Positions 1-64,000 of a stretch of 64,000 bases of DNA are shown here, one piece after another (position 1 is the stretch's first letter; every line of letters starts with the position of its first letter). The stretch covers positions 14,508,001 through 14,572,000 of the forward strand of contig OY727097.1 of assembly GCA_963402885.1 (NCBI GenBank), given 5' to 3'. The stretch is from Antedon bifida. Taxonomy: Eukaryota; Echinodermata; Crinoidea; Comatulida; Antedonidae. The position numbers and the translations under genes are program-made. The notes beneath the pieces are model-generated. The model searched no databases. It had not been told where the DNA came from and was given only the letters and a program-made list of their open reading frames with translations.

Positions 1-773
1 TTACCCGATTTCGGATATTTAAAATTTTATATACTGATTTTACAATTTCCCGGCAATTTACTTCAATGATGTTTTAATATAATCGATTTGATCGGTTTTT
101 TTTTTTGGTTTTTTTTTTGCAGTATAATTATATTTTGTTTAAGCTCAGTCTACACTATCAAACTTTATGTACAAAAAATGTGCACATCACACTTTGTGTA
201 GACAGAGCCAACGGCAAACAGTCGAGGGGAGCAACATTTCGGAAGTCCCTTTAGTGATTACATCAACCCGGAAATCACTTTTATACCGCTGACGGCAGAA
301 AATCTACCGATTAAATAAGACATTTTGTTTTAAAACCCTTTATAATACAGACTTATCTTCCTAAGAAATATGGAACAATATCGTTGTGCTCGCCTATATC
401 AGAATTATTTTAGTATTATTTGTTGTATATAGACACGCTAACATTGATCTCATGGAGCACATTTAGCTCGTAGTACCATGAAAATAAAACACTTCATCCG
501 GTAGTGCTAACTAGTCTGAGTGTAAATTATGATAATGTGACGTTTGAACTGGCAGTTACGACTAAAAATATCTAGACTCCAAATTCTTTTCAGGTAACAC
601 ATTTTGACTGCTAAATTCGTACTACTATTGGTTTCATTTTACCATTACTTGGAGGAGATATGTTTTTTTAAAATTGTTTTACAAAATCAAATGGAAATCT
701 CGATTCATATCCATTTATTGTATAATTTTGCATAAAAACAGTGTTGTATGGCACGCCAGGACGGACATAACTA
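1..773 (+). repeat. Low-copy repeat unit, family A (copy 1, left end outside window)
   Basis: This non-coding stretch is almost identical to 32408-33259. Parts of it recur at 11300-11545 (from CCGGTAGTGCTAAC onward), 26760-27000 and 61530-61810. Compared with the copy at 32408, it lacks about 80 bases after position 380. No gene is seen in it. Its first ~100 bases also match 21290 and 51755, so family A and family C are parts of one larger duplicated unit. The right border is the tip of a foldback element. Confidence 0.8.
143..208. repeat. Short inverted repeat with GTCTACAC ends
   Basis: GCTCAGTCTACAC at 143 faces GTGTAGACAGAGC at 196, giving a 13-bp arm with one mismatch around a ~40-bp spacer. 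The same unit is at 32550-32615. Single ends recur near 21440 and 51955, where they abut TTTAAA. It is most simply a very small MITE or the tip of a larger one. Confidence 0.55.
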
Positions 774-878
774 TGTCAAGTTGACCTCGCTCTTGTTATG
801 TGGACATCGCTCGTGTTGAGTTTACACATCGCTCGTGTTATGGAGACATCGCTCGAGTTGAGTTTACACATCGCTCGT

Positions 879-1232
879 GATTGATCGCGAGAATCGAAAG
901 CGACATGCTATACGCATGCGTATTTGAGTTTCTGTCTGTCATACTCCCTTCTGCGACGAATTCTAGTTCCTTTGATTTTTCGCTTCAGCGAAATTTACTA
1001 GTTCGAATTGTTTCTACTTTTTGCGAAGCGAAATATTGCGCAACCAATCAGAGCTCAGGAAATGAGCTATGGCGCTTCTATGAGCACTCATGCGAATCGA
1101 AATGCTCAGCAACCACGCGAGGAACATGAACGTCGAAGCTATTCGCTCATGTAGTGGAAAGAGAGTTAACGATTTTTTTCTCTTCGAAACGTTGGATTCG
1201 CGCGAACAAATTCGGCTAGTGGAAAATCGGCT
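879..1232. mobile_element. TTAA-type MITE inside foldback left arm (left tip lost)
   Basis: The equivalent copy at 33366-33747 begins TTAAGCCTATTTTCCACTAG and ends CTAGTGGAAAATCGGCTTTAA, which are inverted tips with TTAA at both sides. Here the first ~30 bases are missing and the right tip remains. TTAA targets are used by piggyBac and Kolobok elements; no transposase is present to decide between them. The apparent open frame across it (82 codons) has no family resemblance and is not called. Confidence 0.7.
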
Positions 1233-1234
1233 TT

Positions 1235-1533
1235 ATGGAGACATCGCACGAGTTGAGTTTACACATCGCTCGTGTTATGGAGACATCGCACGAGTTGAGT
1301 TTACACATCGCTCGTGTTATGTTGACATCGCTCGTGTTGAATTTACACATCGCTCGTGTTATGTTGCCATCGCGAGTGTTGAGTTTTTACACATCGCGCG
1401 TGTTGAGTTTTAACACATCGCGCATGTTGAGTTTTACACGTCGCGCGTGTTGAGTTTTAACACATCGCGCATGTTGAGTTTTACACATCGCGCGTGTTGA
1501 GTTTTTACATATCGCGCATCTCTCTCAAGCATA
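1235..1533 (+). repeat. Tandem array forming the left foldback arm
   Basis: Imperfect direct repeats of about 20-24 bp occupy this stretch. The proximal part uses ACATCGCTCGTGTTATG/GAGTTTAC and the distal part changes to ACATCGCGCGTGTTGAGTTTTT. The sharp CTCG to GCGC switch indicates two array domains, as in the outer and inner arm domains of TU-type foldbacks. A short outer piece lies at 780-870, separated from this part by the MITE. Confidence 0.85.
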
Positions 1534-1536
1534 GTA

Positions 1537-1692
1537 AAGCTGATTTTCCACTAGGCGAATTTGTTAGCGCGAATCGAAAGCGTCAGCTTATACACATGCG
1601 TATTCATGTTTCCATCTTCCAAATCCCTATCTACGCATGCTGACGCATTCGATTCGCGCGAACAAATTCGCCTAGTGGAAAATCGACTTAAA
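1537..1692. mobile_element. Hairpin MITE, same tips as the TTAA MITE
   Basis: Arms beginning AAGCTGATTTTCCACTAGGC and ending CCTAGTGGAAAATCGACTTA pair over about 60 bp around a short centre that contains ACGCATGC words. In the other foldback copy the same position (34230-34276) keeps only the two arm tips joined together. Confidence 0.75.
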
Positions 1693-1707
1693 GTCAGCAT
1701 TTTTCTC

Positions 1708-1800
1708 TCCAGCTCACTATGTCGGTCGGTTGGTCGGTCGGTTGGTCGGTCGGTCGGTAAACACTAACTTGAGCACGCGACTGCAGCCATCTCTATATGG
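1708..1800 (+). repeat. GGTC-repeat cassette (copy 1 of 5)
   Basis: A (GGTC/GGTT)n run sits between CAGCTCACTATGTCGG and TAAACACTAACTTGAGCACG. The same arrangement occurs at about 23735-23825 (reverse), 28495-28590 (reverse), 34290-34410 and 63600-63720 (reverse), so the microsatellite travels inside a dispersed cassette of about 100-120 bp. Confidence 0.75.
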
Positions 1801-2948
1801 CCTTGTTATTTATTTATTTAGCCAGTTATATTGCATATTTTAACTAATTATTGGAACCTGTATAATGTAATGTTTATAGTATTTTTGATGTTATTATAAT
1901 ATGTTGCTTTTAAAATGTTGTATCCCTGTACTGCCCTGATTTACGAAAGGGCATTATCTCAAAAAATGTAGTTTTGAGTAAATAAGCAAAACGTGTTTGA
2001 GTTTATCTTTAAAAATCTAGAGACAAATTAATGGTTTTTCAGTTATAATAGGTAGTAGTGCATATATAGAAAATATGTTACATGAATTTTATTTTAATAA
2101 TTTATTTTTTAGGGGGTCAAAATTGAGATAATTCCTTCTTGTAAATTACTCATACTAACTAATAACAATAGATAATTTAACAAAAGGCATTATCTCTATA
2201 TTTACATAGAATGTACACTACAAAACTAATCTAATAGCACAAGACAAATATGTTGCAGTAGGGATAGGTTAAAGTTATGAGAGGGAGTAACATGTGGCTG
2301 TTGGGCGAGGGGTGGGGAGGGTGTTTGTGGGGGTGGGGATTGGTTTAGTGGAGGGGGGGGGATTGTGGGGCTTGCTTTGGAAGGATTTCATGAAATTTGA
2401 TGACAAAAACATAAAACAACTATTTATAAAAACTCGATTTACAGTAATTTATCGCATTTTCTATCTTGATACAGATTATTGCTTTATGCATTATATTTAC
2501 AAGTTTTGTATTTGATATATTTATACGTTTTTAACAGATCGCGTACGTTTGAAGTTGGTGGATTTTTCCAAAAGTTTTCTGTTTGTGGAATCAATTTTTT
2601 TTTTATGTTGTCTTTTTTAATTTGTGGAGTTCCTGTTTTTCTTTAAAAACTCTCTAGACATATAACTGGTATCCATATATTCACATTTCTAGTATAATTT
2701 TGTTTCAACCTTTTTAAAGAGTACTTCTTTAACATCATGAAGTTTTGGTATGCGTAGAAGTCAGTATGAGACATTTTGTTTTATTATGCAAATATATTAA
2801 TATGTAATATAATAATCAATGTAAAGGAATAACCAATGTAATGGAATTCAATGTAATGACTACGCTTACTTACAGACACACCCAAAAAAAAATGTAATTC
2901 AAAAGACTAAAATACGTATTTCCCAATGCCATTGTTTTATAACAAAAG

Positions 2949-3710
2949 TTGCTTGACATTGATTTAAATATCAATTGGAAAACACTACAAATGACCATTG
3001 GACTTTTTTTACATTTTCAAGGTGAGCTTCGTAGTGAGCTCCAGAAATTTGCAGCTGATATTAACTCAAAAATTGACAATGGAATTAAATCAATTAAAGA
3101 TAATCAACAGGTATTGATCAACAGAATGGAAGAAATAGAAAATAAACAATCTGTTATGGAAAAATCACTGGAATTTGTTTCGGAAAATACAACTGAAATA
3201 AAAACGGAAGTGACTGGACTGGAGGCTAGCGTCACCTCAATTGAAGCGGAACTGAAAGAAAAGGGTGACAGAATCAGCGTTTTGGAAAAGGAATTACTCA
3301 AAATGGAAAGATATAGTAGGAGTTTCAATCTAAGATTTGGAGGCATCCCAGAAAAGGAAGGAGAAAATCCGATAGATGAAATATCAAATTTAATAGATAA
3401 TGAACTTGACTTAGCAGGCGTTACCATTGAAAACGCACACAGAACGGGTAGGCCTAAAACCGGATCGCAAACAACAGTTCCCAGACACATAATAGCGAAA
3501 TTTCTATACAGACCGCAAAGGTTCTCTATCCTATCAAAGGCTAAAAAAATAAAGAAAAAAAGCTTTTATGTCATGGAAGACCTACCCCTATCTGATGTGA
3601 AAAAAAAACATCAACTAAAGGATGTAATGTCGAAGGCATATCTAGCAGGCAAGCACCCGTCTTTTCGTAACGGCACATTGTATATAGATGGAATGCCTTA
3701 TCGTGAATAG
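2949..3710 (+). CDS. LINE ORF1 protein: coiled coil plus RRM-like nucleic-acid-binding domain
   Basis: The frame encodes 253 residues. Residues about 30-120 are rich in E, K, I and L in heptad-like spacing, predicting a trimerising coiled coil. Residues about 125-205 hold ERYSRSFNLRFGGIPE, then ENAHRTGRP and RHIIAKFLYRP, which resemble the RRM-like and C-terminal domain of L1-type ORF1 proteins. Such proteins bind the LINE RNA and form the ribonucleoprotein particle. The ATG at 2949 is simply the first available one. The first ~25 residues look unlike the rest and include an early hydrophobic run, so the true start may be further in. It lies about 360 bp before ORF2. Confidence 0.75.
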   Translation: MLDIDLNINWKTLQMTIGLFLHFQGELRSELQKFAADINSKIDNGIKSIKDNQQVLINRMEEIENKQSVMEKSLEFVSENTTEIKTEVTGLEASVTSIEAELKEKGDRISVLEKELLKMERYSRSFNLRFGGIPEKEGENPIDEISNLIDNELDLAGVTIENAHRTGRPKTGSQTTVPRHIIAKFLYRPQRFSILSKAKKIKKKSFYVMEDLPLSDVKKKHQLKDVMSKAYLAGKHPSFRNGTLYIDGMPYRE

Positions 3711-4068
3711 TCCTAATGACGCAATCAGAATGTAATTTGAATAGCTATTCAAGTATTTATCGCACATTGACACGTAGGCCTATTTTATATAATCGTATAT
3801 TCTACCTTTAGAAGGCCTAGTAGACGTGTGCATTGCGTTTTTTTTTATGTACATATACGAGAATCCATTATGTTATGTTGGACCTTCATGGACCTGATTA
3901 TTTGGCGGAGCAAAGAAGCAAAGAAATTGACTATTTATAATACTTACTTTGTAATGAACTTGCATATATGTATTCATATTTTTATTAATTATGTATGTAT
4001 ATTTATTTATTTATGTTTTATTTATTTTACTTATTTTTTTGCGTCATGTACATTATATATAATATTAA

Positions 4069-7000
4069 TTGTTCAACTGTATAATGATTGATAGTGTAAC
4101 TTCGAATCTACCTAACTTTAATCCGTTAACTCACAACCTTGATAATTTTGATGAGCAGTCAGCAGATTTAATCGATCAATTAAACTCGAGATCAACTACT
4201 CTTGATAACTGCTCATATTATGATTGTGACAAGTTTAATTCAACCTTCACAAATGATTCCAATACTAGCCTTTCCCTTTTTCATCTGAACATTAGAAGTA
4301 TTAAAACTAAAGTAGACCCACTCATACGTCTGTTAGACAATTTAAGCATTGATTTCTCAATAGTAGGTCTCTCAGAGACATGGCTACATGATAACTCGCC
4401 AACTCCCTCTTTACATAATTATACTTTTTTCTCTAAAAATAGGTCAACTAGAATTGGTGGTGGTGTTGCTTTATTTGTTCATAATGATATAAATGTTAAA
4501 ATCAGACATGACATCTTGCTTCCTCTGCCTTATGAATCTCTATTCATTGAACTTAGTAACCATAACAAAAAATCTACTGTTGTCGGTATAATATACCGTC
4601 CACCTGGAAGTTGTATTGACCATTTTTCTGAATCACTAGACAGTGTTCTAAGTAAAATTGATTCTGAAAATAAGAAGTGTCACATTATGGGGGATATAAA
4701 TATTGATCTAATTAAATATCATAATCATCACAGCACTGGAAATTATCTTGATCTACTTCTTTCACATTCTTTTTATCCCACTATATCGAAACCTACCAGA
4801 ATAACTACAACAACTGCCTCTCTAATTGATCACTTTTATACCAACCAAACTCATTCTAATATTTCCTCCGGTGTTCTTATTACAGATATTTCTGACCATC
4901 TTCCCATTTTTCAACTTATTCATGATGACCAATGCCATTATAACAAGCCTACTGATAGACAGTCTCCCCGCATACAGGATGTTAATGCCTTTTGTAATGA
5001 CATCATAAACGAAGATTGGTCTGAAATTTATAACGCCACACCTAATCTCGCTTTTGACACATTTTTATTAAAATTCTATAATATACATGATAAACATACC
5101 ACCTATAAATCTGTACCCAAAACTAAAATGTCTAGACAACCATGGATGTCGCCTGGTCTTAGAAAATGTAGTAAAAAAAAGCAAAAATTATACAAAAAAT
5201 TTATTTTATCACAAGATCCTAATCGCAAACTAACATACACAAAATATAACAATATGTTTAATAAGCTTTGCCGCACTGCAAAAAAGAATTATTTTTCTTT
5301 ACAATTTGACACGGTCAAAGGCAATCTTAAAAAAACCTGGTCCATTATTAATTCTGTTTTATCCCCTAATAAGTCAAGTCGAAACTATCCCAAACAACTT
5401 ACAATAAATGACAATACCATTACATCTGAAATAGATATTTGTAATCAATTTAATAAATATTTTTCTCAAATTGGCACTTCACTTAAAAATTCAATGCCAG
5501 ATTCCTTAATTAATCCAAAATCATATCTTCCTGATCCCCTTCTCCATTCTTTCTTTATAAATCCTGTAACTGAACATGAAGTGATGATAATTATAAATGG
5601 TCTTGATCCAAAGAAAGGAGGTGGCGATGATAGAGTTACACCATACGTTATTAAATTGATTTCTCCATTCATTATTAATCACCTTACGTTCTGTATTAAT
5701 TCATCTTTTTCTTCAGGTAGTTTTCCCAATTATTTAAAGTTAGCAAAAGTTATTCCAATTTTTAAGAAAGGTAGACAAGATATAGTTTCAAATTACAGAC
5801 CCATTTCACTACTTAGTACCTTTTCCAAAATCATTGAAAAATTAATGTACTCCCGTCTCTATGAGTTCCTGGATTGCAATAACGTACTCTTTGCTCATCA
5901 ATATGGTTTTCGTAAATCTCATTCCACTTCACATGCAATCTTGATCTCATAAATAATGTAACAAACTCCTTTGAAAAAAGACAATTTTTGTTATCTGTCT
6001 TTGTCGACTTATCCAAGGCCTTCGATATTATAGATCACCATATACTTATTAATAAACTTAACAATTATGGAATCAGGGGCATTACCTTAAACTGGTTTCG
6101 TAGTTACTTAAGTATGAGGAAGCAATATGTCTCGTTTGGTAATTGTATATCACCAGAGGAGGAGATGACATGTGGGGTGCCACAAGGATCGGTCCTTGGC
6201 CCTCTCCTTTTTTTAATTTACGTAAATGACTTATCCAGAGTCAGTGACACCCTCCATGTCATCTCCTTTGCTGATGACACTACACTATTTTTTTCTCATT
6301 CTGATTTAAAAGTTTTATTTTCTATAGTTAATAATGAATTGTCAAAATATAATGACTGGTTCATCTCAAATAAACTCCTTATAAACTCCATGAAAACCAA
6401 TTACATTCTTTTTCATACACAACGTCAATCGTTAGACCTTACTGATTACAATATATTTATTAATGGAGATAACATTAAACAAACGTCAGAGACTATGTTC
6501 CTTGGTGTTTTAATCCAGGAAAACTTGAGATGGACCAGTCATCAGAATCATATTGCAAATAAAATTTCAAAAACAATTGGGATTATAAATAATCTTAAGC
6601 ACACTTTTCCCCGGCGAATCCTTCTTTCATTATATAATTCTTTAATTTTACCTCATCTTTATTATTGTAACATTATTTGGGCTGCTGACTATCCATCACA
6701 TCTCGATAAACTTAATAAGCTGATTAAGCGTGCTATTAGAAATATTACTTTTACATCTCGCATTACTCCATCTGAACCTTTATTTTATGAACTTAAGTTA
6801 CTGAAGTTAGGTGATATACATAAATTGCAAAGTGCCTCTTTTGTCTTTCAATATTTTTCTAACAATCTTCCTTCTCCCATGATGAATTTATTTAACACTG
6901 CTGATTTCAACCATGGTCATAATTTAAGAAGTACTGTTCATAAGTTTCAGTTAACTATTCCTTTTGTAAGATTAACTAGTTCTTCCCACTTTATTTATGT

Positions 7001-7112
7001 TTCTGGCCCTTTAATTTGGAATCAATTAGATACTAGTATTGTTAACTCTTCCTCTCTCCCAACTTTTCGTAAAAAACTTAAAAGTAATTTGTTATCATTG
7101 TACTCAAACTAG
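4069..7112 (+). pseudogene. LINE ORF2: AP endonuclease and reverse transcriptase, one frameshift
   Basis: The first part (to 5952) holds an apurinic endonuclease domain: HLNIRSIKTK, the catalytic-Glu motif GLSETWL, RIGGGVALFVH, GIIYRPPGS, GDINIDLIKY and the final ISDHLPIF. The reverse transcriptase begins with NYRPISLLS and FAHQYGFR. After a one-base deletion near 5939-5941 it continues in the frame ending at 7112 with VDLSKAFDIIDHH, GVPQGSVLGPLLF and the catalytic FADDT. The C-terminal thumb-like part follows and the protein ends LPTFRKKLKS. Apart from that single frameshift, about 1,010 codons read through, so decay is slight. The most likely start is ATG 4084, in the same frame as 4069. 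Confidence 0.9.
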
Positions 7113-8093
7113 ACCTTCAAACTGTTTTTGTCATGACTTTTTTATTTTATTTAATAATTATATACAAATGTATTTTTTTCTTTTGTTTATGGGTCTTGCG
7201 TGACAAGTATTCTCTTCTTGCAAGATCCTCTATTAATGGTATTTTTTGTATTTTCTCATTATAAATTATCATTCTTTTTTATTGTATTGTTATACCATTG
7301 ATAGAAACTAATAAATGTTGAATTATTATTATTATAAGGATATTAACGAAGACATAAGTAATAAAAAGTATTAAACTTAGGCCTACTCATTCAATAGGCT
7401 CTTGAAAATGTCCTTTGCAGCCATGTTCTTCCATTTTAGTTTGGTATCCGCATAAATTTATTTTAGTGTTGTCAAATACAATAATTTAATTAAAAGTATT
7501 CAATTTATTTTAGTTAACTTCTACAAACATAGTTTGAGTGTGCTAATTAGCATGCATCAAGTCGACCTCTGATTGGATAATTGTTACTACTGCAGTGTGC
7601 AGTCAAGCGATCATTTCCTGTTGTGTATTGTTTTTTTGAGATAATGCTTTCTACTGAATTTTTTGTAGGTATGAATAAAGATAATGCCCAAACTGATTTT
7701 AATTTTTTTAATATTTTTAATATTTATAGAAAACATTTTTAGTAGCTGTTAAGTTTAAATGATAGATTATACCCTCAAAAGTCATGTAAGACAAAAATCT
7801 AAATTTTGAAAAAAATTGAGATAATGCCCTTTCGTAAATCAGGGCAGTGTAGTATTCAAGTCTGTTTTTAATATATTGATTGTTTTAAATAATATAAATA
7901 TTGTTTATAGTAATAACTTTATTAATATACATTTTAAATTTTGAAAATGTACTCATATTATTTCCATTTTAATTGGCGAAATAAAATTGAATTTTGAATC
8001 ATCATCAGAGAGGAGGAGAGGAGGCGTGGTTAGAATGTCCCGTTCGTCCCTTCTTCTCTTGCTTGTCATCAGAGAGTAGAAATCAGAGTAGAA

Positions 8094-8198
8094 ATGGTGT
8101 TTAATGAATACACTGAAGGAATCATAGATCTATTGGGTGAATTTATTAGATTGAATGATTCATTTATTATTAATTATGCCCATGCCCAGTCAGCCTAA
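8094..8198 (+). CDS. Small ORF in foldback core (34 codons), conserved in both copies
   Basis: ATG to TAA encodes 34 residues beginning MVFNEYTEGIIDLLGEF. The homologous stretch at 34777-34881 keeps the same start, stop and length. Within it I see one replacement (V to A at residue 2) and one silent change (AGA to CGA). No family is recognised. It could be a first exon of a lost transposase gene, a real micropeptide, or chance, because the two copies are recent duplicates. Confidence 0.25.
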   Translation: MVFNEYTEGIIDLLGEFIRLNDSFIINYAHAQSA

Positions 8199-8324
8199 AA
8201 GGCCTAGGTCTGGTGTAAAAATCAGGATAAGCTTAGGCTAGGCCTATAGCCTAGGCCTGACCGATGACAGAAATTATGCCTAGCTAGGAGGCAGGGAGGG
8301 CCTAATAATAGTAAACTCGATATG

Positions 8325-8612
8325 CGCGATATGTAAAAACTCAACACGCGCGATGTGTAAAAACTCAACACGCGCGATATGTATAAACTCAACACGAGCG
8401 ATGTCAACATAACACGAGCGATGTCAACATAACACGAGCGATTTTTAAACTCAACTCAACTCGAGCAATGTCTCCATAAAACGAGCGATGTGTAAACTCA
8501 ACTCAAGCGATGTCAACATAACACGAGCGATTTTTAAACTCAACACAACTCGAGCGATGTCTCCATAAAACGAGCGATGTGTAAACTCAACGCGAACGAT
8601 GTCAACATAACA
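8325..8612 (-). repeat. Tandem array forming the right foldback arm
   Basis: Units such as AACTCAACACGCGCGATG and AACACGAGCGATGTCAACAT are the reverse complements of the left-arm units at 780-870 and 1235-1533. The order is mirrored (GCGC-type inner, CTCG-type outer). The terminal ~25 bp seen at 35975-35994 in the other copy are missing here, and AT-rich unrelated DNA follows. Confidence 0.85.
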
Positions 8613-10039
8613 ATAATTATAATAATAATATTTAAAGTATGATAAATTGTAAAAATTGCCAAATATATTTTATTAATTTGTGATATTTTCGTTGTAAAGT
8701 GCATTACAAACGCATTTGCTTGCATGGTATTCTTGTGGATGGTACACTTAATAATAACTGTGGCATTTATAAACTGTTACCAATTGTGTAAAATATGGTG
8801 TTTCTTTATTTTTTGACTCAACCTTTATTATTTTTCTTACCAGTAGAATTATTCTAAATATATTGACACATTTGAACAATTTCAAATTTTGGAATGTTAT
8901 GCACATTTTCATTATAGATCTAATGTGATCAAATATAGGTCTAATAAATTCAGATTGATCAGTAAAAATAAGAAATGCGTTATTATTATGTTATTTAATT
9001 TCAAACAACTGTAATCCGTTACGAGATTTACACGGACACGTTATATATCCGATAGGACTTATTTTATATACAATCTCTTATTTCAAGATTTTATTGACTT
9101 CTGCATTACAGTTATTTTATTGTAAGAGAGTAAACCGTAACGAACTGTACAAAGTACAGATCACATTTTGTTGTGGTCATTCTTGATCAAATAATCAATC
9201 AATTGATTAATTAGGCCTAATACGTTTTGTCTCCACACGTTAACAGTATATTTGTTTCATGTACAAAACAACCTGCATTTTAAATGTGTTACATGTGTTG
9301 CAATCAACGGAAATATTTATGAATCGAAATGAATCTTTTGTGTCTAATTTATCCAAAAAATATTATTTTAATTATAAACTTTTAATATTAAATCATTGGA
9401 CAGTTTGTGTGATATGTGTAATGTACTTCCTAATTTAAAAATAAGTATGAAAGCAAACATAACAACGGACAATGATTAATATTTTCCCGAAGAATTGTTG
9501 AATTAAACTAAAATTTGATCACCGTGATGAGTTCGGGATATCCGCGTTAACGCACACAGTGTAACAAACATCTTAAAATACGCACATACTCTATGACCTA
9601 AAAAAAAAATGTATAGTGCTGAATTATTTCTATGTGTTTTATGTGTCATACAGTACTAAGTGCAAAAAACCAATAAAGTAAATAGTGTTTGTTTTCTTCG
9701 TAAAAAAAACAATGCCTTTTATTTAATATTGTTCTTAATAGTATAATATTAAATTTGTTGGTGTATATCACTGTTACGAGTCCAGTTAAGCACAACTGTG
9801 ACATCTTGTCTACAAACGTCTATAAATTCCAAGTCCTCTATTGTCTGACTTCGTTTTTAATGAAGTTATAGGCCTTCAAATTCAAATGTCAAATGAATAC
9901 TAATATTGGTGTCCTTTCTGCATGATTTCAAGCTCTTCCGCTAGTCGACCTTATTGACCAACTCATTGCTTTTGGCCAGTAGTTTACTACACCGCAACAT
10001 CACATCCATGTTATTATATTATTATTACTGGCACGCCCT
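8613..10039. other. AT-rich non-coding stretch
   Basis: No coding frame, RNA gene or clear inverted repeat was found. Simple AATAATAAT runs open the stretch. The last ~20 bases before the MITE (ACTGGCACGCCCTTTAA) match 62860-62876 and mark the start of the duplicated ankyrin-exon block. Confidence 0.6.
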
Positions 10040-10590
10040 TTAAAGATATATTGTCCCTTGAAACACAAAAAATGAAAGTCAACATATTCTAAATTTAAAT
10101 TGGCCATATCAAAGTAATATTAAAGTAATTCACTTTAAGTCGAAAATTCGAGCCAAAAACAACAAGTTTACGTAATTAACAGGTAAATTAATTTGATTAC
10201 ATTTCGTCTGGAAAATCGTCGCTAGCGAAAGTAAACAAAGATTTCAAACCACGAGTATGCATTATGCATAATGCTAATTAGGATTGTTTACAACTCGTCA
10301 CGGTTGAGAAGGTGTTTTCACACAGATCACGACGAAGTTTTATGATTATGCATACAGAGCAGCCAAACAAGCGCGTTGCATTATGAGATAGGCCTATGTT
10401 TTGATCGAAAACTTATTAAAAGTTATTTTTTGAACAAAAAAACGTCTGCATTTCAGTTAAATGATTTTTTTTCCGACTAATTTTTGGTGGAAGTTAATAA
10501 CTATTATGATACTTCAAAATGACCCACTTTTTTCGAAATCTTTTATTTTTATTTTTTGGGAATTTAGTCAAAGGGACAATACATCTTTAA
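10040..10590. mobile_element. TTAA MITE with readable empty site
   Basis: The left end TTAAAGATATATTGTCCCTT and the right end AAGGGACAATACATCTTTAA are inverted copies, each bounded by TTAA (10040-10043 and 10587-10590). The duplicated block at 62860-62890 has one TTAA (62873-62876) and no insert. It is non-coding; TTAA targeting points to the piggyBac or Kolobok groups. Confidence 0.85.
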
Positions 10591-10665
10591 ATTGTAAAAT
10601 TAAACATTTTTTTAATCACACTGAATTATATAGCACATGTTATTATTAATGTATGTAACACTTAC

Positions 10666-10764
10666 TTTGTCCTGAAGATCCAATTTAGCACCAGCCTTCA
10701 GCAAAATGGAGCAAACATCCGTGTGGCCGTTCTGTGCAGCCACCTCTAAAGGTGACCATCCATC
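10666..10764 (-). CDS. Single ankyrin-repeat exon (99 bp)
   Basis: Read on the minus strand, an acceptor (ATTTCAG) precedes 33 codons, and a GTAAGTG donor follows. The translation starts DGWSPLEVAAQNGHTDV and ends AGAKLDLQDK, matching one ankyrin repeat (consensus DG.TPLH.AA..GH..V...LL..GA......). The exon is phase 0 at both ends and exactly one repeat long, the usual unit in long invertebrate ankyrin genes. The TPLH motif has drifted to SPLE. A sister exon with similar introns lies at 62952-63050. Ankyrin repeats mediate protein binding; no partner domain is visible in the window. Whether the host gene is intact cannot be judged. Confidence 0.8.
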
Positions 10765-11026
10765 CTGAAATATTACAAACATTATTATAATTATGTCAAA
10801 GTATTGTAATATTGCCCTGAAATCACTACGATGTGATCAATTAAAAATGACCTTATAGATTTAAATAATGCTAAATTGTTAAATTAAATAAAGAGTATAA
10901 ACCCTTGATGTTTTCTTTAAAATAATGTATTGTATACGTATACATTTGTCTTTTTTGTATAACATTTTTTCATAGTACTTTATAAATGTAAAACAAAGTG
11001 TTTTTTTTCTGAAAAATAAACACTTC

Positions 11027-11299
11027 ATCAGGAGTGGAGTTGTGGCTTGGTGGTTATGATGCTTGGCTACCACTCCAAGGGTCCTGGGTTCAAGTCCCGT
11101 CACATGTCAGGATTTTTTCTAAGGACAAAATTACAACGCCACTCCCTAAGACTTGTAATAAGACTTTGTTTATGTAGAGCATCTTGTGTATATATGTTTG
11201 TCTTGTGAACCTCTTTTAGATCCCTAATGATCAGCAATTGCTGGATGGATCACCCTCTTTAAATATGGTAAAAAAAAAAAAAAAAACAAAAAAAAAAAA
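11027..11299 (+). mobile_element. tRNA-derived SINE with poly-A tail
   Basis: The head carries a polymerase III A box (TGGCTTGGTGG, 11043-11053) and B box (GGTTCAAGTCC, 11087-11097). A tRNA-unrelated body follows, then CACCCTCTTTAAATATGG and a poly-A tail at 11270-11299. The homologous sequence at 32968-32995 reads ...CACTTCATCCGGTAG... with no SINE, so the insertion point lies within CTTCATC/CCGG. A long target duplication is not obvious. Confidence 0.85.
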
Positions 11300-13355
11300 T
11301 CCGGTAGTGCTAACTAGTCTGAGTGTAAATTATGATAAAGTGGCGTTTGAACTGGCAGTTACGACTAAAATATCTAGGCTCCAAATTCTGTTCAGGTAAC
11401 ACAATTTGACTGCTAAATTCTTACTACTGGTTTCATTTTACCGTTACTTGGAGGAGATATGTTTTTTTTAAATGTTTTATAAAATCAAATGAAAATCTCG
11501 ATTCATATCCATTTATTGTATCATTTGCATAAATACAGTGTTGCTCTGTACAGCACAATACAATGCAAAAAAACAGAAAACTGAAAAACCACGACATATC
11601 ATTCTCTAACATTCAGTGCCTTAAAGGCATATGGTAACAATGATTGCGGAATCTATTACGAGAGGTGATGAACCTTTTTTTTTAACGTCAAAATAGTGCA
11701 TTGGATGGGTTGGGTCTTGCAAAATTCAATGTGTTTTCTCAGTAAAGTCTCTTAAAGCTCAGGTACAGGCATGAATTTTAAATATAATATTTGGTTAATT
11801 GTACATAAATCAAATATTTGTAACAGAAATCAAGACGAAAAAACATGAATTTCCCTTAATATGGTCAAATACAAAATTTGGCAAAATTCTTCCATAAAAA
11901 CCAGAAAGACTTTTTTTCAGTAGTTAGGTAGTTAACCTAATGTAATAACGTGTCTGGTGACTCCCTAGAAGGTGAAAAAATATGGTGGATATACGGTGGA
12001 TAATTTTTGCTATAGCATGAAAATAAAAATTTGAAGTTGGATAAAAATACCAGAAATGTAATATTCAAGTTATATTACCTATATTTAGTCATCTGATAAA
12101 ATTTTTTACCACACCGTTTATTTTTCATAGCTTTTTAAAATGCCTCTCTTTTTACAAAATGTGTGTACAAAAGAATAGAGATTTTACTATGTAATTTGAA
12201 CTATCCCCCCACTGATAAGAAAGTGCTTATTTTCAACAAGCTCTTGTAACACAAATAAAATCCCAAAAAATATGAAACATAGGGGAAACTATAGATCGAT
12301 AATTGTTGGAATGTATGATAAATATAAATTTTTTTCCCGCACCTGGCCTTTAATTACAACTACTGTAGTCCTATCGTGAGGCATAACTAACAATACGTTC
12401 CAGCTAATTCTTACATGTGGTCCCGGTAAACTATAAAACAATGAATAATGAGAATACTTTCAATGACAGATTTATGAAAAAAGACGTATGCCTAATGGGA
12501 GGGTTAACTCCAAAAGATTTGAGTCTACGCAACAGTAAAGCCTATTTTTTATACTCTCAGAATAATGAGGTCGTGCCATTTAAGATCACAACTTCAGAGT
12601 GGGTACCGTACCGTATTTCATTTTTTAGGTGATTTTCCTTTTTTTGTAGGTTACTGTATGGGTTGAAAATACTGTATGGGTTGAAAAAGGTCGTAAGATG
12701 TTAGTTTATTAGTATATAGAGTACTGTAAACCTAAACAGTAGGTAACATTTGTAATTGGGAGCGTTTTATTTGACACGACAAAGCATCCGAACTCCTCAA
12801 AAACGTACCGTATCATAATGTAGTCTATTTTAAATTTTAACATGACATAATAAACATAGAAAGTTCTTTCTAACAGAGTTTTTTCTCGGGGTACTCGGAT
12901 GTTGTAATTAATTATTTTTTTTGTTTTATTTATTGTGATGCGCCGTGTTCTTTATATCTTTACAGAGATTGTATATTGTTTTTCTCCGTGCGGAGGATTC
13001 AGGTAATTTCTCTTATAGTATTAAAGAGTAACACCGCGGTTTTATAATGTATATTGCTTATTATAAAATATAAACCTTTCAATCAACATTGGTAATAACC
13101 GTGCATAATTTTAGACAGCACAAAAGCTAATTCGCCTCTTCAAAAAAAAGTTGTTCAAGACAATACCACAGTACGCGTGTGAAGTGGAAATAATTCGCCT
13201 TATTAAAAATACTAGTTTAAAAATATCATAATTAAACTCAACCTTTTAAATAGCTGATAATCAGAGATGTGCGCGCGTGCAAATTAACCATCTAAATTAA
13301 TATTTATTTACTAAAGCTAACATTATGTTTTCTATTCGAAAAACGTTGTTGTTAT
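11300..13355 (+). repeat. Low-copy repeat unit, family A (copy 2)
   Basis: It aligns by eye with 498-750, 26760-28130 and 32985-33235 plus 36207-37250. Shared landmarks are GAACTGGCAGTTACGAC, GTTACTTGGAGGAGATATG, the TCCCGGTAAAC segment and ACAGAGTTTTTTCTCGG. This copy is interrupted by a MITE at 11752-12353. No coding capacity was found. Confidence 0.75.
11752..12353. mobile_element. TTAA MITE (602 bp) inside family A copy 2
   Basis: The ends are TTAAAGCTCAGGTACAGG and, read inverted, TTAAAGGCCAGGTGCGGG, with TTAA on each side. Family A copies at 27190-27240 and 36530-36580 continue across the site without it. It is non-coding. Confidence 0.75.
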
Positions 13356-13446
13356 GGGAACACAGTAAGTGATTCATGGCGAAATTTTCCGATTGATCGG
13401 AATCAAAACGGTACTAGGTTTGGTCTACTAGCGTTCCTTCTCCCAG

Positions 13447-13515
13447 AAGCCATCCATTCAAAGAAGCACTGATGAAGAAAGTCTATCCCGGGACATGACT
13501 AAACTTCGGCTTTAG
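13447..13515 (+). CDS. Possible terminal exon of an unidentified gene
   Basis: A pyrimidine-rich acceptor (CCTTCTCCCAG) precedes an open frame starting KPSIQRSTDEESLSRDM and ending KLRL with TAG. AT-rich sequence resembling a 3' UTR follows. Codon composition is clearly less AT-rich than the surroundings. No upstream exon is identified and no family is recognised. It could equally be chance. Confidence 0.25.
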   Translation, partial: KPSIQRSTDEESLSRDMTKLRL

Positions 13516-16036
13516 TTGATAGAGGATTGAAATGTTTTGTTAGAGATAGAGTATGCAATGTTTGATTATTATTAGTGTAAATAGTTGGATTTAATGATCT
13601 TGTACATAGATAATGATATGTAAAAAGACAATGATATGTGTTAGTATAAAAATAATAATTTAACATTATTAAAAAAGGGTATATAGATATAAGGTAGAAA
13701 AGCTTTAATAGTATTATATTATTAGGTGATTATTTAGAATAAAATGATCACCTATTGTTATTGTATGAAATCAATATTATTTATTTCTTTCTGTACAGAT
13801 TTTGTGTGTCAATCTCAAAAAGTTGAATGGCAATGATCACAAGAATTTTACAATGTCTTTCAAATACTTTAACTTAGTCCTAATAAGCTTTTCAGCGCGA
13901 TCACTCATCCGTGACGTCATTTATACGCCATTTTGTGAAATCACATTATCAATCATATCTCCATAATTCATTATCACATATTAATGAAATTCACTACACG
14001 TAAACTTCAGTTCAAGGGTAAAAATATTAGCACGTAGGGTCATGCGCGTGAAATCGCGCGTTAAAAATTTTAAAAGCTAAAAATTAAATTTTGATCAATT
14101 TAGAGCACGAATTAGGCTATTTGCGTGTTTCAAAAAATTACTGCGCAAAAACACGTTTTTGCGCACGCGATGTTTAGAAAGCGTAAAAAATAAAATGTGA
14201 TATATAAATCACATTCTACTCACAATCCTTAGTACATTCACCAAATTTGAGTCCATTCCGACTTAAAAAACCGCTATACGAGCAGGTTAAAAATTACAAA
14301 ATGCGCACATTAATTGCACAAAAGTGCTGAAAATGGTTAAAAATAAGGCATTTTTAAAATAAAAACAATTCTTCAGAATGCACGGTGACCCCCAATTTTT
14401 TTTAACTCATTCTGGTAGTCATTGAGTTGTAGATATGAATTCATGTACACATTTGGCGTACAAAATGACGTGACGTCATCAAGTGGCCACCTGAATTTAA
14501 AAATTTTGATTTTTTATCTTTTTTTGTAGGTTATTATATTCAACAGAGTGCATCTCGGTTATTCAAGCTCGCTTTTCGCTAAAATTTGAGTATGTGCTTG
14601 CTCAAGTAATTGACTTTTTCATGAGTTGCTACTATTTTCATTTTAATTACGTCATCATGCATGAAATGTAGATATGAATTCATATAAAAATTAAGCCTAT
14701 CAGATGTTGTAACGTTATGATATGGCCAGTTGAAATTAAAAAGTAGTTTTAAATTTCATTAGTCAAAGTTATACACATTTCAAAGAGCGCGCATTGCGCT
14801 TCTACGTGCCAAATTCTCTTCCAATTCTTATATTTATTTGCTCAATTCATTATCTTTCGAAATTGTCTTCTTCAAGTTTATTTTGATAATTTCATCATAC
14901 CAAAAAACTAAAACATGATGTGTGTCCCGTAATTTCACCTATGCTACACTGTATATAGATATAGTATATACTGTACATATTGTATATGGCATATAATAGG
15001 CACAACTCAGCACTATAAGTACGTACGTGCATGTTTAAAAAAAATTAATTTCAGTAAAATGATAAAAATGATCACCTATTAAATTCTAGTTATTATTGTA
15101 ATCGAATTAGACATTTTGTCATGATTTGAAATCAGTTGCATCAGGTTTAGTAGTATTATATTATTATTGTAACCGAATTAACATTTTTAAAGATTTATAG
15201 AATACAAATACTGGTTCGTAATGTCCGACACTTCACACTAAACATGGCCATGCATTTAATACTGAACATTGTATTACATTGACATGTCAGAATGTTATAA
15301 TGTACTTGGTATCGAAACTATACTAAATGACCAAAAGATGACATACACTTTTGTCAAATCATATCCTGTTTTGTATCGTTGGATAGATTTAAACTATGAA
15401 ATTATTTAAAAAATAATATTGTTTGTACATTATACGTATGCTGTAGTAATTTGTTTATCATTGAAAGTAATGGTAAATGTATAATTTGTATAGTGTCCCA
15501 TATCATTTATGAACGCGTTATAATGTTTTGCTTCTGTTCTGGTTCGAGTAAAATATGTGATCTTTGAAATTATAATCATGAATATTGTCTCAATGTTAAT
15601 ATTTAAAGTAACCTTTCTTTATTTTATATGTCATTTGACCCAAGCCTAAATAAAATGAAAGTAATCTTTAGAAAATAAATAGTATATATCTATAATCCGA
15701 ATGTGGATATTGGTATAATATGAATAATTAAATGACTTTCTCTCTGGGCTTCCGCTTTAAGTGAAGTAGGCATTATTTTATTATGACTGTATCGTTTAGG
15801 ATATTTGAAGTACGCCCTCTATGTTTATGTTGTGATTTTTGATGTTAGTGTAGGTAACGAGAAGCAGTAATAAGACGCACGTGTGTGATTTTCTGAGACA
15901 CGGCATATTATTGTTAACTACAGTTTAATTTTCGGTTGTTAATTGAGAGCTCAAGAGTGAGTATTAGTATAGTTAATCATTGTTAGATCATAATTAGAAT
16001 CAATGTTATAATATTTAATAATTAGTCTATGCATAA
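13516..16036. other. Non-coding stretch with internal repeats
   Basis: AATGATCACCTATT occurs at about 13744 and again at about 15066. The 1.3 kb between holds CpG-containing words (GTGACGTCAT, GCGCGAT) and an internal repeat of GTAGATATGAATTCAT near 14430 and 14668. This suggests an old inserted element, but no tips or coding frame can be assigned. Confidence 0.4.
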
Positions 16037-16252
16037 AGGCTGGTTTCCTGTCGACGTAAGAACATCACTTTTGTCACTACGTCGATATGTCATAAGAAAA
16101 TGCGGATTTTACAGGAAACCGATTACGATCGAAAATTTATAAAATCGACGCAACGTAAGAAAAATGGTAACGACAAACGATTTTACAGGAAACCGATGAC
16201 CTAACAATTGTTGCGTTACGACGTTTTCTTCCGATTTTACAGGAAACCGGGA
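16037..16252. mobile_element. Small MITE with repeated ACAGGAAACCG motif
   Basis: The left end GGCTGGTTTCCTGT faces the right end ACAGGAAACCGGG. Inside, GATTTTACAGGAAACCG is repeated at 16105, 16179 and 16233 with CpG-rich spacers containing TTACG/CGTAA words. The even spacing of about 55-75 bp suggests binding-site repeats. Confidence 0.5.
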
Positions 16253-16294
16253 TTTTTGATCTTACGCTTGAATGAACGCCCTTGCCTCACGTTT

Positions 16295-16322
16295 CTTACG
16301 TCTCTTGCGAAAGAGACGTAAG
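16295..16322. other. Perfect 12-bp stem hairpin
   Basis: CTTACGTCTCTT pairs with AAGAGACGTAAG across a four-base loop. It directly follows the small MITE, and the TTACG word is shared with it, so it may belong to the same element. Confidence 0.6.
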
Positions 16323-16734
16323 CGCAATCGTAACAAGTAACCAATGAACGAAAAGAGTTATGACGTAATGTGTATGTCCTTATAGTGAAATAAAGCCGGA
16401 CAATAACATTTGTATGTATTTACTACTATAATTTTAGCCCACTTTACGATGTTGTACATACTTTACAAATGCACAGTAGTTTCAATATAGGCCTAATAAT
16501 GTTCTAATCAGGGAGTTTACAACTCATATCAAAATATAATACTCTTATTTATGGACGTGCAATAAACAATCAGCATCGGTAGAAACGTCGCGAAAATGAA
16601 CATTTGCAACAAGATAAGATATAGGCTAGAAAGCCCCTTTGTAAGCAATATAATATTATTATGTAACTTTAAAAAAAAATTGTTTGCTTGATTTTGTATA
16701 ATTTATATTGTTTTGTTAAATTTATTGTGGCGCC

Positions 16735-16860
16735 AGGATATTAGCGACAGGGGGATATGCGAGCGAAGCGAGCATCACTTGGCTGATGGCCAGGGGACCG
16801 CCAAGGGGCCCGCGCCCCAGTATGGGTGAATCCCTCGGAAGCAACGTTCTAGCGTTATTT
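16735..16860 (+). other. GC-rich island, probable DNA-transposon remnant
   Basis: The patch contains GCGAGCGAAGCGAGCATC and GGGGACCGCCAAGGGG in otherwise AT-rich DNA. Words of this type are common inside hAT-like repeats of marine invertebrates (from general knowledge). No tips or coding frame are visible. Confidence 0.3.
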
Positions 16861-17093
16861 GAGGCCGTTTTAATCAGATTTAGGGGAAACTTTTGTCACT
16901 TTTTATGGTACATGTAAATAAAATACTGTGGGCAAAATATATTGCACGAGGTCCGATGGTATGCGTGACTGTGTTTAAATAAATGCTTTCAATTTTAATT
17001 TTTTTTTATTTAAAGTTCAGTATAAGTCTATATTTATCGGCTAAATTTTATCATAGAACATTTATACGAACTGCGAACGTATGATGTACCCAC

Positions 17094-17716
17094 GCACAGT
17101 GGGCAAGAATCAACATTGTGCCCAACGTCCAAAATGGTAAATGTGACAATCCAAACTTGTTAATATTGTGTTAGGAGAAGATATCTTAAATTATACAAAT
17201 CCACTAATAATTTTATGTTTGGTAAATTTTAATAGTGTCTTGTAACCATGAAAACTGTGAGAAAACATAACATTTCACTTAAAAAGAGCAAAAAATCAAC
17301 AGTTTTGATAAATTCGTTGTTATTTTGTTCTGGAAAAAAGCAATGGATTTGATACTACATGATATTTTTTTATGTTATTAACCATATTAGGCAGTAAAAA
17401 TAAAATTTTAATTATAGCTTTATTTTGGGGTTAAAGGTCACCAAATGCACCAAATACCAAAAAATCGTATTTTTAAGATAAAACCATTAAAATAGTTTTG
17501 ATTCACGGCAATTCTAGAAAAAATAACACCGAATTTATCAAAACTGTTGTTTTTACTCTTTTTAAGTGAAATTTACCAAATATAAAATTATTAGTGGATT
17601 TTGTATAATTTAAGATGTCTTCTTCCTAATATAATATTAAACAGTTTGAATTGCCACATTAATTTTACCATTTTTGAACTTTTGGCACACTTTGAATTGA
17701 GTCTGGCCCACTGTGC
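17094..17716. mobile_element. Long-armed MITE (about 200-bp TIRs)
   Basis: GCACAGTGGGC at the left faces GCCCACTGTGC at the right. Pairing continues through the segments containing ATCCACTAATAATTTTAT and TCAACAGTTTTGATAAATTC for much of each half. A second copy, lacking the left tip, lies at about 29575-30116 inside the duplicated block. Confidence 0.8.
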
Positions 17717-19990
17717 CAAGAGGTATTAACTTGTTGTTGTATATGATGTGCCACGTGCACGATATTGGTACATTCTACGTTCTAGGCGTTGGAGTAGTAA
17801 ACAACCTAATGAAAGTGACAGTGGGTCTGTTTCTACCGATATTTCCTAAGTACCACAAACCACAGAATTGACCTCGTTGCAACTGAACATTTTCTCCGAC
17901 GTTAATCGGTTATCTGGTAATCGCTTTTTAAAAAACACGTAATCCATACCCACAACGCAGTTGGTTTGTTTACATCATATCACTGCCTAAAACTTTCACA
18001 TGTAGGATTAAAAAAGCTATAAATTATTATTTGTATAATAAACATCTAGGCCTATTACTGTTCCACATACAACAGAACAATGATGTATTAATAAGGGTAC
18101 GTCGGCGAGAAAGTTCGTTTCGCCGTTGGTTTTTGGACATGCAAAACATCGTTAGCCTGGACTGGGATGGATGTAACGTTGTACTTGTAACGCAGAATCC
18201 TGGAGTCTCTCGGTAATAATAACAATCAAAATGTTATCGGGTTGCCTACTCTAGAGGTCAGAGTGTGGTCAATAATCCCTATTTGTGTTGCAGCTCAAAA
18301 CTGCTCCGCAATAATCGGTTAAAACAAGAAATAATCGGTTAAAACACGCAATGGATTGAGTGTTTAAAATCGGTTATTTTTTAATTTCATTTTGCGCCGT
18401 TTCTGCTGCCCAAAAATAGATTTAAAAAATAATTGGTTAATAACCGAATATTCCTGCTCAGCAGAAACAAGCCCAGTGGGTAGACTTGTAAATGGTAGTT
18501 GCGAATGAATTGCCATTTCTTACAAAGGGAGCATACCGCCTCTCGTAACTATGTATTTTGGTCCCTGGATGTTTATAGCATGGCCCCCGGATGTCGACGC
18601 GTGAGCTGGGCCAACTTCTAAATATAGTTATTGTATAAATGTTTTCACGCTGCTGCTCTAGCCAGCTACATCCCATGAGGACTACTCATTCAGATATAAA
18701 GCAAGCAGCAGATTTTTAGTATCTAAGGCCGACAGTTTTGCGACTTTGTAAACTCCACTATAATTTATTGATCCCAGCTGCTGGACCCAAAAATCGTCTG
18801 GGAAAAGAGAGTCTATGAGGGATCACGATTGAACGATTTTGGATTCTCGCCCTTTGATTGGTTGACGCGAATCTACAGACTGGGAAGAATTTCTCACTTC
18901 AAGTCACGTTGTCTCTAGAGGGTATTCAGTTGCATGCCTTGAGGTCACACACACACACACAGCACATTAAAGTTCAAAATTGACCATTTTTAAATGGGCA
19001 TGTGATTCATAATTAAAGAACTATCTTTGATTTGTATGTATTTTTGGGATTAAAGGACATCTTTTTAATAATTAATCATAAATATATCTGAAGAAAGAAC
19101 AATGATTAATTTTAAAATGTCGAGCAGCGTTTTTTGTAAGAAATATTTCTTGTTTACAAAGGGACACCGCCAGACAAGTACCTCCTATCACTAGTAAGTA
19201 ACTTGATTCACATTTTGGTTCCTGTAACGTTAATACAGCACAGATATCGACACGTGAACCGCAATGAAAATGAGTTTGTGAATTAGACGTTTTACTGTAA
19301 TATTAAATATATTTGTTACTAGAAATTAGTTTGATAAAATATATTCTACAAAATTAGTAGGCCTAATAATGTTTTCCCTCAGAAATGAAGGGTGGCGGGG
19401 GTTGGTGGGGGCACGTGTCTGTTTATTAGTGAGAATCAATAAGGCATTTAATTAAAATGCAGACCGTCTTAAAATTACGTGACATGTTGCCATAAATATA
19501 TTCTCATCATCAGAACTGTAATCAAAGCCTAGAGTACTTGTATACGTACTACACAGTTGCGTTTAAATGAGTCAATAATTATCAGAAGAATATATTTCTC
19601 GAAACATGACACGTAATTTTAAGACGGTCTGCATTTTATTTAAATGCCTTATGCTATTATTGATTCTCACTCGTCATTTTGGTGGTACTATATGTTTATG
19701 TAATTAATACACAGTGAAAGAGCTTATTTTAGTATGCTATAGTAATACATTTTTTCTATATAATTTAAAGAGAGAAATGGGATTTAAAATCAGTTACAAA
19801 ATCCGACGATCCGAGCGAATTACATTAAAACCCGGAAAACACCTAGGCCTACTTGTTATTTTTAAAACACATTGCACGTCGGCGAGGTCCGATGACTGGC
19901 GGAACAACGCAACAAAAATGAAAAACGAAAATGGCATGTTTTGTTGTAATAGGCCAGAAGGTTCCGGGTTCGAGTCTCGGTAGGGGTGAC
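17717..19990 (+). repeat. Low-copy repeat unit, family B (copy 1)
   Basis: It aligns with 30117-31284 and in part with 40290-40975. Landmarks are GACAGTGGGTCTGTTTCT, ACCACAAACCACAGAATTG, GCGAGAAAGTTCGTTTCGCC and AATGAAAATGAGTTTGTG. It includes a (CA)n microsatellite near 18950. Stretches at 18240-18540 and 18620-19140 are private to this copy. No supported gene was found. Confidence 0.7.
19429..19670. mobile_element. Hairpin MITE with GTGAGAATCAAT ends
   Basis: The left arm from GTGAGAATCAATAAGGCATT and the right arm ending in ATTGATTCTCAC pair over about 85 bp. The arms include GCAGACCGTCTTAAAATTAC and its reverse. Copies lie at 40555-40786 (complete) and 31091-31284 (right end cut). Confidence 0.8.
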
Positions 19991-20020
19991 CTTTTCTCAT
20001 TCTCATTGATTTCCTGATCT
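19950..20020 (+). repeat. tRNA-like B-box fragment, probable SINE piece
   Basis: A polymerase III B box (GGTTCGAGTCTC, 19967-19978) lies in GGTTCCGGGTTCGAGTCTCG followed by GTGACCTTTTCTCATTC. The homologous family B copy at 40950-40980 lacks this segment, so it is an addition. No A box or acceptor stem is present, so it is not called a tRNA gene. Confidence 0.45.
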
Positions 20021-20329
20021 TTATCGTTTAAAATTAATTACATTTCAGTATATCACAGGCCGGTTTAGAATTAATGTTCTATGCCTAATGTGTTTATATA
20101 TATAAAAGTATCTATCCGGAGATCTCGCTTCGTGAATACAAAATACTGATGGATGATCCTATGGGCCTATCAATTTGATATCTGGTGCGCGTGCGTACAA
20201 TTGAGGGACTAGTGCTGTTCCGCCGTACCACGCCAATAATGTTAAAGAGTCGCTATCCAATCGGGTCCTAATCTGTTTCTCAGTGTCTTAATTAAACTAA
20301 ATAAGATGAGGAATATAACATTTTAAAGT

Positions 20330-21570
20330 ACCATGTTTATTATTTGGTGTGGGGTGGGTCTTAGGGGTGGCGGCGTTCATTCGAGGGAGGCGTTTGTTAA
20401 ATTCCTCTAGATATGAACAAATCAAGCAAAGAATTTTAAGATTTAACAATAATGTTGTTAAAAATAATAGCAGAACTTGTATTATCAAGATACTGATTTA
20501 TGGTGGCCCGTGTTGAATCCACAAAATGTGAACATTTGTGGTTGTTTTCACACTTGTGGTCGTTTTCACATTTGTGGTTGTTTTCACATTTGTGGTCGTT
20601 TTCACATTTGTGGTTGTTTTCACATTTGTGGGCGTTTTCACATTTGTAGGTCTTGGTTTTGTGTTGTTTTGTTTATGTCCTTTATTACTGTATGTTAATT
20701 TCATTGATATGTATGCTTTTGCTGTTTTAGTGTTAGTCTTTGAAGTAAATGTATTTGTTAGAATGGGGCAAACCTTCAACTAGCGAAAGCTATTTTGTTT
20801 GCTCCAATTTGCTTTTGCTATTCGTGACTAGAAGAACGTAAAAAATACAACACCGTATTAATTATAATCAAGAAGTGATCAATAAACAAAACAATGCTTG
20901 GTAAATTGTAGATATAGCAGTCAATGAATTCTTCTACAAATATAAATGTGTTTGTGTTGTTTATGAGAGGGTGGATGTTGAATATCTTAAAGATAGTTTA
21001 TAGGGGAAAGGGCGTTTATTCAAATAAATGCGGTAGGCCTAATTGGATACTAATCAATACATTATTTAGTTTAATTCAAACACCAAATAATGACAATCAT
21101 CAGTGGGCCATTTTGGCAAACACGTTTTAAACGGCTTGCAACATGGGCCCAAGCTCAATGGCGATACACATGCAGATAGTGTGCAATCTGTTCAAACCAA
21201 ACATCAACTAAACAACTCGGCTATCATTCGGCTATATCGAGATTTTAATATAATAATAGGCTATAATCAGTTCTCCCGATGTAGACACAATGTAATTTTT
21301 ACCCGGTTTATGATATTTAAAATTGTATATACTGATTTCACAATTTCCCCCGCGATCGTTTTTTGCACAACCAAAAATGTGATGGTGTCATATAACTACC
21401 ATAGTTGGGCACATCAATTTTTTGTCAAACTAATGTTATAGTGTAGACAGAGCTTTAAATAGTATGCGTGGCCGTAAGAAAAAACAGTCGCAAAATATTA
21501 TTAGTGAGACGCGTAATAACATTGCAGTAATAATTATTAATTCATAAAGTTTATGACATAATCAAATTAA
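20330..21570 (+). repeat. Low-copy repeat unit, family C (copy 1)
   Basis: It is shared with 51165-52085, 52365-52503 and 61512-61960. Landmarks are GGCGGCGTTCATTCGAGGG, CGTTTTAAACGGCTTGCAAC, CGGCTATATCGAGATTTTA and CAGTTCTCCCGATGTAG. Near 21290 it runs into the sequence that opens family A copy 1. No supported gene was found. Confidence 0.75.
20528..20648 (+). repeat. 18-bp minisatellite
   Basis: The unit TTTTCACATTTGTGGTYG is repeated about seven times with small changes. The open frames through it on both strands simply reflect the 18-bp period. Its CACATTTGTG core resembles the subterminal CACATTTGTGCAAAC words of the 9-kb element at 52505-61508. Confidence 0.9.
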
Positions 21571-21573
21571 AAA

Positions 21574-21712
21574 ATGTATTACAAAGTGCGACAGACAGTT
21601 ATTACAAAGTGTGACAGCTCGATTACTACAAAGTGCAAAGGTTATCAAAAAGTGTGCGCGACAGGTACTACAAAGTGTTATGTGACGATTATTATAAAGT
21701 GCGACAGTACAA
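21574..21712 (+). repeat. Degenerate short tandem repeats (ACAAAGTGYGACAG)
   Basis: Variants of TTATTACAAAGTGTGACAG occur five to six times at intervals of about 20-30 bp. A two-copy version lies near 62650. This may be the subterminal zone of an unseen element. Confidence 0.6.
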
Positions 21713-22029
21713 ACGGGGTTTACAGATAGTAATTATATGCGATGTTTCAAGACAGTACTTATCAGGAATTGACCCTATTTGTGTTCTTTCTTGAATTTCG
21801 GGATCATTAATTTGCAAAATAATATTAGTTCTTTGGTGAGATCTTGCTTGGAAGTTCAAGGCTTTAAATGACCGCGACTTAAAAACTGTCATTTGCAGTC
21901 AGGCTTGCTCTATGTGTGTGTGTGAGACTGAGAATGAAACGCACATATAGATGATATAATGATTTGGATAAATATTTATTCTGAAAAGTCCCGTGAGCAC
22001 GGATCACGGCAAAATAGAAAATATACCTG

Positions 22030-22050
22030 CCCTCGCCCACGGGGCGAGGG
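22030..22050. other. Perfect 9-bp GC-rich hairpin
   Basis: CCCTCGCCC pairs with GGGCGAGGG over a three-base ACG loop. It lies 98 bp before the first hairpin unit of the array and stands out in AT-rich DNA. A weaker hairpin (GGATGTCA/TGGCATCC) follows near 22084. Confidence 0.7.
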
Positions 22051-22145
22051 ATAAGTGATTACTGGGATGCTACAAAAGCCAATGGATGTCACTGAAATGG
22101 CATCCAGCAGCCTAGCAAGTGAGGCGTGGTATCGGGACAATTATA

Positions 22146-22745
22146 ATGCGCCTACAAGTGTAGAGCGCGTTATGACATTGGTGGTCTATTTGGTATGAAA
22201 TACTTTAAACAATAAAAGCTACGATGCACCTACAAGTGTAGAGCGCGCAATGACACTGGTGGTCTATTAGTTATAAAATAATTCAGACAATAACACTATA
22301 ATGCGCCTACTAGTGTAGAGCGTGTATTGACACTGGTGGTCTATTTGAATATAAACTAATTTAGACAATAACAACTACGATGCGCCTACAAGTGTAGAGC
22401 GCGTAATGACACTGGTGGTCTATTTGAATATAAACTAATATATAGACAATAGCAACTACGATGCGCCTACAAGTGTAGAGCGCGTAATGACACTGGTGGT
22501 CTGTTTGAATATAAACTAATTTCGGCAATAGCAACTACGATGCGCCTACAAGTGTTGAGCGCGTAATGACACTGGTGGTCTATTTGATATAAACTAATTA
22601 AGACAATGACAACTATGACTATGAGCGCCTACAAGTGTAGAGCGCGTAATGACACTGGTGGTCTATTGTTATTATAAAATAAATTAGACAATAACAATTA
22701 TGATGCGCCTACAAGTGTAAAACGCGTAAAGGCACTGGTGTTCTT
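22146..22745. repeat. Array of eight ~80-bp units, each with a conserved hairpin
   Basis: The core reads GCGC-CTAC-AAGT-GTAG-A-GCGC, a stem of two 4-bp blocks. It starts at 22148, 22226, 22303, 22382, 22463, 22542, 22625 and 22705, so the period is 77-83 bp. Each core is followed by TGACACTGGTGGTCTATT and an AT-rich spacer. Units 6 and 8 have damaged stems and unit 2 has one mismatch. The array lies directly past the 3' end of the tyrosine-recombinase gene (minus strand). It could be a recombinase-linked site array, terminal repeats of that element, or an ordinary satellite. Confidence 0.9.
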
Positions 22746-22829
22746 ACATGTTATTAAGCGATTTAATTAGTATAGGGTAACACTAAATTACGGTTTCTGG
22801 TATCGTTATACGGTACTACCTTAATTTCA

Positions 22830-23606
22830 GATTTGTAGTGGGGACGTCATGACAATCTGGTCGGATATATGTCATGTATGCGTTGCTAGACCATCTCCCA
22901 ATAGCCTTGATGCTGTCTGTTGACAAGCCGAGTTTATGTAGGTCGGTTGTTCTGCCGATGCGGAAAGAGTGTGTGGTATATTTTCCTACTTCCAAGTTTG
23001 CTTATTTCAGTGTTCTATCAAGAACTTCACAGAACGTTGTTCTGGTGATCGGTTTACCGGTAGTGTCAATAAAGAACTGTCCAGGTTTTGGAGGTCGCAG
23101 TGATATGTACTTTTGAACAGCCTTTACAGGACAGAGTCTTTCATTGTTCTTTTGTAGAATGAACGGGCGCTGTTGTTGCTTGCTGTGTTTGTAGGAGTGA
23201 AAGTTCAGGGAGATGCTGGAGTTACTGTAAGATACATCCGCCGCGTTCAGGGCATGCCCTGACGGGGTAGATACTAGTTCGCTGATTCGTAGGCAAGCAT
23301 AGTAACATAACAGAAACATAGCCTTGTACAGGATATAATCTGTTACGTTTTTTGTAGTTATCTGTAAGCGTTCGATTAGCCCGATTAATATTGGCAGTGT
23401 GATTGGTGATCGTTTATCTCGCTGTCGGTATAAGCTTTTCACTCCTCTACACAGAATGGTAACAATTGGGTTTGTTGTCGGATCTTCAAATAAATTGATT
23501 TTGTGCATAAAAGACACAGCACTGAGGTGCGTTCGTATTGTACTTGGCGCAAACCCGTGTGTGTGAAGATATGAGACGTACTGACTGATGGTATGCGCAT
23601 TTGCTG
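22830..23606 (-). pseudogene. Tyrosine recombinase of a Crypton- or DIRS/Ngaro-type element, broken
   Basis: On the minus strand an N-terminal SAM-like core-binding region (LPANAHTISQYVSYLHTHGF, then RTHLSAVSFMHK) leads to the catalytic domain. The first catalytic Arg lies in YYACLRISELV, the box-II His-x-x-Arg in HSFRIGRTTDL, the Trp in IGRWSSNAY and the likely nucleophilic Tyr in AYMTYIRP. All expected catalytic positions are visible, and the reading frame is interrupted at least once. A possible splice acceptor (TATCTTCAG) precedes LPAN. No reverse transcriptase or RNase H lies beside it, so a Crypton or an isolated recombinase unit is as likely as a DIRS remnant. The eight-unit hairpin array follows its 3' end. 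Confidence 0.8.
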
Positions 23607-23734
23607 GTAGCTGAAGATATGATTACAAACGTGATTTCGTTAAATTGTGCGTAGACCGCATACTTTTTGATTGCGCACCGTGGAAAACATAACCACATCG
23701 AAAAATGGACTTAGCTAGATGAAACTGATATCAA

Positions 23735-23825
23735 GACAATGTCATATACAAGTTTGTGTTTACCGACCGACCAACCGACCGACATAATGAGCTGTAGAGT
23801 CGCGCGCACGCGACTAAAAACAAGT
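23735..23825 (-). repeat. GGTC-repeat cassette (copy 2 of 5)
   Basis: In reverse orientation GTGTTTACCGACCGACCAAC is followed by CATAATGAGCTGTAGAGTCG and a GCGCGCACGCGACTAAAA end. This matches the cassettes at 1708, 28495, 34290 and 63600. Confidence 0.75.
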
Positions 23826-24133
23826 AGACCACCAACGGTTTTGGGAGCGAAATGAAAAGTGTTCTTACCCAAATCCGCCAGATGCTTGTCTTTAGAGATC
23901 GTGTTTACATATATTAAATTGGCATTAGACCTACGTATCATGTAGTTGGCATCACGAAAATTAGCGATATGTCCATAGCACGAATAAAACAACACGTATT
24001 CTACGCTTAGTACCACCACGTTGACCTCGTTTTCTTCGTTTAACCCACTTGCAGGTGGTACGCAAATAGTTCGTCGAGTTCACGTTGTTTCACATGTGCA
24101 CTACGCTGCTCCCGTGGTATGCATATCATTTAA

Positions 24134-26757
24134 ACAAGATACAAGATAACTTTATTGTCAAATAGTTCATCAAAGAAAAATTTGAAATTGGTTTTTATCA
24201 TGGCAACTTAATATAAAAATAGAATAAAATCAATATAATATGAAAAAAAAGGTAAAATACACAGAACTGTAAAATATGTACAGATAAGGATAAATGCTAT
24301 AGATGTTCGAAAATGCAATTATTTGTGTTTGTCGTCATTATATTTAAATATACATTGTGGGACAAATGACAGTCGGTACCATGCTGTCCGTAACCTTGAT
24401 ATTACTCTTAGTCTACACCCAGTACGATTAAACACGAAGGACGGAGTGGATGAGTATCATCGTTCAAAATTGCAATTCCTTTCTGTTCCATTCGATTAAC
24501 ATACATTTCCATAATACTAGGCAGAATATTATCTCCATTTATGCATTTCTTAGCTCTTTTAACTATGCGTTCAAATTGATATTTATTGTATTCATACGTG
24601 TTACCATAGTAGCAAGTTAAGTTAAACATTAAAACACTTTGTATAACGGCTTTGTAGAAGAGTAAAAGTATTTCTTCATTTACCCTAAAGTTTTTGAGTT
24701 TCCTAATGAAATACAAAGGTTGATTAGCAACAGTTATTGCAGCCTGGTCTGTCCAGGTAAGTTTCTCATCAATCATGGTTCCTAAATATTTATATTTGTC
24801 AATATTTCAACAACTGCTCCTTCGATTATAAGTGTTTCAATTTGAGGTTTTTTAATTCTGAAATCAATAATTAATTCTTTAGTTTTCTTAATATTAAGCT
24901 CTAAGTAATTATCGCCACACAGGTTTGTCTGACATGAAACCCGTTATTACAGTATCATCTGCATACTTGATGATGGAGCATTTAGGGTCTTCACATACAT
25001 AGTCACTCGTATAGAGTGTAAATAAAATGGGGGATAATACACAGCCTTGTGGGGCGCCTGTGCTTACTTTGCATACTTTAGATTGCGCATCTTCTATCTT
25101 AACATACTGTGGTCGTTCCCTAAGGTAACCGATAAGCCATAGCAACATTTTAGAATTGACATTTAATTTATACAATTTATCGAGTGATGTCAAGTGAGAC
25201 TGGATACAATTGAAATTGGTGTCAAATTGGTGTCAAAGCTTTGGGACGGTAATCGTTTAAGGAAGTAATTTGTTTAGTTTTAGGCAATGGTGCTATTAAT
25301 GAAGTCTTCCAAACAGTTGGGATAACTCCAGTTTAGTACGTTGGAAAAAAGTTGTAAATACTGGAGAGAGTTGGTGACCACAAAACTTCAGCACTTTATT
25401 TCTAATACCGTCAGGACCCGTAGCTTTGTTCACCTTAACACCTGAGAACACCTGCCCGACTAAAGTTTCATCAATACTTAAAATAGTGGATTCTTTATTG
25501 ATTTCGTTTTCTAATGACCTTATGTTATCGCTAAAATCATTTAGGTCATTTGCGAGTTTAAAATTAAAATTGTTAGTATTACTATTATCATTACTTTGTT
25601 TACAGTTAAAACCAGACATTGTTCGCATTGCCTTCCATGCTCCGCGGCTATCACAGTTCTTAACTTTATTTTCAAGAGTTCTACCATATTCAGCTTTACC
25701 GGATTTGATTAACTTGTTGATTTCTTTTTGTTTCAGTTTAACAAGACTGCTTTTGTTATCTGCAAAAGCCCGTTGTTTGTCAATTAATAACAGTCTTATG
25801 TTTCTCGACATCCATGGTTTGTTATTTGCGTATAAACACTTTCTTGTATTTGATCGGGATCACATTTCCAACACAATATTTAATGTACTCATTTACAGCA
25901 GTAGCATTAGTGTCGATATTATTATCGTCGAACACCGACCAGTCCGTACATTCGAAGCAACCGCGTAATGTATCCACTGCATCTTCCGTCCAGGCGCGGT
26001 ATTCAATTGTGATTGGCTTGAATTGCTTAAAACGTTGTCTGTATTTCGGCAGCATACACATTGTATTATGATCAGATGCTCCTAGTGGCACTCGCGATTT
26101 CACATTATATTCACACTTAATGTTTCTGTAACATTTGTCTAAGATCGTAGTGCCTCTAGTTGGTTTGGTAATATATTGCACATAACCCGGATAGCTAAAG
26201 CGGCATTTGTTAAAATCACCCAGTACGAGTTTAATGGAATCCGGTGATTTACTTTTCGAGATCGTTTAACCTGCGTCTTAGCTCTTTGTTTGCAATCACC
26301 TCATTTGCATTTGGGTGTATGTAGACAACAACAACAAATACCTGGGTGAATTCACGCGGCAAATAAAATGGCCGCAAACCAACTATAATCAACTCTATGT
26401 CGGGTGAACAATAACGTTCTTTAACGGATGAATTATTGCACCATTTACTGTTGAAGTAAAGACATACACCACCACCTCTGTTTCTGTCCGATTCACTGGT
26501 TCTGTCACCTCTAATAAGCTCATAATTTGGTATGTGTAATGCACTATCGGGAACGTCTACCCCCAGCCAGGTCTCGCTAAAACACATTAAATTAACATCA
26601 CGAAACTCCTGTAAATATCTCAGATTACTGCTAATTTCATCAATCTTATTTGGTAGCGATCTAACGTTTGCAAGAATGATGGAGGGGAGTGGACTCTTAT
26701 TACCACTTTTCCTCATTTTTACCCGAGCCCTAAGAAACTTTTAAAGTTAAAACAGCC
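24134..26757 (-). mobile_element. Second LINE (non-LTR retrotransposon), minus strand, decayed
   Basis: Endonuclease and reverse-transcriptase pieces run in order on the minus strand. The 3' end is the TTATCTTGTATCTTGT tail read from 24134-24165, a simple-repeat tail typical of several LINE clades. The element ends at the junction with family A copy 3 near 26757. The upstream part with any ORF1 is absent, as expected for a 5'-truncated insertion. Confidence 0.85.
24408..26716 (-). pseudogene. LINE ORF2 pseudogene (endonuclease, reverse transcriptase)
   Basis: Endonuclease: 26249-26716 holds NVRSLPNKIDEI, CFSETWLGVDVPDS and RNRGGGVCLYFNSKWC; 25822-26181 holds TKPTRGTTILDKCY and PLGASDHN. Reverse transcriptase: 25296-25811 holds KVNKATGPDGI, 24909-25193 holds STGAPQGCVLSPILF and KYADDT, and 24408-24776 holds the C-terminal MIDEKLTW and FYKAVIQSVL region. 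At least four frame changes separate these pieces. A segment of roughly 60-80 residues, including the expected YRPVALTS-like and VDFSSAF-like motifs, is deleted around 25200-25300. It is clearly dead. The clade is CR1/jockey-like and differs from the LINE at 2880. Confidence 0.85.
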
Positions 26758-28261
26758 CCAAATCATATATATTATGATAAAGTGGTGTTTGCGTTTGAAC
26801 TGGCAGTTACGACAAAAAATGTATCCAAACTCCAAAATGTGTTCAGGTAACATATTTTGACTGCTAAATTCTTAACTATTGGTTTCATTTTGCCGTTACT
26901 GGGAGGGGATACGTTTAAAAAAAATATTTTAACAAATCAAATGGATACCTCGATCATATCTATTAAGTGTACCATTTTCATAAAATAGTGTTGCTCTGTA
27001 GGCTACATCACAATACAATACAAAAACAGAAAAATCACCATTAAAAAAGACATTCCCTAACATCCAGTGCTCTAAATGGTAAAAACTATTACGGAATCTA
27101 TTTGCACGAGGGGTGATGGACCGCTTCCTTGAACTTCAAAAATAGTGCATATGAGATGGGTTGGGTCTGAATCAAATGTGTTTTCTTAGTAGAGTGATCT
27201 ATAATCAATCAAATTGAGATCTGCTCAATTCTAAGTATACGAGAAGCATAATTAACAATACATTTGAGTTCCAACTTATCCTACATGTGGTCCCGGTAAA
27301 CCATGCTTCAATGAAAAAAAGTGAGAATACTTTCAATGACCGATTTATATAAAAAAAACGTAGGCCTAATAGGAGGAGTAACTTCAAAATATGCAAAAAG
27401 TCAAAACGTTGAGCATGGGCCTTTTTGATAGCCTTAGTAATAATACTTATTGTCGTGCCATTTAAGATCTCTAGTGCTTTATTTACAATGTCAATTCCAG
27501 AGTGGGTATTTCATATTGTAGGTGATTTACATTTGTGTGTTATATTTATTTCGAGTGTTTCACCTGCTTTGATAGAAACTATACTGTAATGAGTTGAAAA
27601 TGTAAACATATTAGTGTATTGGTAAACACATGATGTACTGCAAACCAATATAGTGTATTTGTGCACATAATAGTAGGTGACATTTGTAATTGAGACCGTT
27701 TTATTTGACACGAAAAAGCATGTGAAGTCTTTAAACACGTACGTAATCATATAATGTAGTACATTTTGAATGTTGAGTAGACATGACATGATAAACAATA
27801 AACATGTTCTTTCTAACAGAGTTCAACTTAGATTTTTCTCGGGCTACTTGGATTTCGCTCTTAATTACGGTGTATTGTTTATTTATTGTAATGCGCTGTG
27901 TTCTCTATAGGTCGATATTACATAGTTTAGGTACGGAAAAAATTCTCTTAGTATTACAGGGTAACACCGTGGCTTAAAAATATATTGTTTATTATAAAAC
28001 ATAGACCTTTGCAAAAACACTACTTAATTAAAATATACATTTGCATTAGCTGTACGTGAGTGCAAATAAAACATCTAAATGAATATGTATTTACAAAAAG
28101 CTACAATAATGTTTTCGAGAATTGTTGTTTTTTTTAGACCACACTAAGTGGTTGGTGTAACTTCACATAAATGATATATTGAAACATTGTATGTTAATTA
28201 GTCACCTTAACCTTGCCATATACGATGATTTAAAATTCTGAGTTTTAGTATTACAGTATTA
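26757..28261 (+). repeat. Low-copy repeat unit, family A (copy 3)
   Basis: It aligns with 11300-13355 and 36207-37363. It includes the segment TTTAGACCACACTAAGTGG near 28134, also found at 37243 and 63238. It is non-coding. The left edge is where the second LINE joins. Confidence 0.75.
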
Positions 28262-28680
28262 GAGTTGAAGCTCCGTGAGCGGCCTCCTCCCTTAAAGGCC
28301 GTACTTTCAAAAGCCCGTTTGTTCTTCATCTAATTAGTGGACCTCCTGTAAGCAGCAATCTCACGTGAGCGGCCGCGGAAAATTTGGTTACAACGCATTA
28401 GATTGTTTGTATGGTATTTACCTCCCTGTTAGCGGCCATTCAAAAAAATCGTATTGACTTTTGACAACAAGGCCATATACATGGCTGCATTCGCGTGCGC
28501 AAGTTTTAGTTAGTGTTTACCGACCGACCAACCGACCGACCAACATAGTGAGCTAGAGTCCGTTTTGCACGCGACTAAAAATACAATGTTGATACTTATA
28601 TCGTGCATAGTCACAATACGTGATTTTGACCCACTATCGGCAGAACCTCCCGTAATCGGCCACTTTTCAATTCCATAAAA
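28262..28680 (+). mobile_element. Tigger/pogo-like MITE (partial) carrying a GGTC cassette
   Basis: The left end GAGTTGAAGCTCC is a variant of the CAGTTGAACCTCC tip seen at 63374 and 37364. Internal CCTCCC-TAAGCGGCCAC words are repeated near 28285, 28342 and 28650. A GGTC cassette (about 28495-28590, reverse) lies inside. The inverted right tip is not present. Confidence 0.6.
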
Positions 28681-28899
28681 TAAGGCAATTAATAGGAGTT
28701 GATACCTCAGTGGTTATAACAGCCCAGGTCTATAGTATACTTTAGTTAAATATAGTCAACAACATGAATTCCAGAAAAGTGAGTAACCTGCTACATAACA
28801 AACACTGAATGTAAACAAATAATTTTGCTCGTAGGCTGAATTATTAACAACAATTGATTTAAACGGCCACCAACTGTCAGTACTCAGTTAATAAAAGTC

Positions 28900-31284
28900 A
28901 AAGTCCCGCTTGTACAGAGAACTTCACATGAAAACTTTTACAGATACAATATCATTTCACTATAAATCTTTGATATCATGTGTATATAAACAACACTGGA
29001 TGTGTTTACAATTGTCATGTCACGGCAATACGATTGAGTTTCATAGGAAACAAAGTTGTAGAGATTATAAGTTTCTGAAATATACTGTAGTGCTGCTGCT
29101 GTGTTATCTGAGAAAGTTTATAATCTAATCACATTATGTGTTCAATTATCTCAACACAAATACCAATTGAAATGCCTTTTAAATATGTCTACTATAATCT
29201 TTTCCATACAAACAATGAAAACGCATATCCATCATTACTAACAAGTAAGTTATCAGGGATAGTTGTTATGGCTTCAATCACATTGAACCCGTACGTTCTA
29301 TCACTTTTAAGTGATAGTTTAAAAACTATTAAGATTACACACCTGTTCATGTGCGCCATATTATTGCTCATATATTTTATACCAAAAAAAATGTTGCAAG
29401 CACGGTTAATGTATTGATTCAACATTACTTTGTTTACCAATTAGGGTTGTATATTTATGTGAAGTAATAATATAAACAAGGTCAACACTCGGGAAACCAC
29501 ATTTTCAGATGTCTCTCTGTATGCAATATTCCTACACTATCATAAACTGCATTGTTAACTTTATTCTTGGATAAGAATATATCTTAAATTATACAAATCC
29601 ACTAATAATTTTATGTTTGGTAAATTTTAATAGTGTCTTGTAACCATGAAAACTGGGAGAAACCATAACATTTAACTTAAAAAGAGCAAAAAACAACAAT
29701 TTTGATAAATTTCCTGGGTTTTTTTTCTAGAAAAAAGCAATGGATTTGATACTGCATGATAGTTTTTTCTGTTATTAACCATATTAGGCAGTAAATATAA
29801 AATGTTAATTATTGCTTTATTTTGGGGTTAAAGGTCACCAAATGCACCAAATACCAAAAAAATCATATTTTACAAATAAAACAATTAACAGAGTTTAGAT
29901 TCACGGCGATTCTAGAAAAAATAACAGCGAATTTATCAAAACTGTTGTTTTTAATCTCTTTAAGTGAAATTTACCAAATATAAAATTATTAGTGGATTTA
30001 TATAATTTAAGATGTCTTCTTCCTAATACAATATCAACAAGTTTGGATTGCCACATTTACCATTTTTGAACTTTTGGCACACTTTGAATTGATTCTGGCC
30101 CACTGTGCCACGGGCCAAGAGGTATTAATGTTATTATTCTAATTTTGTTAAATCGGTAATCATGACCCTTTATAACTTGTTTTTGTATATGATGTGCCAG
30201 CGTGCGCGATATTGATACATGCTACGTTCTAGGCGTTGGAGTAGTAAACAACCTAATGAAAGTGACAGTGGGTCTGTTTCTGCTGAAAAAATAATCGATT
30301 TTTCCTAAGTACCACAAACCACAGAATTGACCGCGTTGCAACTGAACATTTTCTCCGAAGTTAATCGGTTATATCTGGTAATCGCTTTTCAAAAAACACG
30401 TAATCCATACCCACAACGCAGTTTAAGTTATGGAAGGCCGATGAGAGTTCGTTTGTTTACATCATATCGCTGCCTAAAGCTCTTACATGTAGGATTAAAA
30501 ATTGAACTCTGACGTAAAGCTATATTATTTGTAAAATAAACATCTAGGCCTATTACCGTACCACATACAACAGAACAATAATGTATTAATAAGGGCACGT
30601 CGGCGAGAAGGTTCGTTTCGCCGTTGGTTCTTCACTCTAGGGTCTAGCTGGGCTATAATTTCTACCGAAAACAACAGGCCTAAAAAAGGACATGCAAAAC
30701 ATCGTTAGCCTGGACTGCTGGAATGGATGTAACGGTGTACTTGTAACGCAGAATCTTGGAGTTTCTCGGTATAATCCTCCGTGGATGTGTATAGCATGGC
30801 CACGGCGGATGTCGACGCATGAGTTGGGCCAACTTCTAAATATAGTTACTGTATAAATGTTTCTTACAAAGGGACACCGCCAGACAAGTGCGTCCTATCA
30901 CTAGTAAGTAACTTGATTCACATTGGTTCCTGTAACTTTGATACAGCGCAGATATCGACGAATGAACCGCAATGAAAATGAGTTTGTGAATTAGACGTTT
31001 TACTGTAAAATTAAATATATTTGTTACTAGAAATTAGATAAAAATATATTCTACAAAATTAGTAGGTCTAATAATTGTGTTCCTTCAGAAATGAGAATCA
31101 ATAAGACATTTAATAAAAATGCAGACCGTCTTAAAATTACTTGACATGTTTCGGTAAATCTATTCTCATCATCAGAACTGTAATCAAAGCCTAGAGTACT
31201 TGTATACCTACTACACAGTTGCGTTTAAATGAGTCAATAATTATCATGAGAATATATTTCTCGAAACATGTCACGTAATTTTAA
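28900..31284 (+). repeat. Low-copy repeat unit, family B (copy 2)
   Basis: It matches 40030-40260 in its first part and 17160-19600 in the rest. It carries the truncated long-armed MITE at about 29575-30116 and the left part of the GTGAGAATCAAT MITE at 31091-31284. That MITE is cut off exactly where CAGGGGCGGATC begins. No supported gene was found. Confidence 0.7.
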
Positions 31285-32407
31285 CAGGGGCGGATCTAGG
31301 ATTTTGTGAAGGGTGGGGGGGGGGGGGGTTCGCAACTGTAGAGAATCCGCACGATTTTGAAAATGTAACACCTCTAGATGGTCGGAAATGGCACTCTCAC
31401 GTTGATTAAATGTATTAAAAATTGATATTTTAAATATGAAAACTGAGGTACTAGCCTAATAAAGGGTGACATTTTCCGTATAGGTCTATTTTGAGTAAAA
31501 GCGTCACAACAGGGCGTTTCGCGCAAGTCAGCGTTTGCACGTACATGGCAGAAAAGGTGCTTGTCCAGGGCCGTCGACGGGACCTGTGGCGAAGCGAAGT
31601 TTGTTAAATGACGCCCAAGATGGCCCGAAGAAATGGTACTCTCGCACTTAAAAATTCATGATAAATGGCAGCTCTAATTTGCAGGAAAATACACTCTCAT
31701 ATGTAGCATGCTACCAATGAACAAAACGATCATACTTTTTCCCTCCAATAAACACACGTGACTAATTACAGGACGATATAACAGTTTGTTGCCGATTTCA
31801 TTCACTCAGTATTTAGTTTTGATTGCGTTGCGTTCAAGTTCAATGCGAACGTACATCTAGGGGAAGCCCCGAAAAAAGCGCACATTGAATGCTTATTATA
31901 GCTCAATATTTATTTATGTACAGCAATTTGTTGAAGAAATTAAATATATAAATATAAATAGGTATTGATACAGTTGTGTGGGTGGCCTAGGAAAAAAATC
32001 GGTTGCTAATGTATACTACATAGTACACAGTTACCACAGTTAGTGTACTATATTATTAATAACATTATTATCCTCTATGATGATGATGTGTAGGTAACCA
32101 CGGCGTTCCATTTTTGACGTATAGGCCTATACACTTTTATTTATGCTTGCTGACTGTCAGCGATCTAAACAATAGGTGCCTACGCGGTTGTATGGCGGTG
32201 TTCTTTGTACGAATCGTTCGTGCCCCGAGTATGGAGTATGGGTACGATACACGCGTCAATATCATGTTACATCCAGGGATCAAAATGCGTTTCAGGTGAA
32301 AATAGGCTATTCATTTAGCAACTCTTAGAAATTTACAGACAGCAACGGCAATGGTGACCTCTAATAAAAAGTAAATTAGCACGGCGCTGAAACAAAGTGT
32401 GTAATAT
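31285..32407 (+). other. hAT-like end followed by non-coding DNA
   Basis: CAGGGGCGGATCTAGGATTT at 31285 followed by a G-run is the typical tip sequence of hAT-type transposons (from general knowledge). It interrupts the MITE arm of family B. The matching inverted end and 8-bp duplication were not found, so this is a truncated or rearranged element. The rest, to 32407, shows no gene and no clear repeat. Confidence 0.45.
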
Positions 32408-33259
32408 TTACCCGATTTCTGATATTTAAAATGTTATATACTGATTTTACAATTTCCCGGCAATATACTTCAATGATGTTTTAATATAATCGATTTGATC
32501 GGTTTTTTGGGGGGTGTTTTTTTTTTGCAGTATAATTATATTTTGTTTAAGCTCAGTCTACACTATCAAACTTTATGTACAAAAAATTTGCACATCACAC
32601 TTTGTGTAGACAGAGCCAACGGCAAACAATCGAGGGGAGCAACATTTCGGAAGTCGCTTTAGTGATTACATCAACCCGGAAATCACTTTTATACCGCGGA
32701 CGGCAGAAAATCTACCGATTAAATAAGACATTTTGTTTTAAAACCCTTTATAATACAGACTTATCTTCCTAAGAAATATGGAACAATATCGTAATAGTAA
32801 ACAATATTGTTATCATTAAATCTGAGATAAATAAGGTATGTATCTAAGAGAGACCTTTACAAAAGTGTTTCCATTGTGCTCGCCTATATCAGAATTTAGT
32901 ATTATTTGTTGTATATAGACACGCTAACATTGATCTCATGGAGCACATTTAGCTCGTAGTACCATGAAAATAAAACACTTCATCCGGTAGTGCTAACTAT
33001 TCTGAGTGTAAATTATGATAATGTGACGTTTGAACTGGCAGTTACGACTACAAATATCTAGACTCCAAATTCTTTTCAGGTAACACATTTTGACTGCTAA
33101 ATTCGTACTACTATTGGTTTCATTTTACCGTTACTTGGAGGAGATATGTTTTTTTTAAATTGTTTTACAAAATCAAATGGAAATCTCGATTCATATCCAT
33201 TTATTGTATAATTTTGCATAAAAACAGTGTTGTATGGCACGCCAGGACGGACATAACTA
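32408..33259 (+). repeat. Low-copy repeat unit, family A (copy 4, left part)
   Basis: It is nearly identical to 1-773 but retains about 80 bases (around 32795-32875) missing there. The foldback element follows at the same point as in copy 1. Confidence 0.85.
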
Positions 33260-33365
33260 TGTCAAGTTGACCTCGCTCGTGTTATGTGGACATCGCTCGT
33301 GTTGAGTTTACACATCGCTCGTGTTATGGAGACATCGCTCGAGTTGAGTTTACACATCGCTCGTG

Positions 33366-33747
33366 TTAAGCCTATTTTCCACTAGGCGAATTTGATCGCG
33401 CGAATCGAAAGCGTCATGCTATACGCATGCGTATTTGAGTTTCTGTCTGTCATACTCCCTTCTGCGACGAATTCTAGTTCCTTTGATTTCTCGCTTCAGC
33501 GAAATTTACTAGTTCGAATTGTTTCTACTTTTTGCGAAGCGAAATATTGCGCAACCAATCAGAGCTCAGGAAATGAGCTATGGCGCTTTCATGAGCACTC
33601 ATGCGAATCGAAATGCTCAGCAACCACGCGAGGAACATGAACGTCGAAGCTATTCGCTCATGTAGTGGAAAGAGAGTTAGCGATTTTTTTCTCTTCGAAA
33701 CGTTGGATTCGCGCGAACAAATTCGGCTAGTGGAAAATCGGCTTTAA
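33366..33747. mobile_element. TTAA MITE (complete copy)
   Basis: TTAAGCCTATTTTCCACTAG at the left and CTAGTGGAAAATCGGCTTTAA at the right form inverted tips with TTAA at both ends. It corresponds to 879-1232 in foldback copy 1. The 82-codon frame inside is treated as chance. Confidence 0.8.
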
Positions 33748-33908
33748 GCTAGTTTTCCACTAGGCGAATTTGTTCGCACGAATTGAAAGCGTCCGCTTAT
33801 ACGCATGCGTATTCATGTTTCCATCTTCCAAATCCCTCTCTACGCATGCGTATAAGCTGACGCTTTCGATTCGCGCGAACAAATTCGCCTAGTGGAAAAC
33901 CGGCTTTA
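33744..33908. mobile_element. Hairpin MITE adjoining the TTAA MITE
   Basis: It shares the TTAA at 33744 with its neighbour. Arms starting AAGCTAGTTTTCCACTAGGC and ending CCTAGTGGAAAACCGGCTTTA pair over about 65 bp and include GCTTATACGCATGCGTAT. It is absent at the equivalent place in foldback copy 1, where the array follows the first MITE directly. Confidence 0.75.
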
Positions 33909-34229
33909 TGGAGACATCGCACGAGTTGAGTTTAGACATCGCTCGTGTTATGTTGACATCGCTCGTGTTGAATTTACACATCGCTCGTGTTATGTTGACA
34001 TCGCGAGTGTTGAGTTTATACACATCACGCGTGTTGAGTTTTTACACATCGCGCGTGTTGAGTTTTAACATATCGCGCATGTTGAGTTTTACACATCGCG
34101 CGTGTTGAGTTTTTACACATCGCGCGTGTTGAGTTTTTACACATCGCGCGTGTTGAGTTTTAACATATCGCGCATGTTGAGTTTTACACATCGCGCGTGT
34201 TGAGTTTTTACATATCGCGCATCTCTCTC

Positions 34230-34276
34230 AAGCTGATTTTCCACTAGGCAAATTCGCCTAGTGGAAAATCGACTTA
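34230..34276. mobile_element. Collapsed hairpin MITE (arm tips only)
   Basis: TTTTCCACTAGGC is joined through AAATT to CGCCTAGTGGAAAA. Foldback copy 1 has the full ~155-bp hairpin here (1537-1692). The interior was lost, probably by hairpin-mediated deletion. Confidence 0.75.
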
Positions 34277-34289
34277 AAGTCAGCATTTT

Positions 34290-34410
34290 TAGTCGCGTGC
34301 AACGCGACTCTCCAGCTCACTATGTCGGTCGGTCGGTCGGTTGGTCGGTCGGTCGGTCGGTCGGTAAACACTAACTTGAGCACGCGACTGCAGCCATCTC
34401 TATATGGCCT
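34290..34410 (+). repeat. GGTC-repeat cassette (copy 3 of 5)
   Basis: TTTAGTCGCGTGCAACGCGA precedes CAGCTCACTATGTCGG and a GGTC run longer than in copy 1. TAAACACTAACTTGAGCACG follows. Confidence 0.75.
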
Positions 34411-34776
34411 TGTTATTTATTCTTTTAGCCAGTTATATTGCATATTTTAACTAATTATTGGAACCTGTATAATGTAATGTTTATAGTATTTTTGATGTTA
34501 TTATATGTTGCTTTTAAAATGTTGTATCCCTGTAGCATTCAAGTCTGTTTTTAATATATTGATTGTTTTAAATAATATAAATATTGTTTATAGTAATAAT
34601 TTTATTAATATACATTTTAAATTTTGAAAATGTACTCATATTATTTCCATTTTAATTGGCGAAATAAAATTGAATCTTGAATCATCATCAGAGAGGAGGA
34701 GAGGAGGCGTGGTTAGAATATCCCGTTCGTCCCTTCTTCTCTTGCTTGTCATCAGAGAGTAGAAATCAGAGTAAAA

Positions 34777-34881
34777 ATGGCGTTTAATGAATACACTGAA
34801 GGAATCATAGATCTATTGGGTGAATTTATTCGATTGAATGATTCATTTATTATTAATTATGCCCATGCCCAGTCAGCCTAA
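34777..34881 (+). CDS. Small ORF in foldback core (34 codons), second copy
   Basis: It starts MAFNEYTEGIIDLLGEFIRL and keeps length, start and stop relative to 8094-8198. No motif or signal peptide is apparent. Function is unknown and it may not be expressed. Confidence 0.25.
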   Translation: MAFNEYTEGIIDLLGEFIRLNDSFIINYAHAQSA

Positions 34882-34995
34882 AAGGCCTAGGTCTGGTGTA
34901 AAAATCAGGATAAGCTTAGGCTAGGCCTATAGCCTAGGCCTGACCGATGGCAGAAATTATGCCTAGCTAGGAGGCAGGGAGGGCCTAATTAATAA

Positions 34996-35438
34996 CAAAG
35001 ATTGTATAGCGCCGCTACGCGGTAACTGTTGCCAAGCTCCTATCTTATAACACTACGCGCCCAGTAAATCCATGGACGCCATTCGGGCGGACAGGTTATT
35101 ATCGTGATTTAAATGTAAATGGTTTAAATTTTGCGGTCCGCCTCGAAGTATCTGTGGTTAACCATCTTGATGATTGATTCATGGAAAAGGGAAGAAATTA
35201 TGTAAACAAAGTAAAATAATAGTTTCTTTGGGATATGGACACTTTCCGATTAATTCTGTGTGTTTACATTGATATGTTTGGTTAGACAACTTCGTTCTTT
35301 AACCGAAACATCGTGGATAATGCCTTGACAATGACTTTATTCCGGTTCAAATTTGTCCGCCGGAATGGCGTCCATGGATTACAAAGGTCTCACCCAGTTA
35401 CCTATCTTGCGCCGCGTAGCGGCGCTATACAATCTTTG
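34996..35438. mobile_element. MITE with CAAAGATTGTATAGCGCC ends
   Basis: The left end CAAAGATTGTATAGCGCCGC and the right end GCGGCGCTATACAATCTTTG are inverted copies. Foldback copy 1 at about 8307-8320 shows the empty site (GGCCTAATAATAG). CTAATAAT after the right end matches that site, while the left copy is altered, which suggests an 8-bp duplication. It is non-coding. The tips match those of the 2.34-kb element at 53956-56295. Confidence 0.8.
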
Positions 35439-35445
35439 CTAATAA

Positions 35446-35994
35446 TAGTAAACTCGATATGCGCGATATGTAAAAACTCAACACGCGCGATGTGTAAAAA
35501 CTCAACACGCGCGACGTGTAAAAACTCAACACGCGCGACGTGTAAAACTCAACACGAGCGATGTGTAAAAACTCAACACGCGCGATGTGTAAAAACTCAA
35601 CACGCGCGATGTGTAAAAACTCAACACGCGCGATATGTATAAACTCAACACGAGCGATGTCAACATAACACGAGCGATGTTTAAACTCAACTCAACTCGT
35701 GCGATGTCTCCATAACACGAGCGATGTGTAAACTCAACACGAGCGATGTCAACATAACACGAGCGATTTTTAAACTCAACTCAACTCGAGCGATGTCTCC
35801 ATAAAACGAGCTATGTGTAAATTCAACTCGAGCGATGTCTCCATAACACGAGCGATGTTTAAACTCAACTCGAGCGATGTCTCCATAACACGAGTGATGT
35901 GTAAACTCAACGCGAACGAAGTCTACATAACACGAGCGATGTGTAAACTCAACGCGAACGATGTCTACATAACACGAGCGAGGTAAACTTGACA
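35446..35994 (-). repeat. Tandem array forming the right foldback arm (copy 2)
   Basis: The inner half is repeated AACTCAACACGCGCGATGTG. The outer half alternates AACACGAGCGATG with TCTCCAT or TCAACAT spacers. This arm is about twice as long as that of copy 1, so array length is unstable. Open frames across it reflect the repeat period. Confidence 0.85.
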
Positions 35995-36012
35995 CATTCT
36001 TAGCACTGTATT

Positions 36013-36213
36013 ACACTTTAAAAAGCATCACGATTAACATTAGCATGTACAGCGCCCATTTCTATGAAAATCTTATAATGCTAAGCGTCACCAGGCTTAA
36101 TGTTTCGCTAGCAATCCAATGGTATCTACCAGATCAGCAACTTTCTCAATTGTCTTCGTTTGTGCCGGTAAAATGTACGATTGCAAATGTAGATGCTTCG
36201 CGGCATCATTCTC
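36013..36213. repeat. Inverted repeat, left member (partner 38279-38465)
   Basis: The segment from ACTTTAAAAAGCATCACG through TTTGTGCCGGTAAAATGTAC to GATGCTTCGCGG returns in reverse at 38279-38465 at high identity (about 190 bp). The 2.07 kb between holds family A sequence and a Tigger-like MITE. It may be the TIR pair of an element, or an inversion scar. No target duplication was identified. Confidence 0.7.
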
Positions 36214-37363
36214 TAACATTCATTGTCCCAAAGGCATAATTGTAACAATGATTGCGGAATCTAAGAGGTGATAGACCTCTTCTTTAAACGTCAAAAATAG
36301 TGCATGCGATGGATTGTGTCTTGCAAATTGAATGCGTTTCCTCAGTAAAGTCTCTTGTGAAAATGAATCAAATAATATTCATTCTCTAACATTCAGTGTC
36401 CTAAAGGCATATTGTAACAATCATTACGGAATCTAAGATGTGATAGACCTCTTCTTTAAACGTCAAAAATAGTGCATGCGATGGATTGGGTCTTGCAAAA
36501 TTGAATGCGTTTCCTCAGTAACGGTCTCTTGTGAAAATGAATCAAATTGAGACTTGCTCAATTCTAAGTTACGTGAAGCATAATAATGTTTGAGTTCAGC
36601 TAATTCTTACAGGTAAACCATAAAATAATGAATAATGAGAGTACTTTCAATGGCAGATTTATAAAAAAAGACATAGACCTAATGGATTTAAGTCTACGCA
36701 AAAAGTAAACTCTTTATAATGAGTTCGTGCCATTTAAGATCACTAGTGATTTATTTACAAATTTAAACTTTTGAGTGGGTACCGTATCTCATTTAGCATT
36801 TTTTTTAAATATGTCGTCATTGTTTTCGAGCGTTTTCACCTGCTTTGATAGAGGCAATACTGTAATGGGTTGACAATTATTGGGTCGTAACATATTTATT
36901 AGTAAACACATAGTGTACCGCAAACCAAACTAGTGTATTTCTGCACATAATAGTAGGTAATTGAGAACGTTTTATTTGACACGACAACGCATATGAACTA
37001 CTAAAAAACGTACAAAATCATATAGTAGTACATTTTGAATGTTGACATGATAAACATTAAAAATGTTCCTTCTAACAGGAACACCGTGGCTTAAAAATAT
37101 ATTGTTCATTGTAAAATATATACCTTTTCAAAAACACTACTAATAATTAAAATAAACATTTAAATTAGCTGTACGTGCGTCCATGCAAATAAAACATTTA
37201 AATGAATATGTATTTATAAAAAAATAAAATTATGTTGTTTTTTTAGACCACACTAAGTGGTTGATGTAACTTCACATTGGATATAATTTAAACATTATAT
37301 GTTAATTAGTCACCTTAACATGGACCTTTGCCATATACGACGATTAACAATTCAGAGTTATTA
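36207..37363 (+). repeat. Low-copy repeat unit, family A (copy 4, right part) with a 173-bp tandem duplication
   Basis: This continues family A beyond the foldback element. CATTCTCTAACATTC starts at 36207 and again at 36380. The two ~173-bp units (36207-36379 and 36380-36552) are near-identical, whereas copies 2 and 3 have one. It is non-coding. Confidence 0.75.
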
Positions 37364-37735
37364 CAATTGAACCTCCCTTAATGGCCGCACTTTCAAAGGC
37401 CCGTCTGTTCTTTCTATCTAATTAGTGCATTTGGTACCGGACCTCACGTAAGCGGCCACCTCCCGTATGCGACCACGGCCACTTTTTTTAAAACTATAAA
37501 TTAGATTTTGTGTATGGTAAATTACCTCCCGTAAGCTTTATTTCTGTGAAGAACATTCCTGTGTTTTTTAGATGAGATGAGAAAACTACACAAAGATACA
37601 TAATTTGATAGAAATACAGATCTATACAGTTTATCAACATAGTAGCGTTGAACGCATGTTTTGGTTGGCTAGCAACCATGCAGCGCCATCTATCGTTTTG
37701 ACGAGGGTGGCCGCTTACCGGGGGAGGTTCAACTG
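37364..37735. mobile_element. Tigger/pogo-like MITE, TA target duplication
   Basis: The left end CAATTGAACCTCCCTTA and the right end GGGGGAGGTTCAACTG are inverted, and TA lies on both sides (37362-37363 and 37736-37737). CAGTTGAACC ends with TA duplications are typical of pogo/Tigger transposons of the Tc1/mariner superfamily. CCTCCCGTAAGCGGCCAC words repeat internally. It is non-coding. Confidence 0.75.
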
Positions 37736-38278
37736 TATGTCAATGCGGCTTAGAACTATAATGCAATGTGTATTGAGAGAAAAAGAAAAATGTAATGAAA
37801 ATGATATGATTATTATTGTATTAACATTTTTAAAACGCAGATTGTTATCATTAAATACATACCGGTATATAAACGGCCGACACTAACCACCATACATTAT
37901 TTTAAATTACTTTGTGCAGGCCTACATTAGTATTTGATCACTACATTGGAGGCGTTATTATGTTGCCTGTAAACAACAATCGCACACGTGGCAAATAATT
38001 TACATAATAAAATTTAAACCAATATTGCTAGAGTTTGATTAAAGCAAATGTTTCTTCTATGTTTAAATGTTATTATGATATTTAGCTGATAGTTTTGTAA
38101 TGCTGTATACATTTTAGCTACACAAATAAAAACATGAAATCATAAGAAGAAACATTCGGGAATTACCAATCGTGATCTTAGAAATTATATTCATGACTAA
38201 TGTGTGAAGTAATATTTTCTATATATTATGTCATTTGAACAATTGAATAGAACATGAACTCAGTAATTATGGATTTTA

Positions 38279-38465
38279 CCCCGCGAAGCATCTACCTTTG
38301 CAATCGAACATTTTACCGGCACAAACGAAGACAATTGAAATGTTGCTGATCTGGTAGATACCATTGAATTGCTAGCGAAACAATAAGCCTGGTGATGCTT
38401 AGCATTATAAGATTTTCATAGAAATGGGCGATATACATGCTAATGTTAATCATTTTTAAAGTGTA
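38279..38465. repeat. Inverted repeat, right member (partner 36013-36213)
   Basis: It begins CCGCGAAGCATCTACC and ends TTTTTAAAGTGT, the reverse of 36013-36213, with scattered substitutions and small indels. Confidence 0.7.
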
Positions 38466-38683
38466 AATCAGTACTAATAATAATATATGGTATTTATAAT
38501 TAATTTTAGAAACAATTTTAAGAATTTCACAACATGAAAACTGTTAAAACCCGCTATCACTAACGAATTTCACTATCATTAACATGAAAACTGTTCAATT
38601 CTAACTATCACACGAATTCAAAATGAGACCCATTATCTATAGTTCAGAATTAGCTTCGTTATAAAAACAACATTCTATTCAAA

Positions 38684-39600
38684 CTACTTACAGGCGTTGT
38701 TATTCAATAGAGTGTTAACTGTACGGTTTAGAATCGTCAAAAACAAACTTGTCCTTAATAAAAAAAAATGTTTTGCTTCATTATCAATAATAAGTTTATT
38801 AACTACCCTGTTCTGATTTATATATTTTTTTCTGATCGCTATATTTGCCTTCGATGTCCGCCTCTCTTTCCAATCGACGCCGTTCTCTTCGAGCTTCCTA
38901 AACATCATCATTAAACCACTAAGGGTTTGCTATGTTTCGCGAACGCGTCCTTTGCGGGCAAAAATGCGTATTCAAAACCCTTGACGTAACTCTGTTGTAT
39001 AGATATAAACCAGTTCTTCGACGTATGTAAAAGAAGAAGCCACAGTTGTTTTTTTTCAAATCTGACTCAGATCAATTGTTTTAATCTTCTGTAATTAGTA
39101 ACGATATTTCGCTCTGGCTGAGGTTTTAAGTGGTCCATACAACAATAGATCACATGATTGTCGGATCCATACGTATTGGGTAGCACATGGCAATTAATTA
39201 ATATATGATCATCTGGACGACAAATCAAGTTACAAAGGATGTGACCAAGTTAATGATGACTAGTCACGAATTTCTGCAAACCATTCTCATAGATTGATGA
39301 AAGGTATGCATCACATTTATGAATGTATCAACGTGAATGTTCATATTACCGAGAATTAATGATTTTCCAGGCAAATCATCAAATTCCTCAAGAAACTGAG
39401 ATGTCTTGAAGCCATTCTTATTAGTTGGACCAGGACGATACATACAAATGATATATCGTCGTTTTGACATAGTTACACAGGAATGCTCGAAAGTAGTTGA
39501 TGTTATACCCGTTGGAGATATACAAACATTAATTTGACTTTTGAAATGATATCGATACCTCCGTGTTTATCACCTCGCCTACAGTAGGGAAATTTAAAAA
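38684..39600 (-). pseudogene. LINE fragment: endonuclease and linker remnants
   Basis: At 39264-39470 (minus) the residues IICMYRPGPTNKNGFKT, FLEEFDDL and LGNMNIHVD match the YRPP...GDFNIHVD region of LINE endonucleases, with Gly-Asn for the usual Gly-Asp. At 38684-38911 (minus) NRVVNKLIIDNEAKHFF resembles the linker before the reverse transcriptase. The frames are short and separated, so this is a heavily decayed scrap. Confidence 0.6.
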
Positions 39601-39835
39601 CGAATACCCTAATGGTGTACTTTAGCCTATAACAACAGGATCATCCTCACTTAACAATGATTCAGTACGGTAATGACTGGTACGTTCTATCATTTTTAAG
39701 AAACAATTCAACAATTCAAAAATTGTAAATGTTGTATTACACACATACTGTGCATTCCACATATTATATATGGTATTCTGTGTCAGGGTATTATTATAAT
39801 TATTATTATTTATTGTAATTAATAATTAATCGCAT

Positions 39836-39990
39836 ATTACAGATACTCTTAAAGAATTACATTGGCTTCCTGTTCAGCACCGCATTGTCTATAAAATATT
39901 GTTATTAGTTTATACGTGTATAACTTAGATTCGTTAAAACAAATGATTAAAAACTCATCTTTTTGCCCAGGCTTATACATGGTCATAATT
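39836..39990 (+). pseudogene. LINE reverse-transcriptase C-terminal remnant
   Basis: ITDTLKELHWLPVQHRIVYK followed by ILLLVYT matches the conserved LHWLPV..RI.FKI..L.Y region at the C-terminus of many LINE proteins. After a deletion, KTHLFAQAY matches their extreme end. The orientation is opposite to the fragment at 38684-39600, so it comes from a different insertion. Confidence 0.7.
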
Positions 39991-40029
39991 CTTTCCATTT
40001 TAAATTCAACATTTTAACTTTCACAATAA

Positions 40030-40975
40030 TTCTGTAATATCATGTGCATAATGATGTATTTTACAATTGTCATTTTATCTCGAATGTCTTGACACAGAAT
40101 TAACGGGAATACGATTGAGCCTCATCGGAAATCAAACTTGAAACTATCAGTTTTACCAAAATATACTATAGTGCCGCTGTGTTATAAAAGAAAGTATAGA
40201 ATAAAATAAAATTGTGTGTTCAATTCTCTGAACACAAATATACCAATTGAAATGCCATAGTTTATGTAATTCGTTTCTCTCAATATATAGAGTTACTGTG
40301 TAAATGTTTCGTACAAATGGACACCGCCAGAAAAGTGCGTCCTATCACTAGTAAGTAACTTGATTCACATTTTGGTTCCTGTAACTTTGATACAGCGCAG
40401 ATATCGACGCGTAAACCGCAATGAAAATGAGTTCGTGAATTAGACGTTTTACTATTGGTTACTAGAAATTAGTTTAATAAAATAAATTCTACAAAATTAG
40501 TAGGCCTACTATTATTTTTCCTCAGAAATTAATGGGACGGCGCTTCTGAGTGAGTGAGAATCAATAAGGCATTTAATTAAAATGCAGACGGTCTTAAAAT
40601 AACGTGACATGTTTCGATAAATATATTCTCATCATCAGAACTGTAATCAAAGCCTAGAGTACTTGTATACCTATTAAAAGGTTGCATTTAAAATGAGTCA
40701 ATAATTAGCATGAGAATAGATTTATCGCGTTATTTTAAGACGGTCTGCATTTTCATTAAATGCCTTATGATATTATTGATTATCACTCGTCATTTTGGTG
40801 GTATTATACATGATGACAAAGCCGACGATCCGAGAGAATTACATGTTTTAAAAAACACCCACGTGTTATTTTCAAAAACATTGCACATCGGCGAGGTCCG
40901 ATGGCATGCGTGACTGGCGAAACAACGCAACAAAAATGTTGGCTAAAAACGAAAATGGCATGTTTTGTTTTACTG
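40030..40975 (+). repeat. Low-copy repeat unit, family B (copy 3) with hairpin MITE
   Basis: It matches 28990-29170, 30860-31080 and 19200-19950. The GTGAGAATCAAT hairpin MITE is present at 40555-40786. The copy ends before the tRNA-like fragment found in copy 1. From 40976 to 41358 no gene is supported. Confidence 0.7.
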
Positions 40976-41685
40976 TAGGCCTATCCAGTAGGCCTGCAAT
41001 GAAACGTGTATTTTGTGTACCCCACGGTACAAAGTGTCATCAAGTAGTACATTTAATAATTCGAACAGCCTAGATCGTGAACATAATTCATACGCTTTTG
41101 CTGTAGCGTACGTATACACAGTACACGACGTACGAGTCTGTAAACTTCGCCGGGGAAACAACTACGCATTTTGGTCCCTGGATGGAACATGTGTATTACG
41201 CTTAAACCGTGTATTCCACGATGTCATTGGATCAGTAACTTAATAATAATACTTTCTTTAATTGTCCAATTCATCATGTGTTTGTCATTACTATGAACTT
41301 TAATTGTACTGATTGGAATAATTAATCAGTATTTAATAATTCTAGCCTTCTAATCAATGTTAGTTCACCCGATTCTGTAGCTGTTAGTACACTCAGTGTG
41401 GAAGACTGTCGACAGTCTGCCAGAGACCTGTCTGACTGTATTAAGTACTTTTAATACACGATATCGCTGTCATTAGGTTCATATCTATAGACAATTTGTA
41501 ACGTTATAATATGTATTCAATATAAAATCCACTCGGCAACCAGAATAGTATTAGTAGCAGGTTTATCGTATTGCCATGCATGGATAGGTGTTTTCCGCCG
41601 CTTTTATTAGCAGGGCATAATGAATATCGTAGCTAGGCTAGGCCTACTAGCGTCAAATCAACCAATTATTTGGGTGGTACGAGTT

Positions 41686-42400
41686 TAGGGAGTTAAGTAC
41701 GAGTTGGCATGTACGAGTCGACCAGGGGGTGAATCGACAGGGTACACCTACTAGAGCATAGGCTATAGTCCTGCGAGAATGGGAAATCTGGCCTAGATAG
41801 GCATAGGCCTACATTGGGTATGCCCAAAAAAAGCTATCCTATCATATCCTATGAGCATAAAAAGGCCTCGTAGAGCCAGAGGTGTTAGCCTACTATGGAT
41901 CACTATTATTTAGGCCTAGCTAGCCTAGGCCTAGAGTTAATTTTAAATTAAGTAGGTAGGCCTAGGCTCCAGTAATTTCGGTCGCGTTTTCGGCCTATTT
42001 TTCAGGAAATGTGAGAGGTGAGGTGGGTTAGCCCAGCTAGGCTAACCTAACCTGTAAGTAGTATTCTAGCCCATCCATGATGGGTACGGGTTGGCATTTG
42101 TACGGGTTGACCCGTATCTGTATTCTAGCTAGGGTGCTGGTCAACCCGTACCCATGCCAACCCAACTTGGCTAACTCGTACCCAAATCATTGGTCAACTC
42201 GTACCCACTTGGGCTAACCCGTACCCAAACCAATTCGTATGTAATATAAATATACTTTTAATAGCATTCGCCATTAAACATAGGTACGGGCCAGCCCATG
42301 ATTAGTACGAGCCAGCCCATGATGGGTACGAGTGAGCCAAAGTGTTGGGTACGAGTAAACCAAAATTTTGGTACGGGTTGACCTGTACCCTTCTAGCTAA
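41686..42400. repeat. Cluster of GTACGRGTT/AACYCGTAC words, left arm
   Basis: More than ten copies of GGTACGGGTTGACC-like words, in both orientations, occur at 41686-41760 and 42075-42400. The mirror clusters are at 48415-48530, 48715-48880 and 49300-49350. Such iterated words near the ends of an element usually act as transposase-binding or folding sites (inference). Confidence 0.75.
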
Positions 42401-45400
42401 TCGTACTAGGCCTCGAGTAGGTCTACGCTAAAGTCCGGCTACAATAATAGTCTATTCTGTTTATAGCTTTATTGATAGCTGGGTTCAAATCTGGATTGGG
42501 ACGGCTTTTCCTCATTCTAAAACAGATTTATGGAAGGCAATCGCCGCCAAAAATACAAAAGTAAAACAAACAACGTACTTTCACGATTTCCTTATCATAA
42601 TAAAATAATATATGAATTTAACTGTAATATTGTATACATAGTAATTGCCATTGCATATATTATTATTATATATTATACGGTTAGGCTTTATTTGCTCTTA
42701 TGCTTATTTCCTCCAACGTACAGAGTACGTAGGGCTTCCAATTTGCTTTTATACCTGTTAATTTAAAAATTGTTTATGCCTATTCTTGCATAACGTTCAA
42801 ATTTAGACTGTAAATACTGGGATGATCACCCTAAATTTTCTTTTTCAATTAACAATTTTATATTTCACAGCTAGAAAAAAGCATACAGAGTTTTTTTTAT
42901 TCATAACTGTTGAATTGCATCCCAATACATGGTACCTATTGGTATTATATCTATAAATATAAAGTACTCTCTTATAAATAGATATCCAAACTACTCCAAC
43001 TACCTAATCTAATAATAGTACTATTAGCATACTACTGTACACTTTGTAGACAAGAAATAAGTTGTATCCACCTAGAGGACTTATGGTAGTACTGTACAGT
43101 CGATCGTCCTCTCACTGGCCCGGTCAACATAATCTACGCCTAGATTATTACAGTAATTAAAATACATATTTACAGAGATTTTTTTTTTTTTGCAGAAAAG
43201 TTATGTGTAGAGAAAGCAGTACTCGTATTAAAAACTAAGCAGGTTGTACTCTTGAACGCAAACTGGCAGGATATTTTAAATATTTTTTATTGTTGAAATG
43301 ATGGAATCCTAACTTCATTTTCCACGAATTGGAGACAAAGACATATTACGATCCTTTTATTTAAATTTATTTGGATAGACCTCCATGTAAATTCATTAAA
43401 GGCTATATGATTGTTTTATATTTTAATATGTGATAGAAAATCATTGTGCATAATGAGGACTAAGAATCTAATATTTACTTGCATTCTCATCTTTTTAAAA
43501 TTGTATTTATAATGCTGGTAATGAGTTTACTATTGAAAAAGTCATGTTTCCACTTATCTCAAATTGTGGCACACCTCTAACCTTGTTAGAACTGACTGTG
43601 TTCTACATTATTCTGCTATATAATAGTGCTTCCACCATACTTCAACCTGGTAATTGAATAAATTTCACCGGGGTAAAATTTAAACTAATTATCATCCTTT
43701 AACATAAAGTATCCTCCTGAAACATGTATTTGTACTGTACTTCATCTAATATCCATTACTTAATACTAATTTGGGTGATTTATGTCTAACTTCAGGAATG
43801 ATCTGAGGCTAGAAAAACGAATTTCTGTACATATAATTTATATAAAAAATAAACCAATGTTTTCCTAATAACTTAAACCCTAGGTTGATAACTAACAAAG
43901 AAATTATTGAAATTGTGTTCTTACAATATAGGTGTACTGTATCTACATGCATACTGCGTTGAAAAGAAGAATGTTTTATAGTTATTATAGGTTATTTCCA
44001 AATATTAAAGGTCTGATATCTAACAGAAACTAAATGTTACCAAAGTATGTTTTTGAAAATCTTTATGATATAATAATTATAATAATATGAACATAATATT
44101 AAATTATATTGACTATTTTTGATAATCATCATGTCCTTATAAATTCATTTATATTTATTTTGTGGTAATATAGTTCATATATTATGTATTAAATAAATTG
44201 GTAAGGCCCTATACTGTTTATATTTAAGGAAAGTTTATAATACACTATTATTTTATGCCTACCAATATTAGTATTAATTGTTTATGTAACTATTTTGTCT
44301 AATTGCATTGAATTTTTGTATAGGCCAATGGCATTAATGTTTTTCTCAAAGTAAATTAGCCTAATAATGCCATATTTAGACACATAATTCATTGATTTCT
44401 GATATTCTGTACTTGTGTATGCATTACTAAAATAGTAGTTATTTTATTACTTTTATAATGTATGTATAAACATTTATTCATTTTTTTTTACATTTTTAAA
44501 TTTAAAAATTATTAAAATACCTATCTACCTTTCTGTTATTGTTACTATTATAATATTTTTTGAGGCAGATTGATTTCAATAAAAAAAATTTTAAACAATT
44601 AATTTGACTTATACTGTACTATGTTAGTTCAGGAGATGAAGTGTGTGTGGGCAGAATCTGGTGTGTTGGGTGTTGGTGATGTGAGGTGTATTTTTGTCAC
44701 TTTAAGACCTAAATTAGATGTTTTCTGAAGAAAAGAAGTAAGCGGATAGGCTTTCAAACAACTTCAAGAAGATTCACACAGAAATAATTACTTCCCAATA
44801 AAATAGTATGTAACAGTTTATATTACAGTACGTTGAATAAACTCGAGCGGAAAAATAACACACATAAAAAAACATTCATTTTCTTGTCGAAAAGCGCCCT
44901 CTCTAGTTTTCTATTAATTTATTAATAATTATTATTAATTAATGAGTAATATAAACATATTTTTAACATTTAATGCTTGAAGCTGATTCTACTCATAACA
45001 AAGTTTCATACCTCCAAATTTCATGAACGTATTCAAAGCACTTCAATAAATATCACATTGAACATTAAAAATTAGGGTTATGATAGAATTTTGCTTAAAA
45101 ACATATACAAAAAACATCGATAAAAAATACTTTTCGAATTTAAAAACATTTGAAACTTTTTTAATATGTTCAATATAGGTTGCTCTATTCACAGAAACAA
45201 AATTTCATTCATGAACGTTTTTTTTTTCGTTGTTTTTTCAAAATCGTTATTAGGTTTAAAAAATGCGTTGGAGTTGTATGATCTTTCATAAGTGTACATT
45301 TTGTAAAAACGTAAATTTAAAAAATCAGTGATATGGCTCGATATTTATTTATTTTTTGCAATATGGATGGAGCAACCTATATTGAACATTTCTACCAAGT

Positions 45401-47863
45401 ATCAAATGTTTTTGAATACGAAAAATATTTTTTATCGATGTTTTTTGTATATGTTTTTAAGCAAAATTCTATCATAACCCTAATTTTTAATGTTCAATGT
45501 GATATTTATTGAAGTGCTTTGAATACGTTGATGAAATTTGGAGGTATGAAACTTTGTTAGGAGTAGAATAAGCTTCAAGCATTAAATGTTAAAAATATGT
45601 TTATATTACTCATTAATTAATAATAATTATTAATAAATTAATAGAAAACTAGAGAGGGCACTTTTCGACAAGAAAATGAATGTTTTTTTATGTGTGTTAT
45701 TTTTCCGCTCGAGTTTATTCAATGTACTGTAATATACACTGTTACATACTATTTTATTTGGAAGTAATTATTTATGTGTGAATCTTCTTGAAGTTGTTTG
45801 AAAGCCTATCCTCTTACTTCTTTTCTTCAGAAAACATCTAATTAATTTTAGGACTTAAAGTGACAAAAATACACCTCACATCACCAACCTCCAACACACC
45901 AGATTCTGCCCACACACACTTCATCTTCTGAACTAACATAGTACAGTATAAGTCAAATTAATTGTTTTACATTTTTTTTATTGAAATCAATCTGCCTCAA
46001 AAAATATTATAATAGTAACAATAACAGAAAGGTAGATAGGTATTTTAATAATTTTTAAATTAAAAAATGTAAAAAAAAAATGAATAAATGTTTATACATA
46101 CATTATAAAAGTAATAAAATAACTACTATTTTAGTATTGCATACACAAGTACAGAATATCAGAAATAAATGAATTATGTGTCTAAATATGGCATTATTAG
46201 GCTAATTTGCTTTGAGAAAAACATTAATGCCATTGGCCTATACAAAAATCCAATGGAATTAGACAAAATAGTTACATACAATTAATACTAATATTGGTAG
46301 GCATAAAATAATAGTGTATATAAACTTTCCTTAAATATAAACAGTATAGGGCCTTACCAATTTATTTAATACATAAAATATGAACTATATTACCACAAAA
46401 TAAATATAAATGAATTTATAAGGACATGATGATTATCAAAAATAGTCAATATAATTTAATATTATGTTCATATTATTATAATTATTATATCATAAAGATT
46501 TTCAAAAACATAGTTTGGTAACATTTAGTTTCTGTTAGATATCAGACCTTTAATATTTGGAAATAACCTATAATAACTATAAAACATTCTTCTTTTCAAC
46601 GCAGTATGCATATGTAGATACAGTACACCTATATTGTAAGAACACAATTTCAATAATTTCTTTGTTAGTTATCAACCTAGGGGTTAAGTTATTAGGAAAA
46701 CATTGGTTTATTTTTTATATAAATTATATGTACAGAAATTCGTTTTTCTAGCCTCAGATCATTCCTGAAGTTAGACATAAATCACCCAAATTTGTATTAA
46801 GTAATGGATATTAGATGAAGTACAGTACAAATACATGTTTCAGGAGGATACTTTATGTTAAAGGATGATAATTAGTTTAAATTTTACCCCGGTGAAATTT
46901 ATTCAATTACCAGGTTGAAGTATGGTGGAAGCACTATTATATAGCAGAATAATGTAGAACACAGTCAGTTCTAACAAGGTTAGAGGTGTGCCACAATTTG
47001 AGATAAGTGGAAACATGACTTTTTCAATAGTAAACTCATTACCAGCATTATAAATACAATTTTAAAAAGATGAGAATGCAAGTAAATATTAGATTCTTAG
47101 TCCTCATTATGCACAATGATTTTCTACTATCACATATTAAAATATAAAACAATCATATAGCCTTTAATGAATTTACATGGAGGTCTATCCAAATAAATTT
47201 AAATAAAAGGATCGTAATATGTCTTTGTCTCCAATTCGTGGAAAATAAAGTTAGTATTCCATCATTTCAACAATAAAAAATATTTAAAATATCCTGCCAG
47301 TTTGCGTTCAAGAGTACAACCTGCTTAGTTTTTAATACGAGTACTGCTTTCTCTACACATAACTTTTCTGCAAAAAAAAAAAATCTCTGTAATAATTACT
47401 TTAATTACTGTAATAATCTAGGCGTAGATTATGTTGACCGGGCCAGTGACAGGACGATCGACTGTACTACCATAAGTCCTCTAGGTGGATACAATTTATT
47501 TCTTGCCTACAAAGTGTACAGTAGTATGCTAATTAGGTAGTTGGAGTAGTTTGGAGAGATACATCTATTTATAAGAGAGTACTGTATATATCAAACTATC
47601 TGTGTTGGCCACCTTTGTATTTTTAGATATAATACCAATAGGTACCATGTATTGGGATGCAATTTAACAGTTATGAATAAAAAGCTGTGAAATATAAAAT
47701 TGTTAATTGAAAAAGAAAATTTAGGGTGATCATCCCAGTATTTAAAGTCTAAATTTGATACAACAATAGGCATAAACGATTTTTAAATTAACATGTATAA
47801 AAGCAAATTGAAAGCCCTACGTACTCTGTATTTGGAGGAAATAAGCATAAGAGCAAATAAAGT

Positions 47864-48166
47864 CTTGACCACAGGGTGTAATTCACTATTTTAAATCAGT
47901 AGTATGACTGTACTTATGTGTTGGACCATACTGTAATGTGGTCCAAGTTGACGGGCCAGGAATGATGGTAGTACCAGTATACCGTGTACTGTAGTATGTA
48001 GTAGTTGGAGTAGTTTGGAGAAATACAGTAGAGATTTACGAGACTTGGTGTGTGATGATTCAGTATGATAATTTGTGCTGTGAAAGACAAAATTGTTGAA
48101 TTGTGAAGAAAATATTGTAAAATATAACAAGGAAATTATAGTTTTATACTATAGTATAATTAAGGG
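47864..48166. repeat. Right-arm-specific extra segment (~300 bp)
   Basis: Left-arm sequence at about 42680-42690 runs without a break where the right arm has this segment. Part of it (TTGGAGTAGTTTGGAGA...) repeats 47540-47565, so it is probably a local duplication with later change. Confidence 0.6.
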
Positions 48167-48542
48167 GTAACCGTATAATATATAATAATAATAATAAATG
48201 CAATGGCAATTACTAATATTATGTATACAATATTACAGTTAAATTCATATATTATTTTATTATGATAAGGAAATCTGTTTTAGAATGACAAAAAGCCGTC
48301 CCAACCCAGATTTGAACCAAGCTATCAATAAAGCTATAAACAGAATACCATTATTGTAGCCGGACTTGGTAGCGTAGACCTACTCTACTAGGCCTAGTAA
48401 GATTAGCTAGAAGGATACAGGTCAACCCGTACCCATGCCAACTCGTACCCAACATTTTGGCTCACTCATACCCTCATGGGCTGGCTCGTACTCATCATGG
48501 GCTGTACCTATGTTTAATGCTATTAAAAGTATATTTATATTC

Positions 48543-48702
48543 ATTAAAAAGATTCATTCGGTTGGTATTCCAAATAAAATATAATAGTTAATTATATCTC
48601 AACCGTAACAGTATAAATAGTAATGGTAAATAAAATAATCGTTATTTTACTAATATTACTATTACGGTTGAGATATAATTAACTATTATATTTTATATTT
48701 AT
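48543..48702. mobile_element. Small palindromic insertion in the right arm
   Basis: TAATAGTTAATTATATCTCA near 48580 pairs with its reverse near 48665-48690. ATATTTATATT lies on both sides, while the left arm (42243-42255) has it once. This marks an insertion of about 160 bp after the arms formed. Confidence 0.65.
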
Positions 48703-49132
48703 ATTACATACGGGTTGGTTTAGGTATGGGTTAGCCGAGGGTACGAGTTGACCAATTATTTGGGTACGAGTTAGCTAAAGTTGGATGGCATGGGTACGGG
48801 TTTACCAGCACCCTAGCTACAGTAGAAGAATACGGATACGGGTCAACATGTACCAATTCCAACCCGGGCGTACCCATCATGGATGGGCTAGAATACTACT
48901 TACAGGTTAGGTTAGCCTAGCTGGGCTAACCCACCTCACCTCTCACATTTCCTGAAAAATAGGCCGAAAACGCGACCGAAATTACTACTGGAGCCCTAGG
49001 CCTACTTAATTTAAAATGAACTCTAGGCTAGGCCTAGCTAGTAGTAGTAGTGATGCGTAGTAGGCTAACACCGCTGGCTCTACGAGACCTTTTAATGCTC
49101 ATATGAATGATGGCTTTTTTTGGGCGTACCCA

Positions 49133-49210
49133 ATGCGATGGGGCGACTTTGTATTGGGCGACTTTGTATGGGGCGACTTTGCGATGGGGCGACTTTGCGA
49201 TGGGGCGACT
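49133..49210 (+). repeat. Minisatellite GCGATGGGGCGACTTT (about five units)
   Basis: Units of about 16 bp, alternating GTAT and GCGAT starts, are present only in the right arm of the giant palindrome. The mirror position in the left arm (about 41815) has none. The open frame across it is a repeat artefact. Confidence 0.85.
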
Positions 49211-49705
49211 TGACTGGATTCCTGTAGGCCTATGCCTTCTAGGCCAGATTTCCCATTCCCGCAGACCTATAGCCTATGTTCTTCTAGTAAGGCTAGTGGT
49301 TGTACCCTGGTCGACTCGTACCATGCCAACTCATACTTAACTTGAGTGTAGTAGGCCTAGCCTCTACGATATTGAGTATGCCCTGCTAAAAAGGTAGATG
49401 AGCTACTAAACTAATTACGTAATTCGTATAATCAATAACAATAACTGACTAGAAGGCCAAAAAGCAGAGGAAAACGCCTATCCATTCTTGCATGGCAATA
49501 CGATAAACCTGCTACTATTCTGGTTGCCGAGTGGATTTTATATTGAATACATTATTATAACGTTACAAATTGTCTCTAGATAGGAACCTAATGACAGCGA
49601 TATCGTGTATTAAAAGTACTTAATACAGTCAGACAGGTCTCTGGCAGACTGTCGACAGTCTTCCACACTGAGTGTACTAACAGCTACAGAATCGGGTGGT
49701 TAGTT

Positions 49706-51164
49706 ACATTGAAAACCTCATCCAAAGGATGCGATGTAAATCCACTTAACAATTTGTTGAATAGCAAGAGGAGGCATGGGCCTGCTAATTCACTTGCAAT
49801 TGTTTGTCTTCTTTTAACAATATTTCGATGACAAAGTAACAGTTACTGTAGTCAGAGTGACAATAGTTATAAGAATTATTGTTTCAGATTTGTAATAATT
49901 ACGTCAAGTATATCCTCTTCTCTGGTAGCCATGTCAACCACTTGACTTAGCTATTGGGCATGGCAAAGTGCCCTGATATTTGCACGTTAAATCGCCTATG
50001 ACACCAACACAAGCATAAAACAACTATATTCTACAAATAAACATGATCAGAAATAGACAATGTAGTCGCTATATATAGCAATTTCATTATGTAACTGCTG
50101 TGTTCAGTGTTATGTTATTTACGTACATTATACAGCAACACCTTCCCCGTAATCATGTTTACGATAATATGTAAAATTAATTCTAAACATCAGAGATGTT
50201 ATCTATCGGGTTGCCAGTTATATTATAGTAAAAACAAATAATACTAGAATATAAAAAGTACATAATGAAAAAAGAAAACCTGGATAACCCCATTTCGTTA
50301 ACGTCTGAACTATACTAACTTTAGATAAATTGAGCTCATCAGTCACACATTGTAGTGATTTTGGATTTGGCACAAGATTATTTAGCAAATCAAAACTGAA
50401 TACATTCCGATTATCAGGAATCTTAAATAAACAATGGGAGGAAGACGTAAACTTACTGTGAGTTCTTTGCATTTAAATTATTATAGTATGAGGCTAATTA
50501 GACCTGTTTCAGATAACAGTTTAGCGGATTTTGTTTCTCAGGCTCACTCTGCAAACGCAAAATTTTCTTTTAATTAAAAGCTCACATAAACGGGCAATGA
50601 AATCGTTAATAAAAACATAATCTTATACAGTATATTTATATTAGTTATTTATTTATTTTTTCTCGCTTTACTTGGTTTCGTCAATAGGCCTATTCGTTAA
50701 TATTATTTAAAACATACTTAAAAAGGGTTACTATCAAAACTCTCAGATCAACCGGCGGACGCTTTAAATAATGTTGCTGATGACTTCTGACGTGAATGTG
50801 TCGTAAATTAGAAGATTTTTTTAAATATTTTAAATTTAAAAAAAAAGAGGGGTATAAAAATCAATTTGCATGATTGATTTCTGTAATATAAATTCTGTAA
50901 AAGCGTTGTTTCCAGTTTTCATTGTTGAGGCCGACAGATCGAGTATGATTTATACAGGCCAGGATTTTACAAATATGTAAAATGACAAGAATTTACTCAT
51001 GGTTGTATGGTGGCGCCTTTCCACGTATCATTTGATCGCATCCCATCCTATTACTATAATTGAAACCGAATTGAAACATTTTAACAAGCTTTTTATGATG
51101 GCCACACTCATCGTCAGATCTATGTATAATAATGAGAAATTATGTTGTTGTGATGTCGGGAGTG
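49706..51164. other. Non-coding stretch
   Basis: No supported gene, RNA or tip-bearing element was found. AATTCGGTTTC-like and GATGGCCACACTCATCG words near 51060-51120 recur near 52230-52310, so its end belongs to the duplicated family C surroundings. Confidence 0.5.
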
Positions 51165-52503
51165 GGTGTTAGGTGTGGCGGCGTTCATTCGAGGGAGGCA
51201 TTTGTTGGTAACATTAATTTTATAATAAAATAAATTCCCCTAGATATGAGTACAACATTGTATTTTGTATTATCGGAGTTATTATAAGGAGTGATAACAG
51301 AAAATAATTGTATGAAAATACTTGGTAAATAAATTGTAGATATAGCAGTCAATGAATTATTCAACAAATATAATTGATAATAAGTGTATAAATATATGTG
51401 GCGGGGCGTTTATTGGAGGGTGGAGGTTGTATATTTCAAAGATGTTTTATGAGGAAGAGGGCGTTTATTGAAATAAATGCGGTATTGGTATAATCTATAC
51501 ATCAAATTCCAAATAATGACAATCACTAGTGGGCCATTTCGGCATAAGGAATACGTTTTAAACGGCTTGCAACATGGGTCAAAGTATCTCGGGTCTCAAC
51601 GGCGATACACATGCAAATAGCGCGCAACCTGTTCAAACCTAACATCAACTCAACAACTCGGCTACCGTTCGGCTATATCGAGATTTTAAATGATTTCAAA
51701 TACATCTATGATTATGGCTATAATCAGTTCTCCCGATGTAGGCATTATGTAATTTTTACCTTGTTTATGATATTTAAAATTGTATATACTGCTTTTACAA
51801 TTTCCCCCGCAATATAATTCGATGATGTTTTAATATAATTAGCTTGTTGATCGTTTTTTTGCACAAACAAAAATGTGATGTGACCATATATGGTCATGAT
51901 GATGTCATAGAACATATTTGGGCACATCATACTTTTTTGTCAAAATAATTTTATAGTGTATAGACAGAGCTTTAAATGTTACGCGTGGCCGTAAAAAAAG
52001 CAAAACAAACATTGGAGGGGAGAAAAAACTCGGAAGTCGCAAAATATTATTAGTGAAACGCGTAATAACATTGCAGTAATAATTATTACTAAAGCGTAAT
52101 TAATTCAGCAATCATCATATTATTCCATTTGGCATAATACGTACTGTAAAATGACTAGAATGTTCTCATAGAGGTATCGTGGCGCCTTTCCACTTAGGCC
52201 TATCATTTTATCGCATCCCTATACTATTGAAACCGAATTGAATCATTTAAAAAGCTTTTTATGATGGTCACAAAATGACAAGATACATTAAAGGAACGCT
52301 CATCATCAGATCTATGTGTAGTAATGAAAAAATATACAAACAATGATGTTGTTGTGATTTCATGGTGGGTGTTAGGTGTGGCGGCGTTCATTCGAGGGAG
52401 GCGTTTGTTGGTAACATTTTATAATAAAATCAATTCCCCTAGATATGAACAAGTACAACACCGTATTTGATATTATCAAGAAGTGATAACAGTAAACAAC
52501 ACC
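51165..52503 (+). repeat. Low-copy repeat unit, family C (copies 2 and 3, in tandem)
   Basis: GGCGGCGTTCATTCGAGGG occurs at about 51179 and again at about 52381, so two units lie head to tail about 1.2 kb apart. The first aligns with 20360-21560. The second is cut at 52504 by the 9-kb element, and its continuation resumes at 61512. Confidence 0.7.
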
Positions 52504-52894
52504 CGTGTGGAGCCGTGAAATGTGCAAAAAGTCACATTTGTGCAAACAACCACATTTGTGCAAACATTTTACCTTCAAATGTGCAAACAACCACATTTGT
52601 GCAAACATTTTACCTTCAAATGTGCAAATCTGTAACAATTCATAATCCGCATAGTGCAAACATCACGCCGTTAAATGTAAAATCGTTTTGACGTTAAATG
52701 TACAAAAGGCATTCTACAAATGTGCAAAGCATTTCTTCAACCAAACTCCTAATCCATTTCATATTTTTGGTTCGTAGGTCTTTCAGAGTAGAAATAACAA
52801 TAGGAAAAAGAGTATAAAAAATTTAAATATTATAAAAACTAATTATACTGTTGTATTTTATTATAATCAAAGGCTCTAAACAGCCTCGACTAAA

Positions 52895-52955
52895 TTCAAG
52901 TCGGCCCCAAGTCAACTCGGCCTCAAGTCAACTCGGCCTCACGTCAACTCGGCCA
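52895..52955 (+). repeat. Short tandem repeat AAGTCAACTCGGCC(T)C
   Basis: Three to four units of about 15 bp occur here. A reduced inverted version lies at about 61190-61215, inside the other TIR of the 9-kb element. Confidence 0.75.
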
Positions 52956-53955
52956 CAATAAAGTATGGAACGCAAAAAAATAGTGTTTATATTTCAATTA
53001 TACCACATAGTTACGTTCAGTACTGAAATATTTTAGGATTTAAAAGAATAAACTATATATGTGACGAAGATGAAACCGTGACGGATATGATGAACCTGAA
53101 AAATCATGTGACGGAAATGATTTTAAGACTTGATTTGAATATGGTTATTGACCATAGTCACATAGATATACAATGTTATAACATGATAAAGATATACAAA
53201 GCAAAATTTACAACAAAAAAGCCCCTGGCAATAGCAAAAAGTCAAATCCGTCACTGTGGCCGTCATCTCCGTCACATCTCCGTTACAAAGAAAATTGGGA
53301 AATTTGACGGAGATGACCGTGACGGAGATGATGTATTTAGCATGGGACAGGACAGGATCACCCCGTAGGCATGTCTGACAGCGGAGACGGAGTACATACT
53401 GCTAGATCCATGAATAAATTGTACTTCCAGTTGAAAAAAAACCAGAAATTATAATTATTTAATGAGTTCTATACCGTTCGGATATGACGTTCAATAAAGG
53501 TACGCAACTGTAATTTTTATAAAACCTTCACTGTAAAAACTGGCGCCGTATTTTAACACGTTGTGATGTTTAATTATCAACGGTAGGTGTTAAAATAGCA
53601 TATTATTAACACTCGGTGTGTTATCAGTGCCGTTAACTTTTAACACCATGGTGTTTATAACGATCATTGTATTTCAAAATAAAGTTTTACATGGGAAATA
53701 ATACATAGGCCTATGCTATGATAGGCCTTATTAATTTTTGTGATTTAAAAACATTGGTAAACCTATGAATATGAATTTCAGAGCTACGAATATCTAAGAT
53801 TTTTTTCCTGTTTTACTCCGTGAAAATATTTATTAACGCATGACGTTTAAAGTACTCGTTGAAGTTTCTCACTGTTTAACGCATAGCGCTTGCAGATAAG
53901 TCACATGATCACGCGGCGCGCGAATCGAGCGAGAGAGGCCGGCTGCTCTAGAGAT

Positions 53956-56295
53956 CAAAGATACTATAGCGCCACTTCGTGGCGCTATACTATAGCGCCA
54001 CTTCGTGGCGCAAGATATGGAAGTCCTATCTCTTATACACTGCGCATGAGTGAAATTCCATGGGCAGCCATTCCGGCAAGCAAGTTACGCGATCACATAC
54101 CCCGGAAGTGTATAAGAAACCATTGAACCACATCCACGTGTGACGTGTTGGGTGTTTGTTCGGGACGTTTTCTCGTGTTGTATCGGGTAAATTGTAGTGG
54201 TAAGTTTTTAGAATATATATTTTTTTGTTAGTAAACATTAACAAAATTATTAAATTGTTGGATAAAGGTAGTTTAGGCGGGCGTTTCTGTGCAATCCGAT
54301 CTAGGGCCTAGATAGTAGTAGGCGTAGGCCTAGGCATATTTTAATGCCGAACTAGGCCTATAATATTATACAAAAAAAGTCTGGGAGGATGAATGATATT
54401 GGCGCCTTGAAGATGGATCAAACAAGGCTTGGATGGATGGATGGAATAATCATAAGATTAAGAAAAAAGCTAAAAGCTGTTCGGGAATTTTTAGAATTAG
54501 GCGTTTTATTAATACAGTAATAACATTAACAGAAATAATTAAATGTAATGAAATAAAAAATTGTTATAGGGGCCTAAAAAACAATAAAAGCATAGGTAGG
54601 CCTACTAACTATTCTAAACCAAAACATTGATGATGATATTGGTTTTTTTTAAAATAATAATTATAAATATAAATTATAATTATAAATTTGATCCCCATAT
54701 TTATTTTGTTCTTCATATTTATTTAAAAAATATTTAGTTAATGTAAACATTTTTGAATACTCACTACTCCTTAATTATTATTATTTGTATTGCCATATTT
54801 CTGAACTGAACTATCTAGGTTTTCACACATTTTATTACAAATAGTATATTGACTTTTGTTTTGAATTTAAAAATATATACTGTAGTATTTTAAAATACTA
54901 TAATAAGTAATCAAATGATTATGTAACAGTTCAAAAATTGACTATTAATTTAATATATTTTTCCCTATTTCAGAAAGATATAAGAAAGTCTGTCATCATA
55001 CTGTGTTACTATTGAGAAGATGGATGATTGAGTGCACAGTGACATTTTAGACAAGAATTAAATACAAAGGCCAGAACTGATGGACAATTAATATATATTA
55101 GTAATAATAATTTATAGTTTTGATTGTTGAAAAGGAGCAGTAGGCCTATGTGATTACAAATAAAATCACTATTTTCACACACCCCATGGATCACTTTAAA
55201 GTGAAAGGAAATAATCAGTATTAGTAATATGAGAATTGGCTTCTTTTGTAATACATTAAGAAATCAAAATAATTATAGAATTTTCCTTGTATTTAAGAAG
55301 GCTAAACCATACATTCGTAATTGATTGAGTGTATTTTTATTCCATATCATTATTTAATTGTGTATAAACAACTTTGAAGTTAGAATTTTTCAGTCTTTTT
55401 ATTGCATTCTAATCCCGTCCGTAATATTGAAAGTTGAGCTAATAAAAGTGGGTTTCCCCACAAAACAACAAATTATGATTATGAATTTTTTAAAATAATA
55501 TTTAATACTTTTACTTTTTTGACAACTATATAATTTCTTTAATTCATTAAATATTTCTATGAATAAAAAAAATGTAACAATTGTTTTTGTATCTTGTAAT
55601 GTATGTACAGTACTATACTACAGTTGTGGCAGATCGTTGTAAAATTCCCCTTACATTACAATGAAATAACTTTGTAGGCCTGAAGCACACAAAATAGAGA
55701 GGGTCCAAACAGGGAAAAGAACACGTCCCCCACCATTAATTTAAAAAATAAATAAATAAAAATACAGTTGTGGACAATATATTTGGCAATTATTACAATT
55801 CATCTCCAAAAAATGCTTCTCTCGCACATAAACTGTGCCATCGTCCCAGCCTAGGCCAAACGCGGCCGATCTTGGGCGTGAAGTGGGTCGCATCGCTCTG
55901 CACCCCGCGACACCATTTATAACTATGCCTCAACCGACTGCCTACAAAATTCGGCCTCCATGCAGTCAGTGTTTATTCTGTAGCCGTTTGAGATTGGACA
56001 GTGATATACGCATATGTAAGTGTAATAACAAATGGAGTAACTTTATATAATCGAATTTTATATAAATGTTCTTTCATTTTGACGCAAAAGATAAAATAAA
56101 GTCGTACTGTTTATCGCGAAGATGTAAACCCTATTTGTTTACATTGATTTCGGTGTTGTGCCACATTGCCTTCTGGGTAATCCGCTTGCCGGAATGGCTG
56201 CCCATGCAATTATCATTTTTCGAGCGTCAGTTCCATATCTTGCGCCACTACGTGGCGCTATACGAGCGCCACTACGTGGCGCTATACGATCTTTG
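53956..56295. mobile_element. 2.34-kb element with hairpin tips and 8-bp target duplication
   Basis: CAAAGAT at the left and ATCTTTG at the right open inverted repeats that contain tandem palindromes (TATAGCGCCACTTCGTGGCG... and its variant with CTACG). CTAGAGAT is present exactly once on each side (53948-53955 and 56296-56303), a clean 8-bp duplication as made by hAT and P-type transposases. The inverted repeats continue to GGGCAGCCATTCCGGCAAGC near 54062. The interior is AT-rich and shows no transposase frame. The 443-bp MITE at 34996-35438 has related tips. Confidence 0.85.
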
Positions 56296-56639
56296 CTAGA
56301 GATTCAGGCGCCATTATTTTCCCTTGGCGAGCGAGAGATAATCGGAGAAGATCACAATCATATCAATCTTCTTTCATCGTATAGGTAATTGTTATCTGTA
56401 TTTTGAACTACTGATAGTTGTATCATGTTTTGGTCGTAGTTAGAAGTGAAGGATATTTGTCATTATGGCCTATCTAGGATCTCCTATTATTTAACTGTAA
56501 ATAAATAGATTAGGATAGGCCTGATGGACCAGTGCGTTCGCCTACTTTCTTACAAACCGCCGGCCGCCGCGCGCGCCTTTTGGCGCATGTCCTCGATCTC
56601 ACCAAGTTTATGGTCCGGTCGCAGTTGAATAGTCGGGCA

Positions 56640-57060
56640 TTAGAACTGGGCCTAGGCCTGGTATAGGTACTAGGCTAGTGTTCAGAAAATCTAGGCTAGG
56701 CCTACATATACTAGGCTAGCCTAGGCCTAGCCTATATAGGCCTACTACTAGGCCTAGGCCCTAGCCTAGTAGGCCTATATAGGCTATAGAATAGGCACTA
56801 GGCCTAGGCTAGGCCTATAATATTTAGTATAAACTATAACTATACTATAGTAGGCCTAGGCCCTAGTACATAGTCTAGGCATAGCTAGCTACTACTCTCT
56901 CTCTAGTACTAGCCGGCCTAGCTAGGCGTATAGTAGGCCTAGAGCCTATAGGCCTACACTAGGCTACTACTAGGCCTAGGCCCTCTTTATTTTTAGTAGG
57001 GCCTACTTCATTTTAGGCCTAGCCTAGGCCTACCTACTTATTATTATGCTTACCTACCTA
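56640..57060. repeat. GGCCTA-rich low-complexity stretch
   Basis: TAGGCCTA and CTAGGCCTAG words are packed densely here just upstream of the first visible exon of the SAMD3-like gene. The word is self-complementary and is scattered over the whole window, but nowhere so dense. No function is assigned. Confidence 0.7.
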
Positions 57061-57243
57061 CAGTATTACAATATATGGTGCAAAGAGGGCTATTTATTAT
57101 GGCCATTTGTTTGATTAAACACTGATACTAAACCATGAAAGCTAAAGAAAAAAAACAAACATCCAAAGAAGATTTACTATATTACAGACTATAAAAGTTT
57201 ACTTGTATTTTATTTTAAAGCTTTATATGTGTCTTTGCTTTAG

Positions 57244-59306
57244 CACTGATCCTGAAAGTGGAAATATTCTACTTCAAGAGGAATTTGAAGAAAGAGTGAA
57301 ACAGTTGACAATGGAATGGAATAGCACAAGATCTAAACCAAAACTTAGAATATTAATGGCTGATACACGTGCCAATAGAAGAGAGATCATTGGAAAAGGA
57401 ATGCCAGTTAGTGATGTTGTAAAAACCTTTCCAGTTTTTAAAGATGGCTCTTATGTGAGTAAATTGAATACTTGATTTATATTTTTATATTAATAATATT
57501 TACAAAATTATTTAAATGGGCATAATCAGCTTGATTGTAAGAATTACACAAGTTCTTAAATGTGTACATCAATGCACTGTAGGTATCTACCTGTCCAGCT
57601 GGTTAATTTACATTTACATAGGCAGATGTATTGTGTGTAGCTATGGTAAATTAATTGAACCGCTCCTCTGGGACACAACTATTTGTGGGATATCCAGGGG
57701 TAGTTTTTTTGCAAACAGGTAATACAATAATGATGTCCCTTTAATGAATCCCATGAGTGCATGCCCCCTGAATATCTATAAACAGGGATTCAAATCTATT
57801 TAATATTAAACCTAACACTGGCCTTTTTAATCTTGATTGATTAAAATGATTGCATTTATTTACTAACCGGAGTCAACAGAACAATATTAATTTAAGTATG
57901 TGCAACTATGCAACAAAATATTGTGCATTCCATCATTGTTTTATGATTTTTGCTATTTTTTTAGATTATGGATGAGTTTTGCTCAATCATTAACCTATCA
58001 AACCCATCAGAGGCAAGAGAAATGATAGAAAAAAGAACAAACAACCTGTTCAAGATAGTACGACAGCTTGCTAACATTTCAGAAGAGGTATTGTAGAGTG
58101 CTGTTTATTGTTTATGTAATCTAATTGCCCATTGCTATTTAAATCCTCAGTTAGGTTGTGATGGGTGGATTTCTTTAGTGTGAGGATAATTATTCATTTT
58201 AAGGAGATTAGCTATGGACAGCTCTCTTTTTTCAGTCTATGCGTTATGAGGAGCTTGTAACACAGCAAAACTTGTTGGCTGATTCGGTCAACATGGGAAG
58301 AACTTGTAACTACTCACAGCAGCTTTGAACTCGTAGTAAACGAGTTCAGAGCTGCTAGGAGCATTACCTGAATCGTCCTACGAGGTTCATCGAGCTACGC
58401 GAGACTTAGGTTGAACAAATCTTGGATTGATAACTGGTAATCTCTTCTTTTAATTGGTGCTTAATTTGTATTACTTTATTTTATTTTGAGGGAGCTGAGG
58501 ATGATTCGATTAGACTACTAGACATCCTGGAGAAGAAGGTTGCCGTTGTCAAAGGGAAAGGTACCAGATCCAAGACCGTCATGACAATGTTGGAAGTAGG
58601 TGATTAGTTAACATATTGATTATGTATACTTTGATTTTCATTTGAAGGTTAATATTTTAGAAATTAAATTACACCTTTGAAATCAGAAAGTCATTTTATT
58701 TAGAGGCAACAGACAGATAAATATACTTTTATCAGAAACTTGTTCATAGATACACTGTATAACGATGTGGTTATGAAAGCATGTGGCACAACGGTAAGGA
58801 TTTGGGCTTCTAATCGAGAGGTCGGGAGTTTGAACCCGAGTTAGTACCACTTGTTTGTGTCCTTGGGCAAGGCACTTTATCTGCAATTGCTTCTCCCCAC
58901 CCAGGAGTAGTAGTGGGAACCAAATAAAATAACTGAAAATGAAAACAATATACATTTCCTAATATTTCAGGTAGAGGAAATAGACGTATCAGATGATGTT
59001 CTGGCTAAGAAGCTTCACGTGAAAGACAAAAGTCCTCTTGCCCTACGCATTGTGTGTATGGACGGCAGTACAAAGATGATATTTATTGTTGGTGAAGGGC
59101 AGTTTATAAACTGTCAGAGTGTGAACGCTAAAGATGCATTGATTCAGCTGCTGGGAGCGTACTACATTTTCCATTTGAATTACCCTGCCATTTATGGTCA
59201 ATTGCTAGGCTTCCTACAACAACAGATACTGGAACAGCCTTATCCCTTTTTCAAGGGCACACTGTTCCAAACATTCTCTACCAAAGTAAAAAATGCAAAG
59301 CAATGA
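57244..59306 (+). CDS. SAMD3-like protein, C-terminal part, four spliced exons
   Basis: The exons are 57244-57454, 57965-58087, 58491-58595 and 58971-59306 (stop TGA). Each has AG before it and, except the last, GT after it (GTGAGT, GTATTG, GTAGGT). Phases are consistent: one base carried in from an upstream exon, then phase 0. Together they give about 257 residues. Recognisable pieces are LMADTRANRREIIGKGM with VSDVVKTFPVF, the MDEFCSIINL exon, LRIVCMDGSTKMIFIVGEG, and the C-terminal LGAYYIFHLNYP and FLQQQI. This order resembles the C-terminal region of multi-copy SAMD3-like proteins of fish and invertebrates (from memory; function unknown). No SAM domain or start codon is visible upstream, where a nested element and low-complexity DNA lie. 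AATAAA at 59444 could serve as its poly-A signal. It sits between the CACTA-like tips, so it may be cargo. Confidence 0.7.
58781..58925 (+). mobile_element. tRNA-derived SINE with V/Deu-type core, in intron 3
   Basis: The A box TGGCACAACGG (58785-58795) and the B-box-like AGTTTGAACCC (58828-58838) make a tRNA head. TGTGTCCTTGGGCAAGGCAC (from 58856) is the central-domain word shared by several deuterostome SINE superfamilies (general knowledge). It lies between the third and fourth exons of the SAMD3-like gene. The 3' end is poorly defined and no target duplication was seen. Confidence 0.75.
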
Positions 59307-59369
59307 TCGCATTTACAAGATCTGAAACAGTGACAAAAATGATTGCTTTTTTCAATTTTGTGTTTATTA

Positions 59370-59633
59370 CAGATTCTATTTTACTTTAACACCATGCTGT
59401 TTACTTTTTAACACCATTCTGTATATAAACATGTTTTAGCATTAATAAAGTGTTATCCACTCATAAACGTGTATATGTGTTAATTCTTTTAACGCCTGAA
59501 CGTGTTAATAATTTGGATCTTTAACACTTAAACGTGTTAATAATTTTTACATTAACACTTAAACGTGTTTATTAAGTGTTATCCGAAACGTGTTAATTTT
59601 AGCGTTTAAACATTAACACTACTTTTTACAGTG
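59370..59633. repeat. Subterminal repeats of the CACTA-like element
   Basis: AACGTGTTAAT or close variants occur about five times and TTAACAC several more before the CACT-type tip. The mirrored set is at 53529-53670. These are the probable transposase-binding repeats. Confidence 0.75.
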
Positions 59634-60226
59634 TTGTTTTATTATTTTTTTTTTATTATGTTTTCGACCGATATGTATAAATCTCTTCATTCTCTTGTTT
59701 TATTAGCTTTTTTATCTTTTATTGAAAATAATGTGCGGCTAGTTTTATTTCCATGTCTTCGCATGTTTACAACGCACATGTATGTAGAGATGTATTTTGA
59801 AGAATAAAATCGCATGACATCATGATTATCTAATTTTTTACAAAATTTCATGAACAAAAGTCCTGTTATCAAGTATTATACGGCGAACATAAAATTGAAG
59901 ATGTACGATCGGTACATGGGGTTTTAGGGGGTTGCCTGAAATATATTTTGTTTTTAAATTAACAATATCAATGTTATTATCTTTGGTTTATGTAATTAAT
60001 TAATTTATTCTTACAATAATGTTGATTATGATATAGGCCTAAGTCAAGAATTTTTATTTTTTAATAATGAATTTTTAGTCTCTATCCCACCAAAGTACCG
60101 GGAAACGATTTTAGACACTTACTGAATAATGACCACTATGTTGAAAAGTTCCTAATAAAGGTCCTCTTATTGGAAATGTACAAAATACAATGAACTGTGT
60201 CCATTAGATTTTCTACATTTTATGTA

Positions 60227-60966
60227 ATAGACTAGGCTATGAATGAGGTAGGTGCCACCCGGAGAGGTAGAAATTCTCATATGACTTTTCTAGACCAGTT
60301 TTTTCTGGGGAATCCAAATATATTGGGTAAACGGGCTGTAACCTGAGAACTTTCGCGTGAGGGCGCTTTTTTCAAAATGGCTGCCAGTTACAGTAGACTA
60401 TGATATCTTGGCAACCACTGGTCATAGAGAGTTGATTTTGGTGTCAAATTGTTCGGAATGTACATGTTCCTATTTGATGTAATAGAACATTTTGTCCGAA
60501 AATGGCCGGAAATACCTCTATTGACCTTTGACCCAATATCTAACAGATATCATATCTCCGTAACTACTCGACACAGAAAGTTGTAATTGGTGTCAAACTC
60601 TCCAGAATATAGATGTTTATATTCGAGTAGTTACGGAGATATGATATCTGTTAGATATTGGGTCAAAGGTCAATAGAGGTATTTCCGGCCATTTCTGGAC
60701 AAAATGTTCTATTACATCAAATAGGAACATGTACATTCCGAACAATTTGACACCAAAATCAACTCTCTATGACCAGTGTTGCCAAGATATCATAGTGTAC
60801 TGTAACTGGCAGCCATTTTGAAAAAAGCGCCCTCACGCGAAAGTTCTCAGGTTACAGCCAGTTTACCCAATATATTTGGATTCCCCAGAAAAAACTGGTC
60901 TAGAAAAGTCATATGAAAATTTCTACCTCTCCGAGTGGCACCTACCTCATTTATAGCCTAGTCTAT
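60227..60966. mobile_element. 740-bp palindromic MITE
   Basis: The left arm from ATAGACTAGGCTATGAATG and the right arm ending CCTAGTCTAT pair over about 350 bp each. They include AAGTTCTCAGGTTACAGC and GACCTTTGACCCAATATC, around a centre of about 40 bp near 60596. The arms look about 95 per cent identical. It sits inside the 9-kb element. Target duplication is unclear. Confidence 0.85.
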
Positions 60967-61511
60967 AACATTTGTTTGTGTTATGCGAGGTTTGAACAAT
61001 TTATGCAATTGAAAATTGGGTGGAATTCCTTACGCAAATTGAATCCAAATACTCGATTAAAATTTGGTCAGATTAAAAAATAGTGCAATGTAATTTAGTA
61101 TTTGATAAAACCAAAGTTAAAATAAACCTGTTACGCATTTTGTCCCATTTATTTGCACTTTTTGCGTTTCATACTTTAACGCGGCCTACTGTAGTTGACG
61201 TGGAGGCCGAGTTGACTTGAGTTATTATGATATTAAACATTTTAGATTTATTAGACTCTTTTTCCTATTGTTATTTCTACTCTGAAAGACCTACGAACCA
61301 AAAATATAAAATGTAATAGGAATTTGACTGAAGAAATGATTTATTGCACATTTAACGTCAAAACTGATCGTTTTTACATTTAACGGCGAGATGTTTGCAC
61401 ATTGCGGGTAATGAATTTTTACAGATTTGCACATTTGAAGGTAAAATGTTTGCACAAATGTGGATGTTTGCACAAATGTAACTTTTTGCACATTTCACGG
61501 CTCCACACCCC

Positions 61512-61960
61512 GTCAACGGCAAATATTGGAGGAGAGCAAAAACTATATCAACCCGGAAATCACTTTTATACCGCGGACGGTTTTAAATCAGCCGATGAAA
61601 TAAGAAATGTTGTTTTAAAACCTTTTATAATATCTGCCTAAGAGAGAAATATTATATTAAATCTACATTTCGCGGTACATCTGAGATAGATAAGGTAGGT
61701 ATGCAAGGCGGAAATCTTTTTCCATTGTGCTCAGAAGTAACCATAATTATAGTATAGATACGCTAATATTGACCTCGTGGAGCACATTTAGCTCGTAGTA
61801 TTATACACGTGCACATATAACGCATCGCGTTGGTAAGTCACAAACATATTAGTGAAATGCACAACATTGCAGTAATAGTTATTAATTCATAAAGGTTATG
61901 AAATAATCAAATTAAAAAACACGAAAAAAACACCAACAGTTATCTAACAACACGTATTCC
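61512..61960 (+). repeat. Low-copy repeat unit, family C/A continuation
   Basis: Sequence from GTCAACGGCAAATATTGG through ATCAACCCGGAAATCACTTT to GAGCACATTTAGCTCGTAGT matches 205-480 and 32620-32960. It is the flank of the 9-kb element. Confidence 0.7.
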
Positions 61961-62860
61961 TTACTTTAGCACAAACACTGAAAGAACGAATGATTATATA
62001 TTATGCTTAATTCTGGAATAGGTATACACGCATAACACCAACTCCGTGTCGGTTCTCATCTTAGCTGTTCCATGTGTCTAATGTCTTAGAAAAGATAGTA
62101 TTAGGCCTAAGGGTTTTTAATGTCTGCTGTCATCGGTAGACTGTTAACAGTCGGCGGTAAAGTTACTTCCGAGTTCGTTTTCACTTTGCGATTTCCGGGT
62201 GGCAACTACAACTTCGCTGTAGTCACAATAAAATCTCTGTACAAAACGCGTGCAGCTGTCCCACATGTGAACGTGACATGTACATTTGATATACATTTGA
62301 GTCAAGATATTCCATGTTTCTCTCTTTAAACGTCAAAATGAACTAATTTATATTAATTATACTGTAGAATACTATGGTTTGGCCATGGAGCTATAAAATT
62401 AAATAGCTCCATGGTTTGGCTAATTAATATTATTGTGACTCAGACTGTTTAAAACTTAAGAAGAAATGGCTCATAATGTTTAATATGTTATAAATTGTGT
62501 ATACACTACGATATGACTCGACATTATTATTACAGTTGTAGACTATGTATAAATATTATAATGTAGCGCACCGTGATAGTAAGCCGACTCGCAATCATAT
62601 TAGTGAAACTCGTAATAATATTGCAAGTAATAATTATTAATTTATAAAGATTAAACAAGTTATTACAAAGTGTGACATCAGTTGTTACAAAACCTTGGTT
62701 AATCTGACTTCCCAATGTCAAGATTAACCTTGACGAGGCAGGGTGTTCCGAACCATGTGAGGGTACAACCGTGCAGTTCTCGACAATTTAGTCATCCTCG
62801 CAACAAAAATGATCTGTAATATGACCCGCGATGTGGTTGCTTCATTTAGGTATGTTATTA
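61961..62860. other. Non-coding stretch
   Basis: No gene is supported. A pair of ACAAAGTGTGACA words lies near 62650, and a short AT-rich palindrome at about 62390-62415 (GGAGCTATAAAATTAAATAGCTCC). Confidence 0.5.
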
Positions 62861-62951
62861 CTGGCACTCCCTTTAAATTGTAAAATTAAGCACTTTTTAA
62901 ATCACACTGAAATATATAGCACATATTATTATTAATGTTTGTAACACTTAC

Positions 62952-63050
62952 TTTGGCCTGAAGATCCAATTTAGCACCTTCCTTGAGCAAAATAGAGCAA
63001 ACATCTATGTTGCCGTTTTCTGCAGCCAAATGTAAAGGTGACGCTCCTTG
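62952..63050 (-). CDS. Single ankyrin-repeat exon (99 bp), second copy
   Basis: On the minus strand TATTTCAG precedes 33 codons, and GTAAGTG follows. The translation begins QGASPLHLAAENGNIDVCS and ends EGAKLDLQAK, with the SPLHLAA core intact. It is phase 0 on both sides. The flanks match those of the exon at 10666-10764 for about 250 bp (including ATGCTACATTGTTAAATTAAA), so the two arose by duplication of exon plus intron. Replacements in the helix positions (Q to E, H to N, T to I) look like normal repeat divergence, with no stop. Both could be exons of one long gene or of separate gene copies. Confidence 0.8.
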
Positions 63051-63232
63051 CTGAAATATTACAAACATTATGTTATAGTATTTTCTCTCTCTAATAATAG
63101 AATATTTTCCTGAAATCAATACGATGTGATCGATTAAAAATGACGTTATAGATTTAAATAATGCTACATTGTTAAATTAAATAAAGAGTATTAACCATTT
63201 TCTTTAAGACAATGTATTGTATACGTATATGG

Positions 63233-63373
63233 TTTTTTTTAGACCACACTAAGTGGTTGGTGTAACTTCACAATAATGATATATTGAAACATTATATGTT
63301 AATTAGTCACCATAACATGGACCTTTGCCATATACGATGATTTAAAATTCAGAGTTTTAGTATTATAGTATTA
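63233..63373 (+). repeat. Low-copy repeat unit, family A (fragment)
   Basis: TTTAGACCACACTAAGTGG through TATGTTAATTAGTCACC and ACCTTTGCCATATACGATG matches 28134-28261 and 37243-37363. Confidence 0.75.
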
Positions 63374-64000
63374 CAGTTGAACCTTCGTGATCGGCCACCT
63401 CCCGAAAGCGGCCACCCTCCTTAACGGCCGTACTTCCAAAAGCCCGTTTGTTCTTCATCTAATTATTGGTACTCCTGTAAGCAGACATCTCACGTGAGCG
63501 GCTGCGGCAAATTTGTTTATAACACATTAGATTGTTTGTATGGTAAATTACCTCCCGTAAGCGGCCACCCAAAAAATTCGTATTGACTTTGACATCAACA
63601 ATGCCATGACTGCAGTCGTGTGCGCAAATGTTAGTTAGTATTTACCGATCGATCGACCAACCGACCGACCGACATAGTGAGCTGTAGAGTCGAGTTTGCA
63701 CGAGACTAATAATACAATTTTGATACTTATATTGTGCTTTTATTATTAGCTTTATTTTGAAGTGGTTTTAAAAATATTTCTGTGAAGAACATTCCTGTGT
63801 TTGTTTAGATGAGATTAGAAAACTACATAGATTTTGACCGACCAATTTGTCTGAAACTCATAAATAATACTAGACAACCTGATCATAAACAATAAAATGC
63901 AATTACTGGAGAATATAGAGGCCCGTTGCGTTAAGAAAGCCTAAAATATCGTGCATAGCCATAATACGTGATTTTGGCCCTCTATCGACAGAACATCCCG
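63374..64000 (+). mobile_element. Tigger/pogo-like MITE with GGTC cassette, cut by the window end
   Basis: CAGTTGAACCTTCG after TA opens the element. CCTCCC-AAGCGGCCAC words repeat. A GGTC cassette (reverse, about 63600-63720) is inserted at the same relative place as in 28262-28680, so the two share descent. Sequence near 63950-64000 matches 28595-28645. The far tip is outside the window. Confidence 0.65.

Follow-up and report, generated by a model that had tools for sequence, protein, structure and literature searches.

The element at positions 41366-49698 of the window, the stretch of 64,000 nucleotides from contig C10 of the Antedon bifida genome (315.6 Mb, 27 contigs) that was analysed here, is a member of a family of non-coding DNA transposons, as follows from target-site duplications (TSDs) at multiple copies and from empty sites that carry a single 7-mer. 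With high probability, it represents a young, non-autonomous TIR DNA transposon of the foldback type, the whole body of which is a palindrome, which would be moved by a transposase supplied in trans and the palindromy of which would be kept by conversion. Palindromes of kilobase size are not expected to be stable within chromosomes. A single genome nevertheless holds at least 16 insertions of one palindrome with 4-kb arms and arm-specific markers, five of them with empty sites, which means that foldbacks can multiply whole even with arms of this length and are not just one-off oddities. The many marked insertions within one genome make the rate and direction of arm conversion, the loss of one arm and disruption by nested insertions measurable.

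Structure of the palindromic element

The window copy, termed E1, is an imperfect palindrome of 8,333 bp that consists of arm A on the plus strand (41366-45191, 3,826 bp), a loop (45192-45363) and arm B on the minus strand (45364-49698, 4,335 bp) and has the tips CACCCGATTCTGTAGCTG...CAGCTACAGAATCGGGTG. An earlier note on this DNA had described a palindromic transposon with arms of about 4 kb around a loop of about 175 bp, flanked by GTTAGTT on both sides. This description was borne out with exact coordinates, the loop measuring 172 nt and the 7-bp duplication being present to the left (41359-41365) as well as to the right (49699-49705) of the element. The arm identity, which the same note had wished to see computed, amounts to 94.5% at aligned pairs (3,470 identical among 3,674), with 813 gap columns in the alignment. 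In steps of 200 bases, identity is 0.99 at the tip, ranges from 0.64 to 0.94 in the following kilobase, reaches 0.98-1.00 between 43166 and 44366 and lies at 0.92-0.985 nearer the loop; the longest perfect inverted block comprises 515 nt (43434-43948 with 46612-47126). As to tandem subrepeats, only short local repeats were seen in the arms, namely at 49134-49204 and in the form of scattered GGGTACGGG-like motifs. In addition, arm B contains a small inverted repeat of 123 bp (48574-48696).

In agreement with the proposed absence of a coding interior, five of the open reading frames of at least 60 aa listed over the region lie within E1 (60-79 aa), for none of which a match was obtained in a Pfam search up to an E value of 1. 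Searches of the window against Rfam (gathering scores) and for tRNAs found none. Since it consists mostly of long inverted arms around a non-coding middle, E1 conforms to the foldback type, and its length of 8,333 bp far exceeds that of MITEs, which are usually shorter than about 600 bp.

Copies, target-site duplications and empty sites

When the outermost 2.3 kb of arm B served as the query, long matches of at least 93% were obtained at a minimum of 21 loci (40 scored of 962 candidates). Among the matches listed, ten of these loci reside on C10, three each on C7 and C13 and one each on C1, C9, C12, C15 and C16. The loop with its margins yielded matches of 99-100% at 18 or more loci and of 93-94% at 22 others (40 scored of 128 candidates). 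A total of 16 copies was read, i.e., E1 and 15 further copies that are likewise designated by E and a number, while the loci C10:12630360, C7:24436071, C13:10147537 and C16:9047593 were left out and the locus on C1 proved to be a half element. The latter (C1:18029598-18035254) has a perfect TSD of its own and consists of arm B, 48 bp of tip and, behind the latter, about 2.2 kb of other sequence; comparison of three open reading frame pieces from this half element with Pfam gave nothing above the cut-off. The locus C8:28294010 is rearranged.

The 15 further copies align with 7,490-8,311 of the 8,333 bases of E1 at 99.0-99.8% identity, and the two unequal arms recur in every one of them. E3 is devoid of about 750 bp around the loop, and a stretch of about 78 bp near 41605, present in all 15 other copies, is missing from E1 itself. 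Other insertions, about 0.5-6.3 kb in size, are found within nine of the 15 copies. The genome-wide search for the tips that the earlier note had suggested has led to further loci with the same tips and structure. The 7-bp TSD is perfect in 12 of the 16 copies and contains one mismatch in two (E9, E19), and no TSD is present in E3 and E17. Inversion by recombination was considered as the cause of TSD loss in the last two copies and was dismissed, as no exchanged 7-mers occur among the flanks compared.

Empty sites were sought by joining 90 + 90 flanking bases with one 7-mer kept and searching eight such sites against the genome. The search (40 scored of 1,369 candidates) returned 40 near-whole-site matches, all of them on the plus strand of C10 between 11.4 and 16.3 Mb. 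It also returned 13 shorter pieces, of which ten are on the minus strand. Empty sites were found for five of the eight flank pairs, those of E1, E7, E8, E10 and E14, which are all located on C10; among the same 40 scored candidates there was none for E11, E12 and E13 from other contigs. One empty site was read per insertion and two for E1 (L077 and L078, with a single GTTAGTT), and each contains exactly one 7-mer and no element. These sites are paralogous and do not stem from another individual. Homologous sites free of both the element and the duplication, which the earlier note had asked to look for, thus exist, also for E1 itself.

Arm evolution and alternative origins of the palindrome

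The arms were compared on the basis of 3,493 well-aligned arm pairs from the 16 copies. The majority state differs between A and B at 108 sites, 94 of which are fixed at 90% or more in both arms across copies, indicating that the master was already asymmetric. Divergence between A and B is 0.0363 within copies and likewise 0.0363 between copies, and between-copy divergence within one arm type is low (0.0070 for A-A and 0.0091 for B-B), from which we conclude that the arms were already different when the burst began and that each copy inherited the pair. The differences between the arms, which had earlier been read as a sign that this insertion has persisted, are therefore real as indels and substitutions, but most of them predate the insertion and do not give its age.

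At sites with agreeing majority states, departures in one arm (161 in A and 252 in B, counted as copy-by-site cells and not as events) far outnumber the five that are common to both, which argues for rare arm exchange since the burst. Taken together, the arms are inherited as two distinct versions with occasional copying between them. A clear case of arm-to-arm conversion is provided by E6, in arm A of which 12 diagnostic sites in a row (44305-44818) show the B state. Shorter runs in E4, the sister of E6 in the tree, in E12, in E17 and in E8 together with E18 could be partly ancestral, and states common to E5, E9, E17 and E19 point to a subfamily and not to conversion. The block of arm A at 43170-44304 (arm-B mate at about 46257-47392), in which no majority difference between A and B exists among the 16 copies, looks like an old conversion tract in the master.

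The 22 loci with loop matches of 93-94% constitute an older family. The one centre of this family that was read, L074, is also palindromic, with arms that are 88% alike and 86-89% identical to those of E1. About 520 bp that are present in both E1 arms (43538-44058 and, as the mate, about 46500-47022) are missing from both arms of L074. When the four arms were aligned over 1,464 columns, the E1 arms stood together against the L074 arms at 43 sites, and the two other groupings are favoured by one site each. As the loop is common to both families, the palindrome probably formed once, after which the arms appear to have been homogenised separately in the young and the older lineage. On the basis of this one older copy, the pattern suggests slow concerted evolution of the arms; independent re-duplication of an arm may be an alternative to homogenisation. 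A further-reaching proposal, which we consider rather improbable, holds that the giant hairpin is the propagated form and that repeated copying between arms has maintained palindromy from a time prior to the split of the young and the older family. A folded or self-templating state would then aid survival of gap repair or transposition. Sex chromosomes harbor self-correcting palindromes, and a transposon lineage of this kind would behave like them.

Other origins of the palindrome and of its copies were considered. An older palindromic element might be enclosed within a smaller CACCCGATTC foldback, as could be suspected from nine older-type loci in which, among the matches listed, arm B is matched only inward of window position 48504 (40 scored of 962 candidates), and from an older copy on C11, the arm homology of which stops at the same position. 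Such a composite origin is unlikely, because C9:15748619 and C9:9454251 contain, in line and at 71-93%, the tip together with the inner arm and parts of the outer one, albeit with a gap in the case of C9:9454251, and because short repeats abound in the outer region, such that homology may simply fade there. Spreading of the copies in the repeat region of C10 by segmental duplication instead of transposition was considered in view of their distribution. Among the matches listed, C10, which makes up 10.3% of the genome, holds ten of the 21 loci (binomial p 1.6e-5), and seven fall into a repeat-rich stretch of 4.9 Mb (11.4-16.3 Mb; p 2e-8, a value that is only indicative as the limits of the stretch were set from search hits), where the flanks occur in many near-identical copies. 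On the other hand, the flanking 7-mers of E1, E7, E8, E10 and E14 differ and each of these copies has an empty paralogue (C10:12630360 was left unread and E17 is without a TSD). The different TSDs of the five copies argue for independent insertions and render segmental duplication very improbable; the excess on C10 would be explicable by local hopping or by tolerance of insertions in the repeated region. Finally, amplified or long-read libraries are known to give rise to artificial long palindromes, and a fold-back read could in principle have created the structure during library preparation or assembly. This is hardly conceivable for two non-identical arms that recur in 16 copies which differ in their flanks and mostly have TSDs, five of which have empty sites, and in which nested insertions occupy one place of the palindrome only.

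Transposase source and comparison with known systems

The 18-mer of the tip occurs, with up to two mismatches, at 117 + 115 places in the genome as opposed to 0 + 2 for the reversed control. Four short elements of 104-291 bp with the tips of the long element were read at both ends; 7-bp repeats are present at three of them (L052, L053 and, as judged by eye, L055) and absent from L054. Three further loci (L069, L072, L073) resemble the ends of the long element beyond the tip by 78-83% over 64-140 bp, the terminal regions of about 140 bp lying at 41366-41505 in arm A and at 49559-49698 in arm B, while ten loci (L058-L067) do not match the long element beyond the tip. The tip search envisaged in the earlier note has provided shorter elements with these tips but established no transposase that carries them. 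The simplest reading would be that one enzyme serves long and short elements. A transposase supplied in trans would recognise the terminal region with the tips that are common to short MITE-like elements and would then cut and paste the long element. Palindromy would outlast transposition because arm conversion occasionally resets the arms.

The most likely, though still tentative, source of this transposase is the P superfamily with its Galileo-like elements; a Mutator-like (MULE) source ranks second and is doubtful, and another superfamily comes third with an even smaller likelihood. The P superfamily is favoured by the 7-bp duplication, which is found in Galileo as well and agrees with the 7 or 8 bp of P/Galileo elements, and which falls short of the approximately 9 bp of MULEs and of the 8-10 bp reported, in the available parts of the sources, for the MULE-type foldbacks compared (PMC3169594, PMC4079207). 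None of the TSDs read matches GTANTAC, the target preference of Galileo. Transposases of the P, MULE and hAT families were compared with 163 tip places. Among the matches listed, none of 58 P places and none of 39 hAT places is situated within 10 kb of any of them, and one of 33 MULE places, on C7, is. An abundant P-type gene of 642 aa was discarded as a candidate, since the two copies read start with other sequence (left ends only). Likewise, the insertions inside longer copies were rejected as the coding part: judged by eye, they represent other mobile elements, and the 12 stretches concerned (two of them halves of one), checked for frames only, contain one frame of 1,124 aa. In 16 further tip neighbourhoods of about 1 kb each, no transposase was recognised by eye, although a longer element could hide one; four of these neighbourhoods carry frames of at least 100 aa.

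The MULE place on C7 forms the core of the case for a Mutator-like source, in which C7:10844139-10857080 would represent what is left of the autonomous form. B-type tips flank an open frame of 688 aa with a MULE domain there (C7:10853189), the right 407 bp of the locus are 100% identical to arm B, and membership in Mutator is apparently usual for foldbacks according to the accessible portion of the Tetris paper (PMC4079207). However, the same transposase exists in three other copies on C8 and C9 (99% over the 160 aa searched) with no listed tip within 10 kb, the left tips on C7 are devoid of their first bases, the locus has no TSD, and one MULE place out of 33 near a listed tip is about what chance would produce (0.34 expected by hand estimate). 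In light of the truncated left tips, the missing TSD and the near-identical copies without listed tips nearby, the C7 MULE transposase is probably nested.

With regard to known systems, a sea urchin foldback transposon described by Lieberman in 1983 reportedly has long terminal inverted repeats, a comparison made by title alone. Close parallels are offered by Galileo, a member of the P superfamily from Drosophila, which, in the parts of the sources at hand, shares with the E1 family long non-coding inverted arms, a 7-bp TSD and copies without matching TSDs, these being chimeric in Galileo (PMC4168063, PMC3573991). Galileo copy 112 from D. willistoni measures 9,021 bp, its TIRs have lengths of 4,246 and 4,680 bp, and it lacks a transposase (PMC4168063). 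For the arm length of E1, which the earlier note had called unusual, there is thus a precedent in one copy. Copy 112 is, as far as the available text goes, a single copy with tandem repeats in its arms, whereas 16 copies with long arms were read here, and Galileo TIRs in D. mojavensis average 668 bp as opposed to about 4 kb in the E1 family. The E1 family further differs from Galileo in its target sites and by the lack of P transposase near the tips listed.

Tetris from Drosophila virilis is similar in being an apparently non-autonomous foldback with ends in common with a MITE, DAIBAM, and differs by TIRs of up to 1,735 bp, tandem repeats of about 220 bp, TSDs of 8-10 bp and three structurally complete copies (PMC4079207, in the part available). 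Tm1 of root-knot nematodes (Mutator/Foldback) likewise has foldback-like ends and occurs in forms that are non-coding and MITE-like, with an average identity of 93% between both TIRs of an element. It is set apart by a TSD of 8-10 bp, repeat units of about 14 bp in the ends, a much smaller size (1,080 bp for one reported element) and a known transposase-bearing form (PMC3169594, as far as accessible). We assign the E1 family to the foldback kind and place it neither in Galileo nor in the P superfamily. While arms of this order are already known from one published copy, Galileo 112 (PMC4168063, seen in part), four points are new within the literature searched, namely the occurrence of such arms throughout a mobilised family of many copies, the inheritance of the two arms as separate versions, a conversion tract with mapped limits and the probable homogenisation of arms between families.

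Duplicated surroundings and other inverted structures

When the flanks of eight insertions of the palindromic transposon were searched genome-wide as joined 90+90 bases, many copies at 93-98%, all on one strand, were located for five of them, among the 40 scored out of 1,369 first-look candidates. These copies lie in a multi-megabase stretch at about 11.4-16.3 Mb of contig C10, which carries the window and these five insertions. Repeated pieces are also present within the window, with about 27-32 kb between copies that are mostly 95-98% identical, e.g., 1-1235 with 32408-33746 and 7848-8310 with 34531-34994.

A second palindrome, smaller than the main one, resides at window positions 60236-60957, and translated pieces of its halves pair in inverted order at about 83-98%. 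On contig C7 (3619072-3621395), two tips of the short MITE-like elements face outward at a spacing of 2.3 kb. Since both are bordered on the outside by the identical flank TCACTCAGATAG, a larger inverted duplication is suggested.

Retroelement-like, recombinase-like and nested open frames

At window 4069-7112 (plus strand) and 24408-26740 (minus strand), diverged open frames resembling reverse transcriptase/endonuclease form two groups that look like LINE-type element remains. A tyrosine recombinase-like frame of 206 aa (23002-23622, minus strand) matches Pfam Phage_integrase with an E-value of 3.3e-5, a match that falls short of the cut-off for that family. Another copy of the palindromic transposon, E3, harbors a nested insertion of about 4.7 kb (positions 405-5070 of L032, the stretch read there) that contains an open frame of 1,124 aa.

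Transposase genes elsewhere in the genome

A P-type transposase gene was found with equal score at 15 places, e.g., C10:13984125 and C11:7280297, with a 642-aa frame in all but one of them. It constitutes a young family, because the two copies read, L056 and L057, are 99.4% identical across 4.3 kb. Four MULE transposase frames of 600-704 aa (C7:10852961, C8:17017178, C8:18440607 and C9:6289536) share 99-100% identity over 160 aa, and the element carrying them is possibly active.
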